Part shown: positions 1 through 45,631 of the stretch, in pieces
How the letters are laid out: every line of letters begins with the position of its first letter
Position numbering within the stretch: position 1 is the first letter of the stretch
Source: a virus
Direction: 5' to 3' (one strand)
DNA length: 45,631 nt
Virus record (IMG/VR): IMGVR_UViG_3300035199_000152
Coordinates: 1-45,631 of that record
Position numbers and translations under genes: made by a program
The notes under the pieces: model-generated
What the model was told of the DNA's origin: nothing
The model's input: the letters and a program-made list of their open reading frames with translations, nothing else
Database searches by the model: none

Positions 1-127
1 ATGTGGATATTGGCGGTCAAAAAGGAGCCATTACTACAGATACTCAACTTACTATATCTGGTGGAGAAGCAAATAATGCGATAATACAAATGAACGCTGA
101 CAATGGAGATGATAATGCTGATAAGCA
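1..127. repeat. Left copy of 127-bp terminal direct repeat
   Basis: Bases 1-127 are identical to 45505-45631. The repeat lies inside the tail fibre gene and keeps its reading frame, so joining the ends gives one uninterrupted gene. The length of 127 equals a common assembler k-mer, so it most likely marks a circular assembly and not a biological terminal repeat. The unique genome would be 45,504 bp. Confidence 0.97.
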
Positions 128-2696
128 CCAATTTATTGCAGTTAGTGGGGCTCTTGCTTACAGAGAATATAGTACAGGTGCATGGGTAAATAGATTATTA
201 CTCGATGCCAACTCCCGAATCTCTCTCTCGAATAATGATAGTGGTACTGGTAATACCATTTTCGGAAAAACTGCGGGAGCAAGTTTAGATGCTGGTTCTA
301 ACTATAATACATTTATAGGAGAAGCCGTATCTGATGCTTCAATGGATGATGCTACATATAATGTTGGAGTGGGTTATTATTCATTAGGAGCCTTGACTAC
401 GGGCGATGATAATGTGGCAATCGGAGCAAGTGCATTATTAGCCTCAACGGTAGCTTCTGATTGTATTGCAGTTGGCTCTTCTGCATTAGCGGCAGTTAAT
501 CATAATGACGCTTCAGGAAGCGTTGGAATCGGACATCAAGCCCTCACCGCCCTCACATCTGGAATCGGTAACGTTGCAATCGGATACCAATCCCTTGATG
601 CTGAAGTTACTGGAGATTATAGCACTGCCGTAGGACATCAATCATTAACTGCTCAGACAGGAGTGGATGGTTCAGTTGGGAATACAGCTATTGGTTTTCA
701 GTCAGGTATGGCTATAACATTAGGAAGATTTTCAACGGCAATAGGTGCTTCTGCTTTACGCACCGAAGATGTTGGAGATAGAACAGTTGCCATTGGGTTT
801 GAGTCTCTATACTCTCAAAATTCAGATTCAAATAATGAAATAACTGGTAATACTGGTATTGGTTACGGCACGGGTTATTATAATGTAACAGGAACTAATA
901 ATACTTTCGTAGGTTATAATGCGGCCGCAGGTCAAACTGGACAAAGCAATAGTAACAATGTCGCAGTAGGTTCAAGTGCTTTGTTGGCTGTAACTACTGG
1001 GTCAGGCAACGTCGCAGTTGGGAAAGGCTCTCTTCTTAACAATACTGATGGGAATAGTAATATAGCTATCGGACTTGCCGCCTTAGAAACCAATATAGGG
1101 ACAGATTATAATACTGCTATTGGGTATGCTTCTGGGAAATATACAACTGGAGCAGATAACACCTATGTAGGATTTAGTGCTGGTAAAGGTGCATCTGGAG
1201 CAGAGGTAAGCAATACTGGAGTAGGAGCAAATTCTTTACTAAAAATTACTGATGGTGGTTACAATGTTGCTCTTGGCTCTCGTAGCGGAGAAGATTTAAC
1301 GACTGGAGATTTCAATGTATTTGTAGGTGATTATGCTGGTCACGCAACAGTTGATGCTGATAATTGTATTGCTATAGGTCATGCGGCTATGTCGGCAAAT
1401 GTAACATCTGATGGTGATGGAACTGTGGCGATAGGGCGTGATGCACTTGTCTCCCTCGTGTCGGGAATCGGTAACGTCGCAATAGGATATCAATCTATGG
1501 ATGCTAATGCTACTTCAGATTATAATACAGCGGTTGGTCATTCTACACTTGGGGCTGTTAATAGTGATGGGGCTGGTATGAACTCGGCTGTTGGTTATAA
1601 TGCGGGAGGCTCAATTACCTCAGGCTTATATAATACTATTCTTGGTGCAAATGCTGGTGATGGATTCGATGCAGAAAGTGATAATACTTTTATTGGTTAT
1701 GCTGTAGGTGGTAATCCTTCATTAAATGGAGCAGAAAAATGTGTAGGAGTTGGTAGTTCGGCATTAGGAGGAGCAATAACTCAAGATGGTACAGTTGCGA
1801 TAGGATATAATACTTTAGCCTCACTCACATCTGGTGCTGGGAATATTGCAGTGGGGTATCAAGCGGGAGCAAGTCTTACTGCTGGAGCAAATAATACAAT
1901 TATTGGTCACGGAGCGGCTGACACATCTCATGCTGAATCAGGTTCCAATGTGGCAGTTGGTACAGATGCGATGGGAGGAGCTCAAGGAGCATTTGCATCT
2001 TCTTATAATGTAGCCCTTGGTCATCTTGCGATGGGAACTGGCACATTAAATACAGCCGCTTATAATGTTGCTGTGGGACATAATGCCCTCACAGCCCTCA
2101 CTACTGGTGATAGTAATATCGCAGTTGGTAGAGAGGCTGGCGATACTATTACAACGGGGACAAATAATGTATTTCTTGGTTTCCATACCGAAGCAAGTGC
2201 TGTCGATGTAACGTATGAAATAGTTATTGGTGCTGGTGTGGATACAAGTAATGCTTTTGCTGGGGCTGGTACAGAAACTTGTAAAATAGGAAGAGCATCA
2301 GATTTCATTTCAGTAGATTTTGGTGAAAATGCAACTTGGTCACATTCGTCTGATATAAGAATCAAAAAAGATATTGAAGATAGTGATTTAGGTCTATCAT
2401 TTATTAATTACTTACGACCAGTTACATTCAAGAAAAAAGCACCAAGTGAATATCCAGAAACATTTGATGGATACGATGCAAATGAAGCTGAAAGAAAAAA
2501 TCCAGATAGAAAGCATTATGGATTCATAGCCCAAGAAGTAAAAGAAGCTATGGATAAGGCTGGTCACTCAGAATTTCCAGTATGGAGCGAAAATAGTGAT
2601 GGAATGCAAATGATTGGAGAAGCAGAATTAATTACACCATTAATCAAGGCAATACAAGAATTAAGTGCAAAAGTAGAAGCATTAGAAAAGAAATAA
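1..2696 (+). CDS. Tail fibre, 3' part: YadA-like head repeats and peptidase S74 chaperone domain
   Basis: This is the carboxy-terminal 897 residues of a protein whose 5' part lies at 44025-45631; the joined product is 1391 residues. From about 50 to 760 residues into this part there are many degenerate repeats of the form N-V-A-I-G-x2-A/S-L-x3-T-x-G, as in YadA-type trimeric adhesin heads. Two copies (near nt 556-600 and 1464-1505) are almost identical in DNA, which suggests recent duplication. The last 120 residues carry S-S-D-I-R-I-K-K-D (S1276 onward of the joined protein), L-R-P-V-x-F and Y-G-F-I-A-Q-E-V. These are hallmarks of the peptidase S74 intramolecular chaperone, which helps the fibre trimerise and then cleaves itself off using a Ser/Lys pair. 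The role is very probably host receptor binding. Confidence 0.93.
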   Translation, partial: VDIGGQKGAITTDTQLTISGGEANNAIIQMNADNGDDNADKHQFIAVSGALAYREYSTGAWVNRLLLDANSRISLSNNDSGTGNTIFGKTAGASLDAGSNYNTFIGEAVSDASMDDATYNVGVGYYSLGALTTGDDNVAIGASALLASTVASDCIAVGSSALAAVNHNDASGSVGIGHQALTALTSGIGNVAIGYQSLDAEVTGDYSTAVGHQSLTAQTGVDGSVGNTAIGFQSGMAITLGRFSTAIGASALRTEDVGDRTVAIGFESLYSQNSDSNNEITGNTGIGYGTGYYNVTGTNNTFVGYNAAAGQTGQSNSNNVAVGSSALLAVTTGSGNVAVGKGSLLNNTDGNSNIAIGLAALETNIGTDYNTAIGYASGKYTTGADNTYVGFSAGKGASGAEVSNTGVGANSLLKITDGGYNVALGSRSGEDLTTGDFNVFVGDYAGHATVDADNCIAIGHAAMSANVTSDGDGTVAIGRDALVSLVSGIGNVAIGYQSMDANATSDYNTAVGHSTLGAVNSDGAGMNSAVGYNAGGSITSGLYNTILGANAGDGFDAESDNTFIGYAVGGNPSLNGAEKCVGVGSSALGGAITQDGTVAIGYNTLASLTSGAGNIAVGYQAGASLTAGANNTIIGHGAADTSHAESGSNVAVGTDAMGGAQGAFASSYNVALGHLAMGTGTLNTAAYNVAVGHNALTALTTGDSNIAVGREAGDTITTGTNNVFLGFHTEASAVDVTYEIVIGAGVDTSNAFAGAGTETCKIGRASDFISVDFGENATWSHSSDIRIKKDIEDSDLGLSFINYLRPVTFKKKAPSEYPETFDGYDANEAERKNPDRKHYGFIAQEVKEAMDKAGHSEFPVWSENSDGMQMIGEAELITPLIKAIQELSAKVEALEKK

Positions 2697-2719
2697 TTAA
2701 CTAAACAAGGAGTCAAACA

Positions 2720-2956
2720 ATGGCTAAAGATAAAAAAGAAAAGCCAGTCTTGAATCTTGATGATAAAGAGTACATTATCGAAGATATGACTGACGAACAG
2801 AAAATGATGGTAAATCACATTAACGATTTGCAGAACAAACAGAATACGAATCAGTTTATGGCTGACCAGCTTTCTGTTGGAAAAGAAGCATTCATTAATA
2901 TGCTACGTTCATCTCTTGAACCTGAAGAAGCAGAAGAGGTTGAAGCAGAAGCATGA
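2720..2956 (+). CDS. Small acidic-tailed conserved phage protein
   Basis: The product has 78 residues with a strong AAGGAG ribosome binding site. The centre is helical (DEQKMMVNHINDL) and the tail is Glu-rich. From memory, similar small proteins with a Q-K-x-M-V-N-H-I-N-D-L core follow tail fibre genes in marine phages; no biochemical role is known to me. The stop overlaps the start of the next gene, so the two are probably co-translated. It could be a fibre-assembly or structural accessory protein, but that is a guess from position. Confidence 0.8.
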   Translation: MAKDKKEKPVLNLDDKEYIIEDMTDEQKMMVNHINDLQNKQNTNQFMADQLSVGKEAFINMLRSSLEPEEAEEVEAEA

Positions 2957-3231
2957 AAATAAGCAAGTATTTCTCATGGGTTAATTCTAAGTTAAATGTC
3001 TGGAGTTTCTGGCATCTACTTGGTGGATTATTCCTAAGCAAAGTATTCATGTGGTATGGTTTTCAAGGCATGGATGTTATAATGCTAGTTCTATTCATGG
3101 CTCTCTTATGGGAAGCTATTGAATGGAAAATTGAGAATTACAAACCTTATGGTTCACTAAGAGCATGGGCTGAAGATTCATTCTTAGATGTATTTATTGC
3201 TACAGCTTGTGCGTGGTGGATGGTGTTATGA
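2953..3231 (+). CDS. Small Trp-rich membrane protein
   Basis: The product has 92 residues with two or three hydrophobic segments: about 18-35, 41-58 (MDVIMLVLFMALLW) and the carboxy end (FIATACAWWMVL). An acidic W-E-A-I-E-W motif ends the middle helix. The ATG overlaps the previous stop (ATGA). The layout resembles small phage inner-membrane proteins of the VanZ-like kind. A holin-like or superinfection role is possible, but nothing in the sequence decides it. Confidence 0.75.
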   Translation: MKISKYFSWVNSKLNVWSFWHLLGGLFLSKVFMWYGFQGMDVIMLVLFMALLWEAIEWKIENYKPYGSLRAWAEDSFLDVFIATACAWWMVL

Positions 3232-3677
3232 TTGTTAGAAGGTGTAGTCAGGGTCATCGAGTTAGGGTTCATAAAAATACAACTCCCGGTGCAACTCGCA
3301 CAAAAACATATGCAGATGGGTCTACTGAGACTCTGACGTACCCTTCGTCTTATGATTACTTTGTTGATGTAGATGGTACAGTAGCAAAGAAAAGTAATAG
3401 TTTTAAAGTCGTAGAAGAGTTCTTTGTTGCTGAATGTGCTAAGAAGCATGGTGATGGGCATGGTAGATTGATAGTAGGAGGTCATCATATCATTAATGGT
3501 GTCGCTACTACACAAGCAGATTACCCTACAGATGCAAATACTAAAGCAGAGATACAAGATTTCTATGATAAACGTGGAGTTACTTATGGTTTAAGTGAAA
3601 CTAAATCGGAATTATTATCAAGAATAGTTCCACAAATGAGTGGCGATACAGAAGTATCTAAACATTTAAAGGTATAG
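3228..3677 (+). CDS. Unknown protein with carboxy-terminal HeH/LEM-like motif
   Basis: I start at ATG 3228, which overlaps the previous stop as ATGA, giving 149 residues; an in-frame start 21 bases upstream would lie inside the previous gene. The amino half is Thr/Asp-rich, followed by a GHGRLIVGGHHI stretch. The end (K-A-E-I-Q-D-F-Y-D-K-R-G-V-x-Y, then T-K-S-E-L-L-S-R-I) fits the short helix-extension-helix (HeH/LEM) pattern seen in phage structural and DNA-binding proteins. The surrounding tail genes suggest a virion or assembly role. Confidence 0.75.
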   Translation: MIVRRCSQGHRVRVHKNTTPGATRTKTYADGSTETLTYPSSYDYFVDVDGTVAKKSNSFKVVEEFFVAECAKKHGDGHGRLIVGGHHIINGVATTQADYPTDANTKAEIQDFYDKRGVTYGLSETKSELLSRIVPQMSGDTEVSKHLKV

Positions 3678-3686
3678 GAATATAGT

Positions 3687-3998
3687 ATGTCACTGCATAA
3701 ATATACAGCAAATGAAGCGTTAAATCTTTTAATTGGTCAAAATGGGTTTGATGTTATTGGTGAGCACGATACTACTGTTGTGGCTCCCGATACAGGCACT
3801 TGGGTGGCTATTCAGGCTCTTGGAAAGGACAGTAGTGGTACTACAGAATTTTTAAAATTAAAAGTAACCAGTAATATTGGAGATGATATTACATCGGCAT
3901 TTTTTAATTTGATACCCGGTGAAATATTATATGGTAACTTTAGCGGAATTGTTAATCATACAGATTCTACGGCAGTATGCATAGCCTACAGAGGATAA
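3687..3998 (+). CDS. Small beta-rich tail-associated protein sharing the fibre's N-terminal motif
   Basis: The product has 103 residues, with AGGA seven bases before the ATG. It begins MSLHKYTANEALN, closely matching MADIHKYTSKEVLN at the start of the tail fibre (44025). The remainder is predicted beta-rich (V-A-I-Q-A-L, F-L-K-L-K-V, I-L-Y-G-N-F-S-G-I-V), like a small virion decoration domain. The shared start suggests that both proteins dock on the same virion partner. Confidence 0.78.
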   Translation: MSLHKYTANEALNLLIGQNGFDVIGEHDTTVVAPDTGTWVAIQALGKDSSGTTEFLKLKVTSNIGDDITSAFFNLIPGEILYGNFSGIVNHTDSTAVCIAYRG

Positions 3999-4030
3999 GA
4001 AGGACTAAAAGGCTTAAAAGAAGAGAATCT

Positions 4031-4096
4031 ATGCCTAAATTAACTATGTTTAAAAAAATTATTAACTTTATTAAAAGAAAATATTATGGAAAGTAA
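4031..4096 (+). CDS. Tiny basic peptide (21 aa)
   Basis: ATG 4031 follows an AAGAAGAGA purine-rich site. The product is short, basic and amphipathic (MFKKIINFIKRKYYGK at its end). It fills the gap between two clear genes and is followed by a hairpin. It could be a real micro-gene of the lysis cluster or chance coding. Confidence 0.35.
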   Translation: MPKLTMFKKIINFIKRKYYGK

Positions 4097-4114
4097 CATT
4101 TCAACATCTTATGA

Positions 4115-4144
4115 AATCCCCGTAAAATATGTTTATGTGGGATT
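4115..4144 (+). terminator. Possible hairpin (attenuator or weak terminator)
   Basis: AATCCC (4115-4120) pairs with GGGATT (4139-4144), and the inner CGTAAA/TTTATG can extend the stem. There is no clear T-run after it, so it may be an RNA processing or stabilising hairpin before the lysis genes. Confidence 0.35.
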
Positions 4145-4160
4145 ATAATCACTAAGCAGT

Positions 4161-4481
4161 ATGTCTAATGGGGAGCCCAAAACTGCTAGAAGCTATAGGG
4201 GGACTGTTGTTGATGATAACGCTGTGGTTAGCATTAACCTCAAGTGGTTGGGGCAGTTACTTGTTTTGGTCGGGATGCTTGTTTACGGTTATTGGCGTAT
4301 CGAGTCTAGACTGGGCAACCTTGAAGAAGCGATGGTCACGGCTGACATTAAGATTGGGGATTTACTTGGCAAACATATCGTGGAAGAGACTTTACAGCGA
4401 GAACAACTCGAAGAGAAAGTAAACTTCTATGAAAAAGAATTTAATATTAACCCACTTAGCTGGGGTAGGAAAAAGAAGTAA
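4161..4481 (+). CDS. Single-pass membrane protein with coiled coil (lysis-cluster type)
   Basis: The product has 106 residues: a polar amino end, one membrane segment at about 29-46 (WLGQLLVLVGMLVYGYW), then a charged heptad-like helix (I-E-S-R-L-G-N-L-E-E-A) and a basic end (WGRKKK). This resembles phage holin-accessory or spanin-like proteins. It heads a run of small membrane proteins up to 5.5 kb. The ribosome binding site is weak. A second ORF inside it (4168-4422, another frame) is treated as a shadow. Confidence 0.72.
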   Translation: MSNGEPKTARSYRGTVVDDNAVVSINLKWLGQLLVLVGMLVYGYWRIESRLGNLEEAMVTADIKIGDLLGKHIVEETLQREQLEEKVNFYEKEFNINPLSWGRKKK

Positions 4482-4583
4482 ATGGGTAGTCTGGCTATCC
4501 AATTAAAGTAAAATGTGCGAAATATACTACATTTTGTATGAAAAACACGGATTGAGTATGAAAAATAGTAATAAATCATCGGA
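4482..4583 (+). other. Short non-coding gap with direct repeat
   Basis: The gap contains two similar copies of a (T/A)GTATGAAAAA motif, at about 4535-4546 and 4555-4566. It could hold a promoter for the lysis genes, but I see no good -35/-10 pair. Confidence 0.25.
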
Positions 4584-4775
4584 ATGAGAAGGACGCTATC
4601 AATACTGTTCTATCACATAGGTCACTTTGCAGACAGACTGCTTTGGTTTAATAGTCCCATGGATGTATGGGTTGAAGATAGTCTCGGAAACTTACATCAA
4701 TGGGCAATGTGGCAGTCGGTACAGTTTGATGATTACTATGAAATATGGCAATCCAGTAACCGAATTACAAGGTAA
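4584..4775 (+). CDS. Small hypothetical protein, aromatic-rich
   Basis: The product has 63 residues, rich in Trp, Tyr and Phe, with an amphipathic amino end (LSILFYHIGHFADRLLWF) and a polar carboxy end. There is no clear ribosome binding site. From memory, similar short proteins occur near lysis genes in marine phages. An alternative frame (4627-4914) overlaps the next real gene and is less likely. Confidence 0.5.
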   Translation: MRRTLSILFYHIGHFADRLLWFNSPMDVWVEDSLGNLHQWAMWQSVQFDDYYEIWQSSNRITR

Positions 4776-4783
4776 AATGAATA

Positions 4784-5089
4784 ATGGATTTTATGGCTAT
4801 ATATGGCGAAGCGGGAATGATTGGCGTAGTAGGAGTGATGTTCGTCTATCTGGTGGTATCCATGTCAAAGAAGTCAGATGCTCAACAAAAGACTCTGGAA
4901 GATTTGAAAGTTGAAAATCGTGGTCAATCTGAAACTTTAGAGAATATGGAAGGTATGATAATAAAACTAATTGAACGATGGAATAAATCAGATGATGTTT
5001 CTTTACGTCACAGGGAAGATGTCGTTAGAGAGCTGTCTGAGGCTTCTGAAAAGATTGCATACTTATCTGGTAGGATTAATGGCAAATGA
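4784..5089 (+). CDS. Membrane-anchored coiled-coil protein, possible holin or spanin component
   Basis: The product has 101 residues with an amino-terminal membrane segment at about 9-27 (AGMIGVVGVMFVYLVVSMS), followed by a long charged coiled coil to the end. The stop overlaps the start of the XhlA-like gene (ATGA). Topology and position fit a lysis accessory protein anchored in the inner membrane. An exact class cannot be assigned. Confidence 0.72.
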   Translation: MDFMAIYGEAGMIGVVGVMFVYLVVSMSKKSDAQQKTLEDLKVENRGQSETLENMEGMIIKLIERWNKSDDVSLRHREDVVRELSEASEKIAYLSGRINGK

Positions 5090-5310
5090 AAGTAGAAGCT
5101 CACAGAGAAGAAGTTATTCGTTTACTTACAAGGTTAAATGAAAGACAAGTATCTATTTTTAAGCATATAGAAAGAATTGATAAGCATCTTGATAAAGTTA
5201 ATGGCAAGGTGGCTGAACATGAGTCAAGGCTTGTGGAAATCAAAACTTGGGGAGGAGTAGCAATGTTTGCTATTCCTATAATCGTAAACCTAGTAATGAA
5301 GGTAATGTAA
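5086..5310 (+). CDS. XhlA-like holin/haemolysin
   Basis: The product has 74 residues. An amphipathic coiled coil contains the motif V-N-G-K-V-x2-H-E-S-R-L-V-E-I-K-T-W-G, followed by one carboxy-terminal membrane segment (GVAMFAIPIIVNLVMKVM). This order and motif are typical of the XhlA family, which acts with holins in membrane permeabilisation during lysis. The start overlaps the previous stop and the stop overlaps the next start (TAATG), so the cluster is translationally coupled. Confidence 0.85.
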   Translation: MKVEAHREEVIRLLTRLNERQVSIFKHIERIDKHLDKVNGKVAEHESRLVEIKTWGGVAMFAIPIIVNLVMKVM

Positions 5311-5537
5311 TGGATATTAAATCAATGTTAGTAAGGTTAGCTGAAGAGCAAGCAGATAAAATGAAAGAAGAAGCTATGGGACATATAGCATCTGATGAAT
5401 TTTCTGATATGTTGGCTACAAAAATGAATGAGAAAATTAACATCCCGTTTGTTAAGGAAGAGAAAGAACAAATCTTCTTTGAAGAAATGATGGATGTAGT
5501 AACAGATTTATTAGAAGGTGTATTTAAGGGAAAATAA
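5310..5537 (+). CDS. Small acidic helical protein in the lysis cluster
   Basis: I choose ATG 5310 (75 residues), which overlaps the previous stop as TAATG; the longer reading from 5247 lies in another frame of the XhlA-like gene. The product is helical and acidic (M-L-V-R-L-A-E-E-Q-A-D-K-M-K-E-E) and lacks a membrane segment. Function unknown. Coupling suggests it is made together with the holin-like protein. Confidence 0.7.
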   Translation: MDIKSMLVRLAEEQADKMKEEAMGHIASDEFSDMLATKMNEKINIPFVKEEKEQIFFEEMMDVVTDLLEGVFKGK

Positions 5538-5538
5538 A

Positions 5539-5727
5539 ATGAAAACAATTACTACAATGGTTTTAGTTAGTATTCTTAATAGTTCGCAACCACAGCCAGT
5601 TGTATTAGATAGTACCGATATTGCCATGTCTGAGATTAAAAAGAAGAAGAAGAAAGGTAAGAAGATTAAGAAGAAAGGTAAAAAGAAGAAGAAAGGATTC
5701 TTCTCAAAATTCAAAGGCGCTAAATAG
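5539..5727 (+). CDS. Polylysine protein with short hydrophobic leader
   Basis: ATG 5539 with AGGGAAAATAAA before it gives 62 residues. A short hydrophobic amino end (TITTMVLVSIL) precedes a carboxy half that is mostly Lys and Gly: K-rich runs from about residue 34, ending GFFSKFKGAK. This strong positive charge could bind DNA, anionic lipids or cell-envelope polymers. The location right after the lysis cluster favours an envelope role, and before the tail genes a packaged role is also possible. The function is open. Confidence 0.75.
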   Translation: MKTITTMVLVSILNSSQPQPVVLDSTDIAMSEIKKKKKKGKKIKKKGKKKKKGFFSKFKGAK

Positions 5728-8150
5728 TGCCTAAACAGATTTACACCTTAAATAATTTTTCTGGTGGTATAAATAGTTTAAAAGACCCGAGAGATTTATC
5801 CGATAATCAGTTGGTTCAAGCCCAGAATATTAATATAGAGAATCAAGGGATTATAAAATCTTCAGGTGTTTTAGCCGCTCATGGAACCGCTCAGGCTATA
5901 ACTAGCGAAGTTGTATCTGGTCATGGGTTAGGTATATTTGAATCTGACTATCAGATTGCCACAACCACAGTAACGCTTGCCAGTGACTTAGTTTTACATG
6001 CTAATGCTAGTGGTAATAATATTTATTCAAAAGATGGAGCTGGCGGCAGTGTTGATAGTCAAATAGTTGATGCTCTTGAAGTTGGGGATGTAATTAATAT
6101 AAACCAAACAACTAGCACTACTGGTGGCATAAATGGCATGTATCAAATAACAAAAAAGAGCGGTAATTATGCATTTATTCAGCCAAAATTAGCTGGTGGT
6201 TCAGCTATTTCAAATATAGTGGCTGGTACTATTACAATAAAAGATTTAGGTGAAAAGTTAATTGCTTTAGCTGATTCTAATACCGGCTCTGTAGATATAT
6301 ATTCAAAAAATAGTGATAAATGGAATAATACATCATCAAGTCCAGAAGATAGCCCTACACTTGATTTAGTCTACGAAGATGACGGCACTAATACTGATGT
6401 AACATTAAGTTCTGATTCTAAGATGGCTTACTATGTGGCTGATGGGAACATTAGAGCATCTGATGCTAACTTTAATAATCACGTAAGGGTAAGGTGGTAT
6501 GGTTTAGTAAAGAGAGAGCACTTTAAGGGATTAGCACTTTCTGATTCTTTTTTTAATTACTATCAAAATTTTAACGGATTAGATGCTCCTACTGTTGGTA
6601 TTAACGGTTCTGGTGCTCCTAGTGCTGGCGCTGGTTTTAATTTTAATCCAACAATGGCATCTGATGACAATAGCACTTGGAGAGCTGACGTATATCAAGT
6701 TGCCTTTAGCTTTATTTATGACGGGAATCAGGAATCTTTATTATATACTCCATCAAGTAATAATACGTTTACAATAACAGAAGGTCAAAAAATATCATTT
6801 ACTGTTAATGCGACTAAACCATATGACGAAAGAGTTTCTGGGGGTAGGATATATTTTAGACCCGATGACTCTACAACGGAGCCTTGGACTTTGCTTGCTG
6901 ACATCAATTTAAGCGATGGAGCAAGGGGTTCTTTAGATTCAGATTACCAAGCTTGGTCTCATACAAGTGGAACAACTAATTCTGTTTTTACAACAGCTTC
7001 TGTAGAATCATTAAATCCTGTATTGGATACATACGAAACTATTAATGGATATCCTCCTACGATTCCATCTATAACGATAGGTAAAAATGGAGAAGCTTGG
7101 AAGACCGGTATAGTCTGTAATCGTAGAGCCTTTGTTGCTAATGTAAAAATATATGAAGAAGGAGCTGATGTTCCTACTGTTTTTGGTGATAGGATAATGT
7201 ATTCTATGCCAAATAGATTTGATACATTCCCATCTTTTAATTATATTGATGTTGTTAAGGGCGATGCTGAAGATTATGTTAAACTTGAATCTTATTCTGA
7301 TAGGTTAATAGCCTTTAAACAGAAATCAGTTCAAGTTATCAATGTTTCGTCCCCATCTGATGCTAATTGGTTTTTAGAAACAGATGTAAAACATAACGGC
7401 GTTAAGAACCCCGGAGCTGTTTTTAGAACAGAATTTGGGGTATGCTGGGTGAATGAAAACGGGTGTTACATTTATGATGGTAGTAGGGTAATAAATATTA
7501 TAGATAATAAAATTAATGATAGCACTTGGGCTTCTTTTATAAATGACACTTCAATAGTTGGCTATGAAAAAAGAAAAAAACAGATAATTGTTGTTAAAAA
7601 TGAGGATGGTTCTGCTTCTGATACTGGACATGCTTATATATATGATATAAAATCTAAATCTTGGACTCAAATTGCGGGATTTGCAACTGACCAAAAAAGA
7701 CTTACTAATTTTGCCGTAGATTATAATGGTGATTTAATACTTGGTGAAGATAATGGTAGTGGCTCTGTAACTATAAATAAATTTACACCAGATACTTATA
7801 AAAGTAGTAGTGCTGGTTATTGGGTTATGCAGACAAAAGATATAGATTTTGGTCAACCCGGAGTAAAGAAAAAAATCTATGCAGTGTATATAACTTATAA
7901 AAGTGACAACGCTCAAACTCAACCAATATATTATGCTAAGGATGGTAGTTCAAGTTTTAGCCAGTTTACTGGAAACTTTACTGCTAACACAAGCTGGGCA
8001 AAGCTAAAGGCTTATGCGACTCCATTTACCTGTCAAAGTTTATCTATAAAAATAGCAAATCCTACAAATGCTTCTGGAGTTACTGCCGGTATTCAGATAA
8101 ATGATATATCAATAGAATACAGACTACTTCCATCTTCTAGGGTTGCATAA
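5727..8150 (+). CDS. Large tail protein (NFSGGIN type, tail tube/nozzle-like)
   Basis: The product has 807 residues with a GTG start that overlaps the previous TAG. It begins with a N-N-F-S-G-G-I-N-S-L-K-D-P-R-D-L motif, known from large podoviral tail proteins (tail tubular protein B-like). Repeated beta-rich modules follow, including G-V-C-W-V-N-E-N-G-C-Y-I-Y-D-G at about 570-585, consistent with a beta-propeller. I infer a structural component of the short tail. It is followed without a gap by a C1q-like protein. Confidence 0.85.
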   Translation: MPKQIYTLNNFSGGINSLKDPRDLSDNQLVQAQNINIENQGIIKSSGVLAAHGTAQAITSEVVSGHGLGIFESDYQIATTTVTLASDLVLHANASGNNIYSKDGAGGSVDSQIVDALEVGDVININQTTSTTGGINGMYQITKKSGNYAFIQPKLAGGSAISNIVAGTITIKDLGEKLIALADSNTGSVDIYSKNSDKWNNTSSSPEDSPTLDLVYEDDGTNTDVTLSSDSKMAYYVADGNIRASDANFNNHVRVRWYGLVKREHFKGLALSDSFFNYYQNFNGLDAPTVGINGSGAPSAGAGFNFNPTMASDDNSTWRADVYQVAFSFIYDGNQESLLYTPSSNNTFTITEGQKISFTVNATKPYDERVSGGRIYFRPDDSTTEPWTLLADINLSDGARGSLDSDYQAWSHTSGTTNSVFTTASVESLNPVLDTYETINGYPPTIPSITIGKNGEAWKTGIVCNRRAFVANVKIYEEGADVPTVFGDRIMYSMPNRFDTFPSFNYIDVVKGDAEDYVKLESYSDRLIAFKQKSVQVINVSSPSDANWFLETDVKHNGVKNPGAVFRTEFGVCWVNENGCYIYDGSRVINIIDNKINDSTWASFINDTSIVGYEKRKKQIIVVKNEDGSASDTGHAYIYDIKSKSWTQIAGFATDQKRLTNFAVDYNGDLILGEDNGSGSVTINKFTPDTYKSSSAGYWVMQTKDIDFGQPGVKKKIYAVYITYKSDNAQTQPIYYAKDGSSSFSQFTGNFTANTSWAKLKAYATPFTCQSLSIKIANPTNASGVTAGIQINDISIEYRLLPSSRVA

Positions 8151-8926
8151 TGGCGTTTACAAGAGAACAGCGAGTAATGATGAACAGCAAGGAGCAGGCA
8201 GTTTCTTCTGGAGATGTAAAAGGGACTCTTAGCCACTCTCCATCTTCTAGGAATATGAGTGATGGTGAGCAAGTATATGCAAGAGAGTCTAACAAACCAT
8301 TGGCTTTATATAAAAAATTCAAAGGTGTTTTATGGAAGTCTTATTTTTCAAAAGATGGTAATCAATATGTAGATAGGGATATTACTATTGCGAGAAATAT
8401 AAATTTATCAAATAAGTTAATTATAAAAAATTATCCGGCATTTAGTGTATATCAAAGTACGAGTGTAGATGGTCAAGCAGTAGCATCTGGTAGCACATAT
8501 ACTAGAATAATTCTCAATACAGAACATTATGACAATGGAAGTAACTTTGATGTATCGGGTTATAAATTTACAGCCCCTTATAATGGTATTTACCATTTTG
8601 ATGCTAATGTCCTAATGGATAGTAATGTGGATACAGATGCTGGCGATTGGGATGCTGAAGAAAGACTTGATATTCATTTGTTTAAAAATCAAGGAGATGC
8701 AACTACAACCAGTACAACAAATAGAGTTGCTAGTAGTCTACATTTACTCTCTGGTGCTATTACAGATAATTTTTGGCAGGGTAATCTTTCAGCAGATTTA
8801 AAATTAGATGCTGGTGATTTTATAGAATTATATGTAAAACATGATAGTGGTGTAGAACAACATACTCACGAACCAACTGGTGGGGATTTTACAAGATTTA
8901 CAGGGCATTTAATATGTGCTCTATAG
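8150..8926 (+). CDS. Virion protein with carboxy-terminal C1q/TNF-like domain
   Basis: The product has 258 residues. Residues 1-90 look like an attachment region. From about 98 the sequence follows a C1q-like jelly-roll pattern: A-F-S-V-Y, then I-L-N-T-E-H-Y-D-N-G, then Y-K-F-T-A-P-Y-N-G-I-Y-H-F-D-A, and L-D-A-G-D-F-I-E-L-Y-V with F-T-G-H-L-I at the end. In phages this trimeric domain serves as a receptor-binding or decoration tip. This would be a second adhesin besides the S74-matured fibre. Confidence 0.82.
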   Translation: MAFTREQRVMMNSKEQAVSSGDVKGTLSHSPSSRNMSDGEQVYARESNKPLALYKKFKGVLWKSYFSKDGNQYVDRDITIARNINLSNKLIIKNYPAFSVYQSTSVDGQAVASGSTYTRIILNTEHYDNGSNFDVSGYKFTAPYNGIYHFDANVLMDSNVDTDAGDWDAEERLDIHLFKNQGDATTTSTTNRVASSLHLLSGAITDNFWQGNLSADLKLDAGDFIELYVKHDSGVEQHTHEPTGGDFTRFTGHLICAL

Positions 8927-8975
8927 ATATAAAGTTGTTGTATAAAAATAGAGTGCATATTAAGTATTTTAAAAG

Positions 8976-9047
8976 ATGAATAAATTTGTTAGTTTAAAAC
9001 GTAAAATTTTAGCCACTTTACGTGGTTTATATAAGGAGTCTCTATGA
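8976..9047 (+). CDS. Tiny basic peptide coupled to the next gene (23 aa)
   Basis: ATG 8976 gives a basic amphipathic peptide (core LKRKILATLRGLYK). Its TGA overlaps the next ATG as ATGA, an arrangement typical of coupled phage genes. An inverted repeat, ACGTAAA...TTTACGT, lies inside it. Similar in size and charge to the peptide at 4031. It may be only a leader peptide. Confidence 0.35.
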   Translation: MNKFVSLKRKILATLRGLYKESL

Positions 9048-10270
9048 GAACTTTACTTGGTATGCAGTATGGCGGTAACGCACAACAGCAATACCCTAGA
9101 CGTGAATTACAATTTCAACCACAATCATTTCAAGAAGGTGGTGGTGTATCATCAGGTTTAGCCGCATTATTAAGAGGAAAGAAAAAACGAGAAGCATTAG
9201 ATGCGGCTGATGAAGCACAAAGAGCCGAAGTTAAAAAGCAAAAACGCAGTGGTTTATGGGGCTCTATTGGTGGGTTAGGCGGTGGATTACTTGGTTCAGC
9301 GGCTTTAGGTGCTCTTGGGTTTACCCCTGCTGGAATACCTTTAGCCCTTGCGGCTGGATTAGGGACAGGGCTTGGTAAAGCTTTCGGCTCTAAAACTGGT
9401 TATGAAGGTGAATGGTCACCCGGAGTTATGTTTCGTAAAGCTAAGAGTGAAAAAGCTAAAGATATTATGTATGGAAAGCAAGCTGGTTTAGAAGATATTG
9501 AGCGAGCTGGTAGAGATTATACAGGAGGTATAGATACGGCGGCTGGAGTCTCTGGTTTAAAAGCTGGCTTAACAGCAGGTCTTTCAAAAACCGGGGGAAT
9601 ATATGGTAAAGCAGGTAAATTTGGTCAAAAAGCTTCAGCGGGTTTTGGTGCTCCCGGAGCCGCTATCCAATCTAGTTTGGGACTATCAGAAGCTCCAGAA
9701 TCTTTAACGGGAGGAGCTCCTACTTTACGACTTCCGCAAGCACGTATTGCAATAGCTGGTACAAAAAGTGGTTTATTAGGTGAAGGAATACCCAAAACGC
9801 TTGGCAGGGTTCCATCAGCTCCACCAGCCGTGTCTGATGCAGGCACTGGAGCTTTATCAGGTGGAGCCGATATATCTCGTGAATTTCAAGCCGCAAAACT
9901 GGCAAATGAAGCATCTTTGCAGTCACAATCTGTTCAGGAACAGATGAGCAAACTTTTGAGCTCCCCAACAATTAATAAGTATTTAGGTAATGCCAGTGAT
10001 TTGTCGTCAAGCTCCGATGTTCTGTCAAGTGGAGCTGGGGATGTTCTTGATGCTTATACTGGTACAGCGGCTCAGAATAGAGCACTTCTTGAAGCTGGAA
10101 ATTATGAAGGTGACTCCATTATTGATGCATTAAAAAAAGCAGGGTTAGATTCGTCTAAATTAGGTAGGCAGAATATGTGGCAGAATCTGTTTGCTCCACA
10201 AATTGCTGGTCTTATGGGCGGCGGAATGATAAGACAAAACCCACAATCATTATTAGGATACTTAGGTTAA
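9044..10270 (+). CDS. Glycine-rich internal virion protein
   Basis: The product has 408 residues, with AAGGAG before the ATG. The amino end has the motif F-Q-E-G-G-G-V. A long Gly/Ala/Leu hydrophobic stretch lies at about 68-115 (GGLGGGLLGSAALGALGF, then further small residues), as in ejected or pore-forming inner virion proteins. The rest is low in aromatic residues and rich in Gly and Ser. First of a run of internal proteins up to 16972; role inferred from composition and position. Confidence 0.72.
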   Translation: MRTLLGMQYGGNAQQQYPRRELQFQPQSFQEGGGVSSGLAALLRGKKKREALDAADEAQRAEVKKQKRSGLWGSIGGLGGGLLGSAALGALGFTPAGIPLALAAGLGTGLGKAFGSKTGYEGEWSPGVMFRKAKSEKAKDIMYGKQAGLEDIERAGRDYTGGIDTAAGVSGLKAGLTAGLSKTGGIYGKAGKFGQKASAGFGAPGAAIQSSLGLSEAPESLTGGAPTLRLPQARIAIAGTKSGLLGEGIPKTLGRVPSAPPAVSDAGTGALSGGADISREFQAAKLANEASLQSQSVQEQMSKLLSSPTINKYLGNASDLSSSSDVLSSGAGDVLDAYTGTAAQNRALLEAGNYEGDSIIDALKKAGLDSSKLGRQNMWQNLFAPQIAGLMGGGMIRQNPQSLLGYLG

Positions 10271-10271
10271 T

Positions 10272-10979
10272 ATGCCCGGTCTATTAGATTATATAAAAGG
10301 TTATCAGCACGGTGGTAGTGTTGATTTTGACCCATATGCCACCACTAGTCAAGCAGACATGCTGACTAAATTAGGTATAGATATAACAAACCCTGATGCT
10401 TATGGTCTTTTACCGACCTATGACCCTACTGGCGCAGATATAACAAGGGAAAAATATGACTTAACTACAGCAGGGCTTAGTGATACATTAGCTACGGCAA
10501 GGAGAGGTTCAACTGGAAGTTTATTTGACTTAACTAAGCAAACTCAACAGACTCAGGCTAAGTCTGGATTTGCTGGTAGTGGAGCAGGAGCACAAGCAAT
10601 GACTAATGTCAGAGGTGATATAATTAGTGGCTTTGGAGATATTTCTGCTGATATAGGACGAAGAGAAGACCAAGCATATCTTGACTTACAGAGAGATATA
10701 TTTGACGAGAGGCGAGGTTATGAGAGTGACTTACTCGCCGCCATTGGGGATTTAGACCCTGCTGATTATGATGTGAATAGACGTGAGATAGGTGAGTTGG
10801 GGGATACTTGTAATGAGCAATGTGGTCAAGTTGCGGCGTTTGGTAGTCCGCAATTCACTGCCTGTGTGGAAAATTGTCAAAGCGGTACTTCAGATGATGG
10901 AGATGATGGAGATGATGAAGGGTTCTGTGCTCCCGGTTATTCTTTGGTAAATGGTCGATGTGAGAGAGACCAAGTATGA
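10272..10979 (+). CDS. Internal virion protein with Cys-rich EGF-like tail
   Basis: The product has 235 residues. It begins with the Y-Q-H-G-G-S-V motif shared with neighbouring internal proteins, then a helical middle. The last 60 residues hold six Cys: C-N-E-Q-C, F-T-A-C-V-E-N-C, an Asp-rich linker (DDGDDGDDEGF), and C-A-P-G-Y-S-L-V-N-G-R-C-E, which is EGF-like in spacing. Disulfides would form only outside the cytoplasm, so this end may act in the virion or host periplasm. Function unknown. Confidence 0.72.
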   Translation: MPGLLDYIKGYQHGGSVDFDPYATTSQADMLTKLGIDITNPDAYGLLPTYDPTGADITREKYDLTTAGLSDTLATARRGSTGSLFDLTKQTQQTQAKSGFAGSGAGAQAMTNVRGDIISGFGDISADIGRREDQAYLDLQRDIFDERRGYESDLLAAIGDLDPADYDVNRREIGELGDTCNEQCGQVAAFGSPQFTACVENCQSGTSDDGDDGDDEGFCAPGYSLVNGRCERDQV

Positions 10980-11185
10980 GTAATTGCAAAGGATGTTCAC
11001 AAAAAGGATTAGGGGATACAGTATCTTCTATTATTAATACCGTATCACGTGGTAAAATAAAAGAGTGTGGTGGTTGTAAGAAGAGAAAGCAATGGTTAAA
11101 CGAGAATGTGTCATATGCAAAGGTTGGTAAAATATTGGAAGATTTAAGTAATAGACAAATGAGCAAGGGTGTAACAAATGGCTAG
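10976..11185 (+). CDS. Small two-CxxC zinc-ribbon protein
   Basis: The product has 69 residues with C4-x2-C7 and C31-x2-C34 (CGGCKKRKQWLN). The four Cys probably bind one zinc. Starts by ATGA overlap with the preceding Cys-rich gene and overlaps the next start. Similar C-G-G-C-K-x-R-x3-L-N proteins occur in marine phages next to internal virion genes. Function unknown. Confidence 0.75.
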   Translation: MSNCKGCSQKGLGDTVSSIINTVSRGKIKECGGCKKRKQWLNENVSYAKVGKILEDLSNRQMSKGVTNG

Positions 11186-13052
11186 GCGCAGAAGTATATA
11201 CGATACGGGTAATTATTCAACTCCACTTGCTGACTTCTTAGAAGAAATCCCTAATTATTTTTTAAAGTTTGAACAGCTTAAACAAGCTGAAGCAGACCGT
11301 GCAGACCAAAAAGCTTTTAGAAACCAGCAATATAGTGACCAAATTGCACAACAAACGAAAAATAATATATACAGGCAAGAACAGGCTGATAACCAAGAGC
11401 GCAATAGGCTTTTTGGTAATCATACAAAGCTTATGCAGGGTATGTCAAGCTTACAGCAGACTCAGTACATAGATAATGTTATAAAAAAAGACCCTAATTT
11501 AAAAGGGTATATGGATTTTAGTGAGTTTGAAAGTTTTTCTAAAAAAATTCAAGATGCCAATACTGAATATGATGATATAAACGCAGATGTTGATGATTTT
11601 AGAGGAAGTTCTTCAATGTCAATGTTCCCTAGATATCAGGATGTTGCAAAGACTTATCAGGAATTGCAAAACATGGAAAAAAGTGTTAGGGGTACAGATT
11701 TAGAATTAGGTCACGCAAAGGATTTAAAATATGTTGCTGACTTAAAAAAACAGTTAGAGACATTAAGTGGTCGAGAGATGGCTGAAAAAGATATGCCTGA
11801 AACTATGCAAAGGCAGTTTAGTTCAATAGTGAAATCAAATGATGCGGATTACAAATCTCTTTCAGAAGCCGCAGATGAACTTTCAATATATGCAGATTTT
11901 AATCCAAAAACTAAAAAATGGGATAAAAGAACTGTATCGTTAGAAGAGTTTGCTGGTGGTCAAAGTAGTTTAGACAGAGGTTATAATAGTGCAATTCGGG
12001 CTTTTAAAAACGCAGAATCAAGATATATGGAATCGTCTGCAACCAGAAACACATTTACAAAACAACAAGGATTATTCTATCCCAAGATAACAACTGCTAA
12101 ACAAGAAGAAGAATTAGATGCACAATCTGAAGCTAGGACATCTTGGTTTAATGAGAATGAAAGCTATATTAATAGTAATCCTGAAACCGCTAAACTCCTA
12201 GTAGATTATTTAACCGACCCAACTAATGCAGATAGATTTAGTGCATTACAAAAAGCTGTAGTGGATAACAAAGGATATGATGAATTTGAAGCTCAGACAG
12301 ATGCTGAGATTGCCGCATTAGATGATGAAATAGAGCCCTATGTGGAAGGTGCTAAGGAACCAGCTACAGAATTTGAACCGGGAGCAGATATAACGGGTGA
12401 AGATGTAGACGATGTGCTTGCAGATGTTCGTGAAACAACGGGGTTTTTCCCAGAAGGTGATGCTCCAAGAGAGCCTGCCACAAAAAGGGATACTGATATT
12501 GATTTACCTAGTATAGTTGAGCCATTAACGGCAAGAAGTGATAAAGAAACAGAGGCTACTATTAAGGAACGTGAAAAAGAAGCGGGGGAGTCTGAGCTTT
12601 TTCCAGAGCCTTTGAAATCAACAAATGTAAAATATATTATTTCAGACATTTCAAAATCAGGGAAGGAAACTGGTAAGGTTAGAAGATATGTGGATTATAG
12701 CCTTGGTAATAATCTAAAACAATTAAAAGACTTACGTAAGAGAGTCCCAAACTTAGAAGGAAGGGGTGACAAGTATAATTTAAAACAAATTAATGAAAAA
12801 ATATCTAGTCTTGAAAATAAAATACGTGAATCAATAGGTGATTATGTTAATCCAGAAACAGGGGAATTTAGCAACCCAGAATACACAAAAAGAATTTACC
12901 AAAGTTTAAAAAGGACACTACCCGATTTACAAATGAGAGAGTTAATGGATTTATTAAGAGACTTTTCTACAGCTCAAGGAACATCAAAAGCTCTTACACT
13001 CCAACCAGTTTCCACATCAAAAGATGGAACAGTTTACAGCGCAATTAAATAA
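11178..13052 (+). CDS. Large helical internal virion protein
   Basis: The product has 624 residues, is highly charged and Gln-rich at the amino end (K-Q-A-E-A-D-R-A-D-Q-K), and consists of long coiled-coil-like helices with no membrane segment. It sits between the small zinc protein and the 1304-residue protein. Composition and order match the middle-size internal core proteins of podoviruses, which are ejected with DNA. No enzyme motif was seen. Confidence 0.75.
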   Translation: MARRRSIYDTGNYSTPLADFLEEIPNYFLKFEQLKQAEADRADQKAFRNQQYSDQIAQQTKNNIYRQEQADNQERNRLFGNHTKLMQGMSSLQQTQYIDNVIKKDPNLKGYMDFSEFESFSKKIQDANTEYDDINADVDDFRGSSSMSMFPRYQDVAKTYQELQNMEKSVRGTDLELGHAKDLKYVADLKKQLETLSGREMAEKDMPETMQRQFSSIVKSNDADYKSLSEAADELSIYADFNPKTKKWDKRTVSLEEFAGGQSSLDRGYNSAIRAFKNAESRYMESSATRNTFTKQQGLFYPKITTAKQEEELDAQSEARTSWFNENESYINSNPETAKLLVDYLTDPTNADRFSALQKAVVDNKGYDEFEAQTDAEIAALDDEIEPYVEGAKEPATEFEPGADITGEDVDDVLADVRETTGFFPEGDAPREPATKRDTDIDLPSIVEPLTARSDKETEATIKEREKEAGESELFPEPLKSTNVKYIISDISKSGKETGKVRRYVDYSLGNNLKQLKDLRKRVPNLEGRGDKYNLKQINEKISSLENKIRESIGDYVNPETGEFSNPEYTKRIYQSLKRTLPDLQMRELMDLLRDFSTAQGTSKALTLQPVSTSKDGTVYSAIK

Positions 13053-13057
13053 ATGAG

Positions 13058-16000
13058 ATGCCCGAAGATAAAAATATATACAGTTATTATACAAACCTTT
13101 TAGATGATGCTGTTTCCAACCAAGGCGACTATGCTGATTCTATCCCCACTTTACAATATTACACAGATGCCTTAAACCAATCAACCGAAACCCCAGATAG
13201 GGATTACAGTTATTATGAAGCTGAAGCTAAAGAAAAAGCAACCGCTGAAGTTCAAGAATCAAGAGTAAACCCGGATTTATATGGTTTCGTCCCCGGTGAA
13301 TGGTTACCAGATTGGGTAAAATCTGGATATAATAGTAGTATAGAAGGGCTTGGTTACCAGATAGCTACTGGTAAAGAGTTCTATGACCTTAAAGGTTATG
13401 AAGATACTAACCCCGGCGTATTAGAAGATATAGGTTCTACCATTGTTTCTTTTTTAACCCCAACAGATATGGCGGCTATGGTATTTGGAGGAGGAGTAGG
13501 AGGTCTTGGAGCGAGAGCTGTTGCTAAAGCTGGCGCTAGGGAAGCCATAGAAGCTGGCGTTAAAACAGGATTAAAGAGTGGACTAGCAAAAGAAGCTGTA
13601 GAAAAACTTGTATCTAAAAATGCCGTTCAAGCTACACAACTTCTAATGAAAAATAATGTTAAAAAAGAAGTTGCTGAAAAAGTTATAGCTGATGCTAGTA
13701 AAAAAGTAAGTAATAAAATATATGTCGAAGCGACTCAAGGAGCAACTGGTCTTGGTTTCTATAGTGGTTTACAATCATCACTTGGTCAGGAAGTACAAAC
13801 TGGTGATATAAGTTTAGTGCAAACATTAGCGGATGCTTCAAAAGGTGCAATTCTTGGTGGAGTTACTGCCGGAACTGGAAGAGCTTTTAGTAATCATCTC
13901 ATAAATAAACTTGGTAAACCAACAACTAAGACTGAAGCGTTAACTAGGAATATAGCTGTAAAAGCATTAGAAGTGGCTGAATTTGGAACACTGGCTCCGG
14001 CTTTACAGGGAGATATGCCTAGACCTGAAGATTATATCCATGCCGCAGGGGTTATTGGTGGTTTAACAATTACAAAAGCAGTTCCAAAGAAAGTTAAAGA
14101 GTTGGCTGGTTTTGAGAGTGGTCTTTTGACTGCCAAAGAAGGAGCTTCTGAATCAGCGGAAGTAGAGTACGGGATAAAACGTCAAGAACAAGTATTTAGA
14201 AGTAAAGACGGCGTTGAGCTAACAGAAGTAACATTCGGTAAGAAGAAGACAAAAGATGGTAAAGAAGTTGATACTGTAAAAGGTAAACTTGTTGTAGATG
14301 GTGAAGCAACGAGCAAGGAAATAGAAATTTCCGGTAAAGATTTTACTGAAAGAGGGTTCTCTAGAACCAGAACAGAAGCAGATTTAAAAGGAATTGAATC
14401 TGGTAGGAGAAAAGAAGCTTTCGGTAGAAAAACAAAATTAAAAATATCAGACGAAGAGTTCCGGGCAGAAGTAGAAGGCGTTACTGGTAAAGAAGTAGAT
14501 GCTAAAAAGCATAAAACAGGCTGGAGCCAACTAACTCAAATTGAACAAATAAAATTATTAGATAATCTCAGGAAACAAAGTTTATCTGAAAAAATATTTC
14601 AAGAATTTAAAAACGAAGGATATGAAGATTATTTATTCCCTAAAAGAAAAATAAGCAAAATTATACCGGAATTTATAAGACAAGCTAAAAATAGAGCTAG
14701 AACAGCTCCCGGTAAACAAACGGTTATTGATATAAATAGAGCTGATGCCAGAGGAATTACGTTATCTGGACTATGGCTACAATCACTTGCTGACAAAGGA
14801 TTGTATCGTGGCGGGATGTTCGGTAAAATATTCGGTAATTTTAAAATTAATACTCCTGATGGTGTTAAGGTTATAAGAACTGAAAAGAAAGCTAAGGAGT
14901 ATTTTGAAGACTTGGGTCGTAGGATGGGTAAAGAAGCGCATCAAGAAAACCCTGATGTGGTCGCCATGAGAGAAGTAATGGATAATATCTTTGCTACAGC
15001 AGAAAAGTCAGGAGTGCCAGTTGCCGGGAAAAGAAAGAATTATTTTCCTAATCATATTAGAACAGAATTTTTAGATAAGATAGGTCAAGACATATTTAAA
15101 ATAATAAATGAAGATTCTTCATTTGCTGGCAGTAGGATGAACAAAGATATCTCCGTAATAGATAAGCTAAAAAGAGTATTAAGTTCAGAAAGTGCGGGTT
15201 TTTCTTCAGAAACAATGGAAGCCCTTAATGCGTATCAATCTCAATTTATTAAGAAGGGTTTATCTCCAGATGAGGCTATGGCTAGAGCTTGGATGGAACT
15301 TAGAAATAATGTTTATAAACAAAGATATTCCATAGTTGGGAATCTGGAAAAATCCAGAGAGGTTGAATTACCTGATTTTATGTATGAAAGGGACGCTAGG
15401 ATTGTCCTTTCTAAATATGCAACAGATGTTGCAAAGCGTGTAGCCCACGTAGAGTTTTTTGGAGATAAGAGTCAGGTAATAGAGGGTAGGTTGGCTACGT
15501 TAGATAGATTGATGAAAAAGAACAGCGGTAACCCTGAAATTTATAATCTATTGGCTAAAGAAAAAAAATGGCTCGACCAAACATTTGATACATTTGCAAA
15601 TCTTATAGAAGTAGACCCAACGAAGAATTGGGGAGACCCTCGTGCTCGTAAGTTTTTTAAAGACTTAGTTGATTTTGAAGTTGGTACAAAAATTGGTTTA
15701 GGATACGCCACAATACCAAACGTAACTCAAACTCTTATATCAACTGCTGTGAAGGCTGGTTACTATAATACATTTAAAGCCGCATTTAAATTAGCAAGAC
15801 CAACAAAAAAAGGTAAAAAATATAGGAAGCTAGTTAGAGAATCTGGTATAAGTAATCTGTCTGTATTTCAAATGCTTGCTGGTCTTGAACCTACTGATGC
15901 CCTAATGGGTAGGTTCGCAAATTTAACTACTAAGCTTTCTGGATTTCAGTCTATGAATAAAGCTAACCAGTATTTAGCGGCGGCGGCTGGGAAAGAATAT

Positions 16001-16972
16001 TTAAACACGTTGATGAAGGCTAAGGATAGTAAGATAGGATGGAGAAGAAGTTGGGCTGAGAAAAGTTTAAAAGATTTAGACATAAGCACTACTTCTAATA
16101 AATTAACAGAAAGACAAACTCTAGAATCTATGTATAAGTTTTCAAGAGATGCACAACTACAAAGAAACGTATTGAATGACCCGTTGTTTTTCAATGACCC
16201 TAGATTTAGACCATTTGTTTTGTTTAAAAGATTTGGTTATAAACAGTTTAATTGGGTTAGGGAAAACATGGCTCAGGAACTTTCAAGGGGTAATGTATTA
16301 CCATTATTACGATTAGGGGTTGGAGGGTTTCTTGGGGCTCAGTTTGTTACGTGGTCAAAGAAAGCATTAAATGCTTTTCTTGCTCAAGAAGAAGTGTACG
16401 ATGAAAATAGATTATTCTTACCGGGACTACCACCCGGTACTGTATTAGATACAATGGGTAACGATATAAATACGGATATGTCTGAATATACTTGGGGTGA
16501 TTTTTTAGACCATGCCGCATCGGTAGGAGCTTTTGGGTTTATTGCTGACATAGCGGCGGCAGAGAATAAGTTAAGAGCAGTTGAATTTTTTGTTAAGCCT
16601 GCAATATACCAAGATGCTATGAAAGCAGTTGATGCTTTAGTCAGAATAAAAAATGATTTAGAAGATTTTGGGATGGGAGCAGGCAAAAGGTCTGTCAAAT
16701 ATTTAGCTCCATTATTAGGAACCGCCCCTAGAAGAATTGCCAAGCAATTTGAAACACCGGGGCAAAGAGAAACCTATACGACTTATAGAAGGGGTATTAT
16801 ACGTGGAAGAGTATTAGATGCGCTAATAGATGGCAAGGATAAAGAAGCTTCTAAGATTATAATGGCTTGGAACAGGGCTAATCCATATGAAGCTTTCTTT
16901 TATGAAGACATTGGTGTAGAAGCTATCTTTGACAGGCTAGAAAAGAAGTACGAAAAAAGAGCTAAACCTTAA
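13058..16972 (+). CDS. Very large internal/ejection protein
   Basis: The product has 1304 residues. Hydrophobic Ala/Gly-rich segments occur near residues 140-170 (MAAMVFGGGVGGLGARAVAK) and 1085-1110 (LLRLGVGGFLGAQFVTW), separated by long helices. Near the end it contains F-R-P-F-V-L-F-K-R-F-G-Y-K-Q-F-N-W. Size, membrane-capable segments and last place in the structural block fit a core protein that spans the host envelope during DNA ejection. No transglycosylase or protease motif was recognised. Its stop overlaps that of the convergent gene. Confidence 0.8.
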   Translation: MPEDKNIYSYYTNLLDDAVSNQGDYADSIPTLQYYTDALNQSTETPDRDYSYYEAEAKEKATAEVQESRVNPDLYGFVPGEWLPDWVKSGYNSSIEGLGYQIATGKEFYDLKGYEDTNPGVLEDIGSTIVSFLTPTDMAAMVFGGGVGGLGARAVAKAGAREAIEAGVKTGLKSGLAKEAVEKLVSKNAVQATQLLMKNNVKKEVAEKVIADASKKVSNKIYVEATQGATGLGFYSGLQSSLGQEVQTGDISLVQTLADASKGAILGGVTAGTGRAFSNHLINKLGKPTTKTEALTRNIAVKALEVAEFGTLAPALQGDMPRPEDYIHAAGVIGGLTITKAVPKKVKELAGFESGLLTAKEGASESAEVEYGIKRQEQVFRSKDGVELTEVTFGKKKTKDGKEVDTVKGKLVVDGEATSKEIEISGKDFTERGFSRTRTEADLKGIESGRRKEAFGRKTKLKISDEEFRAEVEGVTGKEVDAKKHKTGWSQLTQIEQIKLLDNLRKQSLSEKIFQEFKNEGYEDYLFPKRKISKIIPEFIRQAKNRARTAPGKQTVIDINRADARGITLSGLWLQSLADKGLYRGGMFGKIFGNFKINTPDGVKVIRTEKKAKEYFEDLGRRMGKEAHQENPDVVAMREVMDNIFATAEKSGVPVAGKRKNYFPNHIRTEFLDKIGQDIFKIINEDSSFAGSRMNKDISVIDKLKRVLSSESAGFSSETMEALNAYQSQFIKKGLSPDEAMARAWMELRNNVYKQRYSIVGNLEKSREVELPDFMYERDARIVLSKYATDVAKRVAHVEFFGDKSQVIEGRLATLDRLMKKNSGNPEIYNLLAKEKKWLDQTFDTFANLIEVDPTKNWGDPRARKFFKDLVDFEVGTKIGLGYATIPNVTQTLISTAVKAGYYNTFKAAFKLARPTKKGKKYRKLVRESGISNLSVFQMLAGLEPTDALMGRFANLTTKLSGFQSMNKANQYLAAAAGKEYLNTLMKAKDSKIGWRRSWAEKSLKDLDISTTSNKLTERQTLESMYKFSRDAQLQRNVLNDPLFFNDPRFRPFVLFKRFGYKQFNWVRENMAQELSRGNVLPLLRLGVGGFLGAQFVTWSKKALNAFLAQEEVYDENRLFLPGLPPGTVLDTMGNDINTDMSEYTWGDFLDHAASVGAFGFIADIAAAENKLRAVEFFVKPAIYQDAMKAVDALVRIKNDLEDFGMGAGKRSVKYLAPLLGTAPRRIAKQFETPGQRETYTTYRRGIIRGRVLDALIDGKDKEASKIIMAWNRANPYEAFFYEDIGVEAIFDRLEKKYEKRAKP

Positions 16973-17157
16973 TCTTTTTTTAATATATTCATAAGTAAGC
17001 CATCGTCTTCTTCTTTTTTTATAGTAAAGTAAACTAATACAAATGTTTCACATTTAGGACAGGATAAATTAGTAACTATCATTTCGTTACCATCTTCATC
17101 TTCGTCATCATGGTCACCACCCCATATTAATTCTGTATTACAATGCCAACATTTCAT
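16969..17157 (-). CDS. Small zinc-ribbon protein (CxxC...CxxC)
   Basis: The product has 62 residues with C3-W-H-C6 and C33-P-K-C36 around an acidic stretch (GGDHDDEDEDGNE). The start MKCWHCNTELIWGGDHD is one I recognise as common in marine and cyanophage genomes; the function is unknown. It is the last gene of the leftward block and shares its stop region with the convergent internal protein gene. A possible 23-codon ORF at 17138-17209 overlaps its start in another frame. Confidence 0.82.
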   Translation of the reverse strand: MKCWHCNTELIWGGDHDDEDEDGNEMIVTNLSCPKCETFVLVYFTIKKEEDDGLLMNILKKD

Positions 17158-17215
17158 GTTGTCTTCTCTTTTTAAACATCTTATATAAAGCTAGAAATAT
17201 CCACTCCATTATTTA

Positions 17216-17437
17216 TTACTCTTCGTTATCACCATAATCTTCCTCAACCTCAATAATAAATTTTCTTACATCAGCATCACCACTCAACCAAAACATTGTA
17301 AAAATATTCCTTATTCTATTTTCTATTCTATGTAGTCTCCAGAGCATACTTAGATTTAAAAACAGTATCATTACCATTGTAAATTCCCAATATGGGAAAT
17401 ACTCTGTACTAAATAATGCTTCCCAATAATATCTCAT
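17216..17437 (-). CDS. Small single-pass membrane protein
   Basis: The product has 73 residues with AGGAG upstream (within the end of the preceding gene). One membrane segment lies at about 19-34 (FTMVMILFLNLSMLW), followed by a basic helix and an acidic end (EVEEDYGDNEE). Function unknown. Confidence 0.7.
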   Translation of the reverse strand: MRYYWEALFSTEYFPYWEFTMVMILFLNLSMLWRLHRIENRIRNIFTMFWLSGDADVRKFIIEVEEDYGDNEE

Positions 17438-17438
17438 T

Positions 17439-17762
17439 TTATTTCTCCTTTAAAGAACTTCTTATTTCTGGTGGACAAGAATGATTACTTTTATCTCCAT
17501 ATCTCCACTCAGTTAATTTTTCATTAAAAAATTTACATACTTTTTTATAGGAGAAAGAATTTGCATCTGCACTACCTTCATTGTATCCATGATGATACCC
17601 TCTTCTAAAAGAAGATTCCTGCCAATATAGCGCTTCTTTTTGTTTTTCTGTTAAAGGCTTATCCATTTCATCTCCCGATAGCAATTTAAATCCTTTCAGT
17701 ATTTTTTCTTTGTGAGTATAATCTTCACGACTAACTCTGTCTTGAATGAGATTTCTATTCAT
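17439..17762 (-). CDS. Unknown charged helical protein
   Basis: The product has 107 residues. The middle has the pattern F-R-R-G-Y-H-H-G-Y-N-E-G, seen in small phage proteins of unknown role; the end is basic. It follows a 34-residue zinc-ribbon gene with only two bases between them, so the genes form one operon. No enzyme motif seen. Confidence 0.68.
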   Translation of the reverse strand: MNRNLIQDRVSREDYTHKEKILKGFKLLSGDEMDKPLTEKQKEALYWQESSFRRGYHHGYNEGSADANSFSYKKVCKFFNEKLTEWRYGDKSNHSCPPEIRSSLKEK

Positions 17763-17763
17763 T

Positions 17764-17868
17764 TCACTTCTCCTTTATTTTAGGGTATTCCCAATCACAG
17801 GGGACACATACCCATATACCATTGTCTTTAAATACATACGATTGTATTGTTTCACACAAATCACACAT
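17764..17868 (-). CDS. Micro zinc-ribbon protein (34 aa)
   Basis: This short ORF encodes C2-D-L-C5 and C21-V-P-C24, spaced like a minimal zinc ribbon, with hydrophobic residues between (Y-V-F-K-D-N-G-I-W-V). It sits tightly between its neighbours in the same direction. The regular Cys pairs argue for a real gene despite its length. Confidence 0.6.
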   Translation of the reverse strand: MCDLCETIQSYVFKDNGIWVCVPCDWEYPKIKEK

Positions 17869-17872
17869 ACCT

Positions 17873-18031
17873 TTATTTTCTTTCTTCAGGATTACTTCTC
17901 CAGTTGTCTGCACATCTCTTTAACATAGAGCACAACATAGCTATCATAAAAAAGCCAATACTCCAAACAACTATGGCTACTCCACATATTAATAAATCAA
18001 CTATCCATTCTGTTACGTCTATCATTATCAT
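17873..18031 (-). CDS. Small membrane protein (52 aa)
   Basis: The start overlaps the previous stop as ATGA at 18028-18031. One hydrophobic segment (VDLLICGVAIVVWSIGFFMI) spans about residues 10-30, followed by M-L-C-S-M-L-K-R and a basic polar end. Probably an inner-membrane micro-protein; function unknown. Confidence 0.6.
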   Translation of the reverse strand: MIMIDVTEWIVDLLICGVAIVVWSIGFFMIAMLCSMLKRCADNWRSNPEERK

Positions 18032-18663
18032 TCTTCTTTACCTTCAGGCATGTATTCTACTCGACAGCAATTTGAGCCATCTTTTAATTGCCAACTATCG
18101 TTAGGTGTTTCTTTCTTCCCACACCTAGAACAATACGCTATATACAGCCCTGTTTTTGTTTTTTTAAAATTAGCTTCAAAGCTTTTCTTCTTTTTTTCTT
18201 TGACAGCCCATTGAATACTGTTGTTGTGCCACTTAATCATTCTACGTTTGATTTCAAAAGTTTCTTGCATCTCAAACTTAAATTTAGTTCCGGATTTATT
18301 TTTTTCTAACCAATATTCATTGAAATCATTTAATGTGTCATTTTCCATACCAATCTCAAATGCAAACAACTTTGCATTAGACTCAAATTTTTCTTTTCTA
18401 GTATCAATGGGAACTTTAACTATAGTTGAATCACCGATTGGACTTTTCCATTTTTTGATTTTTTTACTATCTGGGTGCATTATTCCATTTTCTACATAAT
18501 AATCAGATGCACAATCAAGCATAAGTTCTTCAATCTTTAATAACATCCTTTTGTAGAAGTCCTTATTAAAAAAAGTATCAGTATTATTGTTTTCCAGATT
18601 ATGTATAATACTCATTCTGGCATCATTTAAGCTTATTAAGTCAAATTTGTCTTTCATTTTCAT
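18028..18663 (-). CDS. Putative replisome-organiser-like protein with C-terminal zinc finger
   Basis: The product has 211 residues. Residues about 116-148 contain F-N-E-Y-W-L-E-x5-T-K-F-K-F-E-M-Q-x-T-F-E-I-K-R-R-M-x2-W. A very similar F-x2-Y-W-x-E...T-F-x-x-x-R-R-x3-W pattern occurs, from memory, in phage replication/replisome organiser proteins. The end has C-S-R-C-G-K-K-E and C-C, a possible zinc finger. If right, it could link the origin at 29.2 kb to the host replisome, since no polymerase, primase or helicase gene is present. The assignment is tentative. Confidence 0.6.
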   Translation of the reverse strand: MKMKDKFDLISLNDARMSIIHNLENNNTDTFFNKDFYKRMLLKIEELMLDCASDYYVENGIMHPDSKKIKKWKSPIGDSTIVKVPIDTRKEKFESNAKLFAFEIGMENDTLNDFNEYWLEKNKSGTKFKFEMQETFEIKRRMIKWHNNSIQWAVKEKKKKSFEANFKKTKTGLYIAYCSRCGKKETPNDSWQLKDGSNCCRVEYMPEGKEE

Positions 18664-18783
18664 TTTTAACCATATAATAACGTATTTTCAATTTTACCGA
18701 ATAAAAACACCGTCTAATTTCCCGTATATGCTCGTATTATTAAATATCGGTATCCAAGTGCCACTATTATTTATATGTCAATG

Positions 18784-18802
18784 CGGGGGCTATTAACCCC
18801 CG
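18784..18802 (-). terminator. GC-rich hairpin after the ssDNA-binding-like gene
   Basis: CGGGGG (18784-18789) and CCCCCG (18797-18802) form a 6-bp perfect stem with a 7-base loop, extendable by TGTC/GACA across an internal loop. It lies just after the gene ending at 18829. No T-run follows on the minus strand, so it may be a weak terminator or a stabilising hairpin. The rest of the 165-base gap (18664-18828) is AT-rich without a gene. Confidence 0.45.
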
Positions 18803-18828
18803 ACATCAACAACCAACAACAACAATCG

Positions 18829-19050
18829 TTAGAATGGTGAATCCGAGTCAGATTTCTCTTCTTTTGGTTGAAACTGACCTCTAAGATTGGTAGCACCAGC
18901 CTTAGTTTTGTTTATCCAAAGCGAGGCTTTCATATCCACTCCCCCAACTTTGGCATCTCCGGTATAATCGGGGCGATTGTCGCCTTCTTCTTTATACCCG
19001 TTTTTCAATAGACTCATGCTATTGTCTTTTAGTTCAAAGCCTTTAGCCAT
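18829..19050 (-). CDS. Small ssDNA-binding-like protein with SSB-style acidic tail
   Basis: The product has 73 residues, with AGGAG before the ATG. The amino part (F-E-L-K-D-N-S-x-S-L-L-K-N, then D-Y-T-G-D-A-K-V-G-G-V-D-M-K-A-S-L-W-I) matches small phage proteins found near recombination genes, with beta strands. It ends E-E-K-S-D-S-D-S-P-F, like the acidic Pro-Phe tip with which bacterial SSB recruits repair proteins. It is too short for a complete classical SSB. An ssDNA or protein-partner role is inferred. Confidence 0.65.
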   Translation of the reverse strand: MAKGFELKDNSMSLLKNGYKEEGDNRPDYTGDAKVGGVDMKASLWINKTKAGATNLRGQFQPKEEKSDSDSPF

Positions 19051-19064
19051 TTTGAACTCCTATT

Positions 19065-19139
19065 TTATGGAGCACTGAACACAACATCTCCAAAATACAT
19101 AGCGCCAACCGTGTATTTATCATCCTTCGATGTTTGCAC
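19065..19139 (-). CDS. Possible micro-gene (24 aa, GTG start)
   Basis: A GTG with AGGGG five bases upstream opens a 24-residue frame between two clear genes (DDKYTVGAMYFGDVVFSAP at its end). It fills the only gap in this part of the operon. Too short to judge further. Confidence 0.3.
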   Translation of the reverse strand: MQTSKDDKYTVGAMYFGDVVFSAP

Positions 19140-19152
19140 AATGCCCCTGTTA

Positions 19153-19542
19153 TTAAAAAGCTTGTCCTATTAATCCTGTTAATTCTTTTATTGGCAGAAG
19201 TAATATTTCTGATTCATTATCATCTCCACCCATAATTTTTTTAGCAGTTCCATTTTTAATCATTACTCTACAAATATTTTTTAATTCTTCAACGGGTATA
19301 CAAATCATACCTTTTACTTTCCCTTTCTCTGATAGAATATGAAACCACCAATCTGATTCCGTAACGGATAACCCCGACTTTTTACCACGACACCTTATTT
19401 CTATTGCAATGTTCCCTGTCTCAATCCATTTATCTCGTTCTGTTTTTACTTCAATTTTTCCTTTAGTTTTAAAAAGCTTTTCAAGACCTTGCTCATACTC
19501 CTCCCCAAACTTTAAGTCTAAATCAAATTTAGGGTTGTACAT
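19153..19542 (-). CDS. PD-(D/E)XK-like nuclease (putative)
   Basis: The product has 129 residues. It shows F-D-L-D-L-K-F-G, then K-G-K-I-E-V-K-T-E-R-D-x-W, and I-A-I-E-I-R-C-R-G-K-K-S-G-L-S-V-T-E-S-D-W-W. The I-E-V-K and following E-I motif with acidic residues match the small PD-(D/E)XK nucleases common in marine phages near RuvC and ssDNA-binding genes. It overlaps the RuvC-like gene by 14 bases. Probable role: DNA junction or end processing. Confidence 0.7.
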   Translation of the reverse strand: MYNPKFDLDLKFGEEYEQGLEKLFKTKGKIEVKTERDKWIETGNIAIEIRCRGKKSGLSVTESDWWFHILSEKGKVKGMICIPVEELKNICRVMIKNGTAKKIMGGDDNESEILLLPIKELTGLIGQAF

Positions 19543-20029
19543 TTAACTCCCCTTCCTCTTCCATATGCATTCCATACATTGTTATCAACACCGCATCTGC
19601 ATTCCATAATCTTGCTGGCTTTTCCGTAAAAACCGATGCCATTTCTTTAAGCTTATTTTTCCTGTCCTTTTTTATCTTAGGTAATTTTTCACCTATTTTG
19701 TTTTCCCAAAATTTCATCCATTTCTGCGGAGAAACTTCTACAATTTTAGTTATTTCTCTTCTTGAATGGAGAATCCCTAACCAAACTCCGTAGTTCACTC
19801 CAAATTTAAATAAAGAACTACGACCATCGTGAGGCATAGCGTGTACTTTTTCTATATATGCTACTATTTTATCTGATTTAAATGCATTAACAGCCACAGA
19901 AGCGGCTACCGTTCTGCCTCCAATTAATTTATGACATTTATATTCATGCATTTGTTTTGTCTCTGAAGATGTGAAACATAATGCGCCGTTAGCACCGGGG
20001 TCTATCCCTATTATAGTTTTATTCATCAC
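19529..20029 (-). CDS. RuvC-like Holliday junction resolvase
   Basis: The product has 166 residues of the RNase H/RuvC fold. The first acidic residue is in I-I-G-I-D-P-G-A-N-G-A-L (D10), the second in Y-I-E-K-V-H-A-M-P (about E60), and the last in W-N-A-D-A-V-L-I-T-M-Y-G near the end. Length matches phage RuvC-like enzymes, which cut four-way junctions before packaging. ATGA overlap with the upstream gene places it in the recombination operon. Confidence 0.85.
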   Translation of the reverse strand: MMNKTIIGIDPGANGALCFTSSETKQMHEYKCHKLIGGRTVAASVAVNAFKSDKIVAYIEKVHAMPHDGRSSLFKFGVNYGVWLGILHSRREITKIVEVSPQKWMKFWENKIGEKLPKIKKDRKNKLKEMASVFTEKPARLWNADAVLITMYGMHMEEEGELNVQP

Positions 20030-20294
20030 TCATATCTCCGTTGTATGTTTCAAAAACGCCATGAACTTCACCTTTAAACCTATTATCGTCTTCAACGGCT
20101 TTATTGTATTTACTGATAAGACTTTCTCGTATTTTCTTCATATCACTTAAAAGTTTTTCGTATGGCTTTAGATAATCAAGACTTTCTATGCCATAGAATC
20201 TCATCTTCAATGTGTTCTCCAATGAATTGATTTGTAATTCTATCTCCGGCAACGTGTATTTTATTGTTGCATTAATTTTTTTCTTATCAATCAA
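20019..20294 (-). CDS. Small coiled-coil protein of the recombination operon
   Basis: The product has 91 residues. The start is a TTG that overlaps the previous stop (TTGA), preceded by a good GGAGG at seven bases; the first in-frame ATG is 30 codons later. Mostly helical, with heptad-like L-x2-I-E-L-Q-I-N-S-L-E-N-T-L. No known domain. Position suggests a partner of the RuvC-like or ssDNA-binding proteins. Confidence 0.65.
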   Translation of the reverse strand: MIDKKKINATIKYTLPEIELQINSLENTLKMRFYGIESLDYLKPYEKLLSDMKKIRESLISKYNKAVEDDNRFKGEVHGVFETYNGDMSDE

Positions 20295-20686
20295 AACGGA
20301 ACCTCCACAATCCTTACAACTCTAGCAACAGGGTACTTAACCCGTTTAGAGAATGTATTGTTAAATATTTTTTCATAGACTTCTATTTCCACAAGTTCTC
20401 CTATCAAATTTTCAAACTTGAAATTCTGATTATTAGAATTACTTTTTTTAACGCCCATGACATTCAAGAATTTTGCATAACCCCAATTTTTCTTAGGGTC
20501 ATGCGAAAATCCCTGAACTTGTTTGTATTTGAATATACCATTGTCCTTGACGGTATTACCACCAACCTTATATACAGGCTTGAAAACATCAGCTATATAT
20601 TTACCAAATCTCACGTTGTTAGAAGTCTCAACATCCACAATCGTAGCTATATGTTTTCCGAGATTAACAGAATCATATGCTTTCAT
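20291..20686 (-). CDS. Putative ssDNA-binding protein
   Basis: The product has 131 residues, beta-rich: G-K-H-I-A-T-I-V-D-V-E-T-S, F-K-Y-K-Q-V-Q-G, L-I-G-E-L-V-E-I-E-V-Y, R-V-V-R-I-V-E-V-P-F. The order and the L-x-G-E-x-V-E-x-E-V pattern resemble phage DUF669/OB-type ssDNA-binding proteins. It ends in P-F like SSB, but without the acidic run. Neighbours (nuclease and resolvase) support a recombination role. Confidence 0.55.
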   Translation of the reverse strand: MKAYDSVNLGKHIATIVDVETSNNVRFGKYIADVFKPVYKVGGNTVKDNGIFKYKQVQGFSHDPKKNWGYAKFLNVMGVKKSNSNNQNFKFENLIGELVEIEVYEKIFNNTFSKRVKYPVARVVRIVEVPF

Positions 20687-21062
20687 TGTTTTTAGCTAGT
20701 TCTTCTATCCTTCTTAAACATACATCCAGATTCTCTTTAGTGATGTGTCCATCGGCAAGAGACTTAATAACTGTATCTTTGTCACTATCTGTTAAAACTG
20801 AAGCCCTTTCTCTGATAATATCAGAAATATATTCAGCATCTGTTTTTTCTTCAACTTCATTACTAGCCACAACTTCATTATTAGATTCAACTCCATTGTT
20901 AGTCACGTATTTACCATCTATGACATACCTGACCCAACATTCAATGTCGGCGGTAACTGATGATGTCATGTCTATGCCATTTGTAAAAGCGGCTACTGCA
21001 AAACCATGCCGTATTTTACCTTCTGTTATTTTATCCCAATCGGGTTGTTTTGTTTCACTCAT
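20673..21062 (-). CDS. Conserved phage protein of the recombination module
   Basis: The product has 129 residues. It opens with P-D-W-D-K-I-T-E-G-K-I-R-H-G-F-A-V-A, a motif I recognise from small phage proteins encoded beside SSB and exonuclease genes. A Val/Glu-rich low-complexity linker (about 57-73) precedes a helical end. The role is unknown; it may be an adaptor for ssDNA-binding or nuclease proteins. Confidence 0.72.
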   Translation of the reverse strand: MSETKQPDWDKITEGKIRHGFAVAAFTNGIDMTSSVTADIECWVRYVIDGKYVTNNGVESNNEVVASNEVEEKTDAEYISDIIRERASVLTDSDKDTVIKSLADGHITKENLDVCLRRIEELAKNNESI

Positions 21063-21790
21063 AGTTTAGTATCTCCTTCTGATTTTAAACCACCACCGCA
21101 GACTTCAAAGAATCCACAGTATTTAGGGTTACATTCCCACGAATATGCGGGGGCAACACCCAACTCTATTGCCGGGTTACCTTTTTTAAATCTCTTATTA
21201 AGGTCTACCCAATAGTTTTTAGCCTCTTCAATATACTGAACATCAACAGCTAGTTCCCTAATAGCCGATGTATCTTTATTATAGTATATAAGAGCCAATT
21301 TTTTAATACGCTTACCATACTCCTGTTCATACCACCAAGCATATGTACCCACCTGTAAGTAATAATTCGTAGATGGAGCAGGGTCGGGGTATCTCCCAAA
21401 TAACTTCTTCCACTTAAAAGAATTACAAGTCTTAATATCGTATAGCGCATTATCGTCCGCCACTATAATATCCAAAAACCCACGTACATTAACTTCCGGT
21501 AGCTGTATTTCTTTCTCAATAAATATCTGAGTCCCGTTATTTTGAGCATATTCACCAAGCGCACTCTGTATATCTTCATGCACTATATCCCCAAGCCTGA
21601 ACAATCGTAACGTATCTTTATCAATAGGCTTAGGTTTTACCTTTGCTACGTGTTGAAAATAATGTTTACGCATACACATCCCGGCAGATGAGGCATGAAA
21701 CCACTTCTTATGACCATCATATCTTTTCTTCTGATGGAGACTATTTGTATTCGCTATGTATTCGTTGTAAATCCCTATAATATCAATCAC
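21059..21790 (-). CDS. Cas4/RecB-like exonuclease with probable Fe-S cluster
   Basis: The product has 243 residues with a GTG start and GGAG eight bases upstream. PD-(D/E)XK motifs are in order: G-D-I-V-H-E-D (H71), R-G-F-L-D-I-I (D107), L-Y-D-I-K-T (D118, K120) and L-Q-V-G-T-Y (Q146). C39 with C220, C225 and C231 gives the one-plus-three Cys arrangement of Cas4/AddB-type iron-sulfur nucleases. Likely role: 5'-end resection for phage recombination. There are no cas1 or CRISPR repeats nearby, so no CRISPR function is implied. Confidence 0.87.
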   Translation of the reverse strand: MIDIIGIYNEYIANTNSLHQKKRYDGHKKWFHASSAGMCMRKHYFQHVAKVKPKPIDKDTLRLFRLGDIVHEDIQSALGEYAQNNGTQIFIEKEIQLPEVNVRGFLDIIVADDNALYDIKTCNSFKWKKLFGRYPDPAPSTNYYLQVGTYAWWYEQEYGKRIKKLALIYYNKDTSAIRELAVDVQYIEEAKNYWVDLNKRFKKGNPAIELGVAPAYSWECNPKYCGFFEVCGGGLKSEGDTKL

Positions 21791-22034
21791 TTAAAGTTCT
21801 CCCTGTAAGAGATATGTCTGTGAATGTTAATTCTTTCCGCATCTCCGTCTGCGCCCACTTGTCTAATTCAAGTAATTCTTTAGATTGAGCTTGTTTAACA
21901 ACATTCATTGCCTTTTTTACCCCTGTTATTTCATGAAAAAGGTAATCTTTTCTAGGGTCATCACCCCATTCATTTTCAATATTAGCTATTGTATCACCTA
22001 AGTCACTTTCAAGATTTTTTAAAGTATTAAACAT
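21783..22034 (-). CDS. Small helical protein upstream of the exonuclease
   Basis: The product has 83 residues, helical and charged (N-L-E-S-D-L-G-D-T-I-A-N-I-E-N-E-W-G). The stop overlaps the exonuclease start and its ATG follows directly after the stop of the basic micro-gene. No domain recognised. Confidence 0.65.
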   Translation of the reverse strand: MFNTLKNLESDLGDTIANIENEWGDDPRKDYLFHEITGVKKAMNVVKQAQSKELLELDKWAQTEMRKELTFTDISLTGRTLSD

Positions 22035-22157
22035 TTATTTCGCCTTTTGCTTTTTTAGATATTTCTCATACTGAATCTTTGTACGCCCTTGACGGCTTAA
22101 AGTTTCATTTAACTTTCTTCTTTTCTGCTTTTTAATTTTTGATTTTTTATTTGGCAT
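22035..22157 (-). CDS. Very basic micro-protein (40 aa)
   Basis: The frame gives 40 residues, about half Lys or Arg (KKSKIKKQKRRKLNETLSRQ near the start, KYLKKQKAK at the end). It directly abuts the next gene. Such peptides may bind nucleic acid. It lies just after element A, a long hairpin at 22170-22236, whose folding could influence its translation. Confidence 0.6.
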   Translation of the reverse strand: MPNKKSKIKKQKRRKLNETLSRQGRTKIQYEKYLKKQKAK

Positions 22158-22169
22158 AGTTATTATTAA

Positions 22170-22236
22170 CAAAGGGCAGTGGATTAGATGAATAAACGGA
22201 GTACCTATGTACGAATGTACGTTCCACTACCCTTTG
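22170..22236 (-). ncRNA. Structured intergenic element A
   Basis: A 14-bp stem (22170-22183 with 22223-22236, one G-T wobble) closes a 39-base interior that can form further short stems (AACG/CGTT, GTAC/GTAC). It fills the gap between the AT-hook-like gene and the basic micro-gene. On the minus strand it shares GGTAG...TGG and CCACTGCC with element C at 23496. It could be a structured 5' leader, processing signal or independent RNA. No known riboswitch family was recognised. Confidence 0.5.
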
Positions 22237-22251
22237 CTTGGGGGATATATG

Positions 22252-22467
22252 TTATGACACTTGATTAAATGGTCTTAAAAACTCATCAAGACCCCTACTT
22301 ACCTTTGCTAAAAACCCTGTGGTGGGCTTTCTAACAATAGTCTTTTTACTAACAGCAGTTTTTATATATGTTTTAGTTCTATTTTCCCAATAGCTGTCAC
22401 AATCTTGCGCTACTTTGTATCCATTAGCTTTGGTAGTACCCATTGGTCTTCCACGTTTATTTGTCAT
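22252..22467 (-). CDS. Small basic protein with AT-hook-like motif
   Basis: The product has 71 residues. The start N-K-R-G-R-P-M-G contains the R-G-R-P core of an AT-hook, which binds the minor groove of AT-rich DNA. The remainder is basic. Its start overlaps the HNH gene's stop as ATGA. A DNA-binding role is plausible in this AT-rich genome but rests on a short motif. Confidence 0.6.
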   Translation of the reverse strand: MTNKRGRPMGTTKANGYKVAQDCDSYWENRTKTYIKTAVSKKTIVRKPTTGFLAKVSRGLDEFLRPFNQVS

Positions 22468-23096
22468 GCTACTTTCTCCTTCTTTTTTTGTATTTCTAAG
22501 TGTGCTTTCTCAAGCATAGCACTTGAAAACTTTTCTGATATTTCGTCTTTCTGTATTTTGAACGTATCAAAATCGAAAAAGTTCCAATGTTTTTTGTATA
22601 ATTTTTTTATTATACTTGAATAGTCATTAATTAAAAAAGCAATCTCTTTCCAATGCTTATAATCTTTCGATGTTTTTAAATAATGGCAATTCTGACAACG
22701 TACATCGCACTTGTCTATCTCTTCCTTTATTGCTTTTTTACTATAGCCATCTCTTATTAAATAATTAACCCCTTGATTCCTGTATATGTTCTTTATAGAG
22801 CCTACCCTATGGTCAAACACCATAGATGCGGGATGATAAACCCTCTTACAATCCGTGCATGGCACGTTTAAATATTTAGTAATTATTTCTATGTAATTCT
22901 CCAAAGCCCTTCTTCGCTTATTGATACCTATAACTTCTATGCATCTTTTTTTATTTGAACTGTAATATTGCTTTGATGTTTGCCTTTGGCAAGTTATACA
23001 CTCAGTTTGCAAACTATCCTTTCTAGCTTTATTCTTATTGAATCCCGTTATTGGAATGTTCTTTTTACACTTATAACATTTTTTTATTCTTTGCAT
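22464..23096 (-). CDS. HNH-type endonuclease-like protein with zinc ribbons
   Basis: ATG 23096 gives 210 residues; a TTG start 39 bases upstream has no ribosome binding site. It has an amino zinc ribbon (C7-x2-C10, C33-x2-C36). A treble-clef HNH-like core follows: C80-T-D-C83, then F-D-H97-R, and C134-Q-N-C137-H138 with L-K-T. Such phage HNH proteins cut DNA at or near packaging or homing sites. Free-standing, with no intron seen around it. The tail after about 150 is helical. Confidence 0.78.
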   Translation of the reverse strand: MQRIKKCYKCKKNIPITGFNKNKARKDSLQTECITCQRQTSKQYYSSNKKRCIEVIGINKRRRALENYIEIITKYLNVPCTDCKRVYHPASMVFDHRVGSIKNIYRNQGVNYLIRDGYSKKAIKEEIDKCDVRCQNCHYLKTSKDYKHWKEIAFLINDYSSIIKKLYKKHWNFFDFDTFKIQKDEISEKFSSAMLEKAHLEIQKKKEKVA

Positions 23097-23112
23097 AGTA
23101 GCCTTATGATTA

Positions 23113-23176
23113 GCAGGGCGAGTTTGAAAAAGCAAACCCTAAAAAGGAAATTAAAAAAGTCCGCCACACGCCCTGC
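23113..23176 (-). ncRNA. Structured intergenic element B
   Basis: GCAGGGCG (23113-23120) pairs perfectly with CGCCCTGC (23169-23176), and an inner AGTTTG/CAAACC hairpin is possible. It lies just before the HNH gene and has the same closed-stem layout as elements A and C, but with less shared sequence. It could be a leader or processing element. Confidence 0.4.
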
Positions 23177-23214
23177 ATTGAATTTATCATATATACTACT
23201 AACTTTCAATAAGA

Positions 23215-23475
23215 TTATGAGTCAATCCTGTAATAACATTGCCATCCGCAATCATCATCATACCAACTTATTTCGCTAACTACAATATCACAATGCTCTT
23301 GTATGTAGCTAATATCTTCCACTTTAATTGGCAACCAATGTCCGTATGAAAAGAATCTTTCATCCTTATTGGTGTACCTAAAGTCAATGTCTTTACTTTT
23401 CATACCACGTAACCCTAGTAACAATGTTATTTTATGCTCATTAGGTGCGTTTGGCAATGTATGTTTTTCTTTCAT
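23215..23475 (-). CDS. Unknown small protein
   Basis: The product has 86 residues, with AAGGATTAAT before the ATG. Mixed alpha/beta, with Y-G-H-W-L-P-I-K-V and E-I-S-W-Y-D-D-D-C-G-W-Q. No domain recognised. It is flanked by structured elements B and C. Confidence 0.65.
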   Translation of the reverse strand: MKEKHTLPNAPNEHKITLLLGLRGMKSKDIDFRYTNKDERFFSYGHWLPIKVEDISYIQEHCDIVVSEISWYDDDCGWQCYYRIDS

Positions 23476-23495
23476 ATTAATCCTTTTTTTTCAAA

Positions 23496-23589
23496 CATAG
23501 TTAGGCAGTGGTTTTCTAACGATTCAAGTCAAAAGACTCCGGGGTTTAAAGCGTGTTTCCAGACCCTTCCACCCGGCTACCTAACTATG
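23496..23589 (-). ncRNA. Structured intergenic element C
   Basis: CATAGTTAGG (23496-23505) pairs perfectly with CCTAACTATG (23580-23589); the stem can run on to 13 bp. Inside, CCGGG/CCCGG and AGTC/GACT helices give a multi-branched shape of 94 bases. It fills the whole gap between the DUF932-type gene and the 86-residue gene. It shares GGTAG/CCACTGCC with element A. The T-loop-like TTCAA on the plus strand is not part of a tRNA cloverleaf. Good candidate for an uncharacterised phage RNA. Confidence 0.5.
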
Positions 23590-23601
23590 CTCTGCCTTGT
23601 C

Positions 23602-24564
23602 CTACCCGACAATATAGTTTTTAGCAATCTCAAAAGCCTTCGCTTTCTGCCTTGCTCTAGTTCCATTGAGTATGTTACTACCCGATTCAAGTTCCCTGTC
23701 TGAAATCATATTATCAGCCCAATACGTTATTGCTGAGAACCATCTCCAAGCAGTATCTCCACGTTCTTCCTGTCCGGGAGAATTAAAGTATGCCCAATCA
23801 AGGTCTGCTAATTGGTTATTATGTTTACCCGAATACTGAGAATCTGTCCAATACGTCTCGCCGTCTTTTTTACGCTTTCTTGGTTTTTGAATTGCCCCAA
23901 GTACATTAGCAAACGCTTTTTTGTTTCTCATTTCGTGCCATTCAGTATCCTGTAATCTATTCACAAGGTCATAGTATTCAAGAATAGTATCATTAGCCAA
24001 TCGTATCTGTAACCTATAATCCTGAATTTTTACTACAGAATTACGTGTATGTTTCGCCTTGAATAGTACATCAGATGCTGAATTAAGCATAAACGTATTA
24101 GCACACCAAGTATCTACAATCTTAATTGTACTTTTTAATGCTACCGAGCCGTCATGAGATGTTCCAATCCACATTTTAGGATTTAATTCAGTTCCGTCAA
24201 ATGATAGACTAGGCAACTCTTCGTTTTCTAACTCAATAAACGCTAACTTATTATTTTTCAACTCGCCACTACCCGTTATTGTGTACCCGCACTTTACTAA
24301 TTCGTGGGCAATCTCTTCCAACTTCTCAAGTTGAATAGGGCAATAACTAGATGGATGTACGTACACTACGTCACCATTATCGGTGGGGTTATTTCTCTCT
24401 GCACGTTCTATGGCATGAAACCCGTGAATAGGGCTAAATCCCATACTACCATCATCATTCATTGTTTCCCTGTATAATCTGACAGGGGCAACATCGTGAG
24501 TGAATATATTTTCATTCAGACGCTCTTCCTTTAAAGTATCGTTATCTACTAAAAATGCAGGCAT
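23602..24564 (-). CDS. DUF932-family protein
   Basis: The product has 320 residues. The middle contains M-W-I-G-T-S-H-D-G-S-V-A-L-K, V-D-T-W-C-A-N-T-F-M-L-N and K-A-K-H-T-R-N-S, the pattern of the DUF932/phage-plasmid-like family. The function of this family is not established as far as I know. It is the longest gene in this part of the leftward block and might contribute to replication or host takeover. Confidence 0.8.
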   Translation of the reverse strand: MPAFLVDNDTLKEERLNENIFTHDVAPVRLYRETMNDDGSMGFSPIHGFHAIERAERNNPTDNGDVVYVHPSSYCPIQLEKLEEIAHELVKCGYTITGSGELKNNKLAFIELENEELPSLSFDGTELNPKMWIGTSHDGSVALKSTIKIVDTWCANTFMLNSASDVLFKAKHTRNSVVKIQDYRLQIRLANDTILEYYDLVNRLQDTEWHEMRNKKAFANVLGAIQKPRKRKKDGETYWTDSQYSGKHNNQLADLDWAYFNSPGQEERGDTAWRWFSAITYWADNMISDRELESGSNILNGTRARQKAKAFEIAKNYIVG

Positions 24565-24578
24565 TGTTTGTTTTCCTT

Positions 24579-24773
24579 TTAGTTTACACTCCGCTTTAGA
24601 GAATCAATCTCATCAGCGATGTGGTTTGTGATGTCTTCTATTGACAAAGATAGATGTTTCAGCAACTCTATTAATGCTCGCTTGCTCAACTCATCATTGA
24701 TACCTTCGGTGTAAGAATACATACTAAATACTTTCGTTTTTATTTTTTCGAGTCTTTTTATTTCGTTTTTCAT
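24579..24773 (-). CDS. Small helical protein, possibly leaderless
   Basis: The product has 64 residues, coiled-coil-like (E-I-K-R-L-E-K-I-K at start). The ATG lies only five bases after the -10 box of a repeated promoter (24778-24806), so the mRNA may be leaderless, or the true start may be Met18 (24722), which lacks a ribosome binding site. No function recognised. Confidence 0.6.
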   Translation of the reverse strand: MKNEIKRLEKIKTKVFSMYSYTEGINDELSKRALIELLKHLSLSIEDITNHIADEIDSLKRSVN

Positions 24774-24777
24774 ATCT

Positions 24778-24806
24778 CTTATACGTCCTTATTTTTAAAA
24801 AGTTCC
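24778..24806 (-). promoter_or_regulatory. Phage early promoter copy 2
   Basis: On the minus strand GGAACT (24801-24806), 17 bases, TATAAG (24778-24783), followed by AGATATGAA. This downstream stretch is also found after copy 1, suggesting a recent duplication. Confidence 0.65.
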
Positions 24807-24809
24807 ATT

Positions 24810-25133
24810 TTATTTTATGGATTTCCATTTTTTAATCCATCGTTTAATTTTCCTGATTTCCTTTTGGCATTCTTTCTTCTCTGTGTCCCCACCATATTTC
24901 AATGATTCATTTCTTACATGGTCTGGTTCATAAAATGTAGCCAAAACATATTCAGCGTCATCGATTAAACTCTCTGGCGAACCAGATACATATTTAGTAT
25001 CACCATATGTTTCGGATTGCCCGTAGTCATAATAATCTTCACCATTGGATTCCATTAAACAATTACAAGCATATTCCAATTCTTCAATCTTCCACATTTC
25101 GGTTCGCATTTGGTTATAAGTATTTTTGTCCAT
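24810..25133 (-). CDS. Acidic unknown protein
   Basis: I choose ATG 25133 (107 residues) with AAGGAAATAAAT upstream; the longer frame from 25220 would begin upstream of the promoter at 25167-25195. Acidic and Tyr-rich centre (D-Y-Y-D-Y-G-Q-S-E-T), basic Trp-containing end (K-R-W-I-K-K-W-K). Function unknown. Confidence 0.68.
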   Translation of the reverse strand: MDKNTYNQMRTEMWKIEELEYACNCLMESNGEDYYDYGQSETYGDTKYVSGSPESLIDDAEYVLATFYEPDHVRNESLKYGGDTEKKECQKEIRKIKRWIKKWKSIK

Positions 25134-25166
25134 ATTTATTTCCTTTTTTGATTTGCGTTCATATCT

Positions 25167-25195
25167 CTTATACGCTACAGGTTTCAAAAAGTTCC
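25167..25195 (-). promoter_or_regulatory. Phage early promoter copy 1
   Basis: On the minus strand GGAACT (25190-25195), 17 bases, TATAAG (25167-25172). It precedes the gene starting at 25133. The transcript would start near 25160 and carry a normal ribosome binding site. Confidence 0.68.
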
Positions 25196-25226
25196 AAATT
25201 ATCTTTTTCACGACGAGCAATCATTT

Positions 25227-25622
25227 TTAATTAGTTTTCCAAAATCCACCTTTTATTTCTTCCGGCTCAACACCAAACCATCTCATTCTCTCTATCGTAC
25301 TTACATATATGTATGTTGATTCTTTTATTTTAGGGCGAATATCCTTTAAGTCAATCCTAGAAAACAATCCCCTACCGCCCCTATTTTTACGTTCTACTCC
25401 TTCAATGTAATCAAGGGTGTCTAATGTCGTGTAATCAACTTCATATAATTCACCTGAAATTGTATTTTTCTTATCACTTACTTCGATAAATGGGAATCCA
25501 CTTTTAGTATCATACATTTTAAATCCCGTAACTATTACATCTTCAATGAATTTTGCATCTCTTAAATATGTAGATAGTTTCCCATCTTTTTTTAATGTAC
25601 CATACACTATTACTTTTTTCAT
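25227..25622 (-). CDS. Gamma-glutamylcyclotransferase-like (AIG2/BtrG fold)
   Basis: The product has 131 residues. Starts with V-I-V-Y-G-T-L-K-K-D-G-K-L-S-T-Y-L, the substrate-loop motif of the gamma-glutamylcyclotransferase family, then S-G-E-L-Y-E-V-D, and L-D-x-I-E-G. These enzymes release gamma-glutamyl groups as 5-oxoproline from amines or peptides. Because the genome also has an amidoligase and a glutamine amidotransferase, I infer shared gamma-glutamyl/amide chemistry. It is 5 kb away in another operon, so the link is not proven. Confidence 0.8.
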   Translation of the reverse strand: MKKVIVYGTLKKDGKLSTYLRDAKFIEDVIVTGFKMYDTKSGFPFIEVSDKKNTISGELYEVDYTTLDTLDYIEGVERKNRGGRGLFSRIDLKDIRPKIKESTYIYVSTIERMRWFGVEPEEIKGGFWKTN

Positions 25623-25801
25623 ACTTGTCCTTTATTTGATTTTCCCCATAATTTTCGGAGGGCGTTAATAAGTTTCCCACGTTCTAGGGCGTTCATCCTT
25701 GTCCACGATTTCGCACCTATAACCCGCAACTGTTCTTTTAATACTGTATCTATTCCCAATAAACTTTGGGCTTTCCTGTAACTATCTGAATACCCTGACA
25801 T
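25619..25801 (-). CDS. Small basic helical protein
   Basis: The product has 60 residues, helical, with W-T-R-M-N-A-L-E-R-G-K-L-I-N-A-L-R-K-L-W. Overlaps both neighbours by start/stop fusion (TAATG and ATGA). No domain recognised. Confidence 0.65.
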   Translation of the reverse strand: MSGYSDSYRKAQSLLGIDTVLKEQLRVIGAKSWTRMNALERGKLINALRKLWGKSNKGQV

Positions 25802-25953
25802 TATTTTTTTAATAACCTATGTTTACCATTAAAATAAACAATCATTTCTCTCCACCTATCAAGACTATACAATGCTACACTTAGTTTTGTTTTTAAGTAT
25901 AGTATGTAGTAAATAGATACAGCTAATAGTATTAATAGTATTTCACTCATCAT
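25801..25953 (-). CDS. Small membrane protein
   Basis: ATG 25953 with GAGGAG seven bases upstream gives 50 residues; the longer frame from 26022 lies inside the upstream gene. An amino-terminal membrane helix (EILLILLAVSIYYILYL) is followed by a basic end. Function unknown. Confidence 0.62.
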   Translation of the reverse strand: MMSEILLILLAVSIYYILYLKTKLSVALYSLDRWREMIVYFNGKHRLLKK

Positions 25954-26257
25954 CTTTCTTCTCCTCAAGATGTTTATTGTACCTTTTAATAGTTTCCAAA
26001 AAATAGTCATTGATTGGGGCATGTTTATCTAATTCCAGATGATGACTCAATGAACCTGAAATGTATTGGTTACCTTCTTTGCCAAAAACAATAGCAAATG
26101 ATGGGTTACCATTATTAGGATTTAACCATACTCCCAAATCTAGTTTGTGTTTCCTTTTTGAGTCTTTGTCCATGGTTACAAATTGACCTAGTGGGATACA
26201 TCCCTTCGTCCACATATCGTGGTTTTTACCATGATAAAATTTCATTGTTTCACTCAT
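25943..26257 (-). CDS. Unknown protein
   Basis: ATG 26257 (104 residues) overlaps the upstream stop as ATGA and has GGAG six bases before it. Beta-rich centre with L-D-L-G-V-W-L-N-P-N-N-G-N-P-S-F-A-I and Y-I-S-G-S-L; charged tail. No domain recognised. Confidence 0.65.
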   Translation of the reverse strand: MSETMKFYHGKNHDMWTKGCIPLGQFVTMDKDSKRKHKLDLGVWLNPNNGNPSFAIVFGKEGNQYISGSLSHHLELDKHAPINDYFLETIKRYNKHLEEKKDDE

Positions 26258-26586
26258 TTTACTCTCCATAAGGCAATCATACCTTCGTTATCTTCTCTTA
26301 TTTCTACCTCCCATCCTTTTTTAGCGAGACGCTTACTTTCCTTTTCTAAATAGCCTTCATCTAACTTTAGTAACCATGCAGTTATTTGCCATCCATCAGA
26401 TTTATTTTTTGCTTTTAATTTACTACACGTAGTACAGGTGATTCTTGGTAACCTGTACGTAGGTAGGTTTAGATGCTTTAAAATTGTACCACTTGCCCCT
26501 TTTTCCCATACGTGCTTACATTTATTGCAGTATTTTAACCTACGTGCCTCAGGAGTATGAATATTCCTTTTACTTGTGTATTTCAT
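26254..26586 (-). CDS. Zinc-ribbon protein
   Basis: The product has 110 residues with C20-N-K-C23 and C51-T-T-C54, a zinc ribbon after a basic start (R-R-L-K-Y). The last third is mixed alpha/beta (G-W-E-V-E-I-R-E-D-N-E-G-M-I-A-L-W-R-V). Could bind DNA, RNA or host RNA polymerase; unknown. Confidence 0.68.
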   Translation of the reverse strand: MKYTSKRNIHTPEARRLKYCNKCKHVWEKGASGTILKHLNLPTYRLPRITCTTCSKLKAKNKSDGWQITAWLLKLDEGYLEKESKRLAKKGWEVEIREDNEGMIALWRVK

Positions 26587-26771
26587 TCTTCATTCTCCTT
26601 CGTCTCGTCTATTTCTTCTAAAAACTCTATAATGTTTGCTATTAAGTCTCCCAACGTGTCATCATTATCTGTTCCGCCATGAACCCTCTTTACATCACTC
26701 AAACCATTACTTTGAATGGTCTTTTTTATGTCATAGGCATCAAAAAGCGCATTTATAATTCCGTTATTCAT
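26583..26771 (-). CDS. Small acidic protein
   Basis: The product has 62 residues, acidic end (E-F-L-E-E-I-D-E-T-K-E-N-E-E). ATGA overlaps on both sides place it firmly in the operon. Function unknown. Confidence 0.62.
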   Translation of the reverse strand: MNNGIINALFDAYDIKKTIQSNGLSDVKRVHGGTDNDDTLGDLIANIIEFLEEIDETKENEE

Positions 26772-26941
26772 TCTTCATTCTCCTTTGATACTATTGGTTG
26801 CGGATGTATCTTTTTTATTAATTTCCGAATGTTTAAATCATCATCTTTATCTAGACATTCGTAACACATCCGTTCATCTAAATCAAAATATCTTTCGCTT
26901 ATTTGCTTTTCACATTCGCAACATGTCCAATATCTTTCCAT
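26768..26941 (-). CDS. Small zinc-ribbon protein (57 aa)
   Basis: ATG 26941 has AGGAG seven bases upstream. C7-C-E-C10 and C26-Y-E-C29 form a compact zinc ribbon; the tail is polar. The stop overlaps the next start as ATGA. Confidence 0.7.
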   Translation of the reverse strand: MERYWTCCECEKQISERYFDLDERMCYECLDKDDDLNIRKLIKKIHPQPIVSKENEE

Positions 26942-27093
26942 TAAAATTCTCCTTTTATATCTGTCTCAATCCAATCACGAATTAACTTATGAGTTTTAAA
27001 TTTCATACTTACTTTAGGGATGTAATAGTACCCTGTCTGCTTATAGTATCTAACCCCCATATGTTCGTAGCCTGTCAATTTATAGCTTTTCAT
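26941..27093 (-). CDS. Small Tyr-rich protein (50 aa)
   Basis: ATG 27093 has AGGAG eight bases upstream, and the stop overlaps the next start (TAATG). Beta-like Tyr-rich start (Y-Y-K-Q-T-G-Y-Y-Y-I-P-K-V) with a basic middle. No domain recognised. Confidence 0.65.
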   Translation of the reverse strand: MKSYKLTGYEHMGVRYYKQTGYYYIPKVSMKFKTHKLIRDWIETDIKGEF

Positions 27094-27224
27094 TTTTCAT
27101 TCTCCTTTTTTGCATCATCACATATTCTACATACCCATACCCAATGATAAACACCAGAACGATTCTTTGTACCAGTAAGTAATTCCATTGGCTGTTTACA
27201 CTTACTGCATTTTTGTTTCTTCAT
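27090..27224 (-). CDS. Micro zinc-ribbon protein (44 aa)
   Basis: C6-S-K-C9 and C32-R-I-C35 flank a hydrophobic hairpin (Y-H-W-V-W-V). The stop TGA is shared with the region of the next ATG. The upstream gene ends four bases before the start. Regular Cys pairs support a real gene. Confidence 0.65.
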   Translation of the reverse strand: MKKQKCSKCKQPMELLTGTKNRSGVYHWVWVCRICDDAKKENEK

Positions 27225-27227
27225 TTT

Positions 27228-27485
27228 TCATTGGTTCCACATATCGTTATTTGACAAATGTACATCAATTATCTTACCTTCGTCATTCATGATTACTATT
27301 CGACCTCTTTTTTTGTGTACTTCATATGGAGAACTTCTCTTATTAATGACTACTGTAACGTATTCGTTTTCGTCATTGTCACTAATGCTTTTATTGTCCA
27401 TAATGACACAGTTTTTAGCATCAATGTATTCCACGTCTGCCAAACTATCTTTACTTGCTTCTTTGTATATTATTTTAACTATCAT
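27228..27485 (-). CDS. Unknown small beta-rich protein
   Basis: The product has 85 residues. M-I-V-K-I-I-Y and T-V-V-I-N-K-R-S-S suggest beta strands; K-K-R-G-R-I-V-I follows. No family recognised. It overlaps the histone-fold-like gene by 11 bases. Confidence 0.65.
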   Translation of the reverse strand: MIVKIIYKEASKDSLADVEYIDAKNCVIMDNKSISDNDENEYVTVVINKRSSPYEVHKKRGRIVIMNDEGKIIDVHLSNNDMWNQ

Positions 27486-27669
27486 TGTTCATTCTCCCTA
27501 GTGCTACCCAAAATAACTCAGGTGTTAATCGTTTAAGGTTACCATCTTTACATCTTCTAGCCATTCTACTTACCTGCAACTTTAATTCGTATTCAATGCT
27601 TTCCATAGCACCATTACCTAGTTGCACCCCATCATGACTAAATGCCTGTTTAATGTATTTTTTATTCAT
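27475..27669 (-). CDS. Histone-fold-like small protein (candidate)
   Basis: The product has 64 residues. The layout fits a minimal histone fold: helix 1 (K-Y-I-K-Q-A-F), a turn G-V-Q-L, a long helix 2 (G-A-M-E-S-I-E-Y-E-L-K-L-Q-V-S-R-M-A-R-R), then L-K-R-L-T-P-E-L-F-W-V-A-L-G as strand-loop 2 and helix 3. The L-T-P-E-x3-V-A-L end is like the T-x2-D-I-x2-A end of archaeal histones. If right, it may coat phage DNA or contact the origin. This rests on pattern reading only. Confidence 0.5.
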   Translation of the reverse strand: MNKKYIKQAFSHDGVQLGNGAMESIEYELKLQVSRMARRCKDGNLKRLTPELFWVALGRMNNDS

Positions 27670-27956
27670 TACTTACTTTCCTTTTTATTTGCTTTAATAA
27701 ATTCCACAACTGAATTATAGGTGTTTACAATACTTAAGGTCGAAACCGAATCTACCAATTCATCAAATAGTTCTTCGTTATCCGACTTGTAACACTCTTG
27801 GACAACAGGCATTAACCAATCCCAAGATTCATGAAATAGAAGTTCATCTTCTTTGTACCAATCACCACTATTGTAAAGTGGGCGGTAGTATTCTTCGTTC
27901 TCGAATGAATATCCCATAAACTCTACTATTAGTTTGTTATTTTCTTGTTTATTCAT
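27669..27956 (-). CDS. Conserved small phage protein (EFMGY...SWDWLMPV)
   Basis: The product has 95 residues. N-K-L-I-V-E-F-M-G, H-E-S-W-D-W-L-M-P-V-V and Y-N-S-V-V-E-F-I-K are highly typical of a phage protein family of unknown function, which I recall mostly from Bacteroidetes and other phages. A promoter copy lies just upstream (27978-28006), and it is the first gene of its operon. Confidence 0.8.
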   Translation of the reverse strand: MNKQENNKLIVEFMGYSFENEEYYRPLYNSGDWYKEDELLFHESWDWLMPVVQECYKSDNEELFDELVDSVSTLSIVNTYNSVVEFIKANKKESK

Positions 27957-27977
27957 TACTTACTTTCCTTTTTTATT

Positions 27978-28006
27978 ATTATACTACGTACTTTTAATAA
28001 AGTTCC
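27978..28006 (-). promoter_or_regulatory. Phage early promoter copy 3
   Basis: On the minus strand GGAACT (28001-28006), 17 bases, TATAAT (27978-27983). The predicted start near 27971 gives a short leader with AGGA before ATG 27956. Confidence 0.7.
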
Positions 28007-28015
28007 AAATTAGTT

Positions 28016-28174
28016 TTAAATAAGTTTGTTTTTAAAACCAATCTTTTCTGCTTTACCTACTAATTCACTTACTTCTTTTGCTGTCTCATCGGGAAGTTGT
28101 GGAATACAGATTCTTAACATATTTAACATCTCATTTTCAATACTTACTTTTATTCTATATTTCGTGGGATTCAT
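28016..28174 (-). CDS. Small unknown protein (52 aa)
   Basis: ATG 28174 follows GGAAAGTAAA. Helical with K-E-V-S-E-L-V-G-K-A-E-K. It ends just before promoter copy 3. Not a shadow: it fills the gap between neighbours in the same direction. Confidence 0.6.
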   Translation of the reverse strand: MNPTKYRIKVSIENEMLNMLRICIPQLPDETAKEVSELVGKAEKIGFKNKLI

Positions 28175-28191
28175 TTTACTTTCCTTTTTTA

Positions 28192-28491
28192 TTAAAATTG
28201 TTGTATGATAAAAGCATTGTCATCAACAGGAATTAATGCCGTTTCATCACTAATATCCTCGATACTTCCGTATTTTTCACCATAGTTCGCTTGAAATTCT
28301 TCAAGACTATCATACTCTGCATACTCGCAACAAAGGGCGATAACATCCAATTCTACTTCCGTTCCTGTATCTTCTTCGTATTCTACGAAGTATTCATACA
28401 AGGCTTTTAATCCATCATACGAGAATTGTTCGCCTCTGTCCATGTTATGAAATGCTCTCTCGAATTGGTACATATTTATTGATTGTTTCAT
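28192..28491 (-). CDS. Conserved phage protein (QFSYDGLKAL...EYEEDTG)
   Basis: ATG 28491 gives 99 residues, with GGGGG eight bases upstream. The run F-S-Y-D-G-L-K-A-L-Y-E-Y, E-Y-E-E-D-T-G, L-D-V-I-A-L-C-C-E-Y and F-Q-A-N-Y-G is a signature of a widespread small phage protein whose function is unknown. It ends F-I-I-Q-Q-F. Confidence 0.82.
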   Translation of the reverse strand: MKQSINMYQFERAFHNMDRGEQFSYDGLKALYEYFVEYEEDTGTEVELDVIALCCEYAEYDSLEEFQANYGEKYGSIEDISDETALIPVDDNAFIIQQF

Positions 28492-28496
28492 ATTAC

Positions 28497-28772
28497 TTAC
28501 CCCCTTTTCCATTCTATGTGTTTAAAATCTTCTCTCCATCCTTCCCATGTAATCCAGCGGTTAAACGATTTATATAATTTGCCCCCTGTATTGTCTTTTT
28601 TTACGTTACTGAATATTATAAAAGCCCTATCTCCATCATCATCACAATCTATATATCTACAGATTCCCAAATCTCGCTTATTGTAACCCATACTGACGAC
28701 TTCACCGATTTGAACATTATCAAGGGTTATGCTCATTTGACCATCATATAGTTTTTTTACTGTTTGTTTCAT
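28497..28772 (-). CDS. Unknown beta-rich protein
   Basis: The product has 91 residues with I-G-E-V-V-S-M-G-Y and A-F-I-I-F-S-N-V strands. Promoter copy 4 lies about 25 bases upstream and AAAGGAAAAAA is the ribosome binding site. Possibly the first gene of this short operon. Function unknown. Confidence 0.68.
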   Translation of the reverse strand: MKQTVKKLYDGQMSITLDNVQIGEVVSMGYNKRDLGICRYIDCDDDGDRAFIIFSNVKKDNTGGKLYKSFNRWITWEGWREDFKHIEWKRG

Positions 28773-28797
28773 GACGTTTTTTCCTTTTTATTTACTT

Positions 28798-28826
28798 GTT
28801 ATACGCTGTTAATCGAAAAAAGTTCC
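28798..28826 (-). promoter_or_regulatory. Phage early promoter copy 4
   Basis: On the minus strand GGAACT (28821-28826), 17 bases, TATAAC (28798-28803). Confidence 0.7.
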
Positions 28827-28834
28827 CGATTATT

Positions 28835-29023
28835 TTAATGAATTATCGCATGACTTATTTTTACGCTTGAATCTTTAACTAAATTATTTACTTTGTTATT
28901 AATTTCAGACTCTAATCCATAAAAATTTATTTGTTTATTTACGTATTCCTTTGAACCATCATTTAAAATAATGGGCTTACAATTTGAATCTGTGTAATAA
29001 ATAGATATTATGCTTTTACTCAT
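28835..29023 (-). CDS. Small unknown protein
   Basis: I choose ATG 29023 (62 residues) with GGAG six bases upstream. A longer frame from 29053 would begin at or before the transcript start of promoter copy 5. Short strands (I-I-S-I-Y-Y-T-D-S) and a helical tail; no domain recognised. Confidence 0.62.
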   Translation of the reverse strand: MSKSIISIYYTDSNCKPIILNDGSKEYVNKQINFYGLESEINNKVNNLVKDSSVKISHAIIH

Positions 29024-29057
29024 GTTTGACTCCGTGTTATTTATTGTTTTCATACCA

Positions 29058-29086
29058 CTTACACGCTACTAAAAGAATAAAGTTCC
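29058..29086 (-). promoter_or_regulatory. Phage early promoter copy 5
   Basis: On the minus strand GGAACT (29081-29086), 17 bases, TGTAAG (29058-29063). It directs transcription leftward away from the origin. Confidence 0.65.
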
Positions 29087-29100
29087 AAAGTATTTTAAAT

Positions 29101-29556
29101 TAAATTGTGGGGGGCTTTGTGGGAATAGCTCACAGCATTATAAAATAATATCATGAATACTATAGTAGTTATAAATACATTATATAGTATATATAGTATA
29201 ACATATAGTATATGACGAGGAACAACTACCATTGTGGACACATTCTATTAATACATGCGGATAACTTGTGGATAACTACCTACGTGCATACAATAACTAA
29301 CTATTATTACTGTACTTACGTGCATACAATATAATATATATATATGTGGATAACTTTACAACTACCATACAACTACCATACAACTACTTACGTGCATAGT
29401 TTTACTACGTACGTGCATAATCTCATTACTTACTTGCATATTACCTACGTGCATACAAAAAAGAATTTAAGGTATTGATTTCAGGCACCTTATTTTCGAT
29501 GATTACTTACGTGCATAATAAATATATATATACTAAAAAAAATTTAGTTATCGGCT
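29101..29556. other. Probable replication origin with DnaA boxes and iterons
   Basis: There is no gene here. Two perfect DnaA boxes (TGTGGATAA) lie at 29267-29275 and 29345-29353, with near matches at 29233 and 29256. Six perfect TACGTGCATA iterons begin at 29281, 29317, 29389, 29410, 29446 and 29508, and one with a single mismatch at 29431. Some are 21 bases apart, two helical turns. AT-rich stretches (29161-29213, 29327-29345 and 29518-29534) could unwind. This is the classic layout of an iteron/DnaA-type theta origin; direct proof is lacking. Confidence 0.8.
29358..29391. repeat. 11-bp tandem repeats next to iterons
   Basis: Two and a half copies of CAACTACCATA run into an iteron, extending the repeat structure of the origin. 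Confidence 0.7.
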
Positions 29557-29585
29557 TCAAACCAGCGGGTTACCTGCCTTTTTTG

Positions 29586-29619
29586 TTATACATAATATTA
29601 TTTTAGACGTTATGTATAA
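29586..29619. promoter_or_regulatory. Palindromic operator-like site
   Basis: TTATACATAA (29586-29595) and TTATGTATAA (29610-29619) are a perfect 10-bp inverted repeat with 14 bases between. It sits between the origin and the terminator of the amidotransferase operon. The right arm plus four bases (TTATGTATAATAGA) recurs at 35275-35288. Confidence 0.5.
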
Positions 29620-29639
29620 TAGAAATATTAAAAAAAAGC

Positions 29640-29665
29640 AAAAAAAAGGGAGCCCGAAGGCTCCC
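29640..29665 (-). terminator. Rho-independent terminator of amidoligase operon
   Basis: On the minus strand GGGAGCC, TTCG loop, GGCTCCC (29648-29665), then eight T. The UUCG-type tetraloop and T-run are textbook. It isolates the amidoligase operon from the origin. Confidence 0.93.
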
Positions 29666-29677
29666 AATTTTCTCTTA

Positions 29678-30406
29678 TTATCCCGAATATGGCATTGTTT
29701 CACAAGTAGTACAATAACCCGAGTTTTGGGTATATCTTGTGAGTAATGGCGTTTGACAGCCACCACAATGGGAGTAATCCACGTTCCCTATTGAAAGCGG
29801 TGCGCTTTTTACTGCCTTTGTAGGCTGTTTTTTATAAGCCGTTACAGGCTGTGAATAGTAATAGTATTGATAACGATAACTGTCGTTAGAATACCATACG
29901 TTACCATCCCAATGACCTAGATTTTCATTTGAAATTAGGTATTGTCCCTTGTTATCCAGAAAAACCAATTTACTTGTTCCTATTGATTCTTCTATAAGGT
30001 CACAAATTCCCGTATTCCTTATGAAATCACTCGGCAGTCGTTTTAAAACAGTGTCATTAAACATGGAAGTGTCAGACCTTTTTTTATCTGTTTCCACCAT
30101 GCGAATAACTCCATTATGAATAAAGCCAATATCATCATTAATTCGGAAGGGATGGCAATTATTAGTATTGGTTTTCCCATGTGTAGTGATTCTAAAATGA
30201 ATCGCTGTTATGGGATTTCCATTATTAATAACATTCTTTACGTATGATTTCCAAAAGTCTTTAAAACTGAAAAAACCTTTGAAAAAATGTAAAAGTCCAT
30301 CTTTTGAAAACATATAGCCAGCGCCATCATCATTGTTGTGAAAACAAGTTTTGAGTTTTGCCTTCTGTATGGTTTCACCTTGTTGTTTAAGGATTGCAAT
30401 ACACAT
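29678..30406 (-). CDS. Class II glutamine amidotransferase with C-terminal zinc ribbon
   Basis: The product has 242 residues. Cys2 follows Met1, as in Ntn-type glutaminases that use an amino-terminal Cys. Downstream are I-H-F-R-I-T-T-H-G (about 69-77), C-H-P-F (84-87) and F-I-H-N-G-V-I (96-101), the GATase II core. A Tyr-rich linker leads to C214-G-G-C217 and C232-T-T-C235, a zinc ribbon. The enzyme would free ammonia from glutamine for the amidoligase encoded just before it. GGGGAG lies inside the end of the amidoligase gene, so the two are coupled. Confidence 0.88.
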   Translation of the reverse strand: MCIAILKQQGETIQKAKLKTCFHNNDDGAGYMFSKDGLLHFFKGFFSFKDFWKSYVKNVINNGNPITAIHFRITTHGKTNTNNCHPFRINDDIGFIHNGVIRMVETDKKRSDTSMFNDTVLKRLPSDFIRNTGICDLIEESIGTSKLVFLDNKGQYLISNENLGHWDGNVWYSNDSYRYQYYYYSQPVTAYKKQPTKAVKSAPLSIGNVDYSHCGGCQTPLLTRYTQNSGYCTTCETMPYSG

Positions 30407-30407
30407 A

Positions 30408-31601
30408 CTATAACTCCCCGTTATCCGTAGAGAAGGATAACTTATTAAGGTTTGTAAGATGTTTGCGAGTCCACCGGTTTACAACTACAGAAAACTTCCT
30501 GTAACTTCTCCGAGAAAGAAAGAAACAAAGATTTTCATAGTCATTATAGTTTTTAGCTACAAAACTTAAATATGACTTTAACCCTTGTTTCCCTTTCACA
30601 GTGTCCAAACTCGTGACTTTAACCCATTGAATCAGTGACTTTACAAATTCAAGATTTTTCGAAAAGCACATTGTATTCAATGTACCTCTGAAAATCCTAA
30701 ATTCGATAGTCGGACGATTATGTAGGTTAACAGCAGATGACCTTTCGGTGTAATCCATAGCCATTGAAACAGACTGACAAATGCGAGGTAAATTCTGCCA
30801 AGCATCGTCAGAAAGATATGGATTCGCCCATTCTTCCAATCTCTCTCTATTCCTTTGAGAGATGTCGAGAATAAATTGGAAATTCTCCGGATTATTCACA
30901 AAAGACATAATCTTTAGAATGTCGTAAGGCTTCAAAGCATCTTTAGAAACGTGGATATGCATTCCAGAGTTTGGCGCATTATATCCATGTAGCTTATTTT
31001 CCCGTAACTTACTGAATAAAGTTTTGAACATTTCACGTCCAAACTTATCCCAATAATTCCAAGAGAAAGGATGAGATACAACTTCGACTAAACAAGTACA
31101 ATCCGACTTACAATAAAGTAAGTTTTCACGTCCTGTAATCCCTTTACCTATTAAATTCACAAAACTAGCAAATTTATTAGACTCTGCATGAATCTCTGGA
31201 GAGTCCTGTTGACTTCTCTCCAAATCCATTTCAATCTCTATTCCATAATGTAATACAGGATTTCCCTTGCTATAGGACTCATGGGTTAAGTACGGCTTAT
31301 CATGTCTTCCAACCCTATGGAATAAGGGCTCTGGCTTGTGGCTATAACTTTGCACACTAGCGGAGTCTTCCAAGCAGTTGGTACAGATACCATTCTTAAT
31401 GTTAAGGCTCCGATTATCACAGTACAAACATACTTCTAGTGTATCGTAACAGCCCTCACAAACACCAACACCATTATATCTCGTATATGGATGAGCATGC
31501 TCATCACAAACGTAACATTTAGGCAAGGCTTTTGGCACATCAACAAATTCAGAGAGATTATTCTCCCTAAATTTCTTTAAATAACTTATGATTTGTCTCA
31601 T
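30408..31601 (-). CDS. Amidoligase (COOH-NH2 ligase, glutamine synthetase-like) with N-terminal zinc ribbons
   Basis: The product has 397 residues. Residues 29-76 hold four C-x2-C pairs, two zinc ribbons. The catalytic part starts with H-Y-G-I-E-I-E-M-D (120-126, E122 and E124), then C-T-C-L-V-E-V-V-S-H (E173), S-G-M-H-I-H-V-S (H215, H217) and T-I-E-F-R-I-F-R-G-T (E300, R302, R305). This is the Amidoligase_2 pattern, which forms amide bonds using ATP. Paired with a GATase II it probably amidates carboxylates or ligates peptides; the substrate could be cell-wall peptide or a host protein. AAGGAAATAATAACA precedes the ATG, and a roughly 200-base structured leader lies upstream. Confidence 0.85.
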   Translation of the reverse strand: MRQIISYLKKFRENNLSEFVDVPKALPKCYVCDEHAHPYTRYNGVGVCEGCYDTLEVCLYCDNRSLNIKNGICTNCLEDSASVQSYSHKPEPLFHRVGRHDKPYLTHESYSKGNPVLHYGIEIEMDLERSQQDSPEIHAESNKFASFVNLIGKGITGRENLLYCKSDCTCLVEVVSHPFSWNYWDKFGREMFKTLFSKLRENKLHGYNAPNSGMHIHVSKDALKPYDILKIMSFVNNPENFQFILDISQRNRERLEEWANPYLSDDAWQNLPRICQSVSMAMDYTERSSAVNLHNRPTIEFRIFRGTLNTMCFSKNLEFVKSLIQWVKVTSLDTVKGKQGLKSYLSFVAKNYNDYENLCFFLSRRSYRKFSVVVNRWTRKHLTNLNKLSFSTDNGEL

Positions 31602-31800
31602 TGTTATTATTTCCTTATTTAGTATTTAAGATTGAATTACTCGAATCTAGTAGTCATCACAAATGATGTGAGTCTGCAATACTGCACCTATGAGAGTATC
31701 TTCGAAGTATCAGATACTTTTACACTCATCCGTTAGATTGTATCTCCCACCTTCAGTATTTCACCCATTGACCGAATAGTTCAGGGGTGAGAGCATGTAA
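31602..31800 (-). promoter_or_regulatory. Structured leader of the amidoligase operon
   Basis: On the plus strand, GGTGAGAG (31786-31793) can pair with CTCCCACC (31744-31751), while the overlapping GGGTGA (31785-31790) can pair instead with TCACCC (31761-31766). These exclude each other. Nearer the gene, GATACT (31713-31718) can pair with either of two AGTATC copies (31695-31700 or 31706-31711). Such switching pairs are typical of riboswitches and attenuators. No known family was recognised. Confidence 0.55.
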
Positions 31801-31817
31801 TTATTTGTATTATGCTA

Positions 31818-31847
31818 CGCATACGAGCGAACAAGGTAAAAAGTTCC
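31818..31847 (-). promoter_or_regulatory. Phage early promoter copy 6 (degenerate)
   Basis: On the minus strand GGAACT (31842-31847) is preserved with its T-run, but the -10 is poor (TATGCG, 18-base spacer). It would drive the amidoligase operon after a leader of about 210 bases. Confidence 0.45.
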
Positions 31848-31901
31848 CACCTTTTTTAAAGTTTATTTCATGGCTGTATTTGGTTGGCTGTACCTATGCC
31901 C

Positions 31902-31961
31902 ATCTTACCTGCTGTATCTGTATCTCACCTGCTGTACCTGTATCTTACCTGCTCGCATGGA
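31902..31961. repeat. Three 20-bp direct repeats in the divergent region
   Basis: ATCT(T/C)ACCTGCTGTA(T/C)CTGT starts at 31902 and 31922, and a third copy at 31942 diverges after ACCTGCT. Likely protein-binding sites between the two gene blocks. Overlapping open frames here (31787-32096) are a result of the repeats and show no ribosome binding site. Confidence 0.7.
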
Positions 31962-32104
31962 TATTTTCAACCTACCTGCATCTCGAATCAAAAAACTCAA
32001 TACCGATTATTCAACCCGAAAGCGGATAGGGGGAGTACCCATACATATAATAAGAGAGACAAAGATAGTGATATAATTTTTTTTAATTTTTTTTAATTTT
32101 TCTA

Positions 32105-32134
32105 TTGACATAGCATATCTCCGGGTACTATTTT
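32105..32134 (+). promoter_or_regulatory. Candidate rightward sigma70-type promoter
   Basis: TTGACA (32105-32110) with TATTTT 18 bases on (32129-32134). It is oriented toward the terminase genes and lies in the only large gap upstream of the rightward block. Confidence 0.45.
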
Positions 32135-32160
32135 ATATAACTATGTTATATATAGCTATG

Positions 32161-32243
32161 TTATATAGCATATCTACTATACTACTATACTACTATTCTC
32201 ATACTTGCAAACTACTATACTACTATATTATATAGCTTATCTA
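32161..32243. repeat. AT-rich repeats: TTATATAGC(A/T)TATCTA pair and ACTACTAT tandem units
   Basis: The 16-bp sequence occurs at 32161-32176 and 32228-32243, flanking ACTACTAT units repeated in tandem (about 32175-32197 and 32211-32226). This part of the 734-base gap 31602-32335 has no gene. It could be an operator, an unwinding region or a partition site. Confidence 0.6.
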
Positions 32244-32335
32244 ATACTATAGTACCGCTTGGCGATTTTACTTTGTGTAATCAACATATGTATATTCTTC
32301 TTCTATATTGCTGACTTGTTGTTATAAATTACAGC

Positions 32336-32629
32336 ATGGAATTAAGTAGAGCATACAATAGTACCCGCATTAAGCGGGGCGACGTTGACACTTATAGTGA
32401 TGTTAGTATCTTTGAAAACTGTAATGAGATAAAAAAGCTATCTCAAGACATCAGTTTACTGGAAATTATTAACCCTACGTCTCATGTATGTGGAAAGCTT
32501 ATGGAAATTGTAGCACGAGCCAAATGTCTGGAAGAATTTGAAATTTTACCTGATGGTGACTTGTTGTATAACAACCCATCAAGAGTAGGGAGTCCGGAGG
32601 GAGAAGGACAGGCGAGTGTGAAAGCATAG
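32336..32629 (+). CDS. First gene of rightward block, unknown
   Basis: The product has 97 residues. No clear ribosome binding site before the ATG. Helical, polar, with a Gly/Pro-rich end. It precedes the terminase small subunit by 19 bases, so it is probably transcribed with it. No domain recognised. Confidence 0.55.
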   Translation: MELSRAYNSTRIKRGDVDTYSDVSIFENCNEIKKLSQDISLLEIINPTSHVCGKLMEIVARAKCLEEFEILPDGDLLYNNPSRVGSPEGEGQASVKA

Positions 32630-32648
32630 TGTTGGGAGCGGCTCTCTA

Positions 32649-33392
32649 ATGTATACAAGAACGGTAAAAGGCAAAGAATACGTATTATACGAAAACGAAG
32701 AAGAGTTTCGTAAAAATAGACCTAAAAGTAATATACATGACAGTTGGCGCACTGCGAAAACTGGTCAATGGATAAAGTCTGACGACGGAAAAGTCACAAA
32801 AGTCATAAAACGTGGCTCAATGTCCCATAATAAAAAAAGCGTAGACTATATTAGGACAGTATTAGGTATGGCAAATTGTGAGCGTACTGCGTTTTTAGGT
32901 GGTGACCCCGTTTCGGATATATGGCGTTTTGGTAAGGTTCACTATAAACAGAAACAATCAAATACAAGATTATCTATAAAAAAACGTATATTTGCTAAAT
33001 ACGTAGCATCCGGTTTAGAGCCGCTTGATGCCTATATGAAGGCATATCCTGATTGTTCAAGCAAAATGTATGCCAAAGACCGTATTCAAATTTTATTAAA
33101 AAGCGAGAGGGTTAGAAAATTGATAGACAAAGAAATTGAAGTCCTGTTAAGCGACACTGGTATTACAAAATCGTATTTATTAGAACAGACTAAAGACATT
33201 GTTGACAAAGGCAGTGCTAGAGATTCAGATAAATTGAGAGCATTAGAGACATTGATGAAAATAGCTGGTATGCTAACTAACGAGAAACACACGGAGTCGT
33301 TAGCCCTTATACAAGAGTTTACTGGTTTTAGTCAGGAAAAGCTTAATGCTTTTAAAGCAGGGGTATTACCGGAGCATGGTAAAGAAGAATAA
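32649..33392 (+). CDS. Terminase small subunit (putative)
   Basis: The product has 247 residues. The middle follows the small terminase pattern: K-R-I-F-A-K-Y-V-A-S-G-L-x-P-x-D-A-Y-M-K-A-Y-P, a helix-turn-helix-like DNA-binding region, then R-I-Q-I-L-L-K-S-E-R-V-R-K-L-I and a helical oligomerisation region. The large subunit follows within 300 bases, which supports the call. It would recognise the packaging site. Confidence 0.78.
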   Translation: MYTRTVKGKEYVLYENEEEFRKNRPKSNIHDSWRTAKTGQWIKSDDGKVTKVIKRGSMSHNKKSVDYIRTVLGMANCERTAFLGGDPVSDIWRFGKVHYKQKQSNTRLSIKKRIFAKYVASGLEPLDAYMKAYPDCSSKMYAKDRIQILLKSERVRKLIDKEIEVLLSDTGITKSYLLEQTKDIVDKGSARDSDKLRALETLMKIAGMLTNEKHTESLALIQEFTGFSQEKLNAFKAGVLPEHGKEE

Positions 33393-33642
33393 TATATTAA
33401 TACCGATTAGGTTTGCTACAAGACATGAATTACATGAATTAATATGTGGTGCAATATTCTGCCCTGCGTGTGATTGCCAGTTAATGGGTAATGATATAAT
33501 GAACAAAATGCCCGTAGTTAACAATTTAGATACCCTAGAAGGCTGGATGTGTGACATATGCGACAGTGTGTTCGACTTACAAGATAAAATAGTGGATATC
33601 GGCGAATTTGACTTATACAACCAAGAGATTGCGGTAGCGTGA
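33346..33642 (+). CDS. Zinc-ribbon protein between terminase subunits
   Basis: The product has 98 residues, overlapping the end of the small subunit. ATG 33346 has AGGA eight bases upstream; ATG 33376 is a second option with poor spacing. C39-P-A-C42 and C69-D-I-C72 form a zinc ribbon. It could assist the packaging motor; unknown. Confidence 0.7.
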   Translation: MLLKQGYYRSMVKKNNILIPIRFATRHELHELICGAIFCPACDCQLMGNDIMNKMPVVNNLDTLEGWMCDICDSVFDLQDKIVDIGEFDLYNQEIAVA

Positions 33643-35237
33643 GCAAAGACAATTTCAATATAACTCCATCACCTAGTGAGATGAAAGAGCGTGATGATGT
33701 TCTTTTAAATTCCTTTAATAACCTTATATACTTCGGCAGAGCGTTTTTACCGAGAGATTTTTTAAATAAATCAGAATCTGCACCTTTCCACTATGAAATG
33801 GCTGAAAAAATGATTGATGCCGAACCCGGAGCAAGAATATGCAATATTATACCACGTGGTCATGGTAAATCTGTTCTCGCTAAAGCGGCTATTATACATA
33901 AACTCTGTTTTGCCGGTGAAGATAGCCAGCATTTTATTGCTTGGGTGTCAGAAGAACAGGGTCAGGCTATTGACCATTTAAAGTATATTCGCTCTCATTT
34001 TGAGAATAATAAGATGATAAAGTATTATTTTGGTAATATGGATGGCGGAAGTATGGGTAAAAGATGGACAGAAAAAGATATTGTTACTCCAAAAGGAGAC
34101 AGGGTTATATCAAAGGGTACATCACAGCGTTTAAGGGGAAGGGCGGAAGTAGATGTGCGCTATACAGGGATTGTTTTAGATGATTTTGAATCAGAATTAA
34201 ATACAAAAACACCGGAAAGAAGGTCTGAAATTAAAAAATGGATTGTATCTACGGTATATCCGGCGCTTGAAGAGACACCCGGTAATGAAGGTTGGATATG
34301 GCTGTCAGGAACTATTGTCCACTATGATTCTTTTCTACAGATGGTTTATGATGGCTGGAAGAAAGCTAAAGAAGATAAAAGGAAATATCCTTGGGATGTG
34401 AACTTTTATCGTGCTATTGAAGATGGAAAGCCGTTATGGTCTTCTCAGTTTTCACAAAAAAAGTTAAATGCCAAGAAACGTGAGTTTATTGAAGCGGGGC
34501 TTGTTAATAAATTTGCTCAGGAGTATATGAATGATGCCCGTGATATTACAAATGCGGCATTTAAGATAGACAGGATTCAATATTATAATGGCAGATTTGA
34601 GAAGAGAAGTAATATGCCGTTTATTATTGACGGAAAAGATGCTATCCCCATTAATGTTTATATTGGTGTTGATTTAGCGGCAACAGCAAGTGAGACATCA
34701 GATTTTCAAGTTATATTAGTTATGGGCATTGATTCACATAAAAACCGTTATATACTTGATTACTTTAGGGAACGCATACCCACATTTGATGTCCCGGCAA
34801 AAATTATTGAATTGGCGAAGAAATATAGTCCTGTCAGGAGAGTAACTATTGAAACAGTAGCCGCTCAAGAGATGGTCAGGGATATGGTAACACGTATGTC
34901 TGTTAAGGAAAAAAGACTTATGCCGGGATTGTTTAAGGGAGTTAAGCCCCCAGCGAGAATGAAAAAAGAAGATAGGCTTGAAACAGCGTTAGGTCAGATT
35001 GTTAACTCTAAAAAACTCTTTATTTATAGACATATGACAGAAATTGTTGATGAGTTCTTTGAACACCCAAAGCCGAGGAACGATGACTTATTGGACGGTT
35101 TATATTATGCTGACTATTTTGCAAAAGCTCCAAAAACAGATAAAATGAGTTCCGATGATATTGCAAAGAAACAGGAGAAAATGGATTCATATAGGTTTAG
35201 AAAAGCCTATAATTGGGTAACTGGCGCAAAAACTTAA
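33639..35237 (+). CDS. terL: Terminase large subunit
   Basis: The product has 532 residues with a GTG start overlapping the previous stop (GTGA). The ATPase has Walker A P-R-G-H-G-K-S (72-78) and Walker B I-V-L-D-D-F-E (178-184). The nuclease half has Y-I-G-V-D-L-A-A-T-A (D345), T-I-E-T-V-A-A-Q, and a final acidic D-D-L-L-D-G-L-Y-Y-A-D. Full length and all key motifs are present. It packages DNA into the procapsid at the portal. Confidence 0.95.
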   Translation: MSKDNFNITPSPSEMKERDDVLLNSFNNLIYFGRAFLPRDFLNKSESAPFHYEMAEKMIDAEPGARICNIIPRGHGKSVLAKAAIIHKLCFAGEDSQHFIAWVSEEQGQAIDHLKYIRSHFENNKMIKYYFGNMDGGSMGKRWTEKDIVTPKGDRVISKGTSQRLRGRAEVDVRYTGIVLDDFESELNTKTPERRSEIKKWIVSTVYPALEETPGNEGWIWLSGTIVHYDSFLQMVYDGWKKAKEDKRKYPWDVNFYRAIEDGKPLWSSQFSQKKLNAKKREFIEAGLVNKFAQEYMNDARDITNAAFKIDRIQYYNGRFEKRSNMPFIIDGKDAIPINVYIGVDLAATASETSDFQVILVMGIDSHKNRYILDYFRERIPTFDVPAKIIELAKKYSPVRRVTIETVAAQEMVRDMVTRMSVKEKRLMPGLFKGVKPPARMKKEDRLETALGQIVNSKKLFIYRHMTEIVDEFFEHPKPRNDDLLDGLYYADYFAKAPKTDKMSSDDIAKKQEKMDSYRFRKAYNWVTGAKT

Positions 35238-35255
35238 ATTATGTCAATGTTTCTA

Positions 35256-35285
35256 TTGTGTTTATATTCCGATATTATGTATAAT
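35256..35285 (+). promoter_or_regulatory. Candidate internal promoter before the peptidase
   Basis: TTGTGT (35256-35261), 18 bases, TATAAT (35280-35285), just before ATG 35293. The -10 lies within TTATGTATAATAGA, shared with 29610-29623. Confidence 0.45.
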
Positions 35286-35292
35286 AGACACA

Positions 35293-35673
35293 ATGTATAA
35301 GTTTGGAAAAAGGTCAAGAGAGCGTCTAAAAGGCGTTAATGCCAAACTGGTGAATGTTCTCAATGAACTCATTAAAATAATGGATGTTACTATTATTGAA
35401 GGGGTTAGGAGTGAAGAACGACAGGCTGAACTCCTTGAAAAAGGGGCAACGAAGGTTAAATATTCAAGGCATATGGAAGGTAAGGCGGTAGACCTAGCGC
35501 CATATCCTATAGATTGGGAAGATAGAGAGCGGTTTCATTACATGGGTGGTATGATTCGTGGTATTGGTAAACAGCTTAATGTGAATATTCGCTGGGGAGG
35601 AGATTGGGATTCCGATGGCGAGATTAAAGATAATAATTTTGATGATTTAGTACACGTGGAGATAAGAGACTAA
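35293..35673 (+). CDS. M15-family peptidase (endolysin-type L-Ala-D-Glu/VanY-like)
   Basis: The product has 126 residues. The zinc-binding set is visible: S-R-H60-M-E-G-K-A-V-D67-L-A-P and D-L-V-H121-V-E-I, with E-G-V-R-S-x-E-R-Q near 36-43. The length matches compact phage M15 endolysins that cut peptidoglycan cross-bridge peptides. Placed between terminase and portal, away from the holin-like genes at 4-5 kb. It has no ribosome binding site of note. Confidence 0.9.
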   Translation: MYKFGKRSRERLKGVNAKLVNVLNELIKIMDVTIIEGVRSEERQAELLEKGATKVKYSRHMEGKAVDLAPYPIDWEDRERFHYMGGMIRGIGKQLNVNIRWGGDWDSDGEIKDNNFDDLVHVEIRD

Positions 35674-36755
35674 TGGCTGGAACAACAGATACAGTACCTG
35701 CAATGCTTACCCCCGGAGAATTTGTAATTAAACAGGAGTCAGCGGCTATGTTAGGTGAACCATTACTACAAAAATTAAATGCGGTTTCAGATAATGCTCC
35801 CCAAGGCTATCAAGCAGGTGGCGGAGTAAGTCAAAATAGTGGAGCACACGGTAATATTGATGCACTGATTGGACAAGCGCAACTTGAGAATATGATGGGA
35901 AATGTAGTACCCGGTTATCAAGATGGTGATGTGGTAGCACCAGCTGAACAGGCTCTCCCAGATTGGGGTAGAATACGAACTAATCCACTTTTAAGATTAT
36001 TTAGTGAGAAGAATCAACATATATTTCCAACTGAACTAGAGTCTTCTATTTATGATAGGGACGAAGCAGTTAGTGATTCTCTTGATGAAACTGGATTGGA
36101 TTGGATGAGCGATGAATTTGATATTGAGCATAGTAAAGCTATGAATGGTATGACGGCTTCTAATTATGACGATGTTAGGTTGTTTTTACAGGACATGGAT
36201 TTAAAGAAGAGACATGGCACTATGACCGCCGATGAAAAAGAAGATGTTAGTTCATCAATAAGTGATTTAATACCAGCAATTAAAAGACTTTTTTCAGAGA
36301 ATCCTGATATATTTAAATCTGCTCCTGAAGGTACAACTAGGGCAAAAGGTGATTACGAGGCTCAAGAAATTAGCCCAGAATTACCTTTAACTCGGAGATA
36401 TAATAAAACTTTAGGAAGTGCTTTCAATAGGGTGTTACCCGATTTTTATGAGAATGGCGGCGGAGTAGGAGAAGCTGGTAGAAAATATCCTCCGGGGACA
36501 ATAATGAGCCCTTTTATGGGAGATAAAGCACCTATACCCGAAGCTTGGATGCAACCAGCTACAGACTCTATTCCATCTCCTGAAGAAGTCGCCGAGTTTG
36601 ATAGGATGATTAAAACTCTACAGGCACAAGAATTATTAAAGAAACAACTGCAAAAGATGCAGGAATTAGGCATGTTTAGCGATAAAGAAGCGGTTGAGTA
36701 TAGGGACGAAGGTATACAGTTTCCGGTTCGTCAAGAAGGATATCCACAAAGATAA
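35673..36755 (+). CDS. Unknown virion protein with tape-measure-like motif
   Basis: The product has 360 residues. The start carries V-P-A-M-L-T-P-G-E-F-V-I-K-Q-E-S-A, a motif usually found near the end of tail tape measure proteins, then G-Y-Q-A-G-G-G-V and Y-E-N-G-G-G-V like the internal proteins at 9-11 kb. The remainder is charged and helical. I infer a virion protein that travels with the internal proteins. Its role is unknown. Confidence 0.65.
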   Translation: MAGTTDTVPAMLTPGEFVIKQESAAMLGEPLLQKLNAVSDNAPQGYQAGGGVSQNSGAHGNIDALIGQAQLENMMGNVVPGYQDGDVVAPAEQALPDWGRIRTNPLLRLFSEKNQHIFPTELESSIYDRDEAVSDSLDETGLDWMSDEFDIEHSKAMNGMTASNYDDVRLFLQDMDLKKRHGTMTADEKEDVSSSISDLIPAIKRLFSENPDIFKSAPEGTTRAKGDYEAQEISPELPLTRRYNKTLGSAFNRVLPDFYENGGGVGEAGRKYPPGTIMSPFMGDKAPIPEAWMQPATDSIPSPEEVAEFDRMIKTLQAQELLKKQLQKMQELGMFSDKEAVEYRDEGIQFPVRQEGYPQR

Positions 36756-36757
36756 AT

Positions 36758-38803
36758 ATGTCTAAAATGGACAAAGATATTAGAGCCGAGCAGAACCAAG
36801 AGCTCTTTAGGAACTGGAGTGATGCTCGTCAGGATTGGGATACTGAGGCTAGGAAAGATATTGATTTTTATCTTGGTAACCATTTTACTGCTGATGAATC
36901 AGATGAGTTACAGTCTAGAAACCAAGCTGATGTTCCTATGGACAGGGTTTCTTCGGCAGTTGAAAAATTTAAAGCGGTACTTACATCAAGACCTCCAGCA
37001 TTTACAATTACACCAAGAGAAGACTCTGATGTAAAGGTAGCGAGTGTCTGGAGAACCATTGTTAGCTATATCTGGCAAATTTCAGATGGCGATTCCCAGA
37101 TGAAACAGGCTATTCACGATTATGCAACGACAGGTCTTGGCTATTTGTATGCTTATGTTGATAGAGAATCAGATTTCGGGAAAGGTGATGTCAAGTTCAC
37201 CTATCTTGACCCCTTTAGGGTTTACGTATCTCCTTCTTCACGTAATCGTTGGTATGATGATTCTGATGGCATTATTATATCTACAGTCCTTACTGGTGAG
37301 CAGGTCATTAACCTTTACCCGGAATTAGATGATATAGTAGACCCCGAAACTGGCGAACAGTCTGATGGCTTACTTCGCAGTATCTCTGAGTATTCAGAAT
37401 ACAACGGCGAAGATTATCCTTCTGCACAAAATAAAAACTCAATGACTGTGTTTACCCCTGCTGAAGTTAAAGATAAGGATTTTATGCAGGTTAAAAAGTA
37501 CCAGATACTTGAAAGATTCTATAAAGTAAAAGTTGCTTTTTATCATGTTGTAAATATACAAGACGGGGAAGAATTAATATTATCAGAAGAAGAGTTTGCA
37601 CAATTTTCTGAAGAGAATAAAGAAGTATTAGAATCTGGGTTTTTTGAAATTGCTCAGGTTTTCCAAACTAGAGTAAAAGTATGTGCATCAATAGGTGAGA
37701 TAGTTTTATATGAAGATATACTCAATTCAAACATATATCCAGTAGTTCCACTTCCAAATGTATGGACAGGGACACCTTATCCTAAGTCTGATGTATCAAG
37801 AGCAAGACCTATGCAGAGACTCCTTAATAAATTATGGTCTCTTGCTTTGTCTCATGCTCAGGCATCCGCTGGTTTAAAATTATTAGTTCCACTTGGGAGT
37901 GTTGATGACATAGCTCAGTTGGAACAAGATTGGGCTAACCCAAATGCTGTTATTGAAATAGATTCATCTCAAGGCGAGCCACATTATCCACAACCTTCAC
38001 CACTTGCTGGTGAATTTTACAAACTCATACAACAATGTGAATTTTACATTGATTTTATATTCGGCTTGCCTGAGATGATGCATGGATTTGCTGATAAAGC
38101 GCCTGATACAGTTAGGGGAACTGAGCAAATGATAGCTTTAGGCAGTCAAAGACCCAAATCGAAGCTTAGGGATATAGAATTTTCTATAAACAGGCTTGGA
38201 AAAGTAATATATAATTTATCTAAAGGTCACTATAGTTATAAGAAGATGTTTAGATTAGCACAGCCAAATAATGACCAAACTGATGTTATGGTGAATTTTT
38301 ATACAGACGTATCTGGTTCTGTAGTTGATATTAAGAAAGAGAAGTATAACATTGAACAACATGATATAAGAATTGAACCGGGTTCTTCTATGCCAACTAA
38401 TAAATGGGCAGAACTTAATGTCTATTTAGAGGCATTTCAGTTAGGTATTGTAGACAGGTATGAGGTTTTGAAAAAGAACCCAGAAATTTTTGACAAAGAG
38501 GGCATTATGCGACGCACAGATGAGAAAGAACAAATGATGTCACAGATACAAGCCCTTGAAGGTCAGTTACAGAATTTGCAGGGAGACTTGCAAACAGCCC
38601 AAAGAGAATCCGTACAGGATAGGAAACGAGTGGAAGTTGAGAAATTCAAATCACGACTTTCCGGAGTTAATTCCGATTCTAAAGCGGATAGAAGAGTACA
38701 ACGTAATAAACTTGAAACTGAGGTGAAGCTCGAAGTAGAGAAATTGGCGAACCGTATCAACCGTGAGGCTGATAAGGCAACTGGTTCTACTCTAAAAGCT
38801 TAG
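36758..38803 (+). CDS. Portal protein
   Basis: The product has 681 residues, of the long podoviral type. It shows D-I-D-F-Y-L-G-N-H-F near the start, R-P-P-A-F-T-I-T-P-R, Y-A-T-T-G-L-G-Y-L-Y-A, Y-L-D-P-F-R-V-Y-V-S-P, and a long coiled carboxy end (Q-A-L-E-G-Q-L-Q-N-L-Q). Position between terminase and scaffold fits. It forms the DNA channel at one capsid vertex. Confidence 0.9.
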   Translation: MSKMDKDIRAEQNQELFRNWSDARQDWDTEARKDIDFYLGNHFTADESDELQSRNQADVPMDRVSSAVEKFKAVLTSRPPAFTITPREDSDVKVASVWRTIVSYIWQISDGDSQMKQAIHDYATTGLGYLYAYVDRESDFGKGDVKFTYLDPFRVYVSPSSRNRWYDDSDGIIISTVLTGEQVINLYPELDDIVDPETGEQSDGLLRSISEYSEYNGEDYPSAQNKNSMTVFTPAEVKDKDFMQVKKYQILERFYKVKVAFYHVVNIQDGEELILSEEEFAQFSEENKEVLESGFFEIAQVFQTRVKVCASIGEIVLYEDILNSNIYPVVPLPNVWTGTPYPKSDVSRARPMQRLLNKLWSLALSHAQASAGLKLLVPLGSVDDIAQLEQDWANPNAVIEIDSSQGEPHYPQPSPLAGEFYKLIQQCEFYIDFIFGLPEMMHGFADKAPDTVRGTEQMIALGSQRPKSKLRDIEFSINRLGKVIYNLSKGHYSYKKMFRLAQPNNDQTDVMVNFYTDVSGSVVDIKKEKYNIEQHDIRIEPGSSMPTNKWAELNVYLEAFQLGIVDRYEVLKKNPEIFDKEGIMRRTDEKEQMMSQIQALEGQLQNLQGDLQTAQRESVQDRKRVEVEKFKSRLSGVNSDSKADRRVQRNKLETEVKLEVEKLANRINREADKATGSTLKA

Positions 38804-38825
38804 AGACATCTTAAAGGAGTAAAAA

Positions 38826-39596
38826 ATGGAATCTTTTGAACAAAATGAGGCGAATGTCGAAGCTACAGCGTATGGAGATGAAAGTCTATCTGCGGAGCAA
38901 GCCATGTTTGAGCAATCTGGAGAACAGGTTGCCGATGTCGCTAATGAAGCCCCGATTTTAGAAGAAGAGTCAGAGTCTAGGAAATTTCAATCTATGTATG
39001 ACCGCTCACAAGCGGAATTACAGGATTTGAAAAAGTATGAGCCTTTGGTAAATCTTCTGGAGTCGAGACCTGATTTAGTTAAAACATTACAAGATGGCAT
39101 TTCTCAACCGCAAGGTAAACAAGAATCATCGCCCGGTATAGGCAAAGACGAGTTCAACCCTTGGGATGCATTTACAGAAGATGGCTCTGCTTCCAGTCAA
39201 CATGTTAAAAATAAAATAGAAAGCATGGTTAATGAAAGAGTGTCACAACAAGCGGCTAAACAACAGGCTCAGATGCAGACAGAAATGCATTTGAATAATA
39301 CCGTGAATGAATTAAGGAATAACTTTAAAATGTCAGATACTGAGATTAAGGGTTTTCTTGAATTTACCACACAGCCTAAGGAAGCCGTTGGAATTAATAA
39401 TCTTGTGAAATTGTATCGTGATGTCAGTGGGGTTGGTCAAACAAATACTGATACCGTAGATGCGGTGAGAGCCGCACAAGACGCTCCTCGCTCTGCCGGG
39501 GTTCTACAAGGACAACCAGCTAAAACAAAAAATGATGCTGATAAAATGTGGGATTCTATAGTCAGGGCGGGAGGTAGAGCGAATGTATTAAAATAA
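38826..39596 (+). CDS. Scaffolding protein
   Basis: The product has 256 residues, acidic start, helical and Gln-rich, AAGGAG before the ATG. It directly precedes the capsid gene, as scaffolds do, and ends with a basic helix (M-W-D-S-I-V-R-A-G-G-R-A). There are no enzyme motifs. Assignment rests on composition and order. Confidence 0.8.
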   Translation: MESFEQNEANVEATAYGDESLSAEQAMFEQSGEQVADVANEAPILEEESESRKFQSMYDRSQAELQDLKKYEPLVNLLESRPDLVKTLQDGISQPQGKQESSPGIGKDEFNPWDAFTEDGSASSQHVKNKIESMVNERVSQQAAKQQAQMQTEMHLNNTVNELRNNFKMSDTEIKGFLEFTTQPKEAVGINNLVKLYRDVSGVGQTNTDTVDAVRAAQDAPRSAGVLQGQPAKTKNDADKMWDSIVRAGGRANVLK

Positions 39597-39614
39597 AATA
39601 ACTAGGAGAAAAAA

Positions 39615-40961
39615 ATGGCTACTTATAATAGTGGACAGGTAAAATTTGGTACTCCGGGTGCGGTTATTGATAGTACGATTCCATCACGTAGGTTATATGA
39701 CTTTAGTGATAGGGTTGCTGATTTAGCCCCAGAAGAGTCTCCATTTTTTGTTTACTTGTCAAAAGTTGGAAAAGTTCCAACGACGGATTCTCAATTCCGG
39801 TTTTTAGAAGACAGGTCGAAAATTTCTATTACTGATAGAAGTTTTCTTCAGAAAGGTGGTGGCACTTTAGCGGCGGCAGGAAGCAATACATCGCTAACTG
39901 TTGATACTAGTGGTGGAGCCGCTGTTAGCTGGCTTATTAAAGGTATGGTCGTCCAAATGGCACAAAACGTCAATAAGGGCGGTGGTGCTGACACAGAAGC
40001 GATTACACAGGCTACGGCTAGGATAGAATCTGTCACTCAAAATAGTTCTGATACAACCATTGTTGTAAAAACTATTGCCAATAGTGCTGGTAGTGGAACA
40101 ACAACGCTTGATGATAATGGAGAATGTGTCGTAATTGGAACATCATATGAGCAAGGTTCAGGAGCTCCAGATGTATGGTCACAAGAGATGGATAATGATT
40201 ATGGTTATACCCAAATCTTTAAAACAGCTTGTGAAATGTCAAACACAGCACGTGCTACAGTTTATCGTGGCTATGCTGATGAATGGCAACGTATTTGGAA
40301 CTTGAAGCTTCGTGAACATAAAGTTGATATCGAAAGAGCTATGCTTTTTGGCATGAGAGGTTCCCAAGGAGGAATCCAATACACTGAAGGTATCGTAGGA
40401 AATATTCTTGTGAATGGCACTGCGACTACCGATGGGACTATTGGTTCTTATTCAGAAGGTGTTCCTTATTTGGCTTCATATGCAACAAGTGAATTAACTT
40501 ATGATGGTTTACTTACTGCATTTGAGACAATGTATGACCCTGCACGTGGAGGTTCTTCAAGTAAGCTTGTTCTAGCTTCTCTTCCAGTGATATCTCACTT
40601 TAATAAATTAAGTGGGTTTATGGAAAATAGCATGGTTGCAACTGAGACTGCATATAATTTTTCTGCAAGTCAGGGCTCATTCGGACATAGGATTATGAAG
40701 ATTGAAACTGTTCATGGTGATTGCAGTATGATTAAAGAACCGTTGTTCAGAAACAATGCTTCAGGTCACATGTGTTTTGTTGACCTTGAAAATGTTTCAT
40801 TTCGACCACTTGTTGGTAACGGTGTCAGTCGTGACACTTCGATTATGACTAATGTTCAAGCGGCAGATGAAGATTTGCGGAAAGACATGATTCTTACAGA
40901 AGCAGGTCTTGAAGTTTCTCTTCCCGAGTCTCATGCTCTTATTAACTTAGAAAACGTATAG
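39615..40961 (+). CDS. Major capsid protein
   Basis: The product has 448 residues, with AGGAG and one of the best ribosome binding sites. The start E-E-S-P-F-F-V-Y-L-S-K-V-G-K and the middle A-R-A-T-V-Y-R-G-Y-A-D-E-W-Q-R match HK97-fold coat proteins of the DUF5309/SU10-like kind. Position after scaffold supports this. A coat insertion with Ser/Thr/Gly-rich loops lies around 88-180. Confidence 0.9.
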   Translation: MATYNSGQVKFGTPGAVIDSTIPSRRLYDFSDRVADLAPEESPFFVYLSKVGKVPTTDSQFRFLEDRSKISITDRSFLQKGGGTLAAAGSNTSLTVDTSGGAAVSWLIKGMVVQMAQNVNKGGGADTEAITQATARIESVTQNSSDTTIVVKTIANSAGSGTTTLDDNGECVVIGTSYEQGSGAPDVWSQEMDNDYGYTQIFKTACEMSNTARATVYRGYADEWQRIWNLKLREHKVDIERAMLFGMRGSQGGIQYTEGIVGNILVNGTATTDGTIGSYSEGVPYLASYATSELTYDGLLTAFETMYDPARGGSSSKLVLASLPVISHFNKLSGFMENSMVATETAYNFSASQGSFGHRIMKIETVHGDCSMIKEPLFRNNASGHMCFVDLENVSFRPLVGNGVSRDTSIMTNVQAADEDLRKDMILTEAGLEVSLPESHALINLENV

Positions 40962-40970
40962 GAGTGTAAA

Positions 40971-41405
40971 ATGAGAAGTGATTATCTAAATAACAACAGT
41001 AGCGTTGGTGATGTTGCGGCTAAGTTTCAGGTTATAGCAGTTGCTAAAACTCTGGATGATGCAGATTCAGGAAAAGTATTTGGTATTGACCAAGATAGTG
41101 GTGCATACGAAATTACTCTTCCTCTGGTAAAGAATGTTACTCCGGGTTGGAATGTGACATTCCTTTTGACTGATGTCGGTTCTAATGCTGTTACGATTGC
41201 AAACAACACGGATGAAGATACTATCGTTGGCTATACTTCTGGTGGAGATGGGGGAGCAGGTTCTTCTACAGATTCAACAGCAGTTGACGAGATTGTATTC
41301 ATTAGTGGTGCACAGCTTGGAGATAAAGTTGATTTGTTCTGTGATGGGACATATTACTATGCTCAGGCTACTGCACATGACGTTGCACATATTACCATTA
41401 GCTAA
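40971..41405 (+). CDS. Head decoration protein (putative)
   Basis: The product has 144 residues, beta-rich with Gly/Ser/Thr loops (G-G-D-G-G-A-G-S-S-T-D-S-T), directly after the capsid gene and with its own GGAG. This is the usual place for a capsid decoration protein. No family motif seen. Confidence 0.65.
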   Translation: MRSDYLNNNSSVGDVAAKFQVIAVAKTLDDADSGKVFGIDQDSGAYEITLPLVKNVTPGWNVTFLLTDVGSNAVTIANNTDEDTIVGYTSGGDGGAGSSTDSTAVDEIVFISGAQLGDKVDLFCDGTYYYAQATAHDVAHITIS

Positions 41406-41442
41406 CCTGAATCAATAAAGGTTGACAGTATTTGGGTGCTGT

Positions 41443-41469
41443 GGGAGCTGTCAAAAAAAGGCGGCTCCC
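41443..41469 (+). terminator. Hairpin after decoration gene
   Basis: GGGAGCTG (41443-41450) pairs with CGGCTCCC (41462-41469), one wobble, 11-base loop. There is no T-run, so it may lower but not end transcription of the capsid genes. Confidence 0.5.
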
Positions 41470-41486
41470 GAAACCCTTGAAAAATT

Positions 41487-41690
41487 ATGAAAAGTTGTAT
41501 GCATTGCGAAACTCCCAACCCTGATGGTTGGTTTTACTGCAAGAAATGTGGTAACAAAACTTCCAAACCGAAGTTTACAACCAATCTGTACATGTTGAGT
41601 GAGATTGGTAAGAGGACTGATATCGAGTTTTCAGCAACAACTGTTGAAGAAGATATAAAACAAAGAAATAAAAAATTGGGATACGCCTAA
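41487..41690 (+). CDS. Zinc-ribbon protein in head operon
   Basis: The product has 67 residues. C4-M-H-C7 and C18-K-K-C21 with N-P-D-G-W-F-Y fit the common short zinc ribbon. The stop overlaps the next ATG (TAATG). Function unknown. Confidence 0.78.
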   Translation: MKSCMHCETPNPDGWFYCKKCGNKTSKPKFTTNLYMLSEIGKRTDIEFSATTVEEDIKQRNKKLGYA

Positions 41691-42166
41691 TGGCTACATT
41701 AAAAGTAAAGATACAAGAAGATATTATACTCGATAATCAGAACTACGGTTCTAAAAGAACATTAGAGATAGGTAGCATAACGGATATTATTAAAAGAATT
41801 GTAACAGTTCCGGCAAGTACAGATACAACAGTATTAATGTTTACGTCTACTACTGGTGTTGTTGACGGAGCATTAGATATAGAATTAGTAAAATATATTA
41901 GGGTGACTAATTTAGATTCAAGTAATTCAGTAAATTTATCTCTTCAGATAGACGTAGGAGAAGATGATAGTTCTGCTGATGACACAGCAGGGCTTTTATT
42001 AGAGGCTGGTAAGAGCTTTATGATGGGTACTCCTTCGGATGGTATTGCCGTAAATAGTGATGCGGCTACCTTAATTACAGATGGTACATTTAAAAATTTA
42101 GAAAGCATCATAATAGATTCTGGTACAAATGCTGTTCAGGTTGAAGTTTTTGTAGCGAGTGCGTAA
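41690..42166 (+). CDS. Beta-rich virion protein
   Basis: The product has 158 residues, mostly strands (V-K-Y-I-R-V-T-N-L-D, N-L-S-L-Q-I-D-V) and Ser/Asp loops. Fused by stop/start overlap to both neighbours. Likely a head or head-tail joining protein by position. Confidence 0.68.
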   Translation: MATLKVKIQEDIILDNQNYGSKRTLEIGSITDIIKRIVTVPASTDTTVLMFTSTTGVVDGALDIELVKYIRVTNLDSSNSVNLSLQIDVGEDDSSADDTAGLLLEAGKSFMMGTPSDGIAVNSDAATLITDGTFKNLESIIIDSGTNAVQVEVFVASA

Positions 42167-43173
42167 TGGCTAGTTTTCAAACACAAATAATGGGATTAAC
42201 AGATTTAAGTATATCTAGCTCTGGGACTAATCCAACGGAAGCTCAATTAACTCAATTCCTTACAGATGGTGCTAAAGAAGTTATTAATCAGTTACCCGGA
42301 CATTTATTACCATTGTGTTCGTCATCTCAAACATTTACATCTGGCAGTGCTGATACATTAACTACTGGAAAAATATTAAACGTATTTAGAAATGATGGTG
42401 ATATAAATCAGCCTTGTAGAAAAATACCAGCTAAACAAAAAGGAAGAGTGTCTGACCCAGAAGAAATGGCATACGCTACTATAACAGACCCTGTATTTTT
42501 TATAGACAATAACTCTTTAGATGTTCTTCCTTCAGGTGGTTCTTGTTCTTATTCGGAAGTTCAATATCCGGCAGTAGCTTATAGTGCTGATGCGATTACA
42601 GCTTTTCCAGATGAAGCAGAACATCTTGTCGTATTATATGGCGCTGTTAAATCAATACAAAATGTATTAGGTAGTCGTTCAGCGAATTCAGATATTACTA
42701 CTGCAATAGGTTTAATAAAAACAGCAGTAGACCAAGCGGCTACAGCGGCAGGAAGTTTTCTAGCATCAACTGGTTCAGTATTCGGAGATACAGATACTTT
42801 TTTGACAAACGATTCTCAATTAACAAGAGTTAAGGCGGCATTAGATGATGCTGAGGATATTATTAATGGAGATGAGCCATCTGCAACTACAGATGCTTAT
42901 GGTGCTCAGGCAAGCGAAGATATTGAACTAGTATCATCTGCTTTAAATATTGCTAAAACAGAAATAAGTAGAGCTCAAATGCATTTGTCTGAATGGACTT
43001 CTATTGGAGACATGAGGGTTAAAGAAATTAATGCGGCTCTATCTGAGGCTCAAGGATATGCTAATGAAGTTCAGTCTCGTTTGCAGGTAGATAGCGCACA
43101 ATATGGATGGTATGAAAAACAGCAGGCTAAATTACAATCCGACTATGAAAAAGGTCTACAAGCATTAGGTTAA
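42166..43173 (+). CDS. Head-tail connector-like virion protein
   Basis: The product has 335 residues. F-P-D-E-A-E-H-L-V-V-L-Y-G-A-V-K-S-I-Q is typical of podoviral connector-type proteins I recall from marine phages. The amino half is beta-rich; the carboxy half is a long coiled coil (A-L-S-E-A-Q-G-Y-A-N-E-V-Q). Located between capsid and tail genes. Confidence 0.7.
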   Translation: MASFQTQIMGLTDLSISSSGTNPTEAQLTQFLTDGAKEVINQLPGHLLPLCSSSQTFTSGSADTLTTGKILNVFRNDGDINQPCRKIPAKQKGRVSDPEEMAYATITDPVFFIDNNSLDVLPSGGSCSYSEVQYPAVAYSADAITAFPDEAEHLVVLYGAVKSIQNVLGSRSANSDITTAIGLIKTAVDQAATAAGSFLASTGSVFGDTDTFLTNDSQLTRVKAALDDAEDIINGDEPSATTDAYGAQASEDIELVSSALNIAKTEISRAQMHLSEWTSIGDMRVKEINAALSEAQGYANEVQSRLQVDSAQYGWYEKQQAKLQSDYEKGLQALG

Positions 43174-43177
43174 TAAT

Positions 43178-43534
43178 ATGGCTGTTCATAAAATATCAGT
43201 AAAGCAAGTTTTAAGTAGGGTTAGGCAGGTATTCCCTGATATCCCAGAAAATTATTTAATTAATCTTTTAAATGATGGCTTAGTTGAAGTTGGGATGTAT
43301 AGTACAAAACCAGTGCAAGCCAAGATGACAACAGTTGCAGACCAGATGTTTTATAGCATTAGTGATGATGCTGAAGATTCTAGCGGCAATAAGCTTGAAG
43401 CTAATAAGGTTTTTAGGGTAGATTTAATGGACAGCGATGGTGATTATATTCAGATTCCAAGGCTGGTAGATAAGAATATTTTATTAATGGATGCTACAAG
43501 TGAGTCAGCATTAACAACACCGGATAGTAAATAA
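43178..43534 (+). CDS. Head-tail joining protein (putative)
   Basis: The product has 118 residues. V-R-Q-V-F-P-D-I-P-E-N-Y-L-I-N-L-L-N-D-G-L-V-E-V-G suggests a small adaptor. The stop overlaps the next start (TAATG). Possibly works with the next protein as a two-part adaptor. Confidence 0.65.
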   Translation: MAVHKISVKQVLSRVRQVFPDIPENYLINLLNDGLVEVGMYSTKPVQAKMTTVADQMFYSISDDAEDSSGNKLEANKVFRVDLMDSDGDYIQIPRLVDKNILLMDATSESALTTPDSK

Positions 43535-43965
43535 TGGCAAGTAGTATTAAGTACCCGGATAGTTCGGCATCATGGTATATCGAAGGTGATAAATTCGCTT
43601 TAATTACTAATGTTGATAGTAGTGGTAGTGGAAGAACTACTGCTCGCAAGCAATGGAAAGCCATAGCTGAGGCTGTCACAGATGGTTTATTACTTCATTA
43701 TTATGGTGAGCCAAATAAAGTTAGAACCATTAATGATGAGATAGATTTAGATAATAGTTTACATCTTTCGCTAGTTGATTACATTAAGTATAGATTATAC
43801 TTAGATAAGGCTGGTGTATCTCCAGATGCAGGTGTTTCACAATCAGCAATGGTTGTATCTATGAATCATGAGAAAAAATTCAAAGATGCCGTTTCAAGAT
43901 ATGGCATAAGAAAAAGGGATAAAACGGGGGGAACTAGAGCAATAGTTCCTTCTAATTTTACTTAA
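43534..43965 (+). CDS. Head-tail/tail adaptor protein (putative)
   Basis: The product has 143 residues. Y-P-D-S-S-A-S-W-Y-I-E-G-D-K-F-A-L-I-T, then L-L-L-H-Y-Y-G-E-P. Near its end the DNA has a perfect GGAACTA...TAGTTCC hairpin (43930-43949). It lies just before the tail fibre. Confidence 0.65.
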   Translation: MASSIKYPDSSASWYIEGDKFALITNVDSSGSGRTTARKQWKAIAEAVTDGLLLHYYGEPNKVRTINDEIDLDNSLHLSLVDYIKYRLYLDKAGVSPDAGVSQSAMVVSMNHEKKFKDAVSRYGIRKRDKTGGTRAIVPSNFT

Positions 43966-43975
43966 AGTAAGATAA

Positions 43976-43993
43976 CTATAAATGCTTTTATAG
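43976..43993 (+). terminator. Weak AT-rich hairpin before the tail fibre
   Basis: CTATAAA pairs with TTTATAG with a four-base loop. There is no T-run; effect uncertain. Confidence 0.25.
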
Positions 43994-44024
43994 CGGTGGT
44001 GGTGGAATATGAGGAGTCATTATT

Positions 44025-45631
44025 ATGGCTGACATACATAAGTATACAAGTAAAGAAGTATTAAACAAGGTACTTCTTGATTCTTCGGGAGATGCGGTAA
44101 ATGCATTTTCTCACACAACATCAGAAGCCTTAAATGCGGCTTTAGATGATACAAACAGCAGATTAAATGTATCTCTAGCAGGCGGTACAATATCTGGTGA
44201 TGTTACCATTTCAGGTGATTTAACTGTATCTGGTGGTGGTTCATTATCATTTGATGAGATTTTAGAAGGAACGCAAGTAATAGATGTTACTTCTACCGAA
44301 GCATTCCTTGTCCGCAAGAACGGTGACGGTGGGGATGTATTTGTAGTTGATACTACCAATGAAGATGTTGCTATTGGTGGTACTCTCGCTGTTGTTACTA
44401 CAACCAACTCAGATGTAACAGTAGCAAATTTTCAAAGTGCAATAGATGCTAATGGAGAACATTCTATAATACGAGTTGGTCACTCCAGTAAAGCCGCTTA
44501 TATGGGATTGTTATTAAACTCAGCAGATACTGCATATTTTGGTATTGATGATAACCCAGATGATGGCAATGGAATATATGTAAATGAGTCAGGACAAATT
44601 GGGATTGGAAACAAAATACCAACAAATAATCTATACATTGAAGCAGATTCTGGTGATGAAGGTATAACCATCCATAGTGCTGGAGATACTGGCAATGCAG
44701 TTATTTTAGATGCAAATAGGTCAGGTGCTGGAAGTGGTATAGGAACTATGATTGGTAAATGGAATGGAACTACTATTGGCTATATGGGATTCTTTAGCGG
44801 TGCAGATACTACTAATAAAGACGATGCTGTAATTAAGTTTGCTACGACACCATCTGGTGGCTCTGCTACTGTTGCAATGACCATAGATTCAAGTCAAAAT
44901 GTCGGAATTGGAACGACTGGGAGAATGATGAGTGGGTATGATGCAAACTCTACTACTCTAACAGTATATGATGGTTCTGGAGGAGCACAATCAGGTTACT
45001 TAGAACTTGGAGCTGACAATTATGTTAATGGTTATAACGCTGGAGCTATTGTTTTTATAAATAACAATAATGCTGATGCAACAAATCATGATGCTAATGG
45101 AAAAACAATTGCCCAAATAAGGACAGAAATTGCTACGACTGATAATAATGCTGGAGATGATTCTGGGGGTAGTATGACTTTTTGGACGAAGGTTGAAGCT
45201 GGTTCACTTACAGAACGTATGCGTATCACATCCGCTGGGCAGACTAATCTACGGCGTGATTCAACTCAAACTGCTCCAAATAAATCAGCCACTGTTTTGA
45301 CGATAAAAGGCTATGGTGCAGTAAATAAATATTCAGGTATTGGATTTAATTATGGTTCATCTGGTGATGTTGAACCACCAGCATGGATAGGTGTAGAAGG
45401 TACGAGTTTCGCTGGTAATACTTACGCTGATATAGTATTTGCTACGAGAAGTGTTACAACTGATAGTGTGCCGACTGAACGTATGCGTATAGACTCAGCA
45501 GGCAATGTGGATATTGGCGGTCAAAAAGGAGCCATTACTACAGATACTCAACTTACTATATCTGGTGGAGAAGCAAATAATGCGATAATACAAATGAACG
45601 CTGACAATGGAGATGATAATGCTGATAAGCA
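44025..45631 (+). CDS. Tail fibre, 5' part (continues at window start)
   Basis: ATG 44025 with GAGGAG upstream. This is the amino-terminal 535 residues, 41 of which are also encoded within the first copy of the repeat at the window start; frame continues exactly through the repeat. It begins MADIHKYTSKEVLN, like the protein at 3687. Then come repeats of T-I-S-G-D-V-T-I-S-G-D-L-T-V-S-G and several R-M-R-I-x-S-A-G-x-V/T segments, both common in marine phage fibres. The stem leads to the YadA-like repeats encoded at 1-2696. Confidence 0.93.
   Translation, partial: MADIHKYTSKEVLNKVLLDSSGDAVNAFSHTTSEALNAALDDTNSRLNVSLAGGTISGDVTISGDLTVSGGGSLSFDEILEGTQVIDVTSTEAFLVRKNGDGGDVFVVDTTNEDVAIGGTLAVVTTTNSDVTVANFQSAIDANGEHSIIRVGHSSKAAYMGLLLNSADTAYFGIDDNPDDGNGIYVNESGQIGIGNKIPTNNLYIEADSGDEGITIHSAGDTGNAVILDANRSGAGSGIGTMIGKWNGTTIGYMGFFSGADTTNKDDAVIKFATTPSGGSATVAMTIDSSQNVGIGTTGRMMSGYDANSTTLTVYDGSGGAQSGYLELGADNYVNGYNAGAIVFINNNNADATNHDANGKTIAQIRTEIATTDNNAGDDSGGSMTFWTKVEAGSLTERMRITSAGQTNLRRDSTQTAPNKSATVLTIKGYGAVNKYSGIGFNYGSSGDVEPPAWIGVEGTSFAGNTYADIVFATRSVTTDSVPTERMRIDSAGNVDIGGQKGAITTDTQLTISGGEANNAIIQMNADNGDDNADK
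45505..45631. repeat. Right copy of 127-bp terminal direct repeat
   Basis: Identical to bases 1-127; see left copy. Supports circular closure. Confidence 0.97.

Follow-up and report, generated by a model that had tools for sequence, protein, structure and literature searches.

The window analysed here, the whole 45,631-base stretch of an IMG/VR virus record, carries two adjacent genes that probably encode the two subunits of a glutamine-dependent amidoligase. We favour this reading because of the homology and predicted folds of the proteins, their intact active-site residues, their near-obligate pairing and their co-divergence. The pair is real, was correctly read from the DNA, is widespread and has already been described in kind.

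The gene pair and its borders

The amidotransferase gene lies 1 nt downstream of the ligase gene on the same strand (Table 1), and the coordinates, frames and motifs that a first-pass annotation had given for both genes are exact. That annotation had also assigned the pair its own leader and terminator, and here only the second half stood. The terminator, a 7-bp UUCG hairpin followed by U8 at 29665-29648, is strong (z = -3.0), and in the relatives L017, L022 and L025 hairpins are kept at this site with different stem sequences. Candidate sites for a separate promoter occur at chance level (37 found against 39 expected from shuffles), so the leader is unproven.

Table 1. Coordinates of the pair, its terminator and the cyclotransferase-like gene in the window
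Feature	Position	Strand	Length or detail
Amidoligase_2 (PF12224), GS-fold carboxylate-amine ligase	30408..31601	-	397 aa
Ligase domains			double zinc ribbon C29-C76 (N-terminal); catalytic core about 115-325
Class II (N-terminal Cys2) glutamine amidotransferase	29678..30406	-	242 aa
Amidotransferase domains			glutaminase 2-180; 4-Cys zinc ribbon C214, C217, C232, C235 (C-terminal)
Intrinsic terminator, GGGAGCC-UUCG-GGCUCCC + U8	29648..29665	-	closes the two-gene unit
Gamma-glutamyl cyclotransferase (GGCT) / AIG2-like (PF06094)	25227..25622	-	131 aa

Just past the terminator, a stretch of 29% GC (29260-29526) contains six exact TACGTGCATA iterons, against an expectation of 0.02, together with two DnaA boxes (TTATCCACA), both perfect, at positions 29267 and 29345. 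The TACGTGCATA iteron is found at the same place in 4-6 copies in L004, L005, L016, L017, L020/L022 and L025, and the stretch may be a replication origin. Replication by the host through DnaA would fit, as the scanned ORFs include no recognisable DNA polymerase, helicase or primase.

The amidoligase

The ligase matches Pfam Amidoligase_2 (PF12224) at 35.5 bits (E 1.3e-8), above the curated cut-off of 22, and contains the motifs G120-I-E122-I-E124, H215-I-H217-V and E300-F-R302-I-F304-R. Residues G120, E122, E124, K165, D167, E173, P178, G213, H215, H217, R250, N292, E300, R302 and F304 are identical in all 60 homologues compared, and the acidic, histidine and arginine members of this set would form a conserved active site with a predicted role in binding metal and ATP. 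The zinc ribbons that had been reported for both proteins are real, though not universal. In the ligase ribbon (C29/32/48/51/58/61/73/76), C29 and C51 are present in 60/60 homologues and the other six cysteines in 42-54 of 60; in the amidotransferase, each of C214/217/232/235 is present in 43-46 of 60.

A search of PDB sequences with the ligase profile returned mainly LIM and zinc-finger matches in the ribbon region, and a search by fold was therefore needed. The AlphaFold2 model of the ligase, built with 60 aligned homologues (pLDDT 89.8, pTM 0.87), has seven Foldseek matches in the PDB at E <= 0.001, all of them members of the GS superfamily (YbdK, glutamine synthetases and their homologues, and PafA). 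In a second look with VIA the best 50 matches again all belong to the GS superfamily, with Z between 9.5 and 11.7; plant glutamate-cysteine ligase is at 11.7, YbdK at 11.0, GS at about 10, and PafA and Dop both at 10.0. Among viral proteins the named fold matches are mostly amidoligases, and the fold family extends to Catovirus, a giant virus of eukaryotes. The assignment as a GS-like amidoligase, which the first-pass annotation had tied to a match with the amidoligase fold and to retention of E122/E124 and H215/H217 in homologues, is borne out by both.

The amidotransferase

By sequence and structural model, the second gene is a class II (Ntn) glutamine amidotransferase, with glutaminase activity predicted. 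The Cys2 and H-N-G residues on which the original assignment had been based are well upheld: Cys2 comes directly after Met1 in each of the 59 homologues whose start is aligned, and residues H70, R72, T75, H85, P86, H97-N98-G99 and D112 are identical in 60/60. As a single sequence the protein stays below the Pfam cut-offs for GATase_6 and GATase_4 (16.9 and 15.2 bits against 27 and 23), and its matches to NCBIfam GlmS models (5e-6 to 8e-6) fall well short of the full-length cut-offs. The family profile reaches the GlmS glutaminase among PDB sequences at 2e-9, so we ascribe the Pfam shortfall to divergence from the models, with the fold still there. Among the families proposed earlier for an HMM check, Amidoligase_2 and PF06094 are thus matched above cut-off and GATase II through the family profile. 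The predicted structure (pLDDT 86.5, the ribbon region being less certain) resembles GlmS at Z 15.0 (173 residues, rmsd 3.7 A), EgtC at Z 14.7 and PurF at Z 13.1.

An EgtC-like role is the main rival to the amidoligase reading, because EgtC nearly ties with GlmS as top structural match and the partner protein matches glutamate-cysteine ligase best (tied within 1 with YbdK). The Ntn subunit could then be an EgtC-type gamma-glutamyl hydrolase instead of an ammonia donor. In that case the GS-fold ligase would couple glutamate, or a different amino acid, to an amine by way of the gamma-carboxyl, and the bond would be undone by the Ntn subunit and, as a second remover, by the GGCT. Such a cycle resembles the chemistry of ergothioneine (EgtA/EgtC, in which EgtA is a glutamate-cysteine ligase kind of enzyme) and butirosin (ligase/BtrG). 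We nevertheless regard it as unlikely, given that the Ntn subunit retains the glutaminase pocket (R72, T75, H85, N98, G99 and D112), that its sequence profile is nearest to GlmS and PurF, and that tight pairing with a ligase usually signals ammonia supply.

Pairing and distribution

Profile scans of viral contigs yielded 150 non-duplicate amidoligase genes. An amidotransferase is found in the same locus for 143/143 amidoligase genes not truncated by a contig end, and the 7 genes of the 150 that lack one all lie at a contig end. In 141 loci the amidotransferase is downstream on the same strand, with a median gap of -1 nt and 129 of the 141 within 60 nt of the amidoligase; in the other 2 it is immediately upstream. 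Roughly half of the loci had been retrieved by the amidotransferase profile and half by that of the amidoligase, which makes this count partly one by construction; the amidoligase-derived half, taken alone, shows the same pairing. Most bacterial loci, chiefly from Clostridia, are paired as well. Distances between ligases and between amidotransferases co-vary (Mantel r 0.85 over 121 pairs, with 0/999 permutations as high), a value to which the shared ancestry of these phages adds. Pairing is nearly obligate, and the proposal that the two genes are coupled and act together is supported by fold, invariant residues, adjacency and co-divergence.

As a control we used 32 viral contigs of at least 30 kb picked by an arbitrary 14-16-base pattern. 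PF12224 occurs in 2 of these 32 and is absent from 14/14 well-known genomes, which marks it as an accessory and not a housekeeping function. For Phage-ZRK32 a role of such genes as nitrogen-metabolism auxiliaries, feeding ammonia or glutamine-derived nitrogen into host amino acids, has been put forward (PMC10945688); this phage encodes an amidoligase, a GATase, a GGCT and a glutathione synthase, and its host grows better with it on nitrate or ammonium. We find this reading very improbable for the pair, since the Phage-ZRK32 link comes from growth with the whole phage and not from tests of single genes, and since PF12224, unlike core nitrogen enzymes, is missing from the 14 control genomes. The homologous cassette of phage HP1, moreover, is expressed "immediately" on infection (PMC7082346), a timing that suits host takeover better.

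We also clustered the genes within 4 kb of the pair at all pair loci. The large clusters are confined to a single phage lineage, with the exception of an ATP-grasp gene that follows the amidotransferase in many OM43/Zobellviridae-like phages and in LUZ24, and no companion common to all pair lineages appears among the clustered neighbours within 4 kb. At L104, L106, L109 and about 25 other loci the ATP-grasp gene lies directly 3' of the amidotransferase, often overlapping it, and in OM43/Zobellviridae-like metagenomic phages this version forms a three-gene module.

The fold matches of the ligase include PafA and Dop, and Iyer in 2009 reportedly listed peptide tagging as one role of such ligases. 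On this account a PafA-like ligase would attach a peptide or a single amino acid to a protein of the host, with the Ntn subunit as editor. We judge tagging improbable: across lineages the pair has no small, conserved peptide gene as a constant neighbour, and a cysteine-Ntn amidotransferase is not known as a partner in the Pup system. A dedicated peptide-tag partner gene was rejected, as the neighbourhoods within 4 kb hold no universal small substrate gene. Membership in a defence system was likewise rejected, with PADLOC giving no match for the ligase, the amidotransferase or the GGCT, and no DNA hypermodification gene was recognised among the ORFs scanned.

The GGCT gene as a possible third member

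The GGCT-like gene to which the annotation had drawn attention as a possible partner is real. It matches PF06094 at 53.3 bits (cut-off 22.8, E 5e-14), retains both the YGTL loop (as YGTLK) and the catalytic Glu within LDYIEG, and lies on the same strand as the pair about 4 kb downstream, past the terminator. Its only matches in 50,697 phage records are in RIO-1, HP1 and phiM6, all of them published cassette phages. In the window's own clade the gene is present in 5/5 long pair-bearing records, and in the pair-lacking sister clade in 0/10 records of at least 30 kb, co-segregation that may, because of the clade structure, reflect a single evolutionary event. PF06094 was found in 0/36 other pair-bearing records of at least 30 kb outside the clade and in none of the 32 chance-sampled viral contigs, and a general partnership was rejected on these counts. 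We consider it plausible that the GGCT is an optional partner of the pair at the level of the lineage.

The co-segregation in the window's lineage, and the placing of a GGCT gene beside the amidotransferase in phages L112, L114 and L137, speak for the cycle of gamma-glutamyl addition and removal considered above, and the 0/36 count outside the clade speaks against it. We think it distinctly unlikely that the phage uses ligase, EgtC-like hydrolase and GGCT together to put gamma-glutamyl groups reversibly on an amine or peptide of the host.

Presence and absence of the pair in the window's lineage

Relatives of the window's phage were also sampled independently of the ligase, by their terminase (TerL). 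Phages whose TerS is at least about 60% identical form a clade that carries the pair. A sister clade (TerL about 80-82%, TerS 45-52%) lacks both the pair and the GGCT in ten records of at least 30 kb, and the pair is missing from L378 (TerL identity 91%) as well. The window's lineage can therefore do without the pair, and the idea that it is a core gene set of the lineage was rejected on this sampling. In pair-lacking relatives the pair's site holds DUF932- or GP88-like genes, divergent from terS, and therefore resembles a cargo slot; such DUF932-like or GP88-like genes lie at 1775-2353 of L378 and upstream of terS in L406, L428 and L448. Among the syntenic relatives L007-L041 the amidoligase is 33-57% identical, against 80-89% for the portal and 84-92% for TerL, and thus diverges much faster; its most variable parts are residues 231-284 and the zinc ribbon, and the GGCT is similarly fast.

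It had been suggested that the pair might keep the M15 peptidase of this phage from attacking the host wall. An M15-like gene does share the window with the pair, at 35293-35673, scoring 23.1 bits, just under the Pfam cut-off of 25. It is, however, present in all pair-lacking sister phages examined, and the L378 copy is 93% identical. The suggestion is disfavoured, because the M15 gene persists where the pair is gone, and we give it hardly any credence.

The window's phage lineage is little represented among isolates, as judged from its sequences: the portal protein (36758-38803, PHROG 156) has no tblastn match at 1e-5 in the 50,697 phage records, and for TerL even the best matches reach only 22-27% identity. 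Elsewhere in the window we noted a tail spike ending in an S74 endosialidase-chaperone domain (3-2696) and a C1q-like protein (8150-8926; E 1.6e-4, just under the cut-off), and a search for tRNA genes in the window found none.

Proposed reaction and substrate

In the two-subunit amidoligase that we favour, the class II amidotransferase subunit would hydrolyse glutamine by means of Cys2, and the ammonia would pass to the GS-fold subunit. This second subunit is expected to bind ATP and Mg in a pocket around E122, E124, E173, H215, H217, E300 and R302, where a carboxylate would be activated as an acyl phosphate and converted to a carboxamide; complex formation and the amide product are both inferred. 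In phages that carry it, the GGCT may trim gamma-glutamyl products.

The substrate is probably, if weakly so, a host molecule, since no phage neighbour is common to all pair lineages. Our leading guess is a cytoplasmic peptidoglycan precursor, which would be edited at a free carboxyl in the cytoplasm early in infection; this is a tentative choice, one that we would expect to fail more often than to hold, and it is tempered by the reach of the fold family to Catovirus. If the substrate is peptidoglycan, phages would have in the pair a means of amidating the wall and perhaps of excluding superinfection; if it is not, the pair would represent new phage modification chemistry.

This module is widespread in phages, and guesses about its reaction go back years; in the literature searched we found neither tests of that reaction nor experiments or biochemistry on any cassette enzyme. 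The window contains a minimal version, with two genes, intact active sites, a fixed place and close relatives without the pair, and is for these reasons tractable for a substrate hunt.

Comparison with known systems

The amidoligase-GATase pair is already known from a published cassette of LUZ24-, RIO-1- and phiEco32-like phages. The LUZ24 set comprises a COOH-NH2 ligase, the amidoligase gp18, the GATase gp19, the ATP-grasp protein gp21 and the GGCT gp22, and RIO-1 has the same gene set. The cassette is described as one for "peptidoglycan modification" and is thought to block superinfection (PMC5498523, PMC11945000, PMC6256558, PMC10580990, PMC11318856); these papers cite computational studies by Iyer and colleagues. 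The peptidoglycan and superinfection reading, also put forward in the first-pass annotation, is an earlier published hypothesis of others and is not new here.

The cassettes of RIO-1/HP1 (Zobellviridae), LUZ24, tf, phiEco32, phiM6 and U17 have Amidoligase_2, class II GATase and AIG2/GGCT genes in common with the window, in those phages in the early region, and the order of amidoligase and GATase in the window is as in LUZ24 (gp18, gp19, then the GGCT gp22). Unlike the cassette phages, the window has its amidoligase and GATase in a separate terminated unit, with the GGCT 4 kb off, and zinc ribbons are present on both of its proteins, whereas LUZ24 gp18 is without the N-terminal ribbon in the alignment. 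Neither LUZ24-derived HMMs nor Pfam and PHROG scans of the tested ORFs gave a match for an ATP-grasp protein or a COOH-NH2 ligase in the window, and many pair-bearing phages likewise are without both. With these two genes undetected relative to the full cassette, the window is filed here, on its gene content as predicted, as a reduced variant.

The closest named amidotransferase (38-47% identity) is that of MEP401/MEP402 of OM43 phages, where amidoligase and GATase are adjacent as in the window and the superinfection hypothesis is cited (PMC10580990). The MEP401/MEP402 amidoligase, however, is longer (about 545 aa) and 23-24% identical to that of the window, the genes lie at another genome position, before primase, helicase and polymerase, and in many metagenomic relatives the GATase is immediately followed by an ATP-grasp gene. 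In the Mycobacterium phages Marvin/Tesla a PF12224-type ligase is followed by a class II GATase, as in the window, although these phages are unrelated and their ligase, which bears the annotation "glutamine amidotransferase domain protein", is about 25% identical.

Among wall enzymes, MurT is a relative of the Mur ligases and GatD belongs to a different glutaminase class, and LtsA/AsnB has a class II glutaminase in common with the window's pair and a different synthetase domain. Both MurT-GatD and LtsA/AsnB are reported to bring about glutamine-dependent wall amidation by a ligase together with a glutaminase (PMC3267633, PMC5871853), and it is in function only that we liken them to the pair in the window.
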